Below, in pieces: positions 1 through 64,000 of a stretch of 64,000 nt of DNA (position 1 is the first letter of the stretch; every line of letters begins with the position of its first letter). Under the pieces are notes generated by a model. It ran no database searches. It worked only from the letters and a program-made list of their open reading frames with translations, and was not told the origin of the DNA. Source of the stretch: Bolinopsis microptera (taxonomy: Eukaryota > Ctenophora > Tentaculata > Lobata > Bolinopsidae). The translations under genes and the position numbers were made by a program. The DNA lies in NCBI RefSeq assembly GCF_026151205.1, contig NC_087075.1, positions 7,768,858-7,832,857 on the forward strand. The letters run 5' to 3'.

Positions 1-1281
1 CCGATTTAAATCTAGCTACGCTTGGAGGACATTTCCTGAAGTACAGCATTAATTTACATAGTCTGTCCGCTCTGCCAAATCATTATACGTTTAAGCTATG
101 AGCCGCAAACTCCAGACTTAAAGTTTCGTTTCTCGGTTTGGTTTGAAACGTTTTAGTGAACAGCTTGTACACACATCTCCGCAAGCAACCCTCACAACAG
201 TTGCAATGTTCGTACAGGTAGTTTAGTTTTGATTGATGACTTTTCTAAAATTGATTATAGCTTCTCAGTTATTGTGCTAGTGTTATGGTTCCACGACAAA
301 GGCTAACCGGTCGAGGGACATTTCTGATCATAAATCTTTCGAAACCGGTTCAAAACCCGTACTAAAAACCTGGAACATGTCCAAATTCTTACACTTTAAA
401 ATCGCTAGGATAGCTTAGTCTTGTGCAACGTTCGTCGACAATATTACGGGACAAACATAAAAATAATTAGTATGATAAAATCAAACCTTTTTGATATCTT
501 TGAGGGACATGATGTACCGGTACTCATGATCCAGAATCTGTTGTAACACCCTGTGTCTGTCAGACACTGTGTAGGGGGCTGAGTTTATACTGCCCACTGT
601 CATTGCGCGGGGTTCTGAAATGGGGGCTTGTCACGTGGTGTTATGTTGTATCACGTGTTTTAGTGAAATAGCACGTAGTGTGTGTGACGTCATCACACGT
701 GCTCTGTAAGGTCTGCTTTATTTTCAGTTTAATGATTGAAATTTTGAAATTGATTTGAAATTTTATATTTTGGTGCATTTTTTTGTGCTTGAGTAAGATT
801 ATGTTTTCATTTTCAGGATTAATTTACACTTACTGGAGTCAGTACGCGGTATTTAATCTTAAATGATGTACAGGATAACTTATTCAGCTAAATTAATAAA
901 TATCATGAACAAAATACAGGTCACATCGGATCCCAAAATAGATTGTTTTTATTATGAGCGACGAGCGTGACCCTAATCTGTAGCATCTATATCACTTCCT
1001 AAAATAGCCCAATATAACCCTCATACACAACTCATACAAGGTAGGATTAACAAACTAATAATATCTGGCTGCTTGCCAAACTCTCAATCTTAAATCACAC
1101 ACGGCCAGCGTTGGAAAGAAGAGATAATGAGCGTTCATAACAAACTGAGTATCAAGTAATTTTAACATTATCCTCCTCCTTGCATCTAGATCTAATGGAG
1201 CCCTTTTCTCCAACTCTCTCTAACAACAGTGTTCCATGTCTTGTTGTGGAGTGGAAGTTAGCACAGATATTCTAATCTTAC
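1..1281. other. Non-coding sequence with E-box/CRE cluster
   Basis: I see no convincing exon here. The one notable patch is at 632-701. It holds three CACGTG E-boxes (632-637, 652-657, 696-701) and one full CRE palindrome TGACGTCA (685-692) within 70 bp, which could be a promoter or enhancer. No gene start can be tied to it from the sequence alone. Confidence 0.4.
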
Positions 1282-1552
1282 TTTTAACCATGTAAATGTT
1301 GTCTCCATCTCCCTTCATGTGCACGGTAGCAGATTTGATCAACTTTCTGGAACCTTCCGAAAGTCTTCTAGCGTTGGCTCGGGAAGATGTAGTGAACTTC
1401 TTAGCATTCTCACGTGAAGTGGAGGACCAGGTCCGGGATTGGTTTGTGAAGCGTTTCACATTCTTACGGGAGGATGCAGCGAGACGACGTGCTTCTTCTA
1501 GAATGAGGGGGAAGTCGGGGACTGGAGAGGAGGGAGCGGAGTGGAGCTGCAT
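1282..1552 (-). CDS. Possible exon, basic 11-residue-repeat protein
   Basis: A minus-strand open frame starts at an ATG (1552) and runs to a good splice donor (AAAA|GTAAGA) at 1282/1281, leaving phase 1. It encodes about 90 residues. The middle is Ser/Arg/Lys-rich with imperfect repeats of roughly 11 residues of the form SSRxNxKRFT (SSRKNVKRFT, SRENAKKFTT, SSRANARRLS, GSRKLIKSAT). An 11-residue period is typical of lipid-surface amphipathic helices such as those of perilipins and synucleins, so membrane or lipid binding is possible. I do not recognise the family. The opposite strand also has an open frame over the same bases, but without splice signals. Upstream and downstream exons were not found. 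Confidence 0.35.
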
Positions 1553-1582
1553 TCTTCATGGGTCTTCAGAGGTGGTGCGTTA

Positions 1583-2482
1583 ATTTGTTATTTATAATTT
1601 TATATGTTTTCTGTTTGTAATAATGTAGTATTTATAGTGAATTGGTAGTTTTAAAATGTTTGTAAACTTCAGCAATTCAGCTATCATAGTCATACAAAGA
1701 TACAAGTTTATGTTAATCAAGTTGAGTACTAGCAGTCCTGACGTAGCAACACGAGGATATTGTGTAGATTTAGTAAGTGGGCAAGTTGAAGAAAATAAGG
1801 TTTAAGTGTCTTAAAATCACGTGACATATGGAGCACTAATTTTGGTAATGGCTACTTTGTGTCATATCATTGTCCAAGCACGCTATTAAGTGCTTTGTAT
1901 AACAAAAAACATTGCAGATTTTATAAAATGTCCTGATACCAGATGTCCACAAACCAGCGTACCGATATTGCGCTCTGAACTTTACTCCAATTAAAATACT
2001 ACAAATTCTAATGGGTTATAGATTAAGGCGAATTGTGTCAAAGGTATTGCAATCAACACTATACACTGCCCAGTGCCCTACAACCTTATCGTATGACTGA
2101 TAATTTTTAAAAGGGTACATTTGTCATGATGTGTTTATGCGATAAAACAACCGTTTTTAAAATGTATGCTGTTTTAACATTTTCGATATAAATAAGTGAA
2201 AAAAACAGGCTATAGCACTAGCAGCAAACAACTTAATTCAACAACACCGTTCTTCTTAATGTACTGGTCCCTGCTATTATTAATAGGTGTAATGATGATT
2301 GCGAACAATTGGCAAGTAAACAATAGGATATTCATTTAAAACAACAAAGAACTTTACAGCAAAAGTATAAAGTATTAAGAGTTCAAAAGGAGCGTACACG
2401 TAAATTGAAACTACATTATCAGGCAGAAAGTGATGATGTTAGCAGGATCACACCATTACATAGGAACATATTATAAAGTACA
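1583..2482. other. Non-coding, nothing recognised
   Basis: AT-rich sequence without a convincing coding frame, splice-bounded exon or terminal repeats. Confidence 0.5.
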
Positions 2483-2661
2483 GTGTACACAGCATACAAG
2501 AGCTCTGTACTGTAGTAAGTGTACACAGCATACAAGGGCTCTGTACTGTAGTAAGTGTACACAGCATACAAGGGCTCTGTACTGTAGTAAGTGTACACAG
2601 CATACAAGGGCTCTGTACTGTAGTAAGTGTACACAGCATACAAGGGCTCTGTACTGTAGCC
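2483..2661. repeat. 36-bp minisatellite, 5 copies
   Basis: Five head-to-tail copies of a 36-bp unit start at 2483, 2519, 2555, 2591 and 2627. Each full unit junction contains GTAAGT, a perfect 5' splice-site hexamer, as CTGTA|GTAAGTG, and ACACAG, which resembles an acceptor. The length is a multiple of three, so both strands show repetitive open frames, which I treat as artefacts. The following sequence (2740-2775) is rich in GTACAT-type palindromic repeats. Confidence 0.9.
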
Positions 2662-3171
2662 AATACTCTGATCAGTCTTATCTAGGTGTTCATTATTCAA
2701 ATGCTACACAAGGACGCTCAATACATAACACATACAGTATACATTGTGTACATAGTACATTGTGTACATAGTACATACTCAGAACGGACACGAAGTTATG
2801 CATAGGAATGTGCGGTCAACATCCGAGCAATTATTGCAACACAAACTAATTAACTAACTACTAAGCTAATTAACAAGGACAACATTAGTAAACCACAACT
2901 GAGTTTATTCTGGCAAACAGCCAACACTTGTAAACTAACATACTGGAAGTGACACACAAACGAGTATCAATGTGTACGTAATGGGACTATACAATACTGG
3001 AGTGCTGTGGTAACGACATGGCATGATGATGTGATCTCGATATAGAGTTACACACTCACACTCACTTCACATTATAATGGGTCTCTAAACAAAACACCTG
3101 AACCTCGGCTCTAATCAGTCACATGATTATATGCATTATGCAATGTGAACATACATAATTAAAATGAGTGC
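2662..3171. other. Non-coding, nothing recognised
   Basis: AT-rich spacer between the 36-bp array and the MITE. No exon or transposon end was seen. Confidence 0.5.
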
Positions 3172-3174
3172 TAA

Positions 3175-3480
3175 CCCCCCAGTTCCATAGCCGGATATTA
3201 TGCAAAATTATTAGACGGAGGTCCATTTCCCGTAGATCATCTCCGGAGATGATTCTCCGGCTCCGTCTACTGTATTAGACGGAGATGAAGCTCTCCGGGA
3301 ATTTCTCGGAGATTGTAGCAGTTTGTGGCAGTTTCTTTGCACTTTTCTCCTCCTGTGAGAATCAACAAAATTACCGTAGATGGTCTCCGGATCAGGTCGT
3401 GGAACTGCAAACCGGAGAAATATCAGTAGACGATCTCCGTCTAATAATTTGGCATAATATCCGGCTATGGAACTGGGGGG
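3175..3480. mobile_element. PIF/Harbinger-like MITE, 306 bp
   Basis: Terminal inverted repeats of about 45 bp bound this element. The left end begins CCCCCCAGTTCCATAGCCGG and the right end is its reverse complement. It is flanked by the direct duplication TAA (3172-3174 and 3481-3483). A three-base TWA target duplication is characteristic of PIF/Harbinger transposons. The interior repeats CTCCG/CGGAG palindromic words, so much of the element could fold on itself. It carries no transposase; the 69-codon frame inside is incidental. Confidence 0.8.
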
Positions 3481-3483
3481 TAA

Positions 3484-4797
3484 GAACAGTTTAAACTCGA
3501 ATTATTGCAAGTCTGAGTTTCAGAGAAGAGTCCACACGACTACACGAGCTATACAAGTTAGAATCACGACAAAATCTAAATCCGTAAACGCCCAATTTGT
3601 ACAGAAACCAAACAGTGACAAGTTGTCACTGTTTGGTTACTGACATCACCAATCAGTCAGAAGTGAAATGCAACAAGTACCGATACTTTAATACGAATTC
3701 AATCACTCACGAATCAGAATCATCCTTTCAAAATCACAAGATCTCGTCTCCAAAAACCGATTAAGGAAAACACAAACAAGCCCGACCTGAAACTGAAATC
3801 TTAATTAAGATAAACTAAACTCTTAATTAAGATAAACTCTTAATTAACACAAACTAGCCGTCAAATTGCACACAGAGGCCTGATAACAACACACGCAGAG
3901 ATATTTTAAATTGTACAAGCTCAGATATTCTTGGTAAGGGAGTACAGTATCCTATAATACGAAGCCGGACAAAGACGCTGCTACTTTGAGGGAATCTGAT
4001 TGGATATGCAATATCAGCGTTAATAAGAATTATAATATGCATATTTTCCAGCAGGCAACTGACACAGAGGACTTTAAGTGAGTTCACACGATAAGTTGCC
4101 GTACTACGAGTAGCATAATATCAGAAGACTTCTATTATTATAGTTGTAGTGTCGTCATTCAAACCATGAGGTAATGTCAAGTAGGGGAACTGAAAACAGT
4201 GCTTCAAGACAAAAACATTACCTCCGAGCCAATCAGGAACGTGTCAAATTCCACAGAGTTCCAAAAGGAAAGCAGGTCCGGTAGGCGTCAAAAGGAAATG
4301 AAAGCTGCTGCTGCAGTGCTGCTAATTCATGTGACCAAACACAAGACTCTAGGGCATGAAATACCACACAATCTTTCAACAACAAATACACATACCAGCA
4401 CTATGACTAAACAACTAGTGGCTGTTCTCTGACTATGTGACGTTCTCTACAAGAAACGTCAAACATTACTGTGATATTACTGCTGTGACATTACTCGGTA
4501 GTTGTTTATTTGCTTGTAATTGTGTCAAGCTGGAGATGAAAGTGACAAGCATAAACAATCAAATCACAGAGAAGATAACAGTGTTTTTATTTAATTGACG
4601 CGTGTGTCAGTGACAGGGTTATATTATATTGCTAATTTGTGTATTACCATGTAACACTGTTGATATCTGGAGATTTGTGGAGATTACGGAGATTTGTGGA
4701 CTATTTAGTTGAGTGTGTCCCTAGCAACTTCCCTAGAAGTCCGGTACAGACGGTACTATTGTTATGATCCTGAACCTAAGTGGTTAGCTTGCTCTCT
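3484..4797. other. Non-coding with one perfect palindrome
   Basis: No convincing exon. A perfect inverted repeat lies at 3606-3638 (16-bp arms AACCAAACAGTGACAA around a single G). At 3800-3850 CTTAATTAAGATAAACT is tandemly repeated. Confidence 0.5.
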
Positions 4798-4850
4798 AAA
4801 GGTAATAGTATAATGTTAATGTGTGAGTTTAGAGTTACCATATTTATTAG

Positions 4851-4974
4851 CTAATTGGATAATTAAAAGAATCTGTGTATCTCGATTCTCGCTATAACAT
4901 TCCATCGTTTAAACTACGCGTACGTGTTACTAAAACTAAACCCGTAATTAAGCGAGCTTGGGAAATAGAAGCAG
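4851..4974 (+). pseudogene. Frameshifted duplicate exon next to minisatellite
   Basis: This 124-bp segment matches the minus-strand exon at 13383-13499 almost base for base, from just after the acceptor (TATTAG|CTAATTGG) to the donor (GAAGCAG|GTAATA). It has a 7-bp insertion at about 4882-4888 that looks like a local duplication of TCTCGCT and shifts the frame, so the exon is broken unless splicing compensates. The encoded text after the insertion (RVRVTKTKPVIKRAWE) is otherwise conserved. Flanking intron sequence is not shared with the other copy. The 33-bp minisatellite starts at its donor, and a diverged unit of the same repeat lies just before its acceptor (4799-4834). The protein family is not recognised. 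Confidence 0.55.
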
Positions 4975-5611
4975 GTAATATTATAATGTTAATATTGTGT
5001 GAGTTACAAGGTAATATTACAATGTTAATGTGTGAGTTACAAGGTAATATTATAATGTTAATATTGTGTGAGTTACAAGGTAATATTACAATGTTAATGT
5101 TTGAGTTACAAGGTAATATTACAATGTTAATGTTTGAGTTACAAGGTAATATTACAATGTTAATGTGTGAGTTACAAGGTAATATTACAATGTTAATGTG
5201 TGAGTTACAAGGCAATATTATAATGTTAATGTGTGAGTTACAAGGTAATATTACAATGTTAATGTGTGAGTTACAAGGTAATATTACAATGTTAATGTGT
5301 GAGTTACAAGGTAATATTACAATGTTAATGTTTGAGTTACAAGGTAATATTACAATGTTAATGTGTGAGTTACAAGGTACAATATTACAATGTTAATGTG
5401 TGAGTTACAAGGTAATATTACAATGTTAATGTTTGAGTTACAAGGTAATATTACAATGTTAATGTGTGAGTTACAAGGTAATATTACAATGTTAATGTGT
5501 GAGTTACAAGGTAATATTACAATGTTAATGTGTGAGTTACAAGGTAATATTACAATGTTAATGTGTGAGTTACAAGGTAATATTACAATGTTAATGTGTG
5601 AGTTACAAGGT
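4975..5611. repeat. 33-bp minisatellite, left block, about 19 copies
   Basis: Tandem copies of a 33-bp unit of the form GGTAATATTACAATGTTAATG plus TGTGAGTTACAA. The array starts immediately after the donor of the exon at 4851-4974 (GAAGCAG|GTAATA). Every unit junction recreates a donor-like ACAAG|GTAATA. Because 33 is a multiple of three, repetitive open frames appear on both strands; they are not genes. The array is split by a hAT-like insertion and resumes at 6283. Confidence 0.9.
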
Positions 5612-6282
5612 CACCCCTGCAGATTTCGTCGATTTCAGGTGCCGTCGGCACCATAAAAATTAAAAGCAAACATAAATTTTTTCCCCTAAAATCGAACGCT
5701 TTCTGCGCAAAAAATTGACCTCAACAGAAAAAATTAAACATGGCTTCAAATCCAAATTTGAACCAGAGATTTTTCACTTCCTCTCGATAAACTCAATTTT
5801 CAACCCAAAATAAAGTCTCAAAGGGGTAAATTACTCAGGTCAGGATTGTAGGCAATGATTATGCCAAACCATACATTTTTGTAAATTCATTAAACTTTCA
5901 ATTTAGCCTAAAACACCCTATTTCGCAAAAATTTTCCGGGGGCTGCGCCCCCCTAGCCCCCGCCAATGTGGTCCGCCCCTTACCTGGACCCCGCTGGGGG
6001 CCGCGCCCCCAGACCCCTGCCACAGCTTGCAGCTTCGCTCGCCGACAGCCCCCCCCCCCCCCAAAGAAAAATCCTGGCTACGTGCCTGAGCAAAATATAG
6101 GTTTAGGGCTTTTCAGATGATTTGGCTCCTCAACAGATACCGACGTACATAACGGTCAATATGTAGTTTAGGTTTACCTGGCCCGTAGGTTACGAATGTG
6201 CCCGAGGAGGAAAAAAAAAGCAAACTTAAGAAAATTTCTCGGGAACTTAAAAGTTCACCTCAAAACGAAATCTGCACCTATG
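5612..6282. mobile_element. Non-autonomous hAT-like element, 671 bp
   Basis: The insertion interrupts the 33-bp minisatellite. It is flanked by the perfect 8-bp direct repeat TACAAGGT (5604-5611 and 6283-6290). Its ends are CA...TG and carry imperfect inverted repeats sharing TGCAGATTTCGT. Eight-base duplications with CA/TG termini are characteristic of hAT transposons. The interior is non-coding and has a GC-rich patch at 5937-6062 with GGGGGCTGCGCCCCC-type palindromes and a long C run. No transposase is encoded. Confidence 0.75.
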
Positions 6283-6650
6283 TACAAGGTAGTATTACAA
6301 TGAACTAATGTGTGAGTTACAAGGTAATATTACAATGTTAATGTGTGAGTTACAAGGTAATATTATAATGTTAATGTGTGAGTTACAAGGTAATATTATA
6401 ATGTTAATGTGTGAGTTACAAGGTAATATTACAATGTTAATGTGTGAGTTACAAGGTAATATTACAATGTTAATGTTTGAGTTACAAGGTAATATTACAA
6501 TGTTAATGTGTGAGTTACAAGGTAATATTACAATGTTAATGTTTGAGTTACAAGGTAATATTACAATGAACTACTGTGTGAGTTACAAGGTAATATTACA
6601 ATGTTAATGTGTGAGTTACAAGGTAATATTACAATGTTAATGTGTGAGTA
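6283..6650. repeat. 33-bp minisatellite, right block, about 11 copies
   Basis: Continuation of the array at 4975-5611 after the hAT-like insertion, with the same unit and donor-like ACAAG|GTAATA junctions. Two units carry an ATGAACTA variant (about 6300 and 6566). Confidence 0.9.
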
Positions 6651-9439
6651 AAGTATGCGGAGTGAGATAGAGTACTGCTCTGCAGGATAGTCCAGGGTAT
6701 AAACATACCGGTGTAATTATTTATTGGCGTGTTGTTAGCTAAATATTTGTAGTTATGTGTGATTAACAGGATATTATAACGTTCGTGACGTATATATGAA
6801 TGAATTGACAGTTTGGTGCTCCTAATCGTACGTGATGGGGTGCTCCTAATCGTACGTGATGTGGTTAACAGCACGTACGTGATGGGGTTAACATCACGTA
6901 CGAAAATACAGCAGTTAGTTAGAGAACGTCACGCTTCTTGATATTATCTAACTAGGTAACTAACTAGGTAGGTAACACAGTATTGTAATATAATTGAAAG
7001 TACTCCGGCGCCACCCACTATTTCCCATCAACAGAGCAATTAATGGAAAATATCAAAATATGGACCTGGTCAGTTCGGAAGGGTTTTAAATCGCTACTTT
7101 CTCGTGATCCATTTGGGTACAATAGTCATGTGACAGTTTGCTGTTTGGAGACAATAGTTACTGAAACTAATGTCACGTGACATTAGGAGGTCGGGGACGG
7201 TGTAGTGCAACCTTAACCTGGTAACCTTGTTGCCTTGGTAACCTGGTAACCTTGTTTCCCACACAAGAGCAATTCTAACTGCACATCAACATTTTTTGTG
7301 AACTGAATATATGAATCCTATCTGCACAACATTGTATGTTGTCTGTACACTAAACCTTTACACTAAACTTTTCTGAAGGCACGGTGTAGTGGGTGAGTGT
7401 CTTCCCTAAAAGTGTGTATTACGGGATGGTGAACACTACGGTGGAACCAGACAGTAGACATCTTACCAACGATAAACATTATGTTTGTGTAATAATATAA
7501 CCAATTATGTAATTTGACTTTTTCTCCTTTTTCATTTCTTATCTACTTTATTAGTGCCCTTCCCGGGCACATTTACCACGTTAACAGAACACATAATATT
7601 GTATAGTGTATAAAGTGCACAGTATAGAGTACATAGTACATAATATGCACAGTACACTGTATAGAGTACACTGTACACATATAACCGGTGCAAACCTACA
7701 ATTCCACCTTCTACATTTCCAATATATTCTAAGTAGGTCCTTTAAACTTTGTTTTCATTGAATTCTATAAAATATTTCGTAAGACATTTAGCTCGATCCA
7801 AACTATCAAATAAATGCGCGAAAATGAACCTTCATTTGAAAAAAATTAACACGAATATTTTTCGAGTTGACAAATTTCTCGAACCAGTGGTGGTACTAAG
7901 TCATACCAGAAAGAATTATTTCAATTGGGCACTCAGTGACTGAGCTATAAAGGCCAACGTATGAGTACTGACTTTTGGCCCACCCTGTATTTATGAAACA
8001 TTCCAATTAGTATAAAGGCACTATAGCGAGAACTTGTTAATACCTTAATACAAGTAAAGATCGATCTATCCAATTGGATAAGACTCACGCCCTACATTCC
8101 TGAAGCACAGCCAATACTCCAATAATATCTAATTAGAAATGCCTAACATACCACCTTTTGAACTATATATTATCTACTACATCCTTCAAGGTGTTCTGAA
8201 GGGTGTAGAATGAGCAGGAAGATGAGATGTAGAACTGAGCAGACTAATCAATCTACTGTGTTTTCTAGAGTAATCTAAGTCACATCATTAAAGGATTGAG
8301 TATATCCTGGAGCAGCACAACAGCAAATAAACACCCACTTCCAACCGAACAGATAAACAGTGTTTATCTGTCTGGCGTGGCAGGGCCCCTGCCGCAGGGG
8401 GGGGGGGGGGGGGGGGAGGGGAGTGCTTCCAGTTGGAGTTGAAGCTTACAAAATTTGTTGGTACTTATTTGGCCTCAGGAACAACAGATAAGCTTATTAC
8501 CACAATTATTTGATAATATTTTTGTTTTATGAACCGGGCAAATAAACACCTCCCCGGCAAAGAAACACAACCGAACAGATAGACACACGGACATGTCCAC
8601 ACGGTACAATAAAGTGCAACAGCTCACACAAAGCAAGATCAAGAGTCCCCTCATAATAACATGTAACACAATATAAACCAAGTCTACATGAGTTAGGAGC
8701 TGCACTGTACATATTATAAGCCAAGTCAGGAGCTACACTGCACTGTGCTGCACTCTGTACTCTACTAATCTACTACTCTCTACTGTTACCAGTTACACAC
8801 GTGCAGGTAGAGACTTAGAGCGCCGTGTGTAACCAGTAACATTACAGGTACTGTGTAACCAGTAACAGGTATTGGACCTGGTCACGTAATGGCTCTGGAC
8901 TATACTAAATACTACTGTGTATATCGTGTGCTATATTATAAACTACTGTAATATTATATACTATATATTGTAATATATTATACTTCGTAACAGAGCGCCA
9001 TATTCCTAATGATATATTGCTAATGATAATTGATATATTGCTAATGATATACACATAATATAAGGTCATTTGTATAATTATTGTAGTTTTATTGGCATTA
9101 AAAGATCTCCGCATGCTTTCTGAATAATGGTTAAAGATTTTGCTTGTCAATCCGAGACTTCATTTCAGTTTCATTATGCTCCATAATAATTGGAGTAACA
9201 AGTTATAATGACGACTAATTATAGCTCTAATAGTAAGAGAGCTAGGGTAGTACATATCGGTTAAATGTGTCCGATCCCTCCACCAGAGGGACCATATTGG
9301 CCATTACACGTAATAAAAGTATACTCTTTGAAGGTAGAGCGGTGCTTCACAACTAACCATTAGCCACTAACCTGACTAATTTAGTATTTACGGGAAACCT
9401 TCCTCTTTGGTATGTTGTGACAGGGCTCGTATCGGGGTA
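6651..9439. other. Non-coding with palindromes and transposon relic
   Basis: No convincing exon. Notable items: a perfect 20-bp palindrome CTAATGTCACGTGACATTAG at 7167-7186; a dispersed repeat at 7210-7284 that recurs at 21019-21094; a mariner-like terminal sequence TGGCCCACCCTGTA near 7976-7989, matching the ends of the element at 56120-58382; a perfect palindrome at 8349-8371 (ACAGATAAACA around one G); and a long G run at 8398-8417. Confidence 0.5.
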
Positions 9440-9595
9440 TCTTAGGTATGTATCTTAGGTATGTATCTTAGGTATGTATCTTAGGTATGTATCCTAGGTA
9501 TGTATCTTAGGTATGTATCTTAGGTATGTATCCTAGGTATGTATCTTAGGTATGTATCTTAGGTATGTATCCTAGGTATGTATCTTAGGTATGTA
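9440..9595. repeat. 13-bp minisatellite with donor-like unit
   Basis: About twelve copies of CTTAGGTATGTAT, with some CCTAG variants. Each unit contains TAG|GTATGT, which matches the 5' splice-site consensus. The array lies just upstream of the truncated LINE. No exon was recognised at its edge. Confidence 0.9.
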
Positions 9596-9697
9596 ACTCT
9601 AAATCATTTAGAGTCTAAATGTGATCGTTTGCTTAGTGAGTGGTGGGGATTTCTCAGTACGTTGTTATCTGTAACTTTGTAGCCGTTCATATCTATT

Positions 9698-12600
9698 GTG
9701 TTTAACAACATTGATGGGAACGCATCTAACTTTGACAGCTTTATTACTGATATGAGTCAATATGATGAGAAATTTGCAGTTATTGCGCTAGCTGAAACAA
9801 ACATTGATGAGGAAAATAAAGATCTATACAAAATTGATGGTTACAGCAGTGAGTACAACTCCAAAACTGATGGGAAAAAGAAAGGTAGTGGCCTTGGTGT
9901 ATATATTGACAATAAGTACCAATACAGCCGAATCGAAAAGCTATGTAAATGCTCTGACAATCTTGAAACACTTTTTGTTGAGATCACTAACACAGAGGTT
10001 CCACAGATTGCTGGTGTTGTTTACAGGCCCCCTAGTGGTGATATTCTAGATGCACTTGCTGAGCTTGATGTGTTGATGAAATTCCTACCGTCTAATAATG
10101 TAGCCTTGACAGGTGACTTCAATGTTGATCTTTTGGCCCAGGGACGAAACATAGCCGAATTTGAACAAACTATCTACAGTAACAATTTAATCCCTTTGAT
10201 ATCGATTGCCACCCATGCCAAGCCGGGTTGCAACGAAAGCTTAATAGATAATATTTTAGTGAACTCTACTGAGCGTGTCTTAGGATCTGGAATTCTTGAA
10301 TCCAAGATTTCCCATCATAACCCCATCTTCTGTTTCATATCGTGTAATACTAAAGAGAGTCCAAATGATGCCAAACTTAAACCTAAGTATGATTACTGTG
10401 AGTCTAATATAGAAAGCTTCCTTAATGATATCGGAAGGGATATCTACCAATCGAACTTTTCGTATGATGAGGAAGGTTTTGAAAAATTTGTCGAAACTGT
10501 CCATGAAAAAATCGAACTGAATTTCAAAGTGGACTCTACTGCTGGTTTTCAATCAAAACGCAATAGATTGATGAATCCATGGATCACTTCTGCGTTAATT
10601 AAATCTGTGTTTACTAAAGGCTTTCACTACAAGCGATGGAAGGCTTCGTGTACAAAAATCAACCCATTAGGTGAGGAAACTTTATATCTTAAGTATAAGG
10701 AGTATCGTTCTATCCTAAACAAAGCTATAAAATCTGCGAAAAAAGCCCACTATGGGAAAAAATTTGAACTTGCTAAAGGAAATATTAAAAAAACCTGGGA
10801 ATTGATTAACGAACTCAGGGGTAAATCTAAAAAAGATATAAAAGCATCATTCTTAATTGATGGTAGAATTGTAACTGAACGCCGTGAGATTGCTAACGGA
10901 TTTAACATCTACTTCTCGTCTATTGCTCGTACTCTTAATTCAAAAGTTCAATCTTCTGTACCATCTCGTACGGTAACTGATGGCAATTTCAATAAAACGA
11001 AGTTTAAGCAATACCTCAAGGGCAGAGAAAGAATAGTGAACTCTTTTTTTCTCAGCCCCTGTGACGAGGAAGAGATAAGTAAAATTATTGGTAGCCTTGA
11101 AAATGGGAAGGCAAGTGATATCTCTGTTAAAGTCTTAAAAAAGAGTGTAAATTATCTGTCTGGTCATATCTCTAGATTCTTTAATTGGTTCTTGGACAAT
11201 GGGGTCTTTCCAAACAAGCTTAAAACGGGCTCTATTACACCAATTTATAAAAAAGGAGACTCACGATGCCTTGATAACTATAGACCTGTTTCTACATTAC
11301 CGATATTTGGAAAAATACTTGAAAAAATAATTTATAATAGGTTATATAATTACCTTAGTGCTATGAACGTGATTTATGATCGACAATTTGGTTTTAGAAA
11401 ACAACACTCAACATCTCATGCCGTAAACTATTCTGTCAATAAAATACTTAATGAGATTGAACAGAAAAATCATGTAATTGGAATATTTATTGATCTAAGT
11501 AAAGCATTTGACACAATCGAGCACGATAAACTCCTGCATAAACTTGAACACTATGGAGTAAGAGGTATTGCACTAAAAACTCTTGCTAGCTATCTAACAA
11601 ACCGTAGCCAAGTAACTTCTTTTCAAACTGAAAAATCAGACAAGTGTTCAGTTGAGTATGGTGTACCCCAGGGGTCAGTGTTAGGACCTCTACTATTTCT
11701 GATTTATATAAATGATATTGTGAGCTCCTCAAGCTTGGCTGAATTCGTCCTGTTTGCTGATGATACAAATATTTTTGTGATAGGTAGTTCAGCACAGGAA
11801 GCTTTTGAAAAAGCTAATCATGTAATGAAACAGGTCAGTAACTATATGGAGTCTAACAAGTTACATATAAATGCAGGGAAAAGTTGTTACATGCATTTTC
11901 AGCCAGGTTTGTCAAGAGCAACACAGACCTGTGCCAGAACACGGCCCTTTAACAGGAATCTAACGATTTTAATAGATGGCAAAAAGCTAGAAAAAGTTCA
12001 ATGTACAAAGTTTCTTGGGGTGATAATAGACGAACAGCTAAGCTGGGAACCACATCTTAATCATTTATCTTTAAAGCTGAACTCCAGTATTGTATCGATT
12101 AAGAGAATTTGCAAATTCATTCCCAAATCTGAATATTTGAAACTATACAATGCTCTTTTTATGTCACATCTTAGCTATTGTATAAGTTGCTGGGGTGGGA
12201 TCCCTAAACATAAGCTGAATAAAATCTTTGCAATTCAAAAACGATGTATAAGACTGCTATTTGGTAACATTCCCAATTTTGATCATAAGGAATACTATTT
12301 AACCTGTGCACGTTCAAGAACTTATAACGAACATATGGCTAGCAAGAACTACTGTCTTGAACACACTAAACCGCTATTCACTGAGCAGAAAATTATGAAC
12401 CTGGAGAATCTGCACATGTACCATACATTTATGGAACTATTCAAAATTCTTAAATTTGATGTCCCCCAGTCGATTAAAGATCTTTTCAAGTTCTGTCCTA
12501 GAAATGAAAAACTTCGTCTGATTGTCCCATTACTGAGGTTGGATATCTCCCAACAGAACTTTTTGTACACCTCTACGAAAATTTGGAATGACCTCAGCCC

Positions 12601-12757
12601 CTATGTATTCGAAATATGTGATGCTAATGTAGATGGGATAATAATCCCGGGTTCTTCCAAGAATTCAGACTTGTCAGCCTCGTCAGGTGTTATTAAATCT
12701 AATCTTAAAAAGCACTTGCTATCCCTCCAAAATCGAGATGACCCTAATACATGGTAA
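9698..12757 (+). CDS. LINE ORF2: APE endonuclease and reverse transcriptase
   Basis: An uninterrupted frame of about 1,019 codons. The first codon is GTG and there is no upstream ATG in frame, so this is a truncated ORF2, not a complete one. N-terminal part: apurinic endonuclease-like domain with NNIDG, the catalytic ALAETNID (E about residue 32), TGDFNVDL and SHHNPIF. Central part: reverse transcriptase with the [50 protein letters not shown] and FADDTN motifs (catalytic Asp pair about residues 688-689), then the KFLGVIID thumb motif. It is closely related to the ORF2 at 44129-47524. The lack of stops suggests recent insertion. Confidence 0.9.
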   Translation: [1019 protein letters not shown]

Positions 12758-13150
12758 CTAATTTATATTATATCTCAAATTCTAAATCCGGTACGGCTCT
12801 GCACACATGATATCTCTCTCTGCCATGAAACATGGCTAACCTTTTAAACTATAACTTAAAACTTAAACCTAAACTAAAACTCAACTGGGCTCTCCTATGT
12901 CACCAAACTAAACCAATAAGTAATTTTAGATTGTTATATTTTTCTATATAGTTTATATAACAAGTATATTGACGTAGTGGATGGTTGAGGGGGTTTCAAG
13001 CACAGGTCACTCTCAAATCCTAAAGATAAGCAGTGGCCTTCGGCACTTGAAACCTCTTCAAACCTCCCCTGATATATTTATTATTGACATTGTTTGATTG
13101 TGCCGTAAAAATAAATATTTGTTTTATTAAATATTTGTTTTATTAAAAGC
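9698..13150 (+). mobile_element. 5'-truncated LINE with intact EN-RT ORF
   Basis: The element begins abruptly at the start of the endonuclease domain, as expected from incomplete target-primed reverse transcription. ORF1 and the N-terminal finger present in the related element at 41.9-47.7 kb are missing. After the stop at 12757 there is a 3' UTR of about 390 bp. It contains an inverted repeat GGTTTCAAG/CTTGAAACC (about 12990-13055) that would form a stem, and it ends near a duplicated AAATATTTGTTTTATT (13116-13147). Exact ends and target duplications could not be fixed. Confidence 0.85.
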
Positions 13151-13382
13151 TTATTTTGTGAAAACTTATTTTGAACTGCAAAACAAAAAGTGTTTGTTGG
13201 GGATCTGAACGTAGCGAAGATAGTGTAAATTGTAAACGTGCTTTACCACGGGAAACAGCAAGACACGAACTTCATGTCATGAAGTTAGCAACATGTGACA
13301 CAGTCTGTTAAACCAAATAATTTTCATCATAATCATTGATTGTTTAATTGCTTGATAATTTTAATTTTAGAGCTAATTTCAC
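12758..13382. other. LINE 3' UTR then short spacer
   Basis: 12758 to about 13150 is the 3' UTR of the truncated LINE. The remainder has no recognised feature apart from a local ACTTCATGTCATGAAGT palindrome near 13270. Confidence 0.6.
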
Positions 13383-13499
13383 CTGCTTCCATTTCCCAAG
13401 CTCGCTTAATTACGGGTTTAGTTTTAGTAACACGTACGCGTAGTTTCAACGATGGAATGTTGTAGCGAGATACACAGATTCTTTTAATTATCCAATTAG
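13383..13499 (-). CDS. Intact exon, unknown protein, duplicated at 4851
   Basis: A 117-bp minus-strand exon lies between an acceptor (TACCAG|CTAATTGG) and a donor (GAAGCAG|GTGAAA). It is phase 1 at both ends and encodes 38 complete codons. The product is basic: NWIIKRICVSRYNIPSLK is followed by RVRVTKTKPVIKRAWEMEA. The near-identical copy at 4851-4974 on the opposite strand is frameshifted. Similarity stops at the exon borders on both sides. That could mean selection on the exon or exon-sized duplication. I found no neighbouring exons and do not recognise the family. Confidence 0.5.
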
Positions 13500-15850
13500 C
13501 TGGTAAATATCGTAATTCTCCCAAATTATACCCAATTTCAAGCAGATTCCTCCAATTTAAAGTAGATTCTTTCGTAGGTTTTACGATTATTTTCTCAAAT
13601 TACACGGCACCAGTGCAGGAAAAAGTAAATTAGATCGCATGTGTACGTGATCGTGATAAAAAGAGAACGCTACTTTTGGAACCAGCACTGAAGGGGCAGA
13701 TGTATGTGGGCAAATTCATAATATATATTTCTTTAATTTTATCATCCTATTTCACTTTCAGTGGAACTTATCTAATCTTTGTTAAGGTACTCATGATGTG
13801 TTAAAATATTATAAATATTTATTAAAAGATTTTAAACTCTCGGTTGTCTGATTGCAGGAAATAATAATGTATAATATTATAATATCAGGGGTCGAAAAGT
13901 TCCGTAGAACAAGGGGGCCGTTTAAAATGGGCCTTAAATTTTATTAATCATCAGTTTTCGGTGTAATTTAGTGTCTCATTTGTTTACGTTATCAAATTGG
14001 ATCTGAATATTACTGTTAAGCATTCAAATAATAGTTTATTTCCCACGACAACTCTAGTTCTCATGTCTGTAAGTCGTCTAGATCTCGTAAGGCCGAGCAT
14101 GAGTTTTTAACAGTGTTTAGTAGGGAGCACTGTGTTCTGTTGGGAGCCGTGATGTTCCCTTACTCCTTACTAAACACTACAATAGATTAGCTCGTCTAGA
14201 AAGGAATAGATTTAATTTTATATTTACAATTAGTCACGAATTTGAGCAGACAAGAAATTCCCGCTGATTATCAATTTCACCATTCTGGATCAAATCTTGT
14301 CTACAACTAGATATACAGAGAAATTTAGTAATTTAATGAGAAATTTAATAAACTATTTAATAATTTAATGAACTATTATAGCATTATAATTGGAATATAG
14401 ACGTATAATTTGTACATTTACCGTAAGAAATCATAAAGTACGGGAGGGATCAACATATTATTACAGCTATTATTAGTGGGCTCTCTGTTGTTATTAATGG
14501 GCTGTGTTGTGCAGGTTAATTGACTTAAAACGAATTTGTTTGTCAGTTTTTATCTCTTTCTTATCAAATCGTATCAAAGACGTGAATCTGAGTGAGAACT
14601 GGACACTTTTAGATCATGGCTTATAGCTATAGACCTGATGTGAGTCCTGACTTGAAGGTCAGATTTCCATGAATTGAAGGTCAGATTTTCGTGACTTATG
14701 TCTGAGATCTCAATACTCAAGTTGGCCAAATTGATTCCTTAAGTACATCAGCTCATAGGTCCGGATAAAGTACAGAAAATAGTAGTGAGTCATCATTCTA
14801 ATTACATACCAAGAGCCTCCAACGTTAGTTCTCGCATGAAGAAGTTGCATGAAATGTAACATATTATCTCACATAATATATGCAAAAAGAAGAGTGTTCT
14901 ACATGTACCAGATTTAACACCTTTTTCCCATGTAAACTACGGGAATCTCTCCTCTGAAGTGCACCTGAACATGACATGAATACCATACACTCCGGCATAT
15001 TGTGGCTGCAGTTTGTGTGGCAGCAGTTGGATAATGATCGCAAATTTGGAGAACATGCCATGAATACCAGACACTCTGGCATACTGTGGGTAACATTTCC
15101 ACTTTTTGCACGGGGGTGAGAAAGTAGCGAGTAGTAAGTTTTTAATAGCTCGTGAGAAAGTGGTGGCTAGCTCGTGTCACTTGAATTGCAACTATAATCC
15201 CGCGTGGGGATGGGGAGGTTAACTTCCAGAGACCAGGTTTTAGTGCTTCCGAACATGAACCCGCAATTATAACGTGTTGTAAATATTTAAATTTCAAAAG
15301 GGGGTGAGAAAGTAAATAATTTATTAATAAAAGTTAGTTACCCACGTTACTCGTGTTATTGGTGTGACCCGTGTGTAACTACAGTCCCTCGTGAGGATGG
15401 GGAGGTTAACCTCACGGCTAGGGCTGCGTGTCAGAATAACATTCAATTTATCATCTTCTTAAACAGGCTGTGTGTTACATATTCTCATGTTCTCAACAGC
15501 TGGATTTACAGTTCTAAAGAAAATGAACATTTTGTGGAATGCTAGAAAATAACACTGCCAATAAAGTGGAACGGCGAAGGAGACGTTAGAGCGGGTTTAT
15601 TGAGTAATAGTATTAACTGACAACTGTTCTCCGAGTAAGACATCATAAGAAGTAATATTCTAGTAATTTTGAATTTTCAAGTAATTTTTGCGTCTCTTGG
15701 CACTTGAGAGCATGAAGTGAGTCCTGAACCTTACTTCACATAAAGTAGTGTACACACACACATTCACAGTGTACACACCACACACTCACACACTCGCACA
15801 GTGTACACACTCACACCACACACTCACACTCGCACAGTGTACACACTCAC
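13500..15850. other. Non-coding with dispersed and local repeats
   Basis: No convincing exon. 14077-14130 is a dispersed repeat also found at 18960-19009, and it forms an imperfect hairpin with CTCCTTACTAAACAC (about 14162-14178). 15001-15071 resembles 17172-17290. 15113-15225 and 15299-15410 are diverged direct duplicates that share GGGGTGAGAAAGTA at the start and GGATGGGGAGGTTAAC at the end. Confidence 0.5.
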
Positions 15851-15851
15851 A

Positions 15852-15902
<51 letters not shown>
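15745..15902. repeat. CA-rich microsatellite
   Basis: A CACACTCACACT-type region passes into an uninterrupted (CA)n tract of about 50 bp at 15850-15900. Confidence 0.9.
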
Positions 15903-15904
<2 letters not shown>

Positions 15905-18900
15905 ATAGTACGAGATGTTAAAATAACACGGTACGAGATACCGTGAGTAGGTAATCTTATTTGCGCCGTTAAGAAACGGAATGAATTGTTATTCATTATC
16001 GATCTCATGTATGTGTGACTGTATATTATTATTATAAAATGTAGGAATACTGTGATTATCTTAACTTTATAAAGTTATAAGTTGAATATTGTTTGTAGTC
16101 ATTAAAAACAGCACATATTGGTTATTATACTGGTTATATTGGCTATTTTATTGGTTTTTGCAACAGTCTAATAATAAAATGGGAGTTTTGCTCGCCCCTC
16201 CCAAAATGATAATATTGAATTACCGGAGTAATTATGTTAGTGTCATGTTACAGATAACAGGGTGTCGTGTTACACAACTCTTCATAGGGCCTCTATTTTT
16301 GTAGAAACTCGCAAAATGATAAACTAAATAATACGAATTTTTTACTGAGGATTAGATATTTACTGGGGCGTGACGTGAATTGTTGGTCTTCTACGAGAAA
16401 CTAATTTATTGTTGTTTTTTTTTGATAAGTTTTTTATTTCAATAATTTATGCAAAATATTCAGAAATGCACCAAACTATGATATTATATATTATAGGGCC
16501 TATTATATAATATAATATTATATAGGGTCATTTATCCGATGTAGTCATAAAGACGGAGTAGTGCAGTGATGTAAATGTTCAATATAAAGACATTTTATTT
16601 ACAACTGAATTATGGTCTGTAGTCATATCATTCTATATAATAATATCATTACACTATGTTACTTTATCAAATAATACATGATAAAAAGAGAAATGTTAAG
16701 TCGTTCGCGTTTGGCGTACATCGTCCACAATAAACTATAACATAATTAATGCCAATAAACATTATTTAATTGCATTTTAAACTTTGCAGACCAATTATAG
16801 TTCACAACAATAGCGAGGACTTAACCACCACCAGCTTCATAACCACGCACTGTTGTAGTACAAGGGTGGGAGTGCTATTAACAGAGTGCAATTAGTCTGG
16901 AAAACCCCTATAAAACTCCAACTATTATCTGATCACGTGACAATTATCTCCACCGAATGTCATACTCGTAAAACGTGACCGCCATGACCTCGAACAAGCT
17001 CAAACTCAAGGTTATACTCTTATATACACTACCATTGTAACCGTAGGAGAACCATACCGGATACCATGGTAACCGTACAGGATAAAGTTTAGTCTTGATA
17101 CTTCCTTTGATAAGTTGATAATAGTGTACATAAATCTAACTTAGGGGACAGAACATGTTCTACTTTAGTTGTTGTGGCTTAGAACTGCAGTTTGTGTGGC
17201 ACCAGTTTGTTTAGCAGCAGTTGGATAATGAATTGGAATTTCATAAGTTCATAATGATCGTAACTTTGGAGAGGATGCAGCTTTCGGTCATCCTGCCATG
17301 CACTCTAACTTATTTAGTATTTACATGCATGGTTTGTCAAACACCATAGAAGGGCACACTTTGCCCAAAATACGAAATTTTTTCAAAGTTTTTCTGGAAA
17401 CTACTTCTGTTCATGTTTTATGCTACCCTAATCATTATGAGCTGAAAATATTTTTCGGTCCTCTAAAGTCCGTACCTACATTCGGAAGGCCGTGGATGTG
17501 ATTGGTTCCATATACTTATAACTTTATAAAGAACGTGATATTTGGCTTTCGGATTTAAAGCTTTAAAGGAGAATGCGCAAATTTGGTCCTCAGATTTAAA
17601 GAAAAAAAAACACAATTTGCATTGAAAAAATCGCGATTTGTCGCAGCAAACGTTAAAAATCGCGATTTGTTGCGGAGAATGGGAAAAATCGCGATTTTCT
17701 TTTGGCCTTGCCCCCGCTCTCTTCACAATCTTCATACAGTTGTTTGGCAACGACGTACTTGGATAATTACTGTGGTGAAGTTTGTTTGTATTTTAGTTTA
17801 GATGGAGCGTACTTTGGTAAAATAAGCGCAGTTTTGTTGAGCAGCTGTGTATGGTTTGTTTGCAGTGTAGTTTAGTTCGAGGCCTTTAGTGCAGATGTAC
17901 TCTGGGGTGAAGTACAACATATATAAGGAAAATTACGCATTGTATTATATTATTAATAATAAAATAAAATAAAACCAATAAAAAAAGGTCTGCTAAATTA
18001 ACACTGATTGTTAATTAGTTAATTGTCATTCACATGTTTTTCGCCAACTATTAAAACATTCCATTGCTTATATTCTATGACTTAACTAACTTTTCCCCTT
18101 AGATGCAAGCTCAATATACAACCTATTAAAATAGTAATTCCTAATCCTAAGAACTTAACGATTTAAAAAGCGTCAACTTAAACATATTGCTAAACTACTT
18201 CTATTCGAGTTCGACTCATAAAAATTGTATCACTGGACTAATTGTCATCTTACAGCTATAATATAGCAATTATAATTATGTACAACTGTACAACTTGCTG
18301 GTGTAGACTGTAAGGGTGTGTTCGATATTATCTGTTCTGTTTTTACCAGTTACCAAAGCACAACTCCTGTTTCATATAATTATTTTTAGCTGCTTTATTT
18401 GTGGTTGTCAGAAAACATGACAATTTAAGTTTTTTTCTGCCTCAATTTAACTATTTAAGAGTATAATCTGTTATTATTAATGATACCATCTGACTTAGCC
18501 TGAAATCATATGTCATTATTTAATATTTACCGATAAAGTGCTGTATACAATTTGACTTTATTCATTGATTAATCGGTTACAGGTTACTACCCACCCTTTT
18601 ATTGGAAACCTCTGAAACTTTAAAACTCGACACTACCAATACTTGGCTTACATACTAAACCTTGTAGTATAACTCTGTCTTTAGTTTGTAAGATTTGTCA
18701 GTTTTACTAATGTTTGTTGCACGGCTTGAGGCTTCTTCTGTAAGCTAGTTTAATTTACAACGTAAGATTTTGTGAGTTTTACAAAACGTTATGTCTGTAT
18801 AACTGTAAGCCTAGTCGACTGGTTATTTTCCCTTAATACACTTTTCCTAAAGTTTGTTTTCTGCTAGTCGAATTAGTTTTGTTTAACAGCCTAATGTTTT

Positions 18901-21139
18901 TTTCGCAACTTCTGGGTTCTGGGGTAACCTAAGTCGACCAGTTCTTTTTCCTGTTGTTTTTCTAGATCTATGAAGGCCAAGCGTGAGTTTTAGTGTTCAG
19001 TAGGGAGCATCACATCTCTCAACAGATAAAGTGAAGTAACAGCAATAGTAAAATAAATAAAACTCACTTGCACCAGTTGGCCTAAGATTATAATCTACTA
19101 AGTGGCTAACCCGTTATTTATAGACCTTAAACATTAGTAGTAGAGCCGGACCCCAAATTGCTAACTTGTTAGTATTTTTTTGCCTGTTTCATCGTTGAGA
19201 GCGTTCACTGACATACAAGCTCTCTAAGTATAAAGTGAATGTATTACGGACACTGCATTTGATGCGTGAATTAAGAGTTTACCAAACACGACCAGTTATC
19301 GAGCCTTAAGTGTTTGTTTACCAAGATTTGATCATATGCTCGTACTGAAGATATACAGTTTAAAGCTAAATAAGTCTAATATTATGCCGGAAGTAAATTG
19401 AAACGTTCGATTTATAATTTAAAATGCTTGACATCGGAGGAAGCCTGCTCCCTATCGAATTACACTCTAGAAAAGACGGGAAAACTCTGATTTTAATCTT
19501 GATGTACCGATCTAAATGACTCGGACCTAAAATTTCAACGTCTAATTTTGCATAAGTAATCTGGAAATCTACTATTTATACCGATATATATGAAACTTCG
19601 ACTAAAATTTTAAATTTCAGGGAAGTTCCGATATTCTTTACACAAGTTAAACGATCATTCCGATCTAATAGAAAAGGAGCCAAAAATTACAACGCTTAAT
19701 CTAATCATAAATGATTGTAAACAACTGTATTAACAGGAACGTATACAGATGTCAAAAGACAAACATAAACTTTTCAAGGTAAATTGTAAGTTATAAAACA
19801 AAAAATTAGTAATGTAATAACAGTTTAATGTACCCTGTTGGTTATTGGGTAAGGGTTCGTTAAATTGGTCGTTATACTGTGGTAGTCCGCCTGAAGCTGA
19901 AGATTAGTTTGTTTAGGACTTGAGTTTTCAAAAAGAGACTTTTTACCCTTGGTAAAATCTTGTAATTTGATTCTAACCCCACCCGTTAAAAACATGGCAC
20001 CTTAAACTAAACCTAAAAATGACCCTTTTATTACTAATCCATGACATAATTAGTTGGAACCGAATCCCTGAAACCCAGTTGTACGAGGGGTTGAAGTCGA
20101 GAGTTAAAATTACATTCCCAAGGGAAACATATTGTGCTGGTATAAAGAGGCTTTCATTCCTTTGCATTCTTAGGATTCTTTAGGTTTTGCATGCAAAAAT
20201 TTCCGGGTATAAAGATCCTTGCCCCATTTTCATACCATAGTACATAATTTAAATCGAGTAGAAATAGCTCATACCAAAGAAAATGTTTGCGCTAACATAT
20301 TTTAAAACTATGATGTATCAAAGGCTAATTATTATAATAGGTAACATGTCAACACCCTGCTAACAACTAACAGATAGCAAGCACGCTTCAAACGAGCTAA
20401 CATTTTATTAAAAATACCGTACAACCTTGCTAAGGTATAAAATCTCAAAAAGATTGCTTATACCAACATAGCACAAATAAAAATTCAATTAATTTAAATC
20501 ATATACCGCACCAAAACACAAACGAACTACATTCCCGATAAGAAATTAAAGAGAATGACATATTTCCAAGAATGAGATACATGGAGATAGAGGAGGAAGG
20601 GGGGAAGGAAGCACTATAAAGAATTGTATAATACAAGTGTACATTATCAATACGAATCCCAGGAGAATTGAACATACCAACTGCTGCTGCTCCAGCAGTT
20701 ATGTGCAACTCCATCTTTGCGTATCCTTCCTCTTCTAACGAGTGCTCTGATTGGTTAATAGGTTAATTGGTTAATGAAATGGTTAATTAATTAATTAACC
20801 ATTTCATTAATTAATTAATGAAATGGTTAACTAATTGGTTAATTCTTGGTTAGGTTAAATCATGATCCGACCAATTCAAATGTCACCTGAATGGTTTATT
20901 GAATTGGATGAAGCAAACAATCAATAATTACGCAGTAACCTAGCTATAGGGAACACTTAGGATTGATTTTAACTCATCTAAAACACTCTAATAGGGTTTT
21001 ATTCACGGTTAGAAATAAACCTTAACCTGGTAACCTTGTTGCCTTGGTAACCTGGTTAAACCTTGTTCCCTACACAAGATCAATTCTAACTGCATATTAT
21101 CCACGAGGCATTTTCTCAAGACATGCTTGTTTAACTCAC
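15903..21139. other. Non-coding, several small repeats
   Basis: No splice-bounded exon that I trust. Items seen: three copies of the palindrome AAATCGCGATTT at exactly 29-bp spacing (17628, 17657, 17686); dispersed repeat copies at 17172-17290 and 18960-19009; overlapping perfect palindromes at 20771-20828; and a dispersed repeat at 21019-21094. Short open frames in this interval lack codon bias, domains and splice sites. Confidence 0.45.
20771..20828. repeat. Overlapping perfect AT-rich palindromes
   Basis: 20771-20810 is a perfect 40-bp palindrome with half-site TTAATGAAATGGTTAATTAA. 20797-20828 is a second, perfect 32-bp palindrome with half-site AACCATTTCATTAATT that shares 14 bases with the first. 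Such sequence can extrude cruciforms and is a recombination hotspot candidate. Confidence 0.85.
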
Positions 21140-21923
21140 CTAGAGGCATCTCAACCCTGCCGCCACTATCAGAGTGTTCACCACTGGATATAGCAGATGC
21201 AGAGGTATCACCATGGTAATTACTAGATATCCCAGAGTGCATGCTCTGAACACGTCCCCGGGATTCAGACGTCATGGAGGATCTGAGAGGGGTCAATTAG
21301 TTAATTAATTAATTAATTAGTACATCTGTCCATTACCTATTTAAATTAGTTCGTGTTATTGATGTATATTTTGTTTATGTAAATCAAGTATCGCACGAAT
21401 GTTTCAAACCGAGCTAGTGTTACAATCAATTACTAGTGCTTGACCTCATGTAAAATGGTAACTACAATCTAGAACCCTCCTCACGGCCACAACTCACAAT
21501 ACGTAATAAGTACTCAGTACACATTACACATTACATTCAACATCATCATCGTATTATCACGGCTCATGTTATGCGGAAATTATTAAACCTTCTAATGTGT
21601 TTCAAGTACAAATTATATATTATGTAGGTATGTGGGGGGAGGGTACGACGTACGTGATGCTTTTCTCGATAATGTGATAACGAACTAAGCTAGTTCTACA
21701 AGAGTAGATCCCGTTTCTCCACTAATATGATCAGTGTAAGATGACAGACAATAATTCGACACCCCCCCCCACTCCACCCCCCCCCCCCGCCCCCCCCCCC
21801 CCCCCCTACGAATTATTAAATTAGTTCTGTGATAATATAGGGGTGAACAAACCTGTGGTCGCTGGCGCTGCCACCAGACGTTTCAGGGTCGTAATACTTA
21901 CTGGATCTCACACTGCCTGCAAC
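21140..21923 (-). CDS. Two internal exons of an unknown Ser/Gly-rich protein
   Basis: Two minus-strand exons fit in phase. Exon 1 (21923-21853) has an acceptor TATCCAG and a donor CACAG|GTTTGT; it reads VAGSVRSSKYYDPETSG then GSASDH and leaves phase 2. Exon 2 (21282-21140) has an acceptor CTCTCAG and a donor CTAG|GTGAGT; its first base completes an Arg codon and the frame continues for 47 codons (SSMTSESRGRVQ, SSNYHGDTSASAISSG, GRVEMPL), leaving phase 1. The composition is polar and low in complexity, as in an intrinsically disordered cytoplasmic tail. Exons on either side were not identified. The family is unknown. Confidence 0.5.
21765..21806. repeat. C-rich homopolymer tract
   Basis: Almost uninterrupted C runs in the intron between the two minus-strand exons. 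On the minus (transcribed) strand this is a G tract, potentially G-quadruplex forming in the pre-mRNA. Confidence 0.8.
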
Positions 21924-22449
21924 CTGGATAATAGATATAAGTTAGATTTTAGGAATCAGGATTAACATTATAGTAGTAATAACCTGTATTATATTATATA
22001 CCCTATTAGTACCCTAGAGACTTAGACATGTCCGGTATAGAGAGGTTATAATATTAAATGAACGATAACTTAGACAAGCTCTGAGTCCAGATGGTGATTA
22101 AATTCTGAAGAAAACCTGGGAATCATGATCTTACATCATAAAATATCACAAGACACGGCTTTATCTTGGGAAATGTCCAAAAAGGTTGATAATCAGATAA
22201 CGCCCTAGTTTAGCGCGGACGACAGTTTAATATATTATTATATTAATATAGACTGGGTAGTGGGTAGTGTGGTGCGTGTTGAGCGAGACAAAATACCAAA
22301 CAATAAGAATTAGCATTGTCTATTCCAGCTGACAATTAACAAAACAGTAAAACCAACAGATTTAACATAGACACTCTCTAACAGGTACAATGGCAACGAT
22401 GACAACGTAACACCGCTCATATTCCAAAAAACCACCAACACCCCACAAA

Positions 22450-25400
22450 ATGTCGTCATCAACACCCCGTGACGTCATCAAACTACATGACGTCATCACA
22501 CTACGTGACGTCATCACAATACTATTACTAGTAAACAGTGTTACCACCCACGGTCCAGATGTTACTAGTAGCGATGTTAACATGAGGCAGGGGGCTCATG
22601 GAGAGACGTACTTTTTACACAGATATACAAATATAGACTACCTGGGTAAAGAAGAGAACGAACAGGTAATTATATGTAGTTTTACTCGATTAGCAGGGAG
22701 TAGTTGATTGTGCACTTAACTATAGAGCTATAGTTTGATAATTGGGTTATTAATGTTAGAGTCAATAGGGTATTAACGTATTAGTCAGTTAGCCTAAGAA
22801 ACCGAGCACTTTTTTTCAGTTCTATACTGTTTATTTTGTTTAATTTCCAAAAACAAACTTTAACGAGATTTTGTCATAGAATTTTATTTTTCTCCCGCAA
22901 TATTTTGCTGTACTATGAACTAAAGTTTGATAACAATATTGCAGATAAAGCAATGTATATTGAGACTAAAGTTCAATAACAATATTCTAGATAAAGCAGT
23001 GTATATTGCGACTAAAGTACACCCCAGTGAGCTGCCAGCTCTACATGCAGCAACTAATGATGAAGTTCCTGCCCTACACATACCGTCCTAACAAGTTCCA
23101 TTTCCAAGAGGTTCGTCTGGGCACAAACCCCAATTTAAGGAGAGTTCTGCTAAGCAAGCACCCACAAACCCCAATTTAAGGAGAGTTCTGCTAAGCAAGC
23201 ACCCACAAACCCCAATTTAAGGAGAGTTCTGCTAAGCAAGCAGTAAGCACCCACAAAACCCAATTTAAGGAGAGTTCTGCTAAGCGAGCACCCACAATCC
23301 CAATTTAAGGAGAGTTCTGCTAAGCAAGCAGTAAGCACCCACAAAACCCAATTTAAGGAGAGTTCTGCTAAACAAACCCCAATTTAAGGAGAGTTCTGCT
23401 AAGCAAGCACCCACAATCCCAATTTAAGGAGAGTTCTGCTAAGCAAGCAGTAAGCACCCACAAAACCCAATTTAAGGAGAGTTCTGCTAAGCAAGCACCC
23501 ACAACCCCAATTTAAGGAGAGATCTGCTAAGCAAGCACCCACAATCCCAATTTAAGGAGAGTTCTGCTAAGCAAGCACCCACAATCCCAATTTAAGGAGA
23601 GTTCTGCTTAGCAAGCAGTAAGCACCCACAAAACCCAATTTAAGGAGAGTTCTGCTAAGCAAGCACCCACAATCCCAATTTAAGGAGAGTTCTGCTAAGC
23701 AAGCAGTAAGCACCCACAAAACCCAATTTAAGGAGAGTTCTGCTAAACAAACCCCAATTTAAGGAGAGTTCTGCTAAGCAAGCACCCACAATCCCAATTT
23801 AAGGAGAGTTCTGCTAAGCAAGCAGTAAGCACCCACAAACCCAATTTAAGGTGAGTTCTGCTAAGCAAGCACCCACAACCCCAATTTAAGGAAAGATCTG
23901 CTAAGCAAGCACCCACAATCCCAATTTAAGGAGAGTTCTGCTAAGCAAGCAGTAAGCACCCACAAAACCCAATTTAAGGAGAGTTCTGCTAAGCAAGCAC
24001 CCACAACCCCAATTTAAGGAGAGATCTGCTAAGCAAGCAGTAAGCACCCACAAACCCCAATTTAAGGAGAGTTCTGCTAAGCAAGCACCCACAACCCCAA
24101 TTTAAGGAGAGTTCTGCTAAGCGAGCACCCACAACCCCAATTTAAGGAGAGATCTGCTAAGCAAGCAGTAAGCACCCACAAACCCCAATTTAAGGAGAGT
24201 TCTGCTAAGCAAGCACCCACAACCCCAATTTAAGGAGAGTTCTGCTAAGCGAGCACCCACAACCCCAATTTAAGGAGAGATCTGCTAAGCAAGCACCCAC
24301 AAACCCCAATTTAAGGAGAGTTCTGCTAAGCAAGCACCCACAACCCCAATTTAAGGAGAGTTCTGCTAAGCGAGCACCCACAACCCCAATTTAAGGAGAG
24401 ATCTGCTAAGCAAGCAGTAAGCACCCACAAACCCCAATTTAAGGAGAGTTCTGCTAAGCAAGCACCCACAAACCCCAATTTAAGGAGAGTTCTGCTAAGC
24501 GAGCACCCACAACCCCAATTTAAGGAGAGATCTGCTAAGCAAGCACCCACAAACCCCAATTTAAGGAGAGTTCTGCTAAGCAAGCACCCACAAAACCCAA
24601 TTTAAGGAGAGTTCTGCTAAGCAAGCACCCACAACCCCAATTTAAGGAGAGTTCTGCTAAGCAAGCACCCACATTTTTGTTGGTGGACTTTATTTTACAT
24701 CCATAATATCGTCCTTCATCGGCTTGTTTCATATTTTATTTTACAGTTACTATGCAGTATGCATATGGTTATTATTAGTTGCTTATTGGTTACTATTGGT
24801 TACTATTGGTTACTATTGGTTACTATTGGTTACTATTGGTTACTATTGGTTACTATTGGTTACTATTGGTTACCATTAGTTGCTTATTGGTTACTATTGG
24901 TTACTATCGCAGATACTAACATGGTCACTGGACCGGTATGACGCTCTGATGGAACTATGTAATGACAACTGTTATAACTACACAATAGCATATACCTATC
25001 GCAACTGTACAGCAAACTTACCCGTAAGTACTTGTTGTACGTTTTAGCTGTTAGTATTAATTACGGTAGGATTCGACTTTATCAGTAATTGGGGGACTAA
25101 GAAATAAAGAAAAGAGAGGTACAGAATCGTACAGTCAAACGAATGTTACAACACATTAAAAATTGGCATTTTGCAAGTACATTACTCCATATCGCAACAC
25201 AATCTGTTAAATTTGATACCATGATGGAACCAGATAGGAGATTAACTTTTCTTCATGCACGTCTGGCGCTAACAATAACAGATGAAAAGAATCGGTACTT
25301 GCCATTCATAATTATTGTACAAATTGTACTCGGTCGGATTTGAATATTGGAGGATCGATCTTTGGTGATTTATCTATAACTTAGTGATTTTATGATTTAC

Positions 25401-28400
25401 TGACAAATTTGATTAATCCAACTCAATTTTAACTTGAAAAGTGAATATGTGCATTTTGGATAGCAGGGTTGTTTCAACTTTCAATTCAAAGATTTTCTAG
25501 TATAATATATAATAGTAAAACGCCACCAAGTCGTATGAACTCTGAACAAGGATGTATGTAAATTATATTTTCAACATTATAGGAATTTTAATATTACACA
25601 GCTCATTAAATTAAAGTTGTACTTGCAATGTTACTGTATTCTGTATATTGGATATAATATATTTGTTCAATAGCAGGTATTTTTTCTGTGATCACATCTT
25701 CTGAAGACATTCCTTTGTCTCTGATATGAGTCACGTAAAGAGTGTGATGGAAAGTTCGGGAACAGTGTAGAATAACTGGTTTTTGTATGTTCCCGCTTTG
25801 CTTGCTGGACGTCCTTTACCAATCAAATGCACGTCATAATATCTTATTATATATAAAGCGAGACGATATATATATATTTATCTGTGCCATTTTACTGACA
25901 CCACGGCATCAACTTTAACGCGAATTTCTGCAAAAACCGTAAAAAATATACAACTGAAACTTTTTTGACTGGGTCAAATGCTTTAATGGCCTCCAAATCA
26001 TTATGAAAAAATTAAAAATTGGCCAAGAAATAGGAGTTTTAGAGCCCAAAATTTGGTACCCCAAGTGGTGTCAAAAACGCGAATTAAATAGGTAATAATT
26101 GTTTTAGTCTCTTGAGTCTTGACACCGTTTTAGGGTTAGACGGGTTCCTGCTAGTACACATAATATATACACATAATATACACATAATATATATATTGAC
26201 GTAGCTATCATATATTTTTAGCTTCTAGCAGACATGACAGTAAAGAATTCGAGAATACTCTTTAATTCTTACACGGCTATATAACATAGTTCATAATATA
26301 TATTTTGGGGTGTTAGTCTATAATAACAGACATCTAACGCCCAAGTTTTAATCACTCCAATTATTATATACGTAGTTTCCTAGACTTGGTTCATAGTAGG
26401 GAGATGAACCGTATCTGTCACGTGACATTGGTTCGAGGACTTGATTAGTATCTGCTGGAAGCTGATTGGATAACCAATGTCACGTGTCAGGAATACTATA
26501 TAATTACATCTCGTTACTCCTGACAGCTAAGAAGTTTACATTGTCTGCTTTTAGTTGTTTTAGTGCTACCAGGGCAACGGCATTCCGTACTAGTCAACGG
26601 CATTCCGCACTAGTCTACGGTCGTACTTCTTTGACATGGTTTTAACGGCTTCTAACTTTTTATACAATTTTTTTGAAGTTGTCAAATACCGAAGGACTCA
26701 TTACCTAGACCACACAATTCAAGTTAATTTCGTTAGTTTCAGCCATATACATAATAGATTTATTGAAAAAAAAAATGCTACAAAAACATTGAAATTAATT
26801 GATCGATGTTGAATAATGTAATTAATAATAACCACTGGTAAAGCTGTTTGATTTAACTAAATTAACTTTCACAAAGAAATACCATAATGGGACGATCATT
26901 ATTAGACATAGCTCTCGGATTTACAGCAGTAGGGTCCCTCATAGCACTACTCTTTTGTGGGCTAGCAATATCGCGCCCAAACTTCCACGGCGCAAAGTTT
27001 GAGAAAGGAATCTGCGGGCTAACAACCCGGAATGTTGACGTGAAGAACGTATCTCTGATAAGATGTGACTGTGGCACTGATGAGGAAGATGAGACCTGCT
27101 TTAACTTCTATCCTTGTATTAACGCACGAGGAGTTTTCTACAGGAACGGTAGCGCGGAGAATGCAACTGAAGGCACGTTTCACTATGGGTTCATTGAGGT
27201 AAGGGCGGGATGTCTGATCGTGCCGGTCTGTTTGGATGATTACTCAAGCAACGAGGCACAAGTTCAGAGTACTTGGAACAAGTTTTACAGTTTTCTTGAG
27301 GATAAAACCTATTTTGAGTGCTGGGGACATGAAACTAACTTTTACCTCTGGATGGATTATTCACTCGCTAAAGCGTACATGGGCGTGTTCATACCTACTG
27401 GTATTTTCTTTATTTGCATCATTGTTGGTGTGGTTTTTGGGGACGATCTGTGGAGAAAGGTGTTTTGTTATCCGTGTTTGTCACTTTGAAAATGTAATAA
27501 AAGATCTCAGATTCGAAGGAGGAACTTGTGTTCTAATAGTGCTGAATGTATAGAATTCACTGAAAGGTAAATCCAGTGAGAACTATTTTGAAGAGAATCC
27601 TTAGGGGAATTTACCAGCAATACTTTCGCCATACCCCTGCAAATTGAAGATAAAAATGGATCGGAACTGTTCGTAATTTTATAAACCGTCATAAAATTTC
27701 GTAATCTTATACATTTATTATTCTTGTCATGTAGGCAAGTCACCGCAAAGAGCATGTATGGTAGATCTGACATTTTTGCATGCAGTTTTGTCAGCATTTA
27801 TTCAAAGCTCATTGAAAATTTGTTTTTAAAAGATGTGTAAGTTTATGATAAATCGTCAAAAATTATAGCTTAGGAGAAACAGTTTACTTACGAATTAAAT
27901 AATTGAGATGCAGTTTTGTTAGATAAGATTATACTTCTATATACCGGGATTGTTCTTTTCTCCCGAGAAAGCCTGTGGAGGTTTCACTGTAATGAGTTAA
28001 AATAATATGTAAATCCTCTGTACCTTACTTGAAACCCACCAAGATCTTTAATTCATGATAAATTAAATAGTGTTGTTAAACTTAAATGTACGACTTTTTT
28101 CAAGTCAAGTTAGCAAAATACTATTTTGCCAATTTTGAACGTAATTTTGATTTTTATATATAAATAAAATTGATGTCATGTTCCCCTAAAAAATATTAAG
28201 ATGATGACATTAAAACTGCTGCTTATTGTAGTAGCATTGCAAGTTTGATATATATAATACTGAACCTGCCTTGCCAATCTCTGTACGAGATATCCCAGCA
28301 AATAATGTATCATAATGATCACTCAGAAAAATTACTTTCAAGTGCCTCTGAAGTTTGGTTATATATGATACAAAGAAAACTCTATTTATGGACGTGAGGA

Positions 28401-31400
28401 GAGTGAGGACTCCTCCAACTACATTAAATCAATTCCTTCTGTAACGTCCTCAATAAATGTAACAGATTTGTAGTGTTGTAATTAGTTTAAAACTAATCAT
28501 TCACTAAAACTAAACATCTCCACAATGCACTAAAGACACATATAATCCTCCTAGATACCATCTCATATTACAGGTGCAGAAGTTTTTCCCAGGCATGACG
28601 AACGAGAGGTTCAGTGACATGTTACGGGAAGTTTCGTCTCTACTTTGTCATACTAATCCTGCTGGAGACAGCTGCATGAAGTATGAGGCTGACTTACTGA
28701 CAGGTACATAGTTCAAATAGTGCTGACCTACTGACAGGTACATAGTTCAAATTTAATAGTGCTGACCGGACCTACTGACAGGTACATAGTTCAAATAGTG
28801 CTGACTTACTGACAGGTACATAGTTCAAATAGTGCTGACCTACTGACAGGTACATAGTTCAAATAGTGCTGACCTACTGACAGGTACATAGTTCAAATAG
28901 TGCTGACTTACTGACAGGTACATAGTTCAAATAGTGCTGACCTACTGACAGGTACATAGTTCAAATAGTGCTGACCTACTGACAGGTACATAGTTCAAAT
29001 AGTGCTGACCTACTGACAGGTACATAGTTCAAATAGTGCTGACTTACTGACAGGTACATAGTTCAAATAGTGCTGACCTACTGACAGGTACATAGTTCAA
29101 ATAGTGCTGACCTACTGACAGGTACATAGTTCAAATAGTGCTGACTTACTGACAGGTACATAGTTCAAATAGTGCTGACCTACTGACAGGTACATAGTTC
29201 AAATAGTGCTGACCTACTGACAGGTACATAGTTCAAATGGACATCTTCAACAAGACGTTGTCTCACGTTTTGACTGCCACATGCTCGAATTTTGACTGCC
29301 AAACCATGTGATAGTTATTACTCGGCCAATTTTAAAACAATTACCACAAAAATTTGTAGTTTGGTCAACAAGGATACAATAATCACTCATTCATCAACAT
29401 GAAACAGCTAAATTTGTTATTTGTACACTTTATGATAAGAATATCACAGGGAAACTTGTTTATGGCTGTGTAAAATCGAATTTACATAATTTGAGTGAGT
29501 TATCGTGATAGATGTGACCATCAAACCTTTCTGAAGCATGTGGGTGTTATATGTACCGCGATTAATCGTTAAATGTACGAAATATGGTACGATTATCACA
29601 CATCACTTAGGGTAGGCTATAATGACAACCAGTGAGGACTATTTTGATTTTTTAAATGCTATTCAAGGTGCTTTAGGCTGTAAAATAATGTTGTAATGAT
29701 TGACATTCAATAAATGACCTGTAAATGATACAAATATCACATTAAATTCAATATTTTTCACGAATCCATGTCAATAATGTGTGAATGTTGTTTTTGAAGA
29801 TCAATTCATCCAATATTATTAAACATAGTCAATAAGTAATAGGCATTTCATTAAATAAGCACTTTTCAGATACAAATATCACTTGATTAAAAAAAATTAA
29901 AAATAATAAAAAATAATTTAAATTGAAATTGTGATATTCGTATCCTATTTTGGTTCCTAGATGTGCTGTGTAAGATGTTCAGGGAGTAATAATGTTTATT
30001 GTACATGTATCAAAAAGAATCTCGTTCTATAGACCCATATTGATACATTTATCACAAATGTTACACTTGTAAAATTTGGTTCACAAAAAATGTGATATTT
30101 GTATCCTTCAAGTGGTTGGAACAATTTTTCATCCTTGTATCCATACTGAGTTACCATTTTTATAGGTGTGAATGAAGTTTCATCTTTATTAATGAATTAT
30201 GTACCCTTCAAACAGCCACCCAGAGAACTGGACCCGAAAAATAGCTATATTTCGTTGTTTTAAAATACAATGTGATAATTGTAGTACATCTAACGGGAGG
30301 TTGATTTTTGTATCATACTTTTTACTAATTCTGTTTGGAATTGCCTCTGGTACAGTTTGAGTTCAAAGAAACAGAAAAAAGAGGTCAAGGGGATTCAATA
30401 ATCACATCATAAAACGGACAATTTTGAAACGAAAATGTGTGATATTTGTATCATAATGAGCCTAAATAACGATTTCCTTTTGTACACTGCTTCCTTAGGA
30501 GACAGGCATCATGTTAAGAAATTTTCATAAAAAACTGATAACATTCGGTCTCTCCAGACCCATTTGTATCATTATCACATCTCAGAAAATGTGATATTTG
30601 TATCATTGGACTTAAACGTGGTCTAGCTCTGTCAATTTATGTGATAGCATGATTTTGATTTCATAGTCATAAAGCTATGAAGATTCTGCAACCAATCAAT
30701 CGAGTCTATCATAGCCAATATACTATATAAGACCCTAAAAATCAATTTAGAAAAAGTCAAAACGTGAGACAACGTCTTGTTGAAGGTGTCCAAATAGTGC
30801 TGACCTACTGACAGGTACATAGTTCAAATAGTGCTGACCTACTGACAGGTACATAGTTCAAATAGTGCTGACCTACTGACAGGTACATAGTTCAAATAGT
30901 GCTGACCTACTGACAGGTACATAGTTCAAATAGTGCTGACTTACTGACAGGTACATAGTTCAAATAGTGCTGACCTACTGACAGGTACATAGTTCAAATA
31001 GTGCTGACCTACTGACAGGTACATAGTTTAAATAGTGCTGACCTACTGACAGGTACATAGTTCAAATAGTGCTGACTTACTGACAGGTACATAGTTCAAA
31101 TAGTGCTGACCTACTGACAGGTACATAGTTTAAATAGTGCTGACCTACTGACAGGTACATAGTTCAAATAGTGCTGACCTACTGACAGGTACATAGTTCA
31201 AATAGTGCTGACCTACTGACAGGTACATAGTTTAAATAGTGCTGACCTACTGACAGGTACATAGTTCAAATAGTGCTGACCTACTGACAGGTACATAGTT
31301 CAAATAGTGCTGACCTACTGACAGGTACATAGTTCAAATAGTGCTGACCTACTGACAGGTACATAGTTCAAATAGTGCTGACCTACTGACAGGTACATAG

Positions 31401-32851
31401 TTCAAATAGTGCTGACCTACTGACAGGTACATAGTTCAAATAGTGCTGACTTACTGACAGGTACATAGTTCAAATAGTGCTGACCTACTGACAGGTACAT
31501 AGTTCAAATAGTGCTGACTTACTGACAGGTACATAGTTCAAATAGTGCTGACTTACTGACAGGTACATAGTTCAAATAGTGCGAATTGACGTGCTAAATC
31601 AGTGATCATGTGAATCAAATAGAAGCTATTCCAGCAATTTAGAGATAACGTCATTAAATTACTCCAGTGGCTCCTTTGTATCTGCTGACAGGTACATAAT
31701 TCAAATATCTTTCAAAATTCTTTCAGTCTCACGTTCGTATCACTCCAAAATGACCATTACATATTATTATTACATGTTGAATGTATCATTACAACATGAT
31801 CAGTGGTTTATCGCTCTAATTATAATTTACGAAAATAGAAATAAATTGAATTGTAAACAGAAGTGATGTCATGTGAAGTACGAGGCTTATAATATACTGA
31901 CAGGTACTTACAAGGGACAAATTACAGGACAATTTTGCGAATTACATTCAATCATCGACAATCACCGGGCCATTACAGGGCAGCTCTTGCATACTAAGTG
32001 TGGGTATTAATCACTCATTACAAGTTACGAGTATTGAATCTTAGACAAAGCTGACCATCACACTGATCAAAGGAACTATTCTAAATTTCTGGAGTGGCTC
32101 TTTTGTATCTGGCACGGAGTCAGTTTAAGAAAAGTAAGTTTACAGTTTACTCCTCTGGGTAGATCCTAACTAAGTACTTGTAGGGAGAATAAAGATGGAA
32201 GAGACAATAAGAGAGAGATGTTTAATACGTGATGTGAACACAAACGATACGATACTTCCTGCTTTCTGTTTACCACAGTGCAAGTTATTCTTACAGAGAA
32301 AGAAAGGTGAGTAACATATTAGGCACAACTATTACTCATCAGTCAACTTGGGAAACCATGCTTCCTTTTAATATGGGTCAAAAATGTTTACAATTATAAA
32401 CTTAAAATGCGCTTTTGAGACATCCAGAAAACTACTAGATAATTAATGTACAGTTGAAACTAGCATTTGAAAATACATGCCTGAATACTAATGTGTGCAG
32501 TAAGTGTGTATAAAGTTATAGTTAACACTTTATTCATTAAGTACACTTTTTGTCCCACTAAAGAGTGTTATAGTTAACACAGTTTGTCCCTCAGAAGAAT
32601 ACGGATGTTGTCTCACCTCTTGGAGGAACCTCTCCAACTACACCTCCGACCTCTCCAAAGTCCTCCACCTCTACCCTAACAAACTGTACAGGCTCCTAGA
32701 GTTCTGTGAGATTGAAACACCAGGGAGCTGTCCGTATACTCCGGATCTTACTAAACTGTCGACAGGGCTGGTTACTTTCCTATCAATAGCAGGGGTTGTC
32801 GCTTTTTTAGTTTTAGTTGCAGGGATTGTCAAGAATTTTAGGGAACACTGA
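22450..32851 (+). CDS. Multi-exon type I membrane protein, unknown family
   Basis: Exons read by eye: A ends 22665 (GAACAG|GTAATT; start uncertain, ATG at 22450 or an acceptor near 22538); B from 23039 or 23051 (CAACTAATGATGAAG, donor unresolved because the 23.1-24.7 kb array begins there); C 24913-25023 (CGCAG/ CCC|GTAAGT); D 28574-28703 (TTACAG/ GACAG|GTACAT); E 32184-32306 (TTGTAG/ AAAG|GTGAGT); F 32595-32851 (CCTCAG, stop TGA). C to D is phase 0; D to E and E to F are phase 1, all compatible. The ectodomain is rich in Cys with N-glycosylation sequons (NYT, NCT in C; NLS, NYT in F). Exon F ends in a transmembrane helix (TGLVTFLSIAGVVAFLVLVA) and a short basic tail. It is likely a cell-surface glycoprotein. 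I recognise no domain. Confidence 0.55.
22451..22513. promoter_or_regulatory. Periodic CRE (TGACGTCA) cluster
   Basis: Three perfect CRE palindromes lie at 22470-22477, 22488-22495 and 22506-22513, exactly 18 bp apart. A diverged fourth (TGTCGTCA, 22451-22458) is 19 bp before the first. CREB/ATF dimers bind this site. The cluster directly precedes, or overlaps the 5' end of, the first exon of the plus-strand membrane-protein gene, so it may be its promoter. It is also a short tandem repeat, so regulatory function is inferred. Confidence 0.5.
22919..23020. repeat. Tandem duplication of about 52 bp before exon B
   Basis: Two adjacent copies of a segment containing ACTAAAGTT(C/T)..ATAACAATATT and AGATAAAGCA(A/G)TGTATATTG sit just before exon B of the plus-strand gene. 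Confidence 0.7.
23120..24675. repeat. Exon-derived minisatellite, about 37 copies
   Basis: Units of about 40-41 bp, some extended to about 49 bp by an inserted AGCAGTA, each centred on CCCAATTTAAGGAGAGTTCT. The first unit continues the open frame of exon B (GTNPNLRRVLLSKHP), so the array appears seeded from the end of that exon. Later units are out of frame with one another. One unit (about 23842-23860) reads TTTAAGGTGAGTTCTGC, a perfect AAG|GTGAGT donor, where the others read AAGGAGAGT. Minus-strand repetitive frames here are artefacts. Confidence 0.85.
24776..24906. repeat. 10-bp repeat (TTACTATTGG) at an acceptor
   Basis: About ten copies of TTACTATTGG end directly at the acceptor of exon C (ACTATCGCAG|ATACTA). 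The repeat therefore supplies the polypyrimidine-like region of that 3' splice site. Confidence 0.85.
25024..26886. other. Intron sequence and putative promoter of nested gene
   Basis: No exon recognised. Two CCAATGTCACGTG-type sites lie in inverted orientation at about 26413-26431 and 26473-26491, 400-470 bp upstream of the nested gene. The 10-bp site GTCACGTGAC (26417-26426) is a full palindromic E-box of the kind bound by MiT/TFE-type bHLH-zip factors. A 20-23 bp duplication (CAACGGCATTCCG) lies at about 26575-26615. Confidence 0.45.
26887..27489 (+). CDS. BK-channel beta-subunit-like two-pass membrane protein
   Basis: An intronless 200-codon gene with two membrane segments: residues 8-29 and about 165-187. 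Between them is a loop with eight or more cysteines and three N-glycosylation sequons (NVS 54, NGS 87, NAT 92). Short N- and C-terminal tails would be cytoplasmic. This is the topology and size of KCNMB (Slo/BK channel beta) proteins. The loop has the spaced CxxxPxC (C109-P113-C115) seen in that family, followed by a later F-x-C (C145) and a Pro in the second helix. By that analogy it would modulate a calcium-activated K+ channel at the plasma membrane. It sits on the same strand inside the intron between exons C and D of the larger gene. A donor-like GAG|GTAAGG at 27199 is in phase with exon D, so alternative splicing into the host gene cannot be excluded. The KCNMB call is from pattern only. 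Confidence 0.5.
   Translation: MGRSLLDIALGFTAVGSLIALLFCGLAISRPNFHGAKFEKGICGLTTRNVDVKNVSLIRCDCGTDEEDETCFNFYPCINARGVFYRNGSAENATEGTFHYGFIEVRAGCLIVPVCLDDYSSNEAQVQSTWNKFYSFLEDKTYFECWGHETNFYLWMDYSLAKAYMGVFIPTGIFFICIIVGVVFGDDLWRKVFCYPCLSL
27490..28573. other. Intron sequence, nothing recognised
   Basis: 3' flank of the nested gene (an AATAAA-like TGTAATAAAAG occurs at 27494) and the rest of the host intron up to exon D. No further exon or transposon end seen. Confidence 0.45.
28689..29238. repeat. 34-bp splice-donor minisatellite, left block
   Basis: About 16 copies of a 34-bp unit made of GCTGACCTACTGACAG plus GTACATAGTTCAAATAGT. The first 16 bases are the last 16 bases of exon D (one T/C variant) and the remainder is the start of its intron. 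Every unit therefore repeats the real 5' splice site GACAG|GTACAT. Reading through any donor in the exon D frame meets TAG within three codons. Confidence 0.95.
29239..30791. mobile_element. 1,553-bp inverted-repeat DNA transposon
   Basis: The element begins GGACATCTTCAACAAGACG and ends with its reverse complement. The inverted repeats are about 35 bp with one mismatch, extending through GTTGTCTCACGTTTTGAC. The pre-insertion sequence is known from the array (GTTCAAATAGTG), so the duplication AAAT (29235-29238, 30792-30795) is exact. The interior has no transposase but holds a dozen or so variants of GATACAAATATCAC in both orientations. I cannot assign a superfamily: four bases fit piggyBac length but not its TTAA sequence. 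Confidence 0.85.
30792..31585. repeat. 34-bp splice-donor minisatellite, right block
   Basis: About 23 copies of the same 34-bp unit as at 28689-29238, resuming after the transposon. Degenerate copies follow at 31681-31711 and 31870-31910. The latter retains TGAAGTACGAGGCT before ACTGACAGGTAC, i.e. more of the exon D end than the array unit has. Confidence 0.95.
31586..32183. other. Intron with decayed array units
   Basis: The rest of the exon D to exon E intron. Besides the two degenerate repeat copies nothing was recognised. A branch-point-like CCTAAC lies about 18 bases before the exon E acceptor. Confidence 0.5.
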
Positions 32852-33242
32852 GTTCAAGCTCGATCAGTTTTGAGTATTTACCTTAGTTGAATGATAGAGG
32901 AGAGTGTTATGGTGACAAGAAGGAGTTTGCCAATTATTATCCGAATACATTAAAAGAGGCAGCTGGCAGGTGAAGCAATTAATGAACTAAGAAAAACGGT
33001 GTACGAAGGTAAAGAGAACAATGAGCATATAAAATGGTTGTTTGATTTGTGTTAGTGAAGAAAATTTATTGTTAGGAAAAGAGCTTCAATACTTGTCACA
33101 TCTTGAGTACTAAGAAATTCAAATTCCTCGATTTCAAATTGGCACTTCGCAGAATACTTTGAGGAAGTAAATTACTTCTAAAATTATTAAAATTATTATA
33201 GAGTAAACGAGTCAATATGTATGTTTAGGTTCAATAACTTAC
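32852..33242. other. Convergent intergenic or intron sequence
   Basis: Lies between the 3' end of the plus-strand gene and the last recognised exon of the minus-strand gene. No polyadenylation signal or exon could be assigned with confidence. Confidence 0.4.
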
Positions 33243-36200
33243 AGACGATTCAAGAGATTCGACATCTTCACAAGATTTTGATCTTCTGATTTTAGATGTA
33301 AATTTATCTTTCCATTTCTTCGGGAGTTTCATGGGGTTCGGTTTCATTTTCCTGTTTCTCTTTGATTGGTATATAATTTGTTTTGTATCAATAAATTTGC
33401 AAAAACTTCTCGAAAAGTGAGCTATAATCACCGTAATAATTACTGAATATTACATATTTACGAAAACAAGGAGTTATATTTCTCATTTCACACCTGAACA
33501 GATGGCGGACAGAAAATTGAAATGACAGGTCAGTGCTAAATATAGATAAGTCAAGGAGCAGTACTTAGTAGTCAGCAGTAAGACGAATATTGTACTCCAA
33601 CAGGCTCCCTCACGGAGCAGAAGTGAGCCAAATTACAGATCGAATTTATCGGATTACATCATACTTTTTTAAGGATGTCTTAAAACAGTTATAATATTGT
33701 GTATAATGTAGATTAAACTGATGCCTATCCTGAAAGAGGATTATCAAAACAAAGTACGTGGGAAGACACTGAGCAGGTAGTGAGCTTCAGAGCACATTAT
33801 TGGTCAGATAATCGTAGCCAGGTTACAGGTCGCAGAGCTACCTTAGTCCTTACCGTTCTCAAGTACCGATACTGAATACACAGATCAGGTTTCAATCTGT
33901 GAGACAGAAATAAATGGGCACAATCACCTTACTTAACAGGGGACAAAGCTGATTGACAAATATAATACTGATAGGTGGAAAGGTGAACATAAACCAAGCG
34001 AGAGGGTAGCAACTAGCAAGGCTACGCTACAGAGGCACGGTTTTACACAGTACAGTATACGAGACACTGTCCCCACTGTGCGGTGGTATGTAGGATACGA
34101 GCATGGTGTGCACGGTGCACCTGCCAACCTTACACAAACACACTGTTAATTAACAACCCTTAACAACCCTTAAAAACCTTTAACAACCTTTAACTTCACG
34201 CTGATTCGTAAACAAAATACACGGACAATGGATATTATACTGTATTGCACTATACCGGGTACCAGGTTGTGTGTTGAGTACATTGGTACACGTTTTACAC
34301 TCGTCTAATGTATCTAATGATATCAGTGTTGTTTCTCATTTAATTTAGCCCAATTACCAAAACACCTATAATACTAAGTAAAGTCAGAAATGTAAACAAT
34401 GTACACTGCTGCAAGACATTTACTGAGAGGATCATCACTGTCGGCCGTTGGTGCCATCGGATTTTTACATCTGATATGGCGAAAATGGTCGCCTTTTTGG
34501 ATGCTGAAAATTGCTAGAATTGAGATTTCCTGAGATACACATTTGCATTATTTACACGTGACCTTTTTCACGTACCCCAATTCTGCAAGTTACACAAACA
34601 TCTTAGTTTCCACATTTTACACAAACTTCGCATCTAGTTTAGGAATACTTTACTAACATTGATTAACAAGTTGCATACCAACTTTACCCTCACTATCAAA
34701 ACAAACACAACCCTTTATAGTGAGTTTCCGCAGTTTTTACTTGCTATAAGATAGATATGCCTACGTGCATAAAATATGCCTATATGCCTATTGCTCTCAA
34801 ATCTCAAAGACTTTGGATTGCAACACAAGTTTTACCCTCTCACCCATAGAAACTTGATACACAAGTTACAATACCTCCCACACTCTACAGTCTACACGAA
34901 TTATATACTTGAAACTAAACACTCGCCGTACACTCTCTCAAGCAAGTCGACACTCATATTTAACTTTTTAACAAACTTTGCTGTAAAACATGGATTCTCG
35001 AAGCTCCTAGACTCGATTCTAATCGGAACTTAACTTTCTCACCCACGCATGTACACTGTTTAGTGTGATAATTTAATATCATAACAACACTTAGTTTAGC
35101 TTAACGCCGGCTACAAAGAAATCTCCGTCAACCATTTCACATTATCATTAGAGCCTTCACAAAACAACGACACAATTCACAAACTACACCTAAACTTTCT
35201 TAAACTCTACATAATTGACATAATATGTACGCAAACTACACACAAAGTGTTCAACCCAAAATATAACAAAATATCTCAGTACACGATAATAAAGAATTTT
35301 ACTCACCGCGGGTTTACCACCAGCAGCACCAGCAGCAGGTTGAATACTCTTGAAGTCATCAGGACTGTGGAATGTCTCCTCTAGTTCTATACTCCCGTCT
35401 GACATCTTGTTACGCTCCTGAGGGTGGCAGAGTTTCATTTTAAAGATGATGTCAGATAAGATATGGTGTGTCGAGAAATTATTACATTGTCAAATACCTA
35501 GATTAAATAGATAATATCCAAGAAGTCCGATCACTATGGGCTAGACATTAGGGTAACATTAGGGTAGACATTAAGGTAGACATTAGGGTAGACATTAGGG
35601 TAGACATTAGGGTAAACATTAGGGTAAACATCAAGATAGACAACTTTAGGGTTAAACAGATACATATCACCACTTTCCAGCACCTTATTAGTGACAGGGT
35701 AAGAGAAAGTTCTGTAATTCTCATCCCAGGCTTCAGTTAGAGCCTGTTTATCTGTCGCTCCAGTAGACCGTGATCTGAGCAACCCTTGCAGGGAGTGCTT
35801 ACCCCAGGTCAGGTAGTTCATATACTAATGAACATTTATTCTTTAAGTTACGTAGTTCATATATACTAATGAACATTTATTCTTTAAGTTAGGTAGTTCG
35901 TATACTAGTGAACATTTATTCTTTAAGTTAGGTAATTCATATACTAGTGAACCTTTATTCTTTAAGTTAGGTAGTTCATATACTAGTGAACATTTATTCT
36001 TTAAGTTAGGTAGTTCATATACTAGTGAACATTTATTCTTTAAGTTAGGTAGTTCATATACTAGTGAACCTTTATTCTTTAAGTTAGGTAGTTCATATAC
36101 TTGTGAACCTTTATTCTTTAAGTTAGGTAGAATTATACTAGTGAACCTTTATTCTTTAAGTTAGGTAGTTCATATACTTGTGAACCTTTATTCTTTAAGT

Positions 36201-37529
36201 CAGGTAGTTCATATACTAGTGAACCTTTATTCTTTAAGTTAGGTAGTTCATATACTAATGAACATTTATTCTTTAAGTTAGGTAGTTCATATACTAGTGA
36301 ACCTTTATTCTTTAAGTTAGGTAGTTCGTATACTAGTGAACATTTATTCTTTAAGTTAGGTAATTCATATACTAGTGAACCTTTATTCTTTAAGTTAGGT
36401 AGTTCATATACTAGTGAACATTTATTCTTTAAGTTAGGTAGTTCATATACTAGTGAACATTTATTCTTTAAGTTAGGTAGTTCATATACTAGTGAACCTT
36501 TATTCTTTAAGTTAGGTAGTTCATATACTTGTGAACCTTTATTCTTTAAGTTAGGTAGAATTATACTAGTGAACCTTTATTCTTTAAGTTAGGTAGTTCA
36601 TATACTTGTGAACCTTTATTCTTTAAGTCAGGTAGTTCATATACTAGTGAACCTTTATTCTTTAAGTCAGGTAGTTCATATACTAGTGAACCTTTATTCT
36701 TTAAGTTAGGTAGTTCATATACTAGTGAACCTTTATTCTTTAAGTTGGGTAGTTGTAGTAGCAAGTATGCATGGTCTCCAAATCCATCTATATGCTGATG
36801 ATACTCAGATATACTTCTCATTTGATCCTAAGACATGGACATTGAATCTATGAAGAGCAAATTGAAAGAATGTTTCGAGCACATCAAATCATGGATGAGT
36901 GAGAACTACCTGAAACTCAACAACAAGAAAAGTGACAGCATATACTCCATTAAACATACCAAGTCAGCAAAGATTCATTCTTTAAGTTAGGTAGTTCATA
37001 TACTTTATTCTTTAAAGTGGTCGTGTTTATACTTTATATACTGTTCATTCAAAACGTTATCAACTAATGTAGGTTATGATGGTTTAAGTTATGATATTGA
37101 ATCTGATTAACTCATCATTAATTGTGTACGCTCGTATGTTATATAATTAAAACTCAGTCATAAACCAGTCAAAACTCCATCGTGAAATTGTCTAACCTCG
37201 ACCATAAAACAAATCAATGCGGAATTGCGCGACGCGGGTGCTTATTCGTCAAAAATCAGACTTTAAAGAAACCCAAACTGCTGATTATCAAACGGACAGT
37301 GCAAATGCCTCGATTAAAACCACTCCTCAAACTGTCGAATGTCGATGATCCCGTACTACTATGGCTTTATACCCCCACTCCACCCTTAATGTGAAATAAA
37401 CACGAATATCACAAGTATGGCTATTAGCGCCTTAGATCGGCCATTCGGGCGAATGTACCTAAAGTTAAAAACGATACAAACACAGGTAATGGTAAGCAGG
37501 AGAAGGAAAACAGCACTGTTCTGAAACAT
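33243..37529 (-). CDS. Small single-pass membrane protein, unknown
   Basis: Phase-matched minus-strand exons: 37529-37459 (ATG, then NSAVFLLLLTITCVCIVFNF, a membrane anchor; donor TTTAG|GTACAT, phase 2); 35774-35684 (GCTCAG acceptor; RSTGATDKQALTEAWDENYR, FSYPVTNK; weak donor AAG|GTGCTG, phase 0, so its end is uncertain); 35417-35307 (CCTCAG/ GCG|GTGAGT, phase 0; MSDGSIELEETFHSPDDFKS); 33359-33243 (CAAAG/ TCT|GTAAGT, phase 0; MKLPKKWKDKF, IRRSKSCEDVESLESS). The last coding exon was not found. The predicted protein is a short N-terminal anchor with a charged, Ser-rich tail; RRSKS resembles a basophilic kinase site. Intron 1 carries the 39-bp array and a LINE relic. Joining these exons into one gene is inferred from phase only. 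Confidence 0.45.
33360..35306. other. Intron of minus-strand gene, nothing recognised
   Basis: A long AT-rich intron without recognisable transposon ends or exons. Short open frames on both strands lack splice sites and protein-like composition. Confidence 0.45.
35545..35640. repeat. 12-bp repeat (TAGACATTAGGG)
   Basis: About eight copies of a 12-bp unit containing TTAGGG. It is not a telomeric array, because the unit is 12 bp and only half of it is TTAGGG. On the minus strand it continues the open frame after exon 35774-35684 as repeated Val-Tyr-Pro-Asn, but probably lies in the intron. Confidence 0.85.
35815..36760. repeat. 39-bp minisatellite, about 24 copies
   Basis: The unit is GTTCATATACTAGTGAACCT plus TTATTCTTTAAGTTAGGTA. 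On the minus strand it can read as a 13-residue repeat (ELPNLKNKGSLVY), but units with GTAGAATTATAC (about 36126 and 36555) break the frame. It therefore cannot be one long coding exon. The last unit on the minus strand runs into CTGACCTGGG|GTAAGC, a donor-like sequence, at about 35805. The array lies in intron 1 of the minus-strand membrane-protein gene. Confidence 0.9.
36755..36975 (+). pseudogene. Reverse transcriptase relic inside minisatellite
   Basis: The plus strand encodes IHLYADDTQIYFSFDP, the catalytic YADD block of a CR1/Jockey-type LINE. After a frameshift near 36840 it reads ESMKSKLKECFEHIKSWMSE and NYLKLNNKKSD, the segment that normally follows. 39-bp repeat units flank the relic on both sides; a partial unit resumes at 36976-37000. 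It is of a different family from the complete LINEs here, which have FADD. Confidence 0.8.
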
Positions 37530-37664
37530 GATGCGACAAGCAAGGACTGATAAAACACACGTATCATGGTTTAGAGTGACACTTGTACTGATAAACATGT
37601 GTTGGAGTGTGCACGTGATAGGTGCTGAACTTACAGTGTAAGTAGCGAGGTATGCTGGCATAGT

Positions 37665-38000
37665 GGTGTGATATCAGTTCTAAACACGAGATATTGATCT
37701 GTAACTAGTTGTAGGTCACGTGATATCAGTTCTAAACACGAGATATTGATCTGTAACTAGTTGTAGGTCACGTGATATCAGTTCTAAACACGAGATATTG
37801 ATCTGTAGCTAGTTGTAGGTCACGTGATATCAGTTCTAAACACGAGCTATTGATCTGTAGCTAGTTGTAGGTCACGTGATATCAGTTCTAAACACGAGAT
37901 ATTGATCTGTTGAAGGTCACGTGATATTGATCTGTAGCTAGTTGTAGGTCACGTGATATCGGTTATAAACACGAGATATTGATCTGTTGTAGGTCACATG
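37665..38000. repeat. About 53-bp repeat with CACGTG, 6 copies
   Basis: About six copies, some truncated, of a unit containing GATATCAGTTCTAAACACGA and GTTGTAGGTCACGTGATATC. Each full unit has the TCACGTGA E-box palindrome and GATATC. It sits between the two minus-strand genes. Confidence 0.85.
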
Positions 38001-38126
38001 ATGTTGAATTTACACGTGATTTAGTTTGGGTTTGTCACGAGACTTTAGATTACGATCCCATTACCGAACTGCTTGTGTGATATTATCATGTTTATTGCTA
38101 GTTTATACCCACGATAATATAGTGCA

Positions 38127-38479
38127 ATGAACACTACTCCCAACCACCGATATAGTGTAATGAACACTACTCCCAACCACCGATATAGTGTAATGAACAC
38201 TACTCCCAACCACCGATATAGTGTAATGAACACTACTCCCAACCACCAATATAGTGTAATGAACACTACTCCCAACCACCGATATAGTGTAATGAACACT
38301 ACTCCCAACCACCGATATAGTGTAATGAACACTACTCCCAACCACCGATATAGTGTAATGAACACTACTCCCAACCACCGATATAGTGTAATGAACACTA
38401 CTCCCAACCACCGATATAGTGTAATGAACACTACTCCCAACCACCGATATAGTGTAATGAACACTACTCCCAACCACTG
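38127..38479. repeat. 33-bp minisatellite, about 11 copies
   Basis: Near-perfect copies of a 33-bp unit (ATGAACACTACTCCCAACCA plus CCGATATAGTGTA). Copies differ by single bases, so expansion is recent. It is open in three frames because 33 is a multiple of three. It lies just downstream of the scaffold gene's stop. Confidence 0.95.
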
Positions 38480-38632
38480 ATTACCACCACGAATACCGAT
38501 AATTCTGACCACTTAAACCTTTAAACTGTTTATCTTTTGCCACTTTAAATTAGCAATGTGCAACCAGAGTGAACTCTGGAACACTAAAACGTAGACATTA
38601 ATCTCAAAATCAACGCCTTATAAGGCGAAACT

Positions 38633-41600
38633 TTAAAACTTTCCATATTTCACAAATCGACAAAAACTCAACAAAGACGTCAGACTAACGGTGTCAGCGG
38701 GAGGCAGGGTCTTACTCCTCTGTCTACCTTTACCAGACTTGCTGCTGGTTCGTCTTTGTATTGCAGCAATACCGGAATTGTAGATGGACTCTGTGTTTAC
38801 AGCTAGTTCACTTGCTTTCGTTCTGGAGAAAGTTTAAACTTTTAATTTGTGATAGTTGGAAGTTGGTCTGTAAAATATTGAAATTAGGAAAAAGGTCTGA
38901 TTTTATAAGGTAATCAATTTCTTAATTAATTTCGTAACTGTACTAATTCTGACATAATCAATGCAGGGGTGCGGGGGGGGTGTCAAATAAAGTCTTAATC
39001 AACACAGAATATTATCATTCATCAGTTAACAAAGTGCCCAGAAGTCACTGCATTGGGCGGCGGAATTTGAAAATTGATATTCATCATTATCATTTATTCT
39101 TTCAATGAGGGGTGAATATTTTCATATATTTGTTACTACATCAAGCGATATTAATTCTTAGCCATAATTACAGTATAATGTTGGATTGTAACAGTGCATA
39201 TGCCTGACGGTCACAATATCAAAAATTATTACACTTTTTATCAATAAAGAAATTTCACCTCGAAACTGGAGCAGTTACTTACTTTGTTCCTTTCAGAGCA
39301 ACTTTCAAATCAAGCCTGGCTTTGCTTTCCTTCCACTTAGATTTTCGTTCTTTAATAGAAAGTGTGAAAGTCTCCTTCAAATGTTCGAATTGCTGCGCAG
39401 TCTTTATCTTTGTTTTCTTCACAGATTTCTGAGCACATTAATTTATACACGAATATAATAAAAAAATAAAATATAGTAAATACTCATTACAGAAGTATAT
39501 CAAGAGCTTAAATTTTTACCTATTATCAAAATTTCAAGAGGGAACTAATGATAACAGGGAGGTTGACTTACCTTAACAGCAACAGAATATGACCGCCGCC
39601 CGCTATATTCACTCTCAGGAGACTCCTGCTCCGGATCATGATCTTTAGCAAGTTCCTCATCATCTTCAGAAAGCATTTCAATACCATCATACAAACCATC
39701 ACTGGACAAACTTGTTACTGACGCAAACTTGGGACTTGTAGAAGATCTGTAGGAACTGGTCATGTCAGCCAGTGACTTTGATTTAGATATGATGGACTCT
39801 TGAGGCACAGGAGAATAATTGAAGGTCAGCCCATGTAAAGATGGTGATTTTTTTACCGTTCCCTTATTCTTCTTTTTGGCAAAAACAAAAGATGAAGAAC
39901 CAAGTTCTTTATTCTGTGGTATATCAGGTAGAGGTGTAAATGTTTTGGAGGGGTTTCTCATGGGGACAGGTGGTGGTTTTGGTGGAACATACGGTGTATC
40001 TGACTTGGTAAGAGATTGAATGAGATTCAATAAGGAGTCGTCCTCTTTAATGTCATTAAATTCCTGAGGCGACCCCAATCCTTCATAGAAGACATCATTA
40101 TTATCCGGGATACCCTCATAAATATCATTGTCATCATCATCATCATCATCTCCTATACCCTCATAAAAATCATTTTCATCATTATCTCCTATACCTTCAT
40201 AAAAATCATTCATTGGAGATCCAACACCCTCATAAAAGTTCTCCTCATCCTCGTCATGGGGAATGCCTTCATAGAGACAATCAGTATCAACATCATTTAT
40301 TCCTTCATAGAAACATTCCTGAGTCTCACTGTGAGCAATAGCAGCCTCACTGTGGGCAATACCGTTGATAACAGAATTCTGATGATAAAAGATTAGAGGA
40401 TCATTGGCAGAAGGTGGTAATGGGGGGAGAGTTGCATGGTTGATGTCTAAGGGTGTTGGTGCATCATACAATCCTGGGGAGTACTCCTCAGTCCCATGAG
40501 AGAGTTGGTCTGGTGCAATAATTTTTGTTGAGTGATCATTAGAATTTGCATCACCACTCACAGTTGGGGGCACCATGTAGTATTCTTCAGGTGAGGGTCT
40601 ATTTGTTTCGTCATCTTTGAAAGTGACAGATAATGGGCGATTGATGGCCTGTCTTTCAGAAACATATTTAACCGGATAATGTGGGGTTGTGAATTTTTGT
40701 TCTGCATGTAAGGATGTATTCATGTAAATTTCTTCTCCAAAGTTTTGAGCAAATGTTACCCTGGTACCATCAAGCGTTTCAGAGCCATTCTGAAAAGGTC
40801 TTCTAGGGTCTAAATCTGTATTGCCTAGGTTGACATCATTTTCAAGGTTTGGTGTGCTGTTTACATTATGGATTCGGTATCTGTCCTGGGGTGGAAGCTT
40901 TTGAAGCGAAGGGGCACTGTGATGATGTTGATCTGAACTAACTGATGAGGTGAGCTGAAAAGTTATATTTTCTTTAATTTGATTATTTTCATGTTCAATC
41001 TATCATTGTAGTTAAATAGGTAGTAAAAAGATGGTCATGGGTCTGGGGTTTCTTAGGTGACTCGATAATCAAAATTTTGAGAAACCGCAACATTTACAAC
41101 TATAATGCTTACTTGGCATGGAATGGTATCATATTCTTCTCCATCATCTTCATATAGACCTTCCAAATCTAAGTCCATGCCATATCTATTAATAAAATTG
41201 TGTTAATAAACCTTATGATATATTATAAAGAAATATTTTTGATCATCATACAACTACAAGATCAAGATGACATCCAAATACACCGTGAGGCATCTATTTC
41301 ATTCATGAACTAGATGCCTCACAATTTCATACAGTGGTGGTATAGTGGTAATTTTGTAGACTGTAGTTAGGCCCCTCCGTGAAACAGCAATACCTGGGAT
41401 AATTTACTGTCTCTATTGGGTCTGCTCTGCAAAATAGAGTCATTAAGAGTTTATTGATGTGGTCCTGTTGAAGGATTGTGTATCCTGTAAGGGCCACTTC
41501 AGAACACTAGAGAATGCAGACAATGTGGAAACATGTACATACCACTTACTTACTAACTTACGTTCATGTTCACGCAGGCCATACATTAACCGAAGCCACA

Positions 41601-41703
41601 GATGTGCTTGAGTATCCAGAAATGACAGTGTGATTCTTTTCTGGACCTGTTCCACAATATATAGTAGTGTTGAAGTATTCCAAGATAGGCATTCTCTGAA
41701 TAC
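38633..41703 (-). CDS. Scaffold-like protein with repeated YEG(I/V/L) motifs
   Basis: Six phase-matched minus-strand exons: a 41703-41562 (GACAG/ GAAC|GTAAGT, phase 1); b 41424-41394 (GCAGAG/ CCCAG|GTATTG, phase 2); c 41185-41113 (AATAG/ CCAA|GTAAGC, phase 0); d 40954-39572 (TTTCAG/ GTTAAG|GTAAGT, phase 0); e 39428-39283 (GCTCAG/ ACAAA|GTAAGT, phase 2); f 38822-38633 (CTCCAG, stop TAA). Together about 654 residues; the start codon is upstream of exon a. Exon a is alpha-helical (TQAHLWLRLMYGLREHE). Exon d has about seven Y-E-G-[I/V/L] motifs separated by acidic linkers, then a proline-rich stretch (PPKPPPVPMRNP) and SPSLHGL, KSKSLADM serine motifs. Exons e and f are basic. Tyrosines of this type, plus a PxxP stretch, suggest a cytoplasmic docking protein for SH2 and SH3 domains. 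The family was not recognised. Confidence 0.65.
41283..41323. other. 12-bp-stem hairpin in an intron
   Basis: GTGAGGCATCTA and its reverse complement TAGATGCCTCAC are separated by about 14 bases. They lie in the intron between exons b and c of the scaffold gene. The stem is too short for a typical microRNA precursor. Confidence 0.6.
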
Positions 41704-42040
41704 CTGTCTCAACAAATTTTTTGTTTATTTATTTTTACTCTGAAAATTCTGCTCAAACAATTTTACCTACACACTTAACAATTTCAAACCAAATCACCCC
41801 ATCCAAACCCAGTTTGTCCTGTTGTTGTTAGTGTGTCTGACCTTTGAATGATTTATATATTTTTGAATACTTCAATCACTCTTTTGAAAGTTCTTGAAAA
41901 AATTCTATTCAATCATATTCCCACTTAACCCACCTCATATCACTCACAATGAACCGGCTGATGCTCTTCTCCTTTCAGGTGCAGGGGTCTGTCCAAGCTG
42001 GCCCCCTGGACTCCGGACATATCTCTGATATCATATCATC

Positions 42041-44122
42041 ATGGCTACTACCTCAAGTGCTAGTACCCAAAGGCGTTCCCCTAGACACACTCCTCCTCCT
42101 ACCAACCCAGGATCCAGAGCTAGCATGTCACCATCCGGCAGAGGAGCTACCTCCCAAAAGAAGAAACCTCTAGCAGACAACAAAGCCCTGCGCAGGAACA
42201 GCCCTAGCGCAATGGCCCAGAAAGCTGTGCTGGGTAAACGCCCATCAAAGTCACCCCAAGAACAACCAGAGACATCTGTTCTTAAACCTCCAGGTAATCT
42301 GGTTATTGAAAAGATCAGCCCAAACCTGATATCAGCTTTAGAATCATCGAACCTCAGAGAGAGCCCCAGAAGTCCAATGAGCCCTCTGTACAAGTCCTTT
42401 CCTCCATTCTCCCGTGCTGAAGAGTCTGCTGAAGAACTTGAAATCCAGGATAAACCTACAGTAAAACAACGGGCTTCAAAGAGTGATTGTCCTTGCCGAT
42501 CAACATCAGATGGTAAGGAATGGAAGTTCAAGTGTACCAGATGTTTTCAGCACTGGCATGCTTCCTGTTGCAATCTCAAGGGTGCTAACAACATTCAGCA
42601 CGATACACCTCTTGAAGCTTCTCTGAATATTATTCTCTCAGAATGGCTATGTCCATGGTGTTTCGATACATCATTCCCCAGACCAGGCTCCAGCATGTCA
42701 GCCAAGATGGACAACAACCTAAAGAGCTCTGTAGACTACAGCCAGAACATACAGGCTATATCAGATGCTATTTCTAATGCTGTTGGTAACAGTATGCCTA
42801 CTGTGGAGATTGTATCCCTGGAGACAAGACTGAAGAAGCTGAGTCAAGAGATTCATGAATTTCAGCAGTCCAGAAGTCCATCTGAAGCACCACCTGCTAC
42901 AGAAATCCCCCTCCCTAAATGCACAGAACCTCCAGTGTGTGATTACCTGGTCGATGTGCTAAGTGCTGAGATCCTCAAAGAAGTTACAGAGTTTCTCCTG
43001 GAGAGCCAAGCTAGTAATAAGTTCATCCCGAAGAATGGAAGACAGGTCCTCAAGTTTGGGGAAGACTACTCTTATACTGGTGATTCAGACCCACCCCTAT
43101 CCCCCACAATCCCAGCACCCCTTGCCTCAGCCATAGACGCAGTTACATCAAAGTGCAGACTGACCCATAAGCCCAACTCCATCCTAATAAACTACTACCC
43201 TCCCTCAGTTGATACCACCACTGGTAGCAAGCTCCCTTTTCACTCTGACGATGAGTCTGAGATTATTGCTAACTCAGAAATTGCTACTATCAGCATAGGC
43301 GACGTCAGGAAGGTGTGCTTTAAGTGCATCCATGAGACCGGAAACGAAGCCTCAACTGAGTATGTTCATAGTGTGAGTCCAGAATCTAACTCAGTGTATG
43401 TGATGACACGATCGTCACAAGCCTGGTATCGTCACGGTATTGATGAAACAGGTCCTGCTGAAACTCAGTCTTCTGTGCAGACAGGAAGGTTCTCCATCAC
43501 ACTGAGAACTGTGAGCAAACAGTTTAGCCGGAGCTGCATCATCATGGGCGACTCTAACACCAAGCCCATCAAGTTCGGTGTCGGTACTGGAACCCTTGGA
43601 CAGTCCTTCCCAAGTGAACGTGTTAAAGCCAACAAGGTCAGTGCAATAGACCCTAAGCTCTGCATTGGTTATAGCAACGTCATCTTAGTTTGTGGGACCA
43701 ACGATCTACGAGTTGAAAATGTGCAGTCACCTGGTGATAAACACCAGCTGGTAGACATTCTCCACCTGAAAATCCAGCAGATCCAGAAACTGTGCCCTAA
43801 GGCGAAGTTGTTTGTCACAGCAGTTTTACCGTCTAGACTCCCTAAGATGAATAAAAACATTATGGCATTCAACAGCTTGGTTGATGAAATGTTGTACTCT
43901 AGCTTTAACCAGAATGTATGGCACCTTGGTGTTGGCCACTTTTTCGACGGTAAAGGGTTGCTTGCTATGAAACTCACGAGAAATGGTGATGAAATCCATC
44001 TCGGAGAGCTTGGTATTGCTAAATTTGTGAGATGTCTGAAACAGTGGGTGTATGTGAGGGAGAGACAGGAGAGAGTAAGACAAAGGAAGGCCACCCGACC
44101 AGTGGGAGTTTATCCCACTTAG
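42041..44122 (+). CDS. LINE ORF1: PHD-like finger, AlkB dioxygenase, SGNH esterase
   Basis: 693 residues. 1-140: disordered, Ser/Pro/Lys-rich. 150-207: PHD-like zinc finger (C150, C152, C165, C168, H171, C176, then WLCPWC at 202-207). About 250-275: short helical, possibly coiled region. 330-492: AlkB-like 2-oxoglutarate/Fe(II) dioxygenase with ILINYYPPS, the iron triad H401-x-D403 (HSDDE) and H465 (WYRHGID), and the RFSITLRTV strand carrying the 2-oxoglutarate-binding Arg. 498-670: SGNH hydrolase with block I GDS (S505), CGTND (551-555) and DEIH (D650, H653). SGNH esterase domains are known in CR1-type ORF1 proteins; AlkB enzymes oxidatively remove methyl groups from nucleic-acid bases. All predicted catalytic residues are present. 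It probably forms the RNP with the element's RNA. Confidence 0.85.
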   Translation: MATTSSASTQRRSPRHTPPPTNPGSRASMSPSGRGATSQKKKPLADNKALRRNSPSAMAQKAVLGKRPSKSPQEQPETSVLKPPGNLVIEKISPNLISALESSNLRESPRSPMSPLYKSFPPFSRAEESAEELEIQDKPTVKQRASKSDCPCRSTSDGKEWKFKCTRCFQHWHASCCNLKGANNIQHDTPLEASLNIILSEWLCPWCFDTSFPRPGSSMSAKMDNNLKSSVDYSQNIQAISDAISNAVGNSMPTVEIVSLETRLKKLSQEIHEFQQSRSPSEAPPATEIPLPKCTEPPVCDYLVDVLSAEILKEVTEFLLESQASNKFIPKNGRQVLKFGEDYSYTGDSDPPLSPTIPAPLASAIDAVTSKCRLTHKPNSILINYYPPSVDTTTGSKLPFHSDDESEIIANSEIATISIGDVRKVCFKCIHETGNEASTEYVHSVSPESNSVYVMTRSSQAWYRHGIDETGPAETQSSVQTGRFSITLRTVSKQFSRSCIIMGDSNTKPIKFGVGTGTLGQSFPSERVKANKVSAIDPKLCIGYSNVILVCGTNDLRVENVQSPGDKHQLVDILHLKIQQIQKLCPKAKLFVTAVLPSRLPKMNKNIMAFNSLVDEMLYSSFNQNVWHLGVGHFFDGKGLLAMKLTRNGDEIHLGELGIAKFVRCLKQWVYVRERQERVRQRKATRPVGVYPT

Positions 44123-44128
44123 TTTATC

Positions 44129-47100
44129 ATGATTATGAAACTTATTAAAGATGTGTGCGACCCCTGTAGTAAATACATTAATATTGGCCAGCCACTCTTA
44201 GAATGTGAAAATTGCAGCAAAGTTGTTCATACTAAGTGCTTCAGATCCGCGAAATTTACAAGCAAAAACGGTCTATGGATGTGTAGTGATTGCTGTAGTA
44301 CAATAGAAGATAGGTATTGCCCATTTCCAAGCAGCCAAAGATATGATGATTCAGATAAATTCTATGATACAAACAACCAGGAAGATGTCACCATAGCTAA
44401 ATTCTCTTCAATACTTGAAGACTGTAAGCGTTACACAAAACAAGAACTAGCAAACTCAATCAGCAAACTTTTTCCTGAGAAAAATAAAAATTCTGCTTAT
44501 CTGCCCGCTCTGTTTTGCAATATAGATGGGTTTGCTAGTAATTTTGACAGCTTTTTAATAGAACATAAGACCCTCCCGTGTAATTTTGATGTCATTGGAT
44601 TGGCTGAGACCAACATCGATCCAAGCCAACAAGGCTTATACCAAATCCCCTCCTATACAACATTTTGTCAAGTACCATTCCCTGATAAGAAAAAAGGAAC
44701 AGGAGTATCCTTATATGTCTCTGATCGCCTGAATGCTGTAGTAATCGAAAATCTATCTCACTGTACAAAAGATATTGAGTGCTTATTTGTTGAAATTACT
44801 CTTAGCTCGGGTGATAAACTGACATATGGGGTTGCTTATCGTCCTCCAAATGGCTGTAGTGAGACCTTTTGTCAAACTCTTGAGGATATATCTAAGCAGT
44901 TGGCTGGTAAAAAGTTCCATATTCTTGGCGATTTTAACTCTAACCTCCTCAATGTACAAACCTCCAGCCAGTTATTTGAGGACACGTTACTTCGTAACAA
45001 TATGTATCCTACTATATCACTTGCTACCCACTTCCGTCCTAACTGTAAAAACTCATGTATTGACAATATCCTCACATCAGAGATAGATCATGTACTTCTC
45101 TCCGGTGTATTGAATGATAGGATTGGTGACCATGCCTTTATATTCACCTTCACGTCAATTCCTACCGAAAACAGTACTGAAAAACTTAAACATGTTCGCT
45201 ACTATGATTATTCAAGTTCCAAACTCACTAATTTTGTTAATGAACTCGAGGTGAAGGTGAATGACTTGACTCCCTCGGTAAACTTCAATGAGTTCTTGGA
45301 CTGCTTCAATGAAACACTTGATAAACACTGTAAGCTTGATGTACCAAAAGTTACCAAAAGGACTCCCAAACTCAACCCGTGGATTACCGATGGAATCATT
45401 GTCTCAGTTGAAAGAAAACATGAACTCTGTAGAGACTGGTCAAGCACTGTAACAAATAGAAACCCTGAGGGTAATGTATTGCTCTATAAAGTCTTCAGTG
45501 ACTACCGAAGAATGCTTAAAAGTATTATCAAGGTCGCCAAACGATCGTACTACTGCAATGAAATCCATAAAAATATAGAAAACAGCAAAAAAACGTGGCA
45601 GATAATCAATGAGCTCAGGGGCAAGAAAAAGAAGCAAACTAAGCCTCCCTTTATCATAAACAACGAACGAATCATGAATCGTAGAGTCATAGCCAATGGA
45701 TTCAACTCTTACTTTGTTTCTATTGCCCCTAAGCTCAATGAAACACTTAGTAGCAGTGAGGCCTCTGGTTTACCAATTCTCCCTATAAAAACATTCTATG
45801 ATTTCCTTGGAAAGACTAATGAAAAATCGATTATGTTAGAAGACTGTACACCTTATGAGATAACGGAAATAATAAAAGGATTCGAAAATGGAAAAGCAAG
45901 TGATATTCCTGTTAGTGTAATCAAAAGATCATCTCACGTAATTACACCGATCCTTAGTCGATACATCAACATCTTAATGTCTAATGGCACGTTCCCCGAC
46001 GTTTTAAAGACTGGTAGAATAACTCCTGTATTTAAGAAGGGAAACCCTGAAGAGATAGAAAACTACCGCCCAATCTCTACTCTCTCTATATTTGGTAAAA
46101 TCTTTGAAAAGATCATTTACTCAAGAATATATTCGTTTGCTAGCTCACAGGGTATAATATCTAAAACACAATTTGGCTTCAGGCAGTCACACTCTACTTC
46201 ACATGCAGTTAATCACTCAGTAAACCTTATAACTGAATCTCTAAAACTTAAGCATCATGTCTTAGGCATATTCATAGACCTTAGCAAAGCTTTTGATACA
46301 ATAGATCATGGTACATTACTTGTCAAATTACAGGGCTATGGGATACGTGGGGTGGCAAATGATCTTATAAAAAGTTACTTAACAAATAGATCACAATATA
46401 CTGAAGTTGTTGGTGAGAAATCTGACGCCTTGAAAATACAGTTTGGAGTCCCTCAGGGTTCGATTCTTGGACCTCTCTTATTTCTCCTATATATTAATGA
46501 TATCGCCAACAGCTCCAGTTTGGGATCATTTGTCACCTTCGCTGATGACACCAATATATTTGTGACTGGGAAATCTAAAAAGGAGGCATATATGCGTGGT
46601 AATTCTCTTTTAGCTAGTTTATATTCCTACATGCGAGCAAACAAACTCCATGTCAACTTGTCTAAATGCTGTTTCATTCACTTTAAACCAGCATCGTCCT
46701 CCCAGACTGACAATAATTCTGAATATACTCTAACCATTGATAACTTTCCAATAAAACAAGTTGCATCTGCTAAGTTTCTGGGAGTCGTCATCGATGAAAA
46801 GCTAACCTGGGAAGAACATATAAAATCACTTAGGCGTTCTCTCAGCCATGCAACATCAACTCTCTGCCGCCTACGCTGCTCCCTCCCAGATTTCTTACAC
46901 CGCCAGTTGTATTACACTCTATTTGAATCACACCTCTCCTATTGTATCACGGTTTGGGGTGGGGCAGCCAAAACTCGTATAAGTTCTGTATTCAAAGCAC
47001 AAAAATATTGTCTCAGGGTACTGTTTGGCGACAGGGAGGCATACCTAGATAAATTTAAGACCTGTGCTCGTGCTCGACCGTTTGGCAACCAAAATCTGAA

Positions 47101-47524
47101 CAAAAAATTTTTCTTGAAAGAGCACACGAAACCTTTGTTCAAGGAACACGGAATACTTGCCGTCCAAAACCTGTACACTTACCATTGTTTCCTTGAGCTC
47201 TATAAAATCATGAAATTCCGTGCTCCGATTTCCCTCCATGAAAATTTCACCTGCTCAAGTAGGAAACCCACCCTTATACTAAGCCAAGCAGACCCCCCTG
47301 ACAACTTCAATAGCAGAACGACTCGTATTTGGAACGTAATTGTGCCTAAGCTTGGTATACGTGACTACTGTCTAAGTGTGGCCTGCCTGAAGTCTAGGAT
47401 GAAGCAATCACTGCTCGTCAACCAGCATAACCATGCTGATCTTGATTGGACAAACAAAGATTTCGAATGCTCTAATCTAAATTTTGACATTAAGTCTACC
47501 CTAGGGTCCACACATCCAAAATGA
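44129..47524 (+). CDS. LINE ORF2: PHD finger, endonuclease, reverse transcriptase
   Basis: 1,131 residues, starting at the ATG six bases after the ORF1 stop (TAGTTTATCATGATTATG; the first ATG is used in this model). 8-55: a second PHD-like finger (CDPCSKY, CENCSKVVHTKC, WMCSDCC). About 128-345: APE-type endonuclease (CNIDG, GLAETNID, LGDFNSNLL, IGDHAFIF). About 600-850: reverse transcriptase (NYRPISTLSIFGKIFEK, IFIDLSKAFDTIDH, GVPQGSILGPLL, FADDTN at about 804-809). The KFLGVVIDEKLTWEEH thumb and a C-terminal tail with Cys follow. It nicks target DNA and copies the element RNA by target-primed reverse transcription. The close ORF spacing suggests translation by termination-reinitiation. Confidence 0.92.
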   Translation: MIMKLIKDVCDPCSKYINIGQPLLECENCSKVVHTKCFRSAKFTSKNGLWMCSDCCSTIEDRYCPFPSSQRYDDSDKFYDTNNQEDVTIAKFSSILEDCKRYTKQELANSISKLFPEKNKNSAYLPALFCNIDGFASNFDSFLIEHKTLPCNFDVIGLAETNIDPSQQGLYQIPSYTTFCQVPFPDKKKGTGVSLYVSDRLNAVVIENLSHCTKDIECLFVEITLSSGDKLTYGVAYRPPNGCSETFCQTLEDISKQLAGKKFHILGDFNSNLLNVQTSSQLFEDTLLRNNMYPTISLATHFRPNCKNSCIDNILTSEIDHVLLSGVLNDRIGDHAFIFTFTSIPTENSTEKLKHVRYYDYSSSKLTNFVNELEVKVNDLTPSVNFNEFLDCFNETLDKHCKLDVPKVTKRTPKLNPWITDGIIVSVERKHELCRDWSSTVTNRNPEGNVLLYKVFSDYRRMLKSIIKVAKRSYYCNEIHKNIENSKKTWQIINELRGKKKKQTKPPFIINNERIMNRRVIANGFNSYFVSIAPKLNETLSSSEASGLPILPIKTFYDFLGKTNEKSIMLEDCTPYEITEIIKGFENGKASDIPVSVIKRSSHVITPILSRYINILMSNGTFPDVLKTGRITPVFKKGNPEEIENYRPISTLSIFGKIFEKIIYSRIYSFASSQGIISKTQFGFRQSHSTSHAVNHSVNLITESLKLKHHVLGIFIDLSKAFDTIDHGTLLVKLQGYGIRGVANDLIKSYLTNRSQYTEVVGEKSDALKIQFGVPQGSILGPLLFLLYINDIANSSSLGSFVTFADDTNIFVTGKSKKEAYMRGNSLLASLYSYMRANKLHVNLSKCCFIHFKPASSSQTDNNSEYTLTIDNFPIKQVASAKFLGVVIDEKLTWEEHIKSLRRSLSHATSTLCRLRCSLPDFLHRQLYYTLFESHLSYCITVWGGAAKTRISSVFKAQKYCLRVLFGDREAYLDKFKTCARARPFGNQNLNKKFFLKEHTKPLFKEHGILAVQNLYTYHCFLELYKIMKFRAPISLHENFTCSSRKPTLILSQADPPDNFNSRTTRIWNVIVPKLGIRDYCLSVACLKSRMKQSLLVNQHNHADLDWTNKDFECSNLNFDIKSTLGSTHPK

Positions 47525-47710
47525 TTATCTTGAAATTGAAAATTAACTGGGTGTGCATTTTCCTTTGTCTTACTAACGTGAGCGCAGTGTAGTGAGAAAG
47601 TGTTTTTAACAGATTTATTATTAGACTTAGGATTATGATTTTTAATATATTACATTGATATAAGATTTATTTTTGATAGGTACTTAATAAAGTTGATGAA
47701 TTTCCCTCCC

Positions 47711-48619
47711 TATTAAAATTTTAAACCCATTTAGTGAAAATTGATAAACGAAGATCTAGATATTGATACATATTATAACCAACATTGCTTATATTCTGCC
47801 TTGTAAACAAAGAGCAAATCTTCTTAATGCCTTCTTCCTGTCCTAAAACTAAAACTTCATCCTATTAAAGTAAAGGCCAGTTGTTACCACAAGCTATTAT
47901 ACCGTCCCTCTCAAAAACATGCCTCAGCCTCCATCAAAAACAATTTTAGTTTTCAGTCCTTCTAGTTTCCAAAAATCTACCGAGCTAGTGTTCTGGTGTG
48001 CACAAAAGCCCCTAAGCCCGTGCATTCCTTGCCCCCGCTAGCTGCCAGTCCTTGACAAACTTCCAATAGCAAAGATCAACTAGTCATTTACAAATTGAGC
48101 ACTATACAATTTTAATTGTTTTAAATATTTGACTTTGTAAAATGAGCTAAAACATTGATTTATTAGTTTCATTGATTTATTAGTTTCATTGTTAACCATA
48201 TAAAGCAGCAACACCCACTATGAACATTGCATACTCATATAATAGGAGTGCAAATAGTAGGTCAAGGCTGCTCCTGGAAGTTCATATCTCTCCGTCCTAA
48301 ACCAATAGGGTTGAACCAGGAAACTACTGGAGTCTGTTGCCGATGTATATGATCAATATGAATATAGTATATAACTTGGGAGTATCTTTCTCCAGCAGTC
48401 TAATGTATCCTTGAAAATTTTCTTATGCCCTAAAACTAGTTAAATGTCTTCAAAAAATAACCTTGTTGGCATCAAATCTCTTCTCAGATCCAAAATTTCC
48501 TCCCACTCAGACTGCCAAACAAACATGTTTCTCAATGTGGGGATGCAAATGTTATTTAAGTTGTCCACCCAATCAAATTATGTCCACCCAACCAAAATTG
48601 TTTAATAATGATAACAATG
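47711..48619. other. Non-coding, nothing recognised
   Basis: Flank between the LINE and the tandem-repeat element. A short duplication ATTGATTTATTAGTTTC occurs at about 48153-48188. No coding frame or transposon ends. Confidence 0.5.
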
Positions 48620-48625
48620 TATAAT

Positions 48626-50757
48626 GGGGGGGGTGTCATGTCCGTCTATGTCCGCCTATGTCCTGTCCTTTTTGGATTCTATGAGACAACGGACGTGTTT
48701 TTTGGGACATTGGCGGACACGGACGGACATTGGCGGACTCGGACGGACATTGGCGGACTCGGACGGACATTGGCGGACCCGGACGGACATTGGCGGACTT
48801 GGATGGACATTGGCGGACTTAGATGGACATTGGTGGACATTAGCGGACATTGGTGGACATTAGCGGACAAAGATTTTGAGGACTGAAGAGTACTGAAGAG
48901 TACTGAGGAGGATGGCTGAGAAGGATGGCTGAGGAGGATGGCTGAGGAGGATGACTGAGGAGGATGACTGAGGAGGATGACTGAGAGGGAGGAGAAGGAT
49001 CAGGAAGACCCAGGAGGAGGAGGAGGAGGAGGACCCAGAAGGAGGACCTAGGAGGAGGAGGAGAACTGAGGAGGAGGACTCAGGAGGAGGACTGAGGAGG
49101 ACTGAGAAGGAGGAGGACTGAGAAGGAGGAGGACTGAGGAGGATGGCTGAGGAGGATGGCTGAGGAGGATGACTGAGAGGGAGGAGGAGGAAGAGGAGGA
49201 AGAAGACTGAGGAGGAGGAGGAGAAGGACTGAGGAGGAGAAGGAGGACCCAGGCGGAGGAGGACCAAGGAGGAGGAGGACCCAGAAGGAGGACCCAGGAA
49301 AAGGCCCCAGGAGGAGGAGGAGGACTGGGTAGGAGGAGAACTGTCGAGGACTGATGAGGAGGACTGAGGACGAGGAGGAAGAGTAGGAGGAGGACTGAGG
49401 AGGGGAGGAAGAAGAGGACTGGGGAGGATCAGGAAGACCCAGGAGGACCCAGGAGGAGGAGGAGGAGGACCCAGGAGGAGGAGGAGGACTGAGGAGGACT
49501 GAGGAGGAGGACTGACGATGACTGAGAAGGAGGAGGACTGAGGAGTACTGAGGAGGATGGCTGAGGAGGATGGCTGGGGAGGATGGCTGAGGAGGATGAC
49601 TGAGGAGGATGACTGAGAGGGAGGAGGAGGAGGACTCAGGAGGAGGACTCAGAAGGAAGAGGAGGAGGACTCAGGAGGAGGACTCAGGAGGAGGACTTAG
49701 GAGAAATGAGAAGGAGGACTGAGGAGAACTGAGGAGGAGGATGAGGAGGACTGAATAGGAGGAGGAGAAGGAGGGGGACTGGGAGAGGACTGGGGAGGAG
49801 GAGGACTGATGAGAAGGATGGGGAGGAGGACCCAGGAGGAGGAGGACTGAGGACCGAGGAGGAAGAGGAGGAGGATGAAGAGGAGGAGGAGGACCCAGGA
49901 GGAGGAGGACTGAGGAGGACTGAGGAGGACTGAGGAGGATGGCTGAGGAGGATGACTGAGAGGGAAGAGGAGGAGGAGGAGGAGGAGGAGGACTGAGGAG
50001 GACTGAGAAGGAGGAGGAGGAGGAGGAGGACTGAATAGGAGGAGGAGGAGAGGGACTGGGGGAGGACTGAGGAGGAGGAATGAGGATGGAGGACTGAGGA
50101 GAAGGAGAAGGAGAAGGACTGAGGAGGAGGACTGAGGAGGACTGAGGAGGATGGCTGAGGAGGATGACTGAGAGGGAAGAGGAGGAGGAGGAGGAGGAGG
50201 ACTGAGGAGGACTGAGAAGGAGGAGGAGGAGGATGGAGGACTGAGGAGAAGGATGAGGAGGAGGACCCAGGAGGAGGACTCAGGAGGAGCAGGAGGAGGA
50301 TGAAGAGGAGGAGGAGGACTGTTGAGGACTGATGATGAGGACGAGGAGGAGGAGTAGGAGGAGGACTGAGGAGGGGAGGAGTAAGAGGACTGAGGAAGAT
50401 CAGGAAGACCCAGGGGGAGGAGGAGGAAGAGTAGGAGGATGAAGCATCTAAATTTCCATTTTTGTCCGTTTTTGTCCATTTTTGTCCGGTTTTGTTCGCT
50501 CTACTTTTTGTCCGTTTTGAAAATATAGGGTACCGAACGGACAAAAAACATGATCCCCCTATAACAGCAAAAATTGAACATTTTATTTAGCAATCTAGGT
50601 GTCCATTAATGTCCGCCTATGTCCGCCTATGTCCGTCTATGTCCGCCTATGTCCGTCTATGTCCGCCTATGTCCGCCTATGTCCGCCTATGTCAGCCTAT
50701 GTCCTGTCCTTTTTGGATTCTATGAGACAAGCGGACATAGACCCCCCCCCCCCCCCC
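48626..50757. mobile_element. 2.1-kb element made of tandem repeats
   Basis: Flanked by the direct repeat TATAAT (48620-48625 and 50758-50763). It begins with a G run and ends with a C run, each followed inward by ATGTCCG words in opposite orientation, so the ends form inverted repeats. The interior has four parts: GTCCGCCTATGTCC-type repeats plus TTTTTGGATTCTATGAGACA present at both ends in the same orientation; an 18-bp GGACATTGGCGGACTCGG array (48705-48870); about 1.5 kb of GAGGA/CTGAGGAGGATGG purine-rich repeats (48885-50440); and TTTTTGTCCGT repeats (50455-50540). There are no coding domains. The class is unclear; a non-autonomous DNA transposon with internal satellites is my best reading. 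Confidence 0.55.
48885..50440. repeat. Polypurine (GAGGA)n minisatellite, 1.5 kb
   Basis: The plus strand is almost pure purine, with recurring words GAGGAGGACTGAGGAGGA and GAGGATGGCTGAGGAGGATG. Long minus-strand open frames of Ser, Pro and Leu result from the composition. Mirror-repeat polypurine DNA of this length can form triplex (H-DNA) structures. Confidence 0.9.
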
Positions 50758-50763
50758 TATAAT

Positions 50764-50985
50764 ACATTTGTAAATTCGTCTTGACGTAAGGTCAAATTAT
50801 TCAAATAATATACACATAATATAACAATAACAATTCTATATAAAAATTCAATAAAAAATCTTAGAAAATTTCAAAAAAACCCTTTGTAGTAGTAGTAAAA
50901 GTAGCAAATTCAATTTGTTGGCTCTAAATTAATATCTAAATCTGATATTTTAACTATAAGTTACCACTTTTTATCCCTCTTTCTC
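50764..50985. other. Non-coding spacer
   Basis: AT-rich sequence between the repeat element and the retroelement remnants; nothing recognised. Confidence 0.5.
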
Positions 50986-52090
50986 CTCTAAGAACAATAA
51001 TTGTCGTTCTTAATAAGTCAAATCTTATTCTTTTCCTGATAAAAGTCATCGCTTCACTCTATCTTTGGCCTGATTTTCTAGACATTCTATCAGCTAACTT
51101 TTTGAAGAACGTATTTGCTTCTCTCCCCATTCCACCTGTTGTTGATAGGACTATTGGTGTAAATGTTCCAAGTTCCACCTCGCCAATCCTTTTGTTGTAC
51201 ATGTTTTTCTTCTCTCATGGCTAGTGTACATACTCATTGGAGATCCAAGAGCCTTATTGGAAGGAGCTTGAGCATGAAATACTCTTACATCTAAAAATGC
51301 CCTTTCCAATGGGTTCCATACACTCCTAGCACTAACATCTAACCTAGCTCCATCTGCTTTGTTGGCCCCTGCAGGAAGTTCTCTCCCATTGACAGGGATA
51401 AGGAGAGGTTCAGTGGTAACATCTTTATAGCCAGCAGTTTCTAAGAGCTCTGCTAACACATCTCTCAATGAATTGTGGCGGAGAGATACTTACCCACCCA
51501 CATACCGGAGAGATACTTACCCACCCACATTTTCTTGCAGCATCTTTTATTCCAAAGTTGTGCCTAAGAGCTAGGGCGTCATTGAATTCTTGCTTGTTGA
51601 GACAGAATCCAAATGATTTGAGTGGGAGTGATGAAAGCCAGGAACTTGCCCCTTTCTCTGATGTAAGATCTAATTGCAATTTTTGGGTTTCATTCAGGTC
51701 TTTTGTAACCTCATATTTTCTCTCCTTGAAAAACTCTATCCTTGATTTTCGGATTTGGGTCTTGATCTCTACAAGTTCTTCCTGATCATCATAAAAATCT
51801 GGGTGTTGATTGTATATTGCTTCTGTAAGATCTGATGGTACTTGGCATGAGTACTTGTATTCTAGGTCAGACATCAAACTAAGGTCACATAGACCTCCTT
51901 CTTTGACTGGTAATGCAAAGAGTTCTCTGCTAGTTTGGTTGGTTCCAAAAGATCTATCCAATATTGCTGGTATAAGGGATTCTTGAATTTTGTATTTTAG
52001 TCTTTTAAGGTATTGACAAAAAAAAAGAAAAAAAAAAGGGGGGGACCCCCAACCCATGTAGCTGAGACACCTCACAGCAAGTATACCAAA
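50985..52090 (-). pseudogene. Decayed retroelement ORF, C-terminal half
   Basis: Reading the minus strand: SRELFALPVKEGGLCDLSL, SEKGASSWLSSLPLKSFGF, LNKQEFNDALALRHNFGI, HNSLRDVLAELLE, LPAGANKADGARLDVSAR, RAFLDVRVFHAQAPSNKAL, then after a frameshift near 51215 GTFTPIVLSTTGGMGREA and, past an in-frame TAG, TFIRKRIRFDLLR. This order matches a conserved region found downstream of the reverse transcriptase in many invertebrate retroelement ORFs. The Cys-rich CPCG segment that should lie between RHNFGI..RKC and HNSLRD is replaced by a tandem duplication of a GTGGGTGGGTAAGTATCTCT unit. The element is defective. Confidence 0.7.
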
Positions 52091-52234
52091 GTGGCTCTTG
52101 CTTGTGAATGGTGCGTCAACTACCCGCCGAAGCGGTGGGTTGTCCGTAAAATTATATACAACATAAAATAGTACAGTAAAATATCAAAATTTACATAAAC
52201 AAATCTAGGAGACCTCAATTCTCAAAGCTCGTCT

Positions 52235-52750
52235 TCTAGGGGATGAGGTTGAAGGAAATGTCTTGCAGTTCAAGATGCTGGGCCGTTGATCTTCCTCTGA
52301 TTCCTCTTAGTGCAATGAGTGTACTTCTTAACAGATCAAATCTGAATCGTGTTCTGATATGGTTTTTGATTTGGCTCTTGGCTTCTTTTTTATGGTCAGC
52401 TATCACATATCATCTCAGAGACACGATCTACAAATACAGTGCACAGCGGTCCCACACCTCAAGAGGCTGTGAAGACCAGAGGCCAGAGGGGCAAAGGATC
52501 CCCTCTCTGACTGGAGTATTCTCTCTTCATACAAATATTTTAAGGTATTGACTGATGCCAGGTGTTGTTCGGCATACATGATTCCATCTTTTAGATAACC
52601 CATAGCTTTGAATGCAGAATGAGCTGCCTGAGGTTCCCTTTTAGCAATATCTGCTAGATCTTCAATGTCGTTAATCCATTCATCGACTTTTCTCTCTAAA
52701 AACGATTTTGTCCCCTCCTCCTTAACATTTGTAAATACAATTTAAGATTA
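52235..52750 (-). pseudogene. Second fragment of the same retroelement family
   Basis: On the minus strand 52720-52400 encodes VDEWINDIEDLADIAKREPQ and AAHSAFKAMGYLKDGIMYAE, a region that precedes the part at 50985-52090 in complete members. Then 52390-52240 encodes IRTRFRFDLLRSTLIALRGI and ends ISFNLIP-stop, the family's extreme C-terminus. The middle is missing, so this copy is internally deleted or rearranged. Confidence 0.6.
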
Positions 52751-54636
52751 GGGAAATAATCGGCCACGATACAAAAGGAAAGTACTATACCATAGTTTTT
52801 ACTTTACTTTACTTAAGGTTCCTAGGACTGGCATTAACGTTGTTCGTATTTTATTGCCGTTGGTCCAGTAAATTTCCTGTTAAGGAAGCTTGAAAATAAC
52901 GCTGCGGACAGGGATTGGCAAGCCACGTAACTTATTTCTTGCTGTTAAACTATCCAGAAAACCTTACCAGCTGGCACACTGGCTTGCTAGATGTGCTTTT
53001 TCACAGCATGCAAGTTTGAACTCTCCCAGCCAACCTTACTGGCTGAGCGTGTTATTTAACATTTAAGTGATTACGTCTTCACAGCAAGCTCGTGCTTGCG
53101 TGCGCTTAAGTTTATTGCACGCGTAATGCATTCCAAACTTTTAGTGACACAATTCAGCCAATCAGAGAACAAAAACTGTAAATCACCAAATGAATTATCG
53201 CTTAAATTTAAATAAGTATTTAAACAAAAACCATCATGTGCCGTTAAGCAGCAGGGCGCGGCTCATCTGGGCCACAGCAAATCGGCGAAAATGGGTTCGA
53301 AAAAGCCACTATTGGCACTCGAGTCTTTGATATTTCCGATGGTTCACTGGGGCTTTTGAGCTGCCGTCCTTCAGCTTTTGTAAACTGAAATTACTACCAA
53401 TCCAAGTTGAGGCAATCAGCCGACGCGCGGCTTTTATGGTTATATATGATATGTTTAATCTGTAATAAAGATCAAAATTCAAATTTGTTTCTCTAAAAAA
53501 AAACAAAAAGCTGCAAAGTTAAAGTTGCATTAAACATTTATTCGGCCCGAAATAAAACTTTTTGGGATAGTTTAAAATTTATATTGCATATTGTTTATTT
53601 CGCCTTGTAAAAATAACGAAATACTTTTTAAGATCGCGCCGAGTTGGACCCAATATTTGAAACAAATATTTTACGAGTATCACCCGTTAACGACGCAAAT
53701 GACGTTTTGTAAATTTAATTTTAAAGTCAAACGTATTTTTATTTGGTCCATGCAAAAAAAAACTTTTTGAAATCGTCAAATTTGCCCCAATTTTCTTTTT
53801 GTGGTAAAAACTGAAAACTTGCTACGATGCTACATGTAGCATTGTAGCAATTTTTCAGTTTTCACCAATACATTCCATGTTATATCTTTTTTGTGTGCAA
53901 AAGAGATATATACAACGTGTCTTAAGTGGAAACGCAAACGTTACTTTTATGTTATACAAAGCAAACTATTTTTGAAATTATTTTTTAAAGATCGGATTGA
54001 AATTGTTAATAGTTTTTATTGGTTTAACAAAATTGAATTCCTAACTACATTTCCAAGTCACCAAATTTTTTACATCATACAAAATTAAATAGCGCGGCGC
54101 GGCGCAGTTTGAAAATCTTTCAAAAATCGAGCGCTACCAAACAACTTTTTTTCATTTTTGATAAATCTGTTGTATCTGTCGCATAAGTTGTTTTCTTATC
54201 TTGCCCTATTATCTTCATAGCGGCTTGGCATTATTTGGTTGAGCAAATATGTTACCGCCACTTTTTACACGATCGGATATGTATCATATTCTGTTGTCCT
54301 CAATGTCACCCAACATGAACACATGGACGTTCGGCAAAGGTCTAACTCAGTCTCAAGATTTAACATTTCTGAATTGGCCTCTTACTCTATAATATTTAAG
54401 CTACACATGATGAGTCTTTTAGGGAAAACAAAATTTTTAAATATAGGGCACTGAGAAGTTGTCTACAGCAACCATAAAACTTACTACGTAGGCTTCGTAA
54501 TGTTGATGAGGTTGAGCAACTTTCTTACTGGCAACTTTTTGAGACAGCAGGTTAAAAGCATCTAGTATACAGAACCGACCTTAAATATTCTATTTACTGA
54601 TTTACTAACAAATGAATTACTGCTGATGCTGTTCCA
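52751..54636. other. Non-coding with a long imperfect palindrome
   Basis: No convincing exon. 53802-53874 forms a long imperfect palindrome centred on GCTACATGTAGC, with outer arms AAAAACTGAAAA/TTTTTCAGTTTT. CG-rich words (GCGCGGC, GCCGACGCGCGG) near 53255-53430 and 54090-54105 stand out from the AT-rich background and may mark an unidentified transposon. Confidence 0.45.
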
Positions 54637-56103
54637 ATGAAGGTTTCCAAGGGAAATTGTCTCTATAAACAGTGGCAGCTGCACCCAAAGCTCATTGCAA
54701 ATCCTCCAGGCTGGAAAAAGTGGTTGAACAGTACAAGGATCCCCCACGAACAAATCATGTTGGGACTTCCTTGGTATACCAACATCTCAAAGCTTCTCAC
54801 CAAATACAACTTCACCACCTCATCTTCCTCAAAATCTAAGCTCTCCACCCAAATCAGTCATAACATGAGGGAAGAATTCGTGAATACCTGGAAAGCTGCC
54901 AAGGCCTCCTCGCCAAAACTAGAATTCTATAACTTAATTAAACATGATTTCGAACCAGAGGCATACCTACGAATTATCAAAATACCGGATGTTCGAAAAA
55001 GTCTGACAAGGTTTCGTATCAGCTGCCACAACCTCTACATCGAAAGGGGCCGATATGAAACCCCCCATGTACCAAGAGAAGAACGTTGGTGCACCTACTG
55101 CTTTTTCAGCAAAGGGCTAAAGCCTATTGAGGACGAAAGTCACGTATTGATTGATTGTTTGCTCTACTCCTCAGTTAGGGAAAAATTCAATTTCCATCCC
55201 CTAAACATTACTGACCTAGTCGGTTTGCTCTCCAACAAAACTCTAGATCCTACCACACTCACTGCCACAGCAAGAGCAATCCATTCAATTCTCTCTGTGA
55301 ACGAAAATTATACGAAAATTATACAGCCTATTATAAGAGTCCATTCAAAAGCATCAAATATAGGCTGCTGGGGCGAAAGTGGGCGCCACCCCCTCTTCTT
55401 TGAAGCCTGCAAACTTGCAATAGATTTCTATACTCGCCTTGAAAGCACTGAAAATGAACTTCTCTCCGCTGCATTTCACGAGCAGATTATGCTGGGCCTT
55501 CCTTGGTACACCAACATCTCTAATCTTCTCACCAAATATAACTTCCCCCACTCATCCTCTTCAAAATCCAAGCTCTCTACCCAAATCAGTCACAACATGA
55601 GGGAAGAATTTGTGGATACCTGGAAATCTGCCAAGGCATCCTCACCTAAATTAGAATTCTACAATCAAATTAAACATGATTTTGAACCAGAAACATACTT
55701 AGGAGTGGTTAAGATCCCCGATGCTCGGAAAAGCTTAACAAGGTTTCGTATTAGCTGCCACAATCTTTACATTGAGAGGGGCCGTTACGAAACCCCCCTA
55801 GTACCAAGAGAACATCGATGGTGCACTTTTTGCTTTTTCAGCAAGGGGCTTAAGCCTATTGAGGATGAAATTCATGTTCTAACTGACTGTTTACTCTACT
55901 CCTCAGTTAGAGAAAAATTTAACTTCCATCCCAAAAATATTACTGACCTAGCCGGTTTGCTATCCGATAAAACACTAGACCCTACAAAATTTACTGCCAC
56001 AGCAAGAGCAATCCATTCAATTCTCTCTGTGAACGAAAATTTTACAGCCTACTATAAGAGCCCAGATTTCCACTCAAATACTGGCCAATGCATAATGCTA
56101 TAG
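54637..56103 (+). pseudogene. Tandemly duplicated LINE ORF2 C-terminal domain
   Basis: One open frame of 488 codons holds two copies of the same domain, offset by 732 bp (244 codons), starting at HEQIMLGLPWYTNIS (54745 and 55477). Each copy contains SLTRFRISCHNLYIERGRYE and RWCT(Y/F)CFFSKGLKPIEDE followed by HVL(I/T)DCLLYSS, a CCHC-type zinc-binding motif typical of the tail of non-LTR ORF2 proteins after the reverse transcriptase. No reverse transcriptase or endonuclease precedes it. It is therefore a pair of 5'-truncated fragments fused in frame, not a functional gene. Confidence 0.75.
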
Positions 56104-56485
56104 GACCTCAAAAATAGTACAGGGTGGCCCATAAGTGACTACCCACACGCAACCTCTTAATAACTCACGTAATTCGTCTCCAAATTGCACCAAAATTTCA
56201 GAGATTATAGATATGGGTCAAACTTAGATTTTCTGAAAGTTTTGTAAGCCACGCCCAATTACAGTGGGCGTGGCGTGACACTCCCTCTTTTTCACTATTG
56301 TCTTCATAAAATGAGAACGCTTTAAGCTAAGAACTCAAAATTTTTTGCACACATTTGGCTTGATAATTGAAAACCTTTCCCAAAGTTTCAAGTTCATTGG
56401 TTAAAATATGGCTAAGTTATGACCATTTCAAAACTCATCGGATACGTGATCCGAGCACTCAGTCAGTGATCTCGTCACTTGGGTA

Positions 56486-57169
56486 ATGGCCTGTTTGGCT
56501 CACATGCACCGCTTGATTGGTTGCAGCCTGCTTATGGGCCGGCCTATACAGCTGACTGCACCTAAAACGCTATCACACGAATTTATGGTGGTGTCACCAT
56601 TTCAGGGCTTGTTAGCCCTGCTAGTCACAGGTTCCTTACAATCAATAAAAAGGAATGAACCATCCATTGAATCATCGAAAATGGTTCACTATCCTCCCTT
56701 TACTGCAGAACAACGATTGTTCGTCTACCTGAAGAAAGAAAATGGGGAGTTCTACCCTCAGATTAAACGACAATTTCAGATGAAATTCAACCGACCACCC
56801 CCTTGCCGGAAAAGCTGCTTTGACATTCATCACAAGATCAAGTTTACGTTTTCTGCACACGATCGGCGAAGAGTCGGCAGAAGACGAACTGCAAGGACTG
56901 TAGAAAACATCACGATGGTTGTTGGTGACGTGATGGACACACCTAAGATTGGCACCCGGAAACGAGCTCCTGCCTTAGACATCAGCAGAACCCTTCAGCG
57001 AATCCTAAAGCAAGACCTTTCTAACCGGGCCTACCGAATCACAAAGAAACACAAACTTTTGGACCGTGATTTCCAATCGAGGATAGATTTCGCCAACACA
57101 TTCCTGTCCAAGCAGAATGTGGATCCCTACTTTGAGGACGAAATCTGGTACAGCGACAAGGCCATATAA
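56486..57169 (+). pseudogene. Truncated mariner-like transposase, left arm
   Basis: 227 codons. From about residue 67 the sequence follows the mariner/Tc transposase N-terminus: FTAEQRLFVYLKKE, FNRPPPCR, RRRVGRRRTARTVENI, ISRTLQRILKQDL, RAYRITKKHKLL, then FANTFL and IWYSDKA with the first catalytic Asp (about 224). The frame then stops. The next bases in another frame still resemble the expected continuation (GYVNSQNAIHW), so a small deletion caused a frameshift. The second and third catalytic residues are absent. It could only bind DNA, if made at all. Confidence 0.8.
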
Positions 57170-57332
57170 ACGGATATGTCAACTCCCAGAATGCAATTCA
57201 CTGGGGCTCTAGTCACTTATGGGCCACCCCAGATGCAGATCGTGACCTTTTCAGGAAAAGCCGTTCTCTCCACCACTTCATCCGGTCTAGTAGAGCCCCA
57301 GTGAATTGCATTCTGGGAGTTGACATATCCGT

Positions 57333-58016
57333 TTATATGGCCTTGTCGCTGTACCAGATTTCGTCCTCAAAGTAGGGATCCACATTCTGCTTGGACAGGA
57401 ATGTGTTGGCGAAATCTATCCTCGATTGGAAATCACGGTCCAAAAGTTTGTGTTTCTTTGTGATTCGGTAGGCCCGGTTAGAAAGGTCTTGCTTTAGGAT
57501 TCGCTGAAGGGTTCTGCTGATGTCTAAGGCAGGAGCTCGTTTCCGGGTGCCAATCTTAGGTGTGTCCATCACGTCACCAACAACCATCGTGATGTTTTCT
57601 ACAGTCCTTGCAGTTCGTCTTCTGCCGACTCTTCGCCGATCGTGTGCAGAAAACGTAAACTTGATCTTGTGATGAATGTCAAAGCAGCTTTTCCGGCAAG
57701 GGGGTGGTCGGTTGAATTTCATCTGAAATTGTCGTTTAATCTGAGGGTAGAACTCCCCATTTTCTTTCTTCAGGTAGACGAACAATCGTTGTTCTGCAGT
57801 AAAGGGAGGATAGTGAACCATTTTCGATGATTCAATGGATGGTTCATTCCTTTTTATTGATTGTAAGGAACCTGTGACTAGCAGGGCTAACAAGCCCTGA
57901 AATGGTGACACCACCATAAATTCGTGTGATAGCGTTTTAGGTGCAGTCAGCTGTATAGGCCGGCCCATAAGCAGGCTGCAACCAATCAAGCGGTGCATGT
58001 GAGCCAAACAGGCCAT
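57333..58016 (-). pseudogene. Truncated mariner-like transposase, right arm
   Basis: The inverted duplicate of the frame at 56486-57169, with the same 227-residue product and the same stop. The lack of differences between the two arms points to a recent origin or ongoing gene conversion. Confidence 0.8.
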
Positions 58017-58800
58017 TACCCAAGTGACGAGATCACTGACTGAGTGCTCGGATCACGTATCCGATGAGTTTTGAAATGGTCATAACTTAGCCATATTTTA
58101 ACCAATGAACTTGAAACTTTGGGAAAGGTTTTCAATTATCAAGCCAAATGTGTGCAAAAAATTTTGAGTTCTTAGCTTAAAGCGTTCTCATTTTATGAAG
58201 ACAATAGTGAAAAAGAGGGAGTGTCACGCCACGCCCACTGTAATTGGGCGTGGCTTACAAAACTTTCAGAAAATCTAAGTTTGACCCATATCTATAATCT
58301 CTGAAATTTTGGTGCAATTTGGAGACGAATTACGTGAGTTATTAAGAGGTTGCGTGTGGGTAGTCACTTATGGGCCACCCTGTATTATATTAAACATTTC
58401 TATTTTATCCCTACACATCTGTAAATAACTAGAATTGTGTAACCTTAAATTATTTCAGAATTATAACTATTGTGAATTCAATAAAATAACTATCACTTTT
58501 GTATCCTTGTATCCTTGTATCCTTGTATCCTAAGAGCCCAGATTTCCACTCAAATACTGGCAAGTGCATTTAAATGCTATAGGACATTAAAATAAGATTG
58601 AACCATACAAACTCGATTTATCTATTTTTCTAAAACTAGCATTATATAACATTTCTAAATTATCCCTACACACTTGTAAATAATTAGAATTGTGTAACTT
58701 AAATTATTTCAGAATTACAACTATTGTGTACTCAATAAAGTAATTATCACTTTTGTATCCTTGTATCCTTGTATCCTTTGTATCCTTGTATCCCCCGGCT

Positions 58801-59272
58801 GAGAGGCCAAGATGAAAAATTATATTATTTGTTACGTTTAATTCTAATTACCATGCCATTGTTTCTATAGAATGACTGAATTCTCATGCAATCAGAGTTA
58901 GAAAAAGGAAAATCTTGCAGCAGGAAAGTTATTCAAAAATAATTATGAACAGAGAAAATCTGGTAAGTTTTCAGGGGAAGAAAATCCTGTAACCTATAAG
59001 AATTCGCAGTTATTGCTATTTTCACATAAGCTCCAGCATGAGAGGTAGTTTTTATTAAACTCTTTTCAATATTTGATATTTATTAAATTGTTTGTCACTT
59101 AAATACTATTCAGGGTACAAATTTCACAATATATATCATGAAATTTAGCAAACTCTTTCTCTCATACCTTATTTTCTGTGATGAGTTATAGATTTAAAGT
59201 TTTGTGTTGTAAATTAAATGAAATTAAAATTGTTTTAAAACTGCTGTAAAAGGTCGTGTTGATAACATCACA
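58801..59272. other. Probable PEX14 intron or 5' flank
   Basis: No exon identified. PEX14's first coding exon, which should precede 59379, was not found here with confidence. Confidence 0.45.
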
Positions 59273-59378
59273 GACTCCTTCTAAAACTGTGTAAATGATT
59301 TTTTCCCTGACATTTCAACGTTCAGGACTCCTTCTAAAACTGTGTAAATGATTTTTTCCCTGACATTTCAACGTTCAG
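59273..59378 (+). repeat. 53-bp tandem duplication including a 3' splice site
   Basis: Two exact copies (59273-59325, 59326-59378) of a 53-bp unit ending CCCTGACATTTCAACGTTCAG. Each carries a pyrimidine tract and AG acceptor, and the second abuts the PEX14 exon. Using the first acceptor would add 53 bases and shift the frame. Confidence 0.92.
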
Positions 59379-59950
59379 ATCACAGCAGCCACAGCGTTCC
59401 TGTCCTCTCAAACTGTAAGGGATCATCCTGACGAGACGAAAAGAAAGTTTTTATCTGACAAAGGTCTTACAAACAATGAGATAATTGCAGCTTTTGCTAA
59501 GAGCAGGAATGCTTCTGAGGAAAAACCACCAAATTTCAACCTAGTCATGGATAAGTAAGCTGATAACATGTTTGTTTGTGTTTTTATGTGGCGTTATTTT
59601 TAAAATCATTTCAGCTCTGTTTTTAACCATAATTGTTACAACCACAGTCTTCTAAAATAGAGGCCAATGTAGATTTGGAGGTTTGCTATAATATAATTTT
59701 GACAATCAAATCTATAAATAACTTCAAATATCCGAAAAATTGTTCAGGCTGGCTGTTAAAGTCGGCGTGGGATTGAAAATGTATAGACTATAGAAATGTA
59801 GACTAAAGAAATTGTTGTCAGGTGTATAGAAGAAGTTGGGTCCCCAAAGAACAAGCCTTCCCCAACCCGCCCCTCACCTCCACTTGTAGTGGTTGCTGCT
59901 GTGTCTACTGCTGCACTCGGTGTTGTTGTTTATCTGTATCGTCTCTTCAG
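59379..59950 (+). CDS. PEX14: Peroxin-14, two exons
   Basis: Exon 59379-59554 (GTTCAG/ GATAA|GTAAGC, phase 2) encodes the conserved Pex14 N-terminal domain: ITAATAFLSSQTVRDHP, KRKFLSDKGLTNNEIIAAF. This is the three-helix module that binds WxxxF/Y motifs of the PEX5 receptor. Exon 59822-59950 (TTGTCAG/ TTCAG|GTCAGT, phase-matched) encodes a Pro-rich linker (KNKPSPTRPSPP) and a transmembrane helix (LVVVAAVSTAALGVVVYLY), matching the position of the Pex14 membrane segment. The protein is the docking factor of the peroxisomal matrix import machinery at the peroxisome membrane. The first exon (start codon) and the coiled-coil and C-terminal exons are not in the readable part; a LINE follows 300 bp downstream, presumably within the next intron. 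Confidence 0.82.
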
Positions 59951-60240
59951 GTCAGTCTTTTTAATCATTACTGTGTTATATTTGCACGTGGCACGATCTT
60001 ACTAATCACGTGAATGTTCGTTTTGTGAGTATTATGTGTTATTCTAATTTATTATAATTTATTATAATTTATTATAATTTATTATAATTTATTATAATTT
60101 ATTATAATTTATTATAATTTATTATAATTTATTATAATTTATTATAATTTATTATAATTTATTATTATTATTAATAATTACACATTTGTAGTTTTGTTAC
60201 GTGTTGAAAAACAGAGCTCCCTTATCTCTGTTTAATCGGA
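59951..60240. repeat. Intron with (TATTATAATT)n decamer array
   Basis: About 12 copies of the 10-bp unit TATTATAATT at about 60047-60168, in the PEX14 intron just before the LINE. Confidence 0.85.
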
Positions 60241-60324
60241 AATTTTAACTGCCACTGCACTGCTACTGCATGGTGTTTGTACTTTACCTTTGTACATCTA
60301 TACAAGTACAAATACACAATTGCA

Positions 60325-60522
60325 ATGGAAAAGTCTGCTCATAACTCTGCAAAGAATCTTCTCGTCAACGGTTTATGTAAAGCTTGTTCGAATGATGAGG
60401 TTGTCAAAAGTACCGACATTGTACAGTGTTTTAGGTGTAAGGACAGTTTTCATGCTATCAACTGTTTTAATACTTTCAACACTACTATACTAATACTTTC
60501 AACACTACTATATAACAAATAA
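60325..60522 (+). CDS. Truncated PHD-like finger ORF of the LINE
   Basis: 65 codons with CKACSNDE, DIVQCFRCKDSFHAINCF. This is the first part of a PHD-like finger as found at the ORF1 N-terminus of the 42-kb LINE, but the final Cys pair is missing. The frame ends in low-complexity sequence from a duplicated ACTTTCAACACTACTATA. It is probably an ORF1 N-terminus cut off by a frameshift; it might alternatively be an independent small ORF. Confidence 0.45.
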   Translation: MEKSAHNSAKNLLVNGLCKACSNDEVVKSTDIVQCFRCKDSFHAINCFNTFNTTILILSTLLYNK

Positions 60523-60783
60523 TTTGAGGACCCCCAGTGGGAACTAATGCCTCGGTAAATGTAACGACCATTACAGGTTGTATGTCAATGTAAATGGTTG
60601 TTGCACGATAAAGTTATCTTAAAGACATCCTAAGGACTATCAGACATCGGTTTTTAAAGCAGTTTACCCCCATCTATCACCTAAAGATTATCAGACATCA
60701 CTTATCCTTATCCTCCGGAGTGCTACAAAGGTACTGTAATCATTAACTAAATTTCGAACAGTAGCATCTTTTTGTGATAAACT

Positions 60784-62436
60784 ATGTCTAGAATACCAGT
60801 TGGCTCAAGACATTACAATCTGAGATATCGAGGGAATTCTGTTAAATTCCCCAGCAACGGCTCTTGTCCTACTGATAAATGTTCAAATTGTTTAACTCTA
60901 TTAAGAGAGAATGATAGTCTTCGTCGGCAAATTTCTTTTCTCTATAAACAATTATCAGAAAGTGACAGTGCACTCAAAGTTCCCCTCAGCGATGGTTCAC
61001 TTATCCCTGTGTTGCCCCAGGTACCTGATCACTGTGAACAGTCTATCAATGTTCCCCTCAGTAATAGGTCATCCTCGCATCTTGTTTCTGAGTTAACCCA
61101 AGAGCTATCCAAATTAGCAGAAGACAGTGAACATTCAGCAGAAATTATCAATTTGGAAAATCCCAAACACTCTGTAAATGGTGACAATGATGTGACCAAC
61201 TCTATCAATCCATACCAAGATCTGAGTCGAGGAGTTTTTCAGTTTGTTGACACTGCCAAGTTAGATATAGAAACCCACTATACTCATAAGTTTGAGAATA
61301 GGGCAGTTGCATATTACGGGGACTTTCCCTACGCTTACAATGGAGGCTTTCATAACACAAGGCCAGTAGCAGACAATCCATACCTAAAGTCTATTTTAGA
61401 ACGCTTACGCTCACAGTTCCCAAAATTGAAATTCAATAGTGCTATGATTACCAAGTATAGAAATGGTCAGCAAGGAATTCCCTTTCACTCGGATGATGAG
61501 AGGTCAATTTCACCAGGCTCCATGATCTCCACCATCTCTTTAGGGGCTACTAGAGTCCTAAGCTTCAGATCCAAACTTAGAGCTCATATTGCTGACCTCA
61601 CCCTCTCCCATGGTGACATAATGAATATGACCAGACAATCCCAGACCAGCTTTGAACACAGCCTCATCCAGGACAAGTCTGAAACCATGAGAATAAGCAT
61701 TACTCTGCGCCTAATTGATGGCAGCGCAACCTTATCTACTCTGTCTGATGTTTCCAGTCAAGTTAAGAACACTGAACCCTCGGCCCCTAAGACTAGATCA
61801 ATAGAACATTCTGATAAATCTTTGTGTGTCTACATTAGCTCTAGTATGTTCTCCAAATTAGAGGGAGAAAAGCTATCGTCCAAACATCATGAGGCACATG
61901 TATTCAGCTACCCTGGTGCCACAGCCAATGCAATCAATGAACGGTTTCAATCAGATGTAAGAAAAGACACTCTTAATACCAATAATGTGAAAAGCATTGT
62001 ACTTATGTGTGGTACAAATGACGTGGACTCTATCCTGAACAGCCCTCGCAACATGAGGACTAAACTTCTGTGCCCTGATAGTTTTTCTGGTGATGCTAGA
62101 GCTCTTGACTTTACAAACAATTGTATTGAAAAACTTGTACTTTTCCTTCACAAGTGGGCACCTGGAGCTGATATTAAAATTGTTAACTTATTACCTCGGG
62201 AGAGTTTCTCCAGAAACAAGGTTATAACTGATATCAATGAGTGTATATCAAATCTGCAAAGAAAATACACCTATGTAAAACTGCTCTCAACCGAGACAAA
62301 TCGTTTCTTGTTTAGTGATAAGAAAGGCTTTAGAAAATCGTCATTTTTTAGTAGTTATGGAGAGGATAATGTCCATCTCAATGATTATGGCATAGTTAAA
62401 TTAGCAAGGCACTTGAAGTATCATGCACACCATTAG
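60784..62436 (+). CDS. LINE ORF1: AlkB dioxygenase and SGNH domain
   Basis: 550 residues. 28-36: a CxxxxCxxC cluster. 36-60: predicted coiled coil (LTLLRENDSLRRQISFLYKQ), as used for ORF1 trimerisation. 150-312: AlkB-like 2-oxoglutarate/Fe(II) dioxygenase with MITKYRNGQQGIPFHSDDER (H235-x-D237), the third iron ligand H292 (SFEHSL) and MRISITLRLI (R303, R309). 345-548: SGNH-type fold with CGTND (409-413) and EDNVH (D528, H531). The block I GDS is replaced by ISSSM, so esterase activity is doubtful although the dioxygenase residues are intact. The architecture parallels the ORF1 at 42041-44122, but the sequences are very divergent. Confidence 0.82.
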   Translation: MSRIPVGSRHYNLRYRGNSVKFPSNGSCPTDKCSNCLTLLRENDSLRRQISFLYKQLSESDSALKVPLSDGSLIPVLPQVPDHCEQSINVPLSNRSSSHLVSELTQELSKLAEDSEHSAEIINLENPKHSVNGDNDVTNSINPYQDLSRGVFQFVDTAKLDIETHYTHKFENRAVAYYGDFPYAYNGGFHNTRPVADNPYLKSILERLRSQFPKLKFNSAMITKYRNGQQGIPFHSDDERSISPGSMISTISLGATRVLSFRSKLRAHIADLTLSHGDIMNMTRQSQTSFEHSLIQDKSETMRISITLRLIDGSATLSTLSDVSSQVKNTEPSAPKTRSIEHSDKSLCVYISSSMFSKLEGEKLSSKHHEAHVFSYPGATANAINERFQSDVRKDTLNTNNVKSIVLMCGTNDVDSILNSPRNMRTKLLCPDSFSGDARALDFTNNCIEKLVLFLHKWAPGADIKIVNLLPRESFSRNKVITDINECISNLQRKYTYVKLLSTETNRFLFSDKKGFRKSSFFSSYGEDNVHLNDYGIVKLARHLKYHAHH

Positions 62437-62591
62437 AATACTGCTGAATACTGACATAACACTCCTACCATCAGTTTTATTTTTACAGTACGACATCCAG
62501 ACAAATACAACCTGTTTTTATTCTGTTTTTTAGTTTAAACACAACTTTTCAACTTTTATTCATTCCATTGTGAATTAATAAGATTCACAAG
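62437..62591 (+). other. LINE inter-ORF spacer
   Basis: A 155-bp AT-rich spacer between ORF1 and ORF2, unlike the 6-base junction of the 42-kb LINE. ORF2 translation must therefore start by a different route in the two elements. Confidence 0.6.
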
Positions 62592-64000
62592 ATGACAAAT
62601 TTTAATAATGCAGCTGATAGGTTTCACAACCTCTGCATTGGTCATTGTAACATTCAAGGAGGGCTTCTCAATTTAGCTAAAAGTAATGAACTTTCCCAAC
62701 TTATTAGAGATCATAAATTAGACATACTTTCCCTAAATGAGATGAATCTTAATGATACTATTGACACAGACACCATAAATATTCCTTCCTCCTTCAACCT
62801 TATGCGATGCGACAGGCCAAACAGTTCTAGGGGTGGTTGTGGCTTAATGATAAACAAAAAACTAGCTTACACAGAATTAGTTATGGATAGTAAGCTTGAT
62901 AACATTGAAGCATTATGGGTGAAGCTTAAGAATAGCAAGATCAATGTTTGCTGCTTCTATCGCTCTGGAAATTATTGCAGTGTTGATAACTTTATTGAAT
63001 ACATTCATTTTTGCATGAAAAAATTGAATGGGAAAAAGGTTATCTGGATTGGGGATATAAACATTGACCAGAATAATATCTCATCCACCCAGTACAAAAA
63101 ATTAGATATGACCTTGAGATGTTACAATCTAGTTCAAACCATTCAAGGGATAACTAGAGTTGCTAAACGTGGAGACAATGTTACCCAGACTACTATTGAT
63201 GTAATATTCACTAACTGTTATGCAGATTTTGTTCAATCTTCTGTTCTTGATGAACGTATTGGAGATCATCAAGCCATTATGTGTGAGATAGATTGTAAAG
63301 TACCTATAGCTCCTAAATTTGAGAAGGTTGAAATTAGAAATCATTGTAAACGTAATGTTAAACAATTCTTAGACTATCTAGATACCTGTTCTGATTACAG
63401 TCCACTATTGGAAAGTACAGATGTTGAAGCTATCACTGCTGGCCTTTGTCATCATATTGAACAGGCATATGCAACCTTCTCCCCTTGCAAGACCATAGAA
63501 AGGCATGAAAAGTTCATACATAAACCTTCTACTGAACTTTTAAATGCCATTAATCATACACATTTTCTTCTAAAGAAATTCCGTAAAAAGAAGGATAAGA
63601 GAGACAATGGAAATTGCAATAAATGTGGTACATGTAGCAAATGTATAAAGTGTAATGAGGCCTGGGATTGCTACAAGATTCAGAGAAATATTAGAAATAA
63701 ATTAGCTAAAACCTGCAAAAAGGCTAATGTAATCGATGATCTACAAGTTAAAAGTGCCAAGAATGATCTTAAAGGGATATGGAAAACTGTCAAACTGGCA
63801 TCAAATATGACCCCTGGTACAACTAATTGTCAAACTATCAATGAGAATGATCCTGAGCTATTTAACTTTCATTTTGCAAATGTTGGATCAAGATTACAAA
63901 ATCAGGCCCCCAATATTGAAAGAGTTAGTTTTACTGATTTTTTACCTCCTAGAACTTCTAATATCTCATTTGATAGATTCCAAGAAATAAATGAAACTGA
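62592..64000 (+). CDS. LINE ORF2, N-terminal part (endonuclease)
   Basis: Open from ATG 62592 to the window end (469 codons so far), 155 bp after ORF1. Residues about 12-235 form an APE-type endonuclease: GHCNIQGG, SLNEMNLND (catalytic Glu), GGCGLMINKK, WIGDINIDQ, IDVIFTN and IGDHQAI. The linker has a run of six Cys at about 341-361 (NGNCNKCGTCSKCIKCNEAWDC), unusual between endonuclease and reverse transcriptase. The part before the reverse transcriptase follows (DDLQVKSAKNDLKGIWKTVK). The reverse transcriptase itself lies beyond the window. Confidence 0.85.
   Translation, partial: MTNFNNAADRFHNLCIGHCNIQGGLLNLAKSNELSQLIRDHKLDILSLNEMNLNDTIDTDTINIPSSFNLMRCDRPNSSRGGCGLMINKKLAYTELVMDSKLDNIEALWVKLKNSKINVCCFYRSGNYCSVDNFIEYIHFCMKKLNGKKVIWIGDINIDQNNISSTQYKKLDMTLRCYNLVQTIQGITRVAKRGDNVTQTTIDVIFTNCYADFVQSSVLDERIGDHQAIMCEIDCKVPIAPKFEKVEIRNHCKRNVKQFLDYLDTCSDYSPLLESTDVEAITAGLCHHIEQAYATFSPCKTIERHEKFIHKPSTELLNAINHTHFLLKKFRKKKDKRDNGNCNKCGTCSKCIKCNEAWDCYKIQRNIRNKLAKTCKKANVIDDLQVKSAKNDLKGIWKTVKLASNMTPGTTNCQTINENDPELFNFHFANVGSRLQNQAPNIERVSFTDFLPPRTSNISFDRFQEINET

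Follow-up and report, generated by a model that had tools for sequence, protein, structure and literature searches.

The window analyzed here, a stretch of 64,000 nucleotides of Bolinopsis microptera DNA, contains a LINE copy with two open reading frames (Table 1). L065 also points to a ctenophore: its best PDB matches are the ML032222a iGluR entries (best E 1.2e-61), whose ML prefix is that of Mnemiopsis, although by eye the similarity is distant and L064 has vertebrate kainate receptors as its best matches. ORF1 consists, in order, of an N-terminal region without a recognized domain, a PHD-like finger, a linker, an AlkB domain and an SGNH domain. The first ATG of ORF2 is found 6 nt beyond the ORF1 stop codon in the same frame. 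The endonuclease of ORF2 is recognized by a weak match below the cut-off (Exo_endo_phos_2, E 0.013).

The element matches three other copies in the genome on its 5' side and two on its 3' side with 97.4-99.7% identity; the 3' stretch of the third copy does not match the 3' side of the window element. The similarity among the three other copies extends ~215 bp further 5', through a segment absent from the window copy, and the latter is thus 5' truncated. This truncation relative to the three copies, together with the 3' end in common with two of them, represents the non-LTR hallmarks seen at this element. A check for target-site duplications revealed no repeat of at least 5 nt at the ends of the window copy and only A-rich matches of at most 7 nt at two other copies. 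Full-length matches to ORF1 at 98-100% identity were found 15 times in the genome including the window, and the 13 that are stop-free are spread over eight large contigs. Neither a search of viral contigs with the whole ORF1 nor an NCBIfam scan of it returned a relative or a match, respectively.

A second LINE, of a distant family, follows in the window. Its ORF1 likewise combines AlkB and SGNH; Pfam detected no PHD in this ORF1 and NCBIfam gave only a weak AlkB match (E 0.0032) far below the cut-off. In L017, another copy of this family, ORF2 is 1003 aa long and has a reverse transcriptase (RT) match.

Table 1. Features of the two LINEs in the window (positions are those of the window)
Feature	Position	Strand	Basis
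LINE copy with AlkB ORF1	41657..48192	+	matches to other copies
ORF1, 693 aa + TAG, single open frame	42041..44122	+	sequence, Pfam
PHD-like zinc finger, residues 149-210	42485..42670	+	PF23004 E 0.05 here; PF00628 in relatives
Predicted AlkB 2OG-Fe(II) dioxygenase domain, residues 336-492	43046..43516	+	PF13532, profile, AlphaFold, Foldseek
Predicted Fe ligands H401 (43241-43243) and D403 (43247-43249), codons CAC TCT GAC	43241..43249	+	sequence, conservation
Predicted third Fe ligand H465	43433..43435	+	sequence, conservation
RFSITLR, transposon version of AlkB RxNxTxR	43487..43507	+	sequence, conservation
SGNH esterase, residues 498-660; S505, N554, D650, H653	43532..44020	+	profile A3, conservation
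ORF2: PHD, endonuclease, reverse transcriptase	44129..47524	+	Pfam, sequence
PHD finger, ORF2 N-terminus	44156..44293	+	PF00628 E 1.8e-4, 21.9 bits, just below cut-off 24
Reverse transcriptase domain in ORF2	46037..46792	+	RVT_1 E 2.2e-35
Element 3' end, a 17-bp unit in two tandem copies, without poly(A)	48158..48191	+	two other copies end alike
ORF1 of second, distant LINE family: AlkB + SGNH	60781..62436	+	PF13532 E 4.1e-19; Lipase_GDSL_2 E 1.8e-4 (below cut-off)
AlkB domain of second LINE	61330..61710	+	Pfam; genome AlkB list entry G000:C4:7830187-7830567
SGNH domain of second LINE	61879..62391	+	Pfam
ORF2 of second LINE, continues past window end	62574..63998	+	sequence

Domains and active sites of ORF1

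We examined conservation in a set of 31 related ORF1s, comprising that of the window and 30 loci picked from 64 other genome matches. All 30 picked loci are listed without stops, and the set is therefore a sample of intact copies. The PHD match is weak in the window ORF1 by itself, and the Cys/His pattern of this finger was assigned by eye. PF00628 was detected in five ORF1 relatives (L018, L019, L007, L014 and L012) with E-values from 2.4e-4 to 6.7e-3. Pfam found no PHD in the ORF1s, the only frames scanned, of many other AlkB-SGNH copies, among them win551, L004, L008, L013, L015, L016 and L057-L062. The Pfam match to SGNH is also below the cut-off in the window ORF1 alone (E 0.13). When a profile of six relatives (A3) was compared with the PDB, SGNH hydrolases were found, including 2hsj (E 4.3e-8) and the zebrafish LINE ORF1 esterase 4c1b (E 4.3e-6). 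S505, N554 and H653 are invariant in all 31 ORF1s and D650 is present in 30 of them.

The AlkB domain is recognized by PF13532 at residues 340-489 (E 5.6e-19; score 69.6 bits, cut-off 31.2). The match spans positions 54-194 of the 194-position profile, so that in the window ORF1 the family's N-terminal portion, which holds substrate contacts in AlkBs, is not recognized. A profile of 12 transposon AlkB domains (A1) matched ALKBH3 (E 6.8e-28), ALKBH2 (9e-25), ALKBH8 (8e-12) and E. coli AlkB (6e-11) in the PDB. H401, D403, E405, H465, R483 and R489, the last two assigned by homology as the 2OG-binding arginines, are kept in 31/31 related ORF1s. An alignment of 23 diverged AlkBs from transposons has 166 columns, of which only 12 are invariant in all 23 rows; these include the H, D, H, R and R positions and one Glu. 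Y386, which by homology is presumably near 2OG, is replaced by F in 11 of the 31 ORF1s and by F or M in two of the 23 transposon rows.

The transposon proteins differ from ALKBH2/3 in the RxNxT motif. It reads RxSxTxR or RxSxSxR in the transposons, with R, S and R in 23/23 rows, and N takes the place of that S in all five host/human ALKBH2/3 rows. Since two bacterial AlkBs (L068 and L069) and L076 from a viral contig also have S at this middle position, the change is compatible with the AlkB family. Its presence in all 23 transposon rows may mean that the choice of substrate differs.

An AlphaFold model of the AlkB domain showed the ALKBH2/3 fold with a pLDDT of 85.1 and a pTM of 0.84, from an input alignment in which 23 of 25 rows were bacterial or viral-contig AlkBs. 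A model from an input of just the window's two AlkB domains (A2) was poor (pLDDT 47.5) and was set aside. The best matches of the former model in a Foldseek search of the PDB were ALKBH2 (E 1.2e-11) and ALKBH3. The domain is therefore predicted to combine the features of the AlkB family, namely the HxD...H iron triad, two 2OG arginines and a double-stranded beta-helix.

Selection on the AlkB domain was estimated from pairs of copies. For L032 and L036, omega was 0.075 (bootstrap 0.033-0.133; Fisher p 6e-25), and the four other pairs tried gave values of 0.057-0.188. These values indicate that the domain is under strong purifying selection. It is not singled out everywhere: in three of the five pairs the constraint on SGNH is similar, and in L043/L044 it is slightly stronger. 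L049, a mosaic that sits in group B2 and raises the SGNH ratio of that group, is absent from the five pairs. In the 13 youngest copies (group A), the AlkB ratio of 1.44 (pN 0.0058, pS 0.0040) reflects too few changes to be informative on constraint.

The preliminary description of this DNA had read ORF1 as an undamaged frame in which a PHD finger, an AlkB dioxygenase and an SGNH esterase are joined with all catalytic residues in place. The combination is confirmed as real by the intact frame, the AlkB match and the relatives that back the PHD and SGNH assignments. The residue sets of both enzymes are complete, the iron ligands recur in all related ORF1s and all 23 transposon AlkBs, and the fold predicted from the mostly AlkB alignment is of the AlkB type.

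AlkB in diverged LINEs and in Helitrons

AlkB in an ORF1 had also been called unusual in the preliminary description. No report of AlkB in a LINE ORF1 was found in the open-access literature searched. Within this genome the combination is no rarity of a single element, since many LINE families and also Helitrons have it. All 13 LINE copies drawn from the genome-wide AlkB list contain SGNH, which in L019 is incomplete through a frame break. The three Helitron copies from this list have SGNH as well, in L010 in a neighbouring ORF. Six of seven LINE copies from the SGNH list, chosen for being missing on the AlkB list, carry the AlkB motif too. L063 has an SGNH ORF1 without AlkB, and thus not every LINE of the genome requires this domain. 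In the Helitrons, SGNH and AlkB sit within the Rep/Hel reading frame. Helitron_like_N was matched in L005 (E 2.8e-22) and in L050 (E 5.6e-23), which with L006 forms one Helitron relative and also matches PIF1 (E 4e-22); L010 was placed among the Helitrons solely on AlkB and SGNH similarity.

In the AlkB tree, 18 LINE and three Helitron AlkBs, the window's included, form one clade (100/99) separate from 31 other rows, so that 21 of the 23 transposon rows fall in an AlkB clade of their own. The window AlkB was placed inside neither the ALKBH2 nor the ALKBH3 group of this tree. Three of the RT groups recur in an AlkB tree, which argues that the association of AlkB with LINEs is old. L014 was excluded from the RT conclusions since its RT frame, of 959 aa, resembles that of the window by only 28% and probably belongs to another LINE inserted downstream. 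In L049, a B-type AlkB is paired with a distantly related RT, which raised the suspicion of an exchange between ORF1 and RT. As the genuine B copy, L099, has an RT with 81% identity to the window's, L049 alone is a mosaic. These results show that AlkB with SGNH occurs in LINE families that diverged deeply from one another, and that Helitrons share it.

Possible roles of the transposon dioxygenase

LINEs and Helitrons both go through a single-stranded intermediate, and AlkB enzymes mostly prefer single strands as substrate. We consider it somewhat probable, from the sequences and the model, that ORF1p has an active demethylase that keeps the single-stranded nucleic acid of the element free of methylated bases. 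ORF1p would be the structural protein of the LINE ribonucleoprotein and would bear a working AlkB domain. This domain would bind the RNA template and first-strand cDNA of LINEs, or the displaced ssDNA of Helitrons, and oxidatively strip methyl groups from the bases. Its targets could be m1A, m3C or m6A/6mA marks that stop the reverse transcriptase or expose the molecule to silencing; alternatively, they could be chemical alkylation damage. Demethylation would allow full-length copying. The esterase might anchor the particle to membranes, a role proposed for ZfL2-1, and the PHD fingers might read chromatin. Erasure of methylation from the element's RNA or cDNA, and counter-defence as its purpose, are proposals that draw on membership in an ALKBH2/3-like family and on the conservation of the active site. 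Taken together, the data suggest that LINEs and Helitrons may rid their own RNA or DNA of damage or marks so as to copy themselves. Since the AlkB domain is small and comes from a well-assayed enzyme family, the proposed demethylase activity is directly testable.

A purely reparative enzyme would reverse only 1-meA/3-meC alkylation damage in the particle, and neither a host mark nor an arms race would be involved. The nearest solved relatives, ALKBH3 and ALKBH2, are repair enzymes, and a parallel is offered by plant viruses and other RNA viruses, whose AlkBs are among the fold matches. Repair by itself does not account for the commonness of AlkB here when Table 1 of PMC4120745 gives no AlkB domain among 448 Jockey-superfamily elements, and we regard this explanation as unlikely, if not strongly so.

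The enzyme might act on chromatin instead, where the PHD fingers would read histones and AlkB would strip a base mark such as 6mA from the genomic DNA of the target site or of resident copies, opening these to insertion or transcription. The window element has PHD fingers in both ORFs, the same AlkB domain is carried by Helitrons, which have no RNA template, and fungal transposons set a precedent with their TET/JBP dioxygenases. That AlkB is kept in the many AlkB-SGNH copies whose scanned ORF1s have no PHD detectable by Pfam, and that most enzymes of the family favour single strands, makes such a role rather improbable in our view.

AlkB domains bind ssRNA and ssDNA, and the fold could serve as the nucleic-acid-binding domain otherwise missing from esterase ORF1s, with catalysis incidental. 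In the accessible text of PMC3905857, the esterase ORF1ps of Repbase are without an RRM or other structural RNA-binding domain and their RNA binding is left open. If binding were the only function, the iron and 2OG residues would be expected to be lost in some lineage; they are instead among the only 12 columns invariant in all 23 rows over LINEs and Helitrons, which renders a binding-only role quite doubtful. Transposons do capture host exons, but a chance capture or assembly artefact without a role is extremely improbable given that eight large contigs hold 13 full-length copies without a stop, that AlkB is strongly constrained and that its clade is specific to transposons.

We return to demethylation of the element's own nucleic acid and extend it tentatively. 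It is possible, rather than probable, that the LINEs and Helitrons of this ctenophore have in common a transposon-owned AlkB lineage, apart from the sampled cellular AlkBs, as standard machinery. It would be a methylation eraser, kept in an arms race because the host uses methylation to mark transposon RNA or ssDNA, and also the missing nucleic-acid-binding module of esterase ORF1s. If so, non-LTR retrotransposons and Helitrons would be carriers of a base demethylase in many families and not as a rarity, and the animal would be predicted to mark or damage transposon nucleic acid at AlkB-repairable positions. How esterase-type ORF1 proteins hold RNA, an open question in PMC3905857, would have a possible answer.

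Comparison with known systems

The likeness of the window element to the esterase-ORF1 LINEs of the Jockey superfamily (CR1/L2) is one of ORF1 and ORF2 domain content. The type IV ORF1 of CR1/L2-lineage elements such as zebrafish ZfL2-1 (PDB 4c1b) has, as here, a C-terminal SGNH domain and is accompanied by an ORF2 with endonuclease and RT; the esterase ORF1s described in the accessible parts of PMC3905857 and PMC4120745 combine a coiled coil with the esterase, whereas the window ORF1 combines AlkB with it. The term AlkB is absent from PMC3905857, and the available portion of PMC4120745 places esterase ORF1s, among its 448 elements, in vertebrate groups only. ALKBH2 and ALKBH3, the nearest solved structures by profile and fold, resemble the window protein in fold and in the HxD..H, R..R and HxDDE motifs, but differ by the N of RxNxT and by lying outside the transposon clade.

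An SGNH hydrolase is likewise associated with a Helitron in the fish texim system (PMC4021074), where the terms AlkB and dioxygenase are absent; the fish Helitron adjoins the texim gene or sits in its last intron, whereas here SGNH and AlkB are inside the Rep/Hel frame. The LTR elements of bdelloid rotifers, with a GDSL-esterase ORF3 in the accessible text of PMC5408684, from which the term AlkB is absent, indicate as do our elements that an esterase is common to several retroelement types. As in the ctenophore, an AlkB-family 2OG dioxygenase is encoded by a retrotransposon in Phalaenopsis orchids, where the available text of PMC9289625 describes a Ty3/Gypsy AlkB ORF whose product binds RNA and has m6A demethylase activity in vitro. 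The orchid gene is an extra ORF of an LTR element, recent and lineage-limited, whereas the AlkB found here belongs to non-LTR elements, lies within ORF1, is fused to an esterase and is present in many diverged families.

Domain identity and layout of the LINE copy

The AlkB domain of the 693-residue window ORF1 matched PF13532 in Pfam with an E-value of 5.6e-19 over residues 340-489. A profile of 12 transposon AlkB domains retrieved human ALKBH3 (6.8e-28), ALKBH2 (9e-25), ALKBH8 (8e-12) and E. coli AlkB (6e-11). With the single window sequence as the query, ALKBH8 was at the top (2e-4) and other AlkBs scored 0.3-0.5 amid chance hits. Judged from sequence, the identity of the domain as an AlkB is secure. 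SGNH in the window protein alone was under the Pfam cut-off (E 0.13), and a profile of six relatives matched SGNH hydrolases including the zebrafish LINE esterase 4c1b (4.3e-6). The PHD finger scored weakly in the window ORF1 (E 0.05); five relatives gave stronger matches (2.4e-4 to 6.7e-3).

AlphaFold returned a pLDDT of 47.5 with the two window AlkB domains as sole rows, and 85.1 with a pTM of 0.84 for a 25-row alignment of these two, three bacterial AlkBs and twenty AlkBs from IMG/VR contigs (L084, L087, L090 and L093, copies or near-copies, were omitted from the 27 microbial AlkBs extracted). In Foldseek, human ALKBH2 was the top match to this model (E 1.2e-11, TM 0.72), ALKBH3 reached a TM of up to 0.74, and AlkBs of giant viruses, phages and RNA viruses matched in BFVD. 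The AlkB-type fold expected from the preliminary description is thus predicted. Since the alignment rows are mostly AlkBs, the model is support rather than independent proof, and the sequence profile outweighs it as evidence.

The ends of the LINE copy were placed by 5' and 3' comparison with other copies. Three of these match one another for about 215 bp beyond its 5' start, and the window copy is therefore 5' truncated. The 3' end consists of two tandem 17-bp units without poly(A) and is common to two of three compared copies; the fetched 3' stretch of the third has no match to it. A target-site duplication of at least 5 nt was looked for at the ends of the copy and not found. The longer 5' regions of L051, L053 and L055 carry, close to the start, an inverted repeat of about 51 bp that is imperfect (78%) and partly absent from the window copy. 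ORF2 contains a PHD finger, an endonuclease with a weak score and a clear reverse transcriptase (RT). The junction of the two ORFs suggests termination-reinitiation or readthrough. Elsewhere in the window, the perfect inverted repeat reflects either misassembly or a palindromic element.

Coordinates of features in the window and in two other loci of the genome
Feature	Position	Strand	Remark
LINE copy	about 41657-48192	+	
ORF1	42041-44122	+	693 codons, then TAG
ORF1/ORF2 junction	44120-44131		single TAG, common frame; first ATG of ORF2 6 nt past the stop
Short-tandem-repeat run	48620-50600		long, strong GC skew; long low-complexity frames on minus strand
Perfect inverted repeat	56111-57211 / 57291-58391		arms 1101 nt, 100%, spacer 79 nt; identical 239-aa ORF in each arm, Tc1/mariner transposase-like by eye
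Second LINE	60781-62436		inside window
Host-like ALKBH3 relative, L003	955-1842		
SGNH hydrolase ORF, L003	2554-3411		0.7 kb from the above, one strand
Mosaic LINE, L049	156-4340		B-type AlkB; a single 1395-aa frame holds parts of ORF1 and ORF2

AlkB and SGNH elements elsewhere in the genome

The genome that contains the window (264.65 Mb, 232 contigs) was searched for similar ORF1s. The window ORF1 gave 65 matches, of which 15, itself included, are full-length at 98-100% and 13 of those stop-free; the remainder are shorter or come from families down to 45% identity. PF13532 gave at least 151 matches, with 150 scored of 587 candidates. All those listed except one lack stops, and the second window LINE is among them.

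Nineteen places were drawn from the PF13532 list, roughly one for each class of ORF length. L001, L002 and L003 are host-like; they group with human ALKBH2 or, more weakly, with ALKBH3. The other 16 are transposons, namely three Helitrons (L005, L006, L010) and 13 classed as LINEs (L004, L007-L009, L011-L019). A downstream RT match was present in 11 of the 13 LINE places (the match in L014 is possibly part of a different element); for L011 and L019 the assignment is by the likeness of their ORF1s to L008/L009 and L018. SGNH reached a Pfam E of at most 0.01 in eight (L004, L007, L008, L013-L017) and 0.06 to 0.11 in L009, L011 and L018. In L012 it was recognised only by motif and alignment, and in L019 only its first part is present, ahead of a frame break.

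Seven further places were taken from the SGNH list for ORF lengths missing from the AlkB list. Six (L057-L062) carry the AlkB motif in the SGNH ORF and L063 does not. Pfam placed AlkB above its cut-off in L058 and L060; the call in the other four is by motif and alignment, as L057 and L062 matched weakly to a related dioxygenase family only and L059 and L061 had no Pfam AlkB match. These numbers are a lower bound and not a census, the best candidates having been scored and few rows examined. The AlkB and SGNH ORF1 noticed in the preliminary description belongs to more than one element and recurs in further LINE families.

In L057-L062, which differ in ORF1 length, ORF2 starts with two or three transmembrane-like hydrophobic segments, seen in only one (L063) of seven other ORF2s tested; with a lipid-binding esterase, these segments hint at membrane-bound retrotransposition. 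The SGNH of mosaic L049 is 46% identical to that of the window, compared with 70% for the B copy L036.

In Helitrons L005 and L006, SGNH (residues about 9-177), AlkB (428-560 and 488-620, respectively) and DUF6570 follow one another in one long frame. Helitron_like_N lies downstream in the same frame in L005 and, with PIF1, in L050, the stretch adjoining L006; the PF13532 list gives an open frame of 3388 aa at L006/L050. L010, a putative Helitron by the likeness of its AlkB and SGNH, has SGNH in a neighbouring ORF, separate from its AlkB ORF.

Conservation, selection and origin of the AlkB domain

Residues H401, D403, E405, H465, R483, S485 and R489 are invariant in 31 of 31 ORF1s, comprising the window ORF1 plus 30 of its 64 further matches, all listed as stop-free; the two full-length copies with a stop are outside this set. 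Y386 is replaced by F in 11 of the 31. Of the 166 columns aligned for 23 transposon AlkBs, only 12 do not vary; among them are the two arginines, the Glu that follows HxD and all three Fe ligands. The probability that these six positions would all fall there by chance is 3.5e-8. The motif used to place the domain ends itself includes some of the invariant residues, but 0 of 26 processed ORFs failed it or were dropped. The iron ligands seen in the window copy are thus kept in 31/31 ORF1s and 23/23 transposon AlkBs.

In the AlkB domain, L032 and L036 differ by 57.5 synonymous changes over 103 sites and by 25.5 nonsynonymous changes over 347 (bootstrap for omega 0.033-0.133, Fisher p 6e-25). The AlkB domain as a whole is constrained in five pairs (omega 0.057-0.188).

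Omega of the two enzyme domains in pairs of copies
Pair	AlkB	SGNH
L032/L036	0.075	0.111
L033/L037	0.079	0.136
L036/L041	0.106	0.109
L035/L048	0.057	0.056
L043/L044	0.188	0.149

In the pooled comparison of groups B1 and B2, the AlkB ratio was the lowest (0.082), followed by SGNH (0.175, inflated by mosaic L049 in B2) and PHD (0.203). The AlkB ratio of 1.44 among the 13 youngest copies rests on very few changes and is uninformative either way, and synonymous sites are saturated in more distant group pairs.

Besides the transposon rows, the tree included human ALKBH2/3, three host-like genes and 24 AlkBs from bacteria or viral contigs. One clade (100/99) contains 18 LINE and 3 Helitron rows, with the Helitron AlkBs nested inside the LINE rows; in a 28-row set, a grouping of LINEs alone could not be rejected (p-AU 0.075; 0.116 once the L008 type was removed). 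The divergent L008/L011 type is outside this clade in the best tree found, beside a long viral branch. Since a tree joining all 23 transposon rows had a likelihood 7.3 higher, all 23 may have one origin. The middle residue of the RxNxT motif is S in 23/23 transposon rows versus N in 5/5 host or human rows. Because S also occurs in bacterial L068/L069 and viral L076, RxSxT is, in these alignments, a mark rather than proof of an origin. Three RT groups ({551, 646, 611}, {592, 593} and the 455-521-aa group) reappear in the AlkB tree, which speaks for an old association of LINEs and AlkB; L012 and L018, of the window's RT group, are placed without resolution. The ALKBH3 relative and SGNH ORF of L003, the same domain pair as in the transposons, are perhaps a relic or a source.

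Proposed role and relation to known systems

The comparisons show a dioxygenase domain that is, by its residues, intact, accompanied by an esterase, kept by selection and present in elements of two classes. LINEs and Helitrons have a single-stranded intermediate in common. The substrates of ALKBH2/3-type AlkB enzymes are methylated bases, preferably in single strands, and reverse transcriptases are blocked by methylation on the Watson-Crick face, as in m1A and m3C. On a parsimonious reading, a demethylase within the ORF1 particle, whose catalysis, substrate and purpose we infer, would keep template and cDNA copyable and perhaps also leave them unmarked.

The preliminary description could not say whether the domain combination had been described. 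Among the best matches, 15 to 30 of them where there were many, in open-access literature without preprints and with few subscription journals, no report of AlkB in LINE ORF1s was found, and AlkB with ctenophore gave none in open-access literature without preprints. Priority is not established because subscription journals are mostly outside the searched literature. For Helitrons the search was a poor test, as the best 25 of 2,640 open-access matches included no Helitron work. AlkB is absent from Table 1 of a survey of 448 Jockey-superfamily elements, in which esterase ORF1s are confined to two vertebrate groups (PMC4120745); retroelement esterases are also known from cnidarians and sponges (PMC3905857). 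Orchid Gypsy elements have an AlkB ORF that is an m6A demethylase in vitro (PMC9289625). Repbase esterase ORF1s lack structural RNA-binding domains, and how they bind RNA has been asked (PMC3905857); an AlkB domain would supply RNA binding to such ORF1s.
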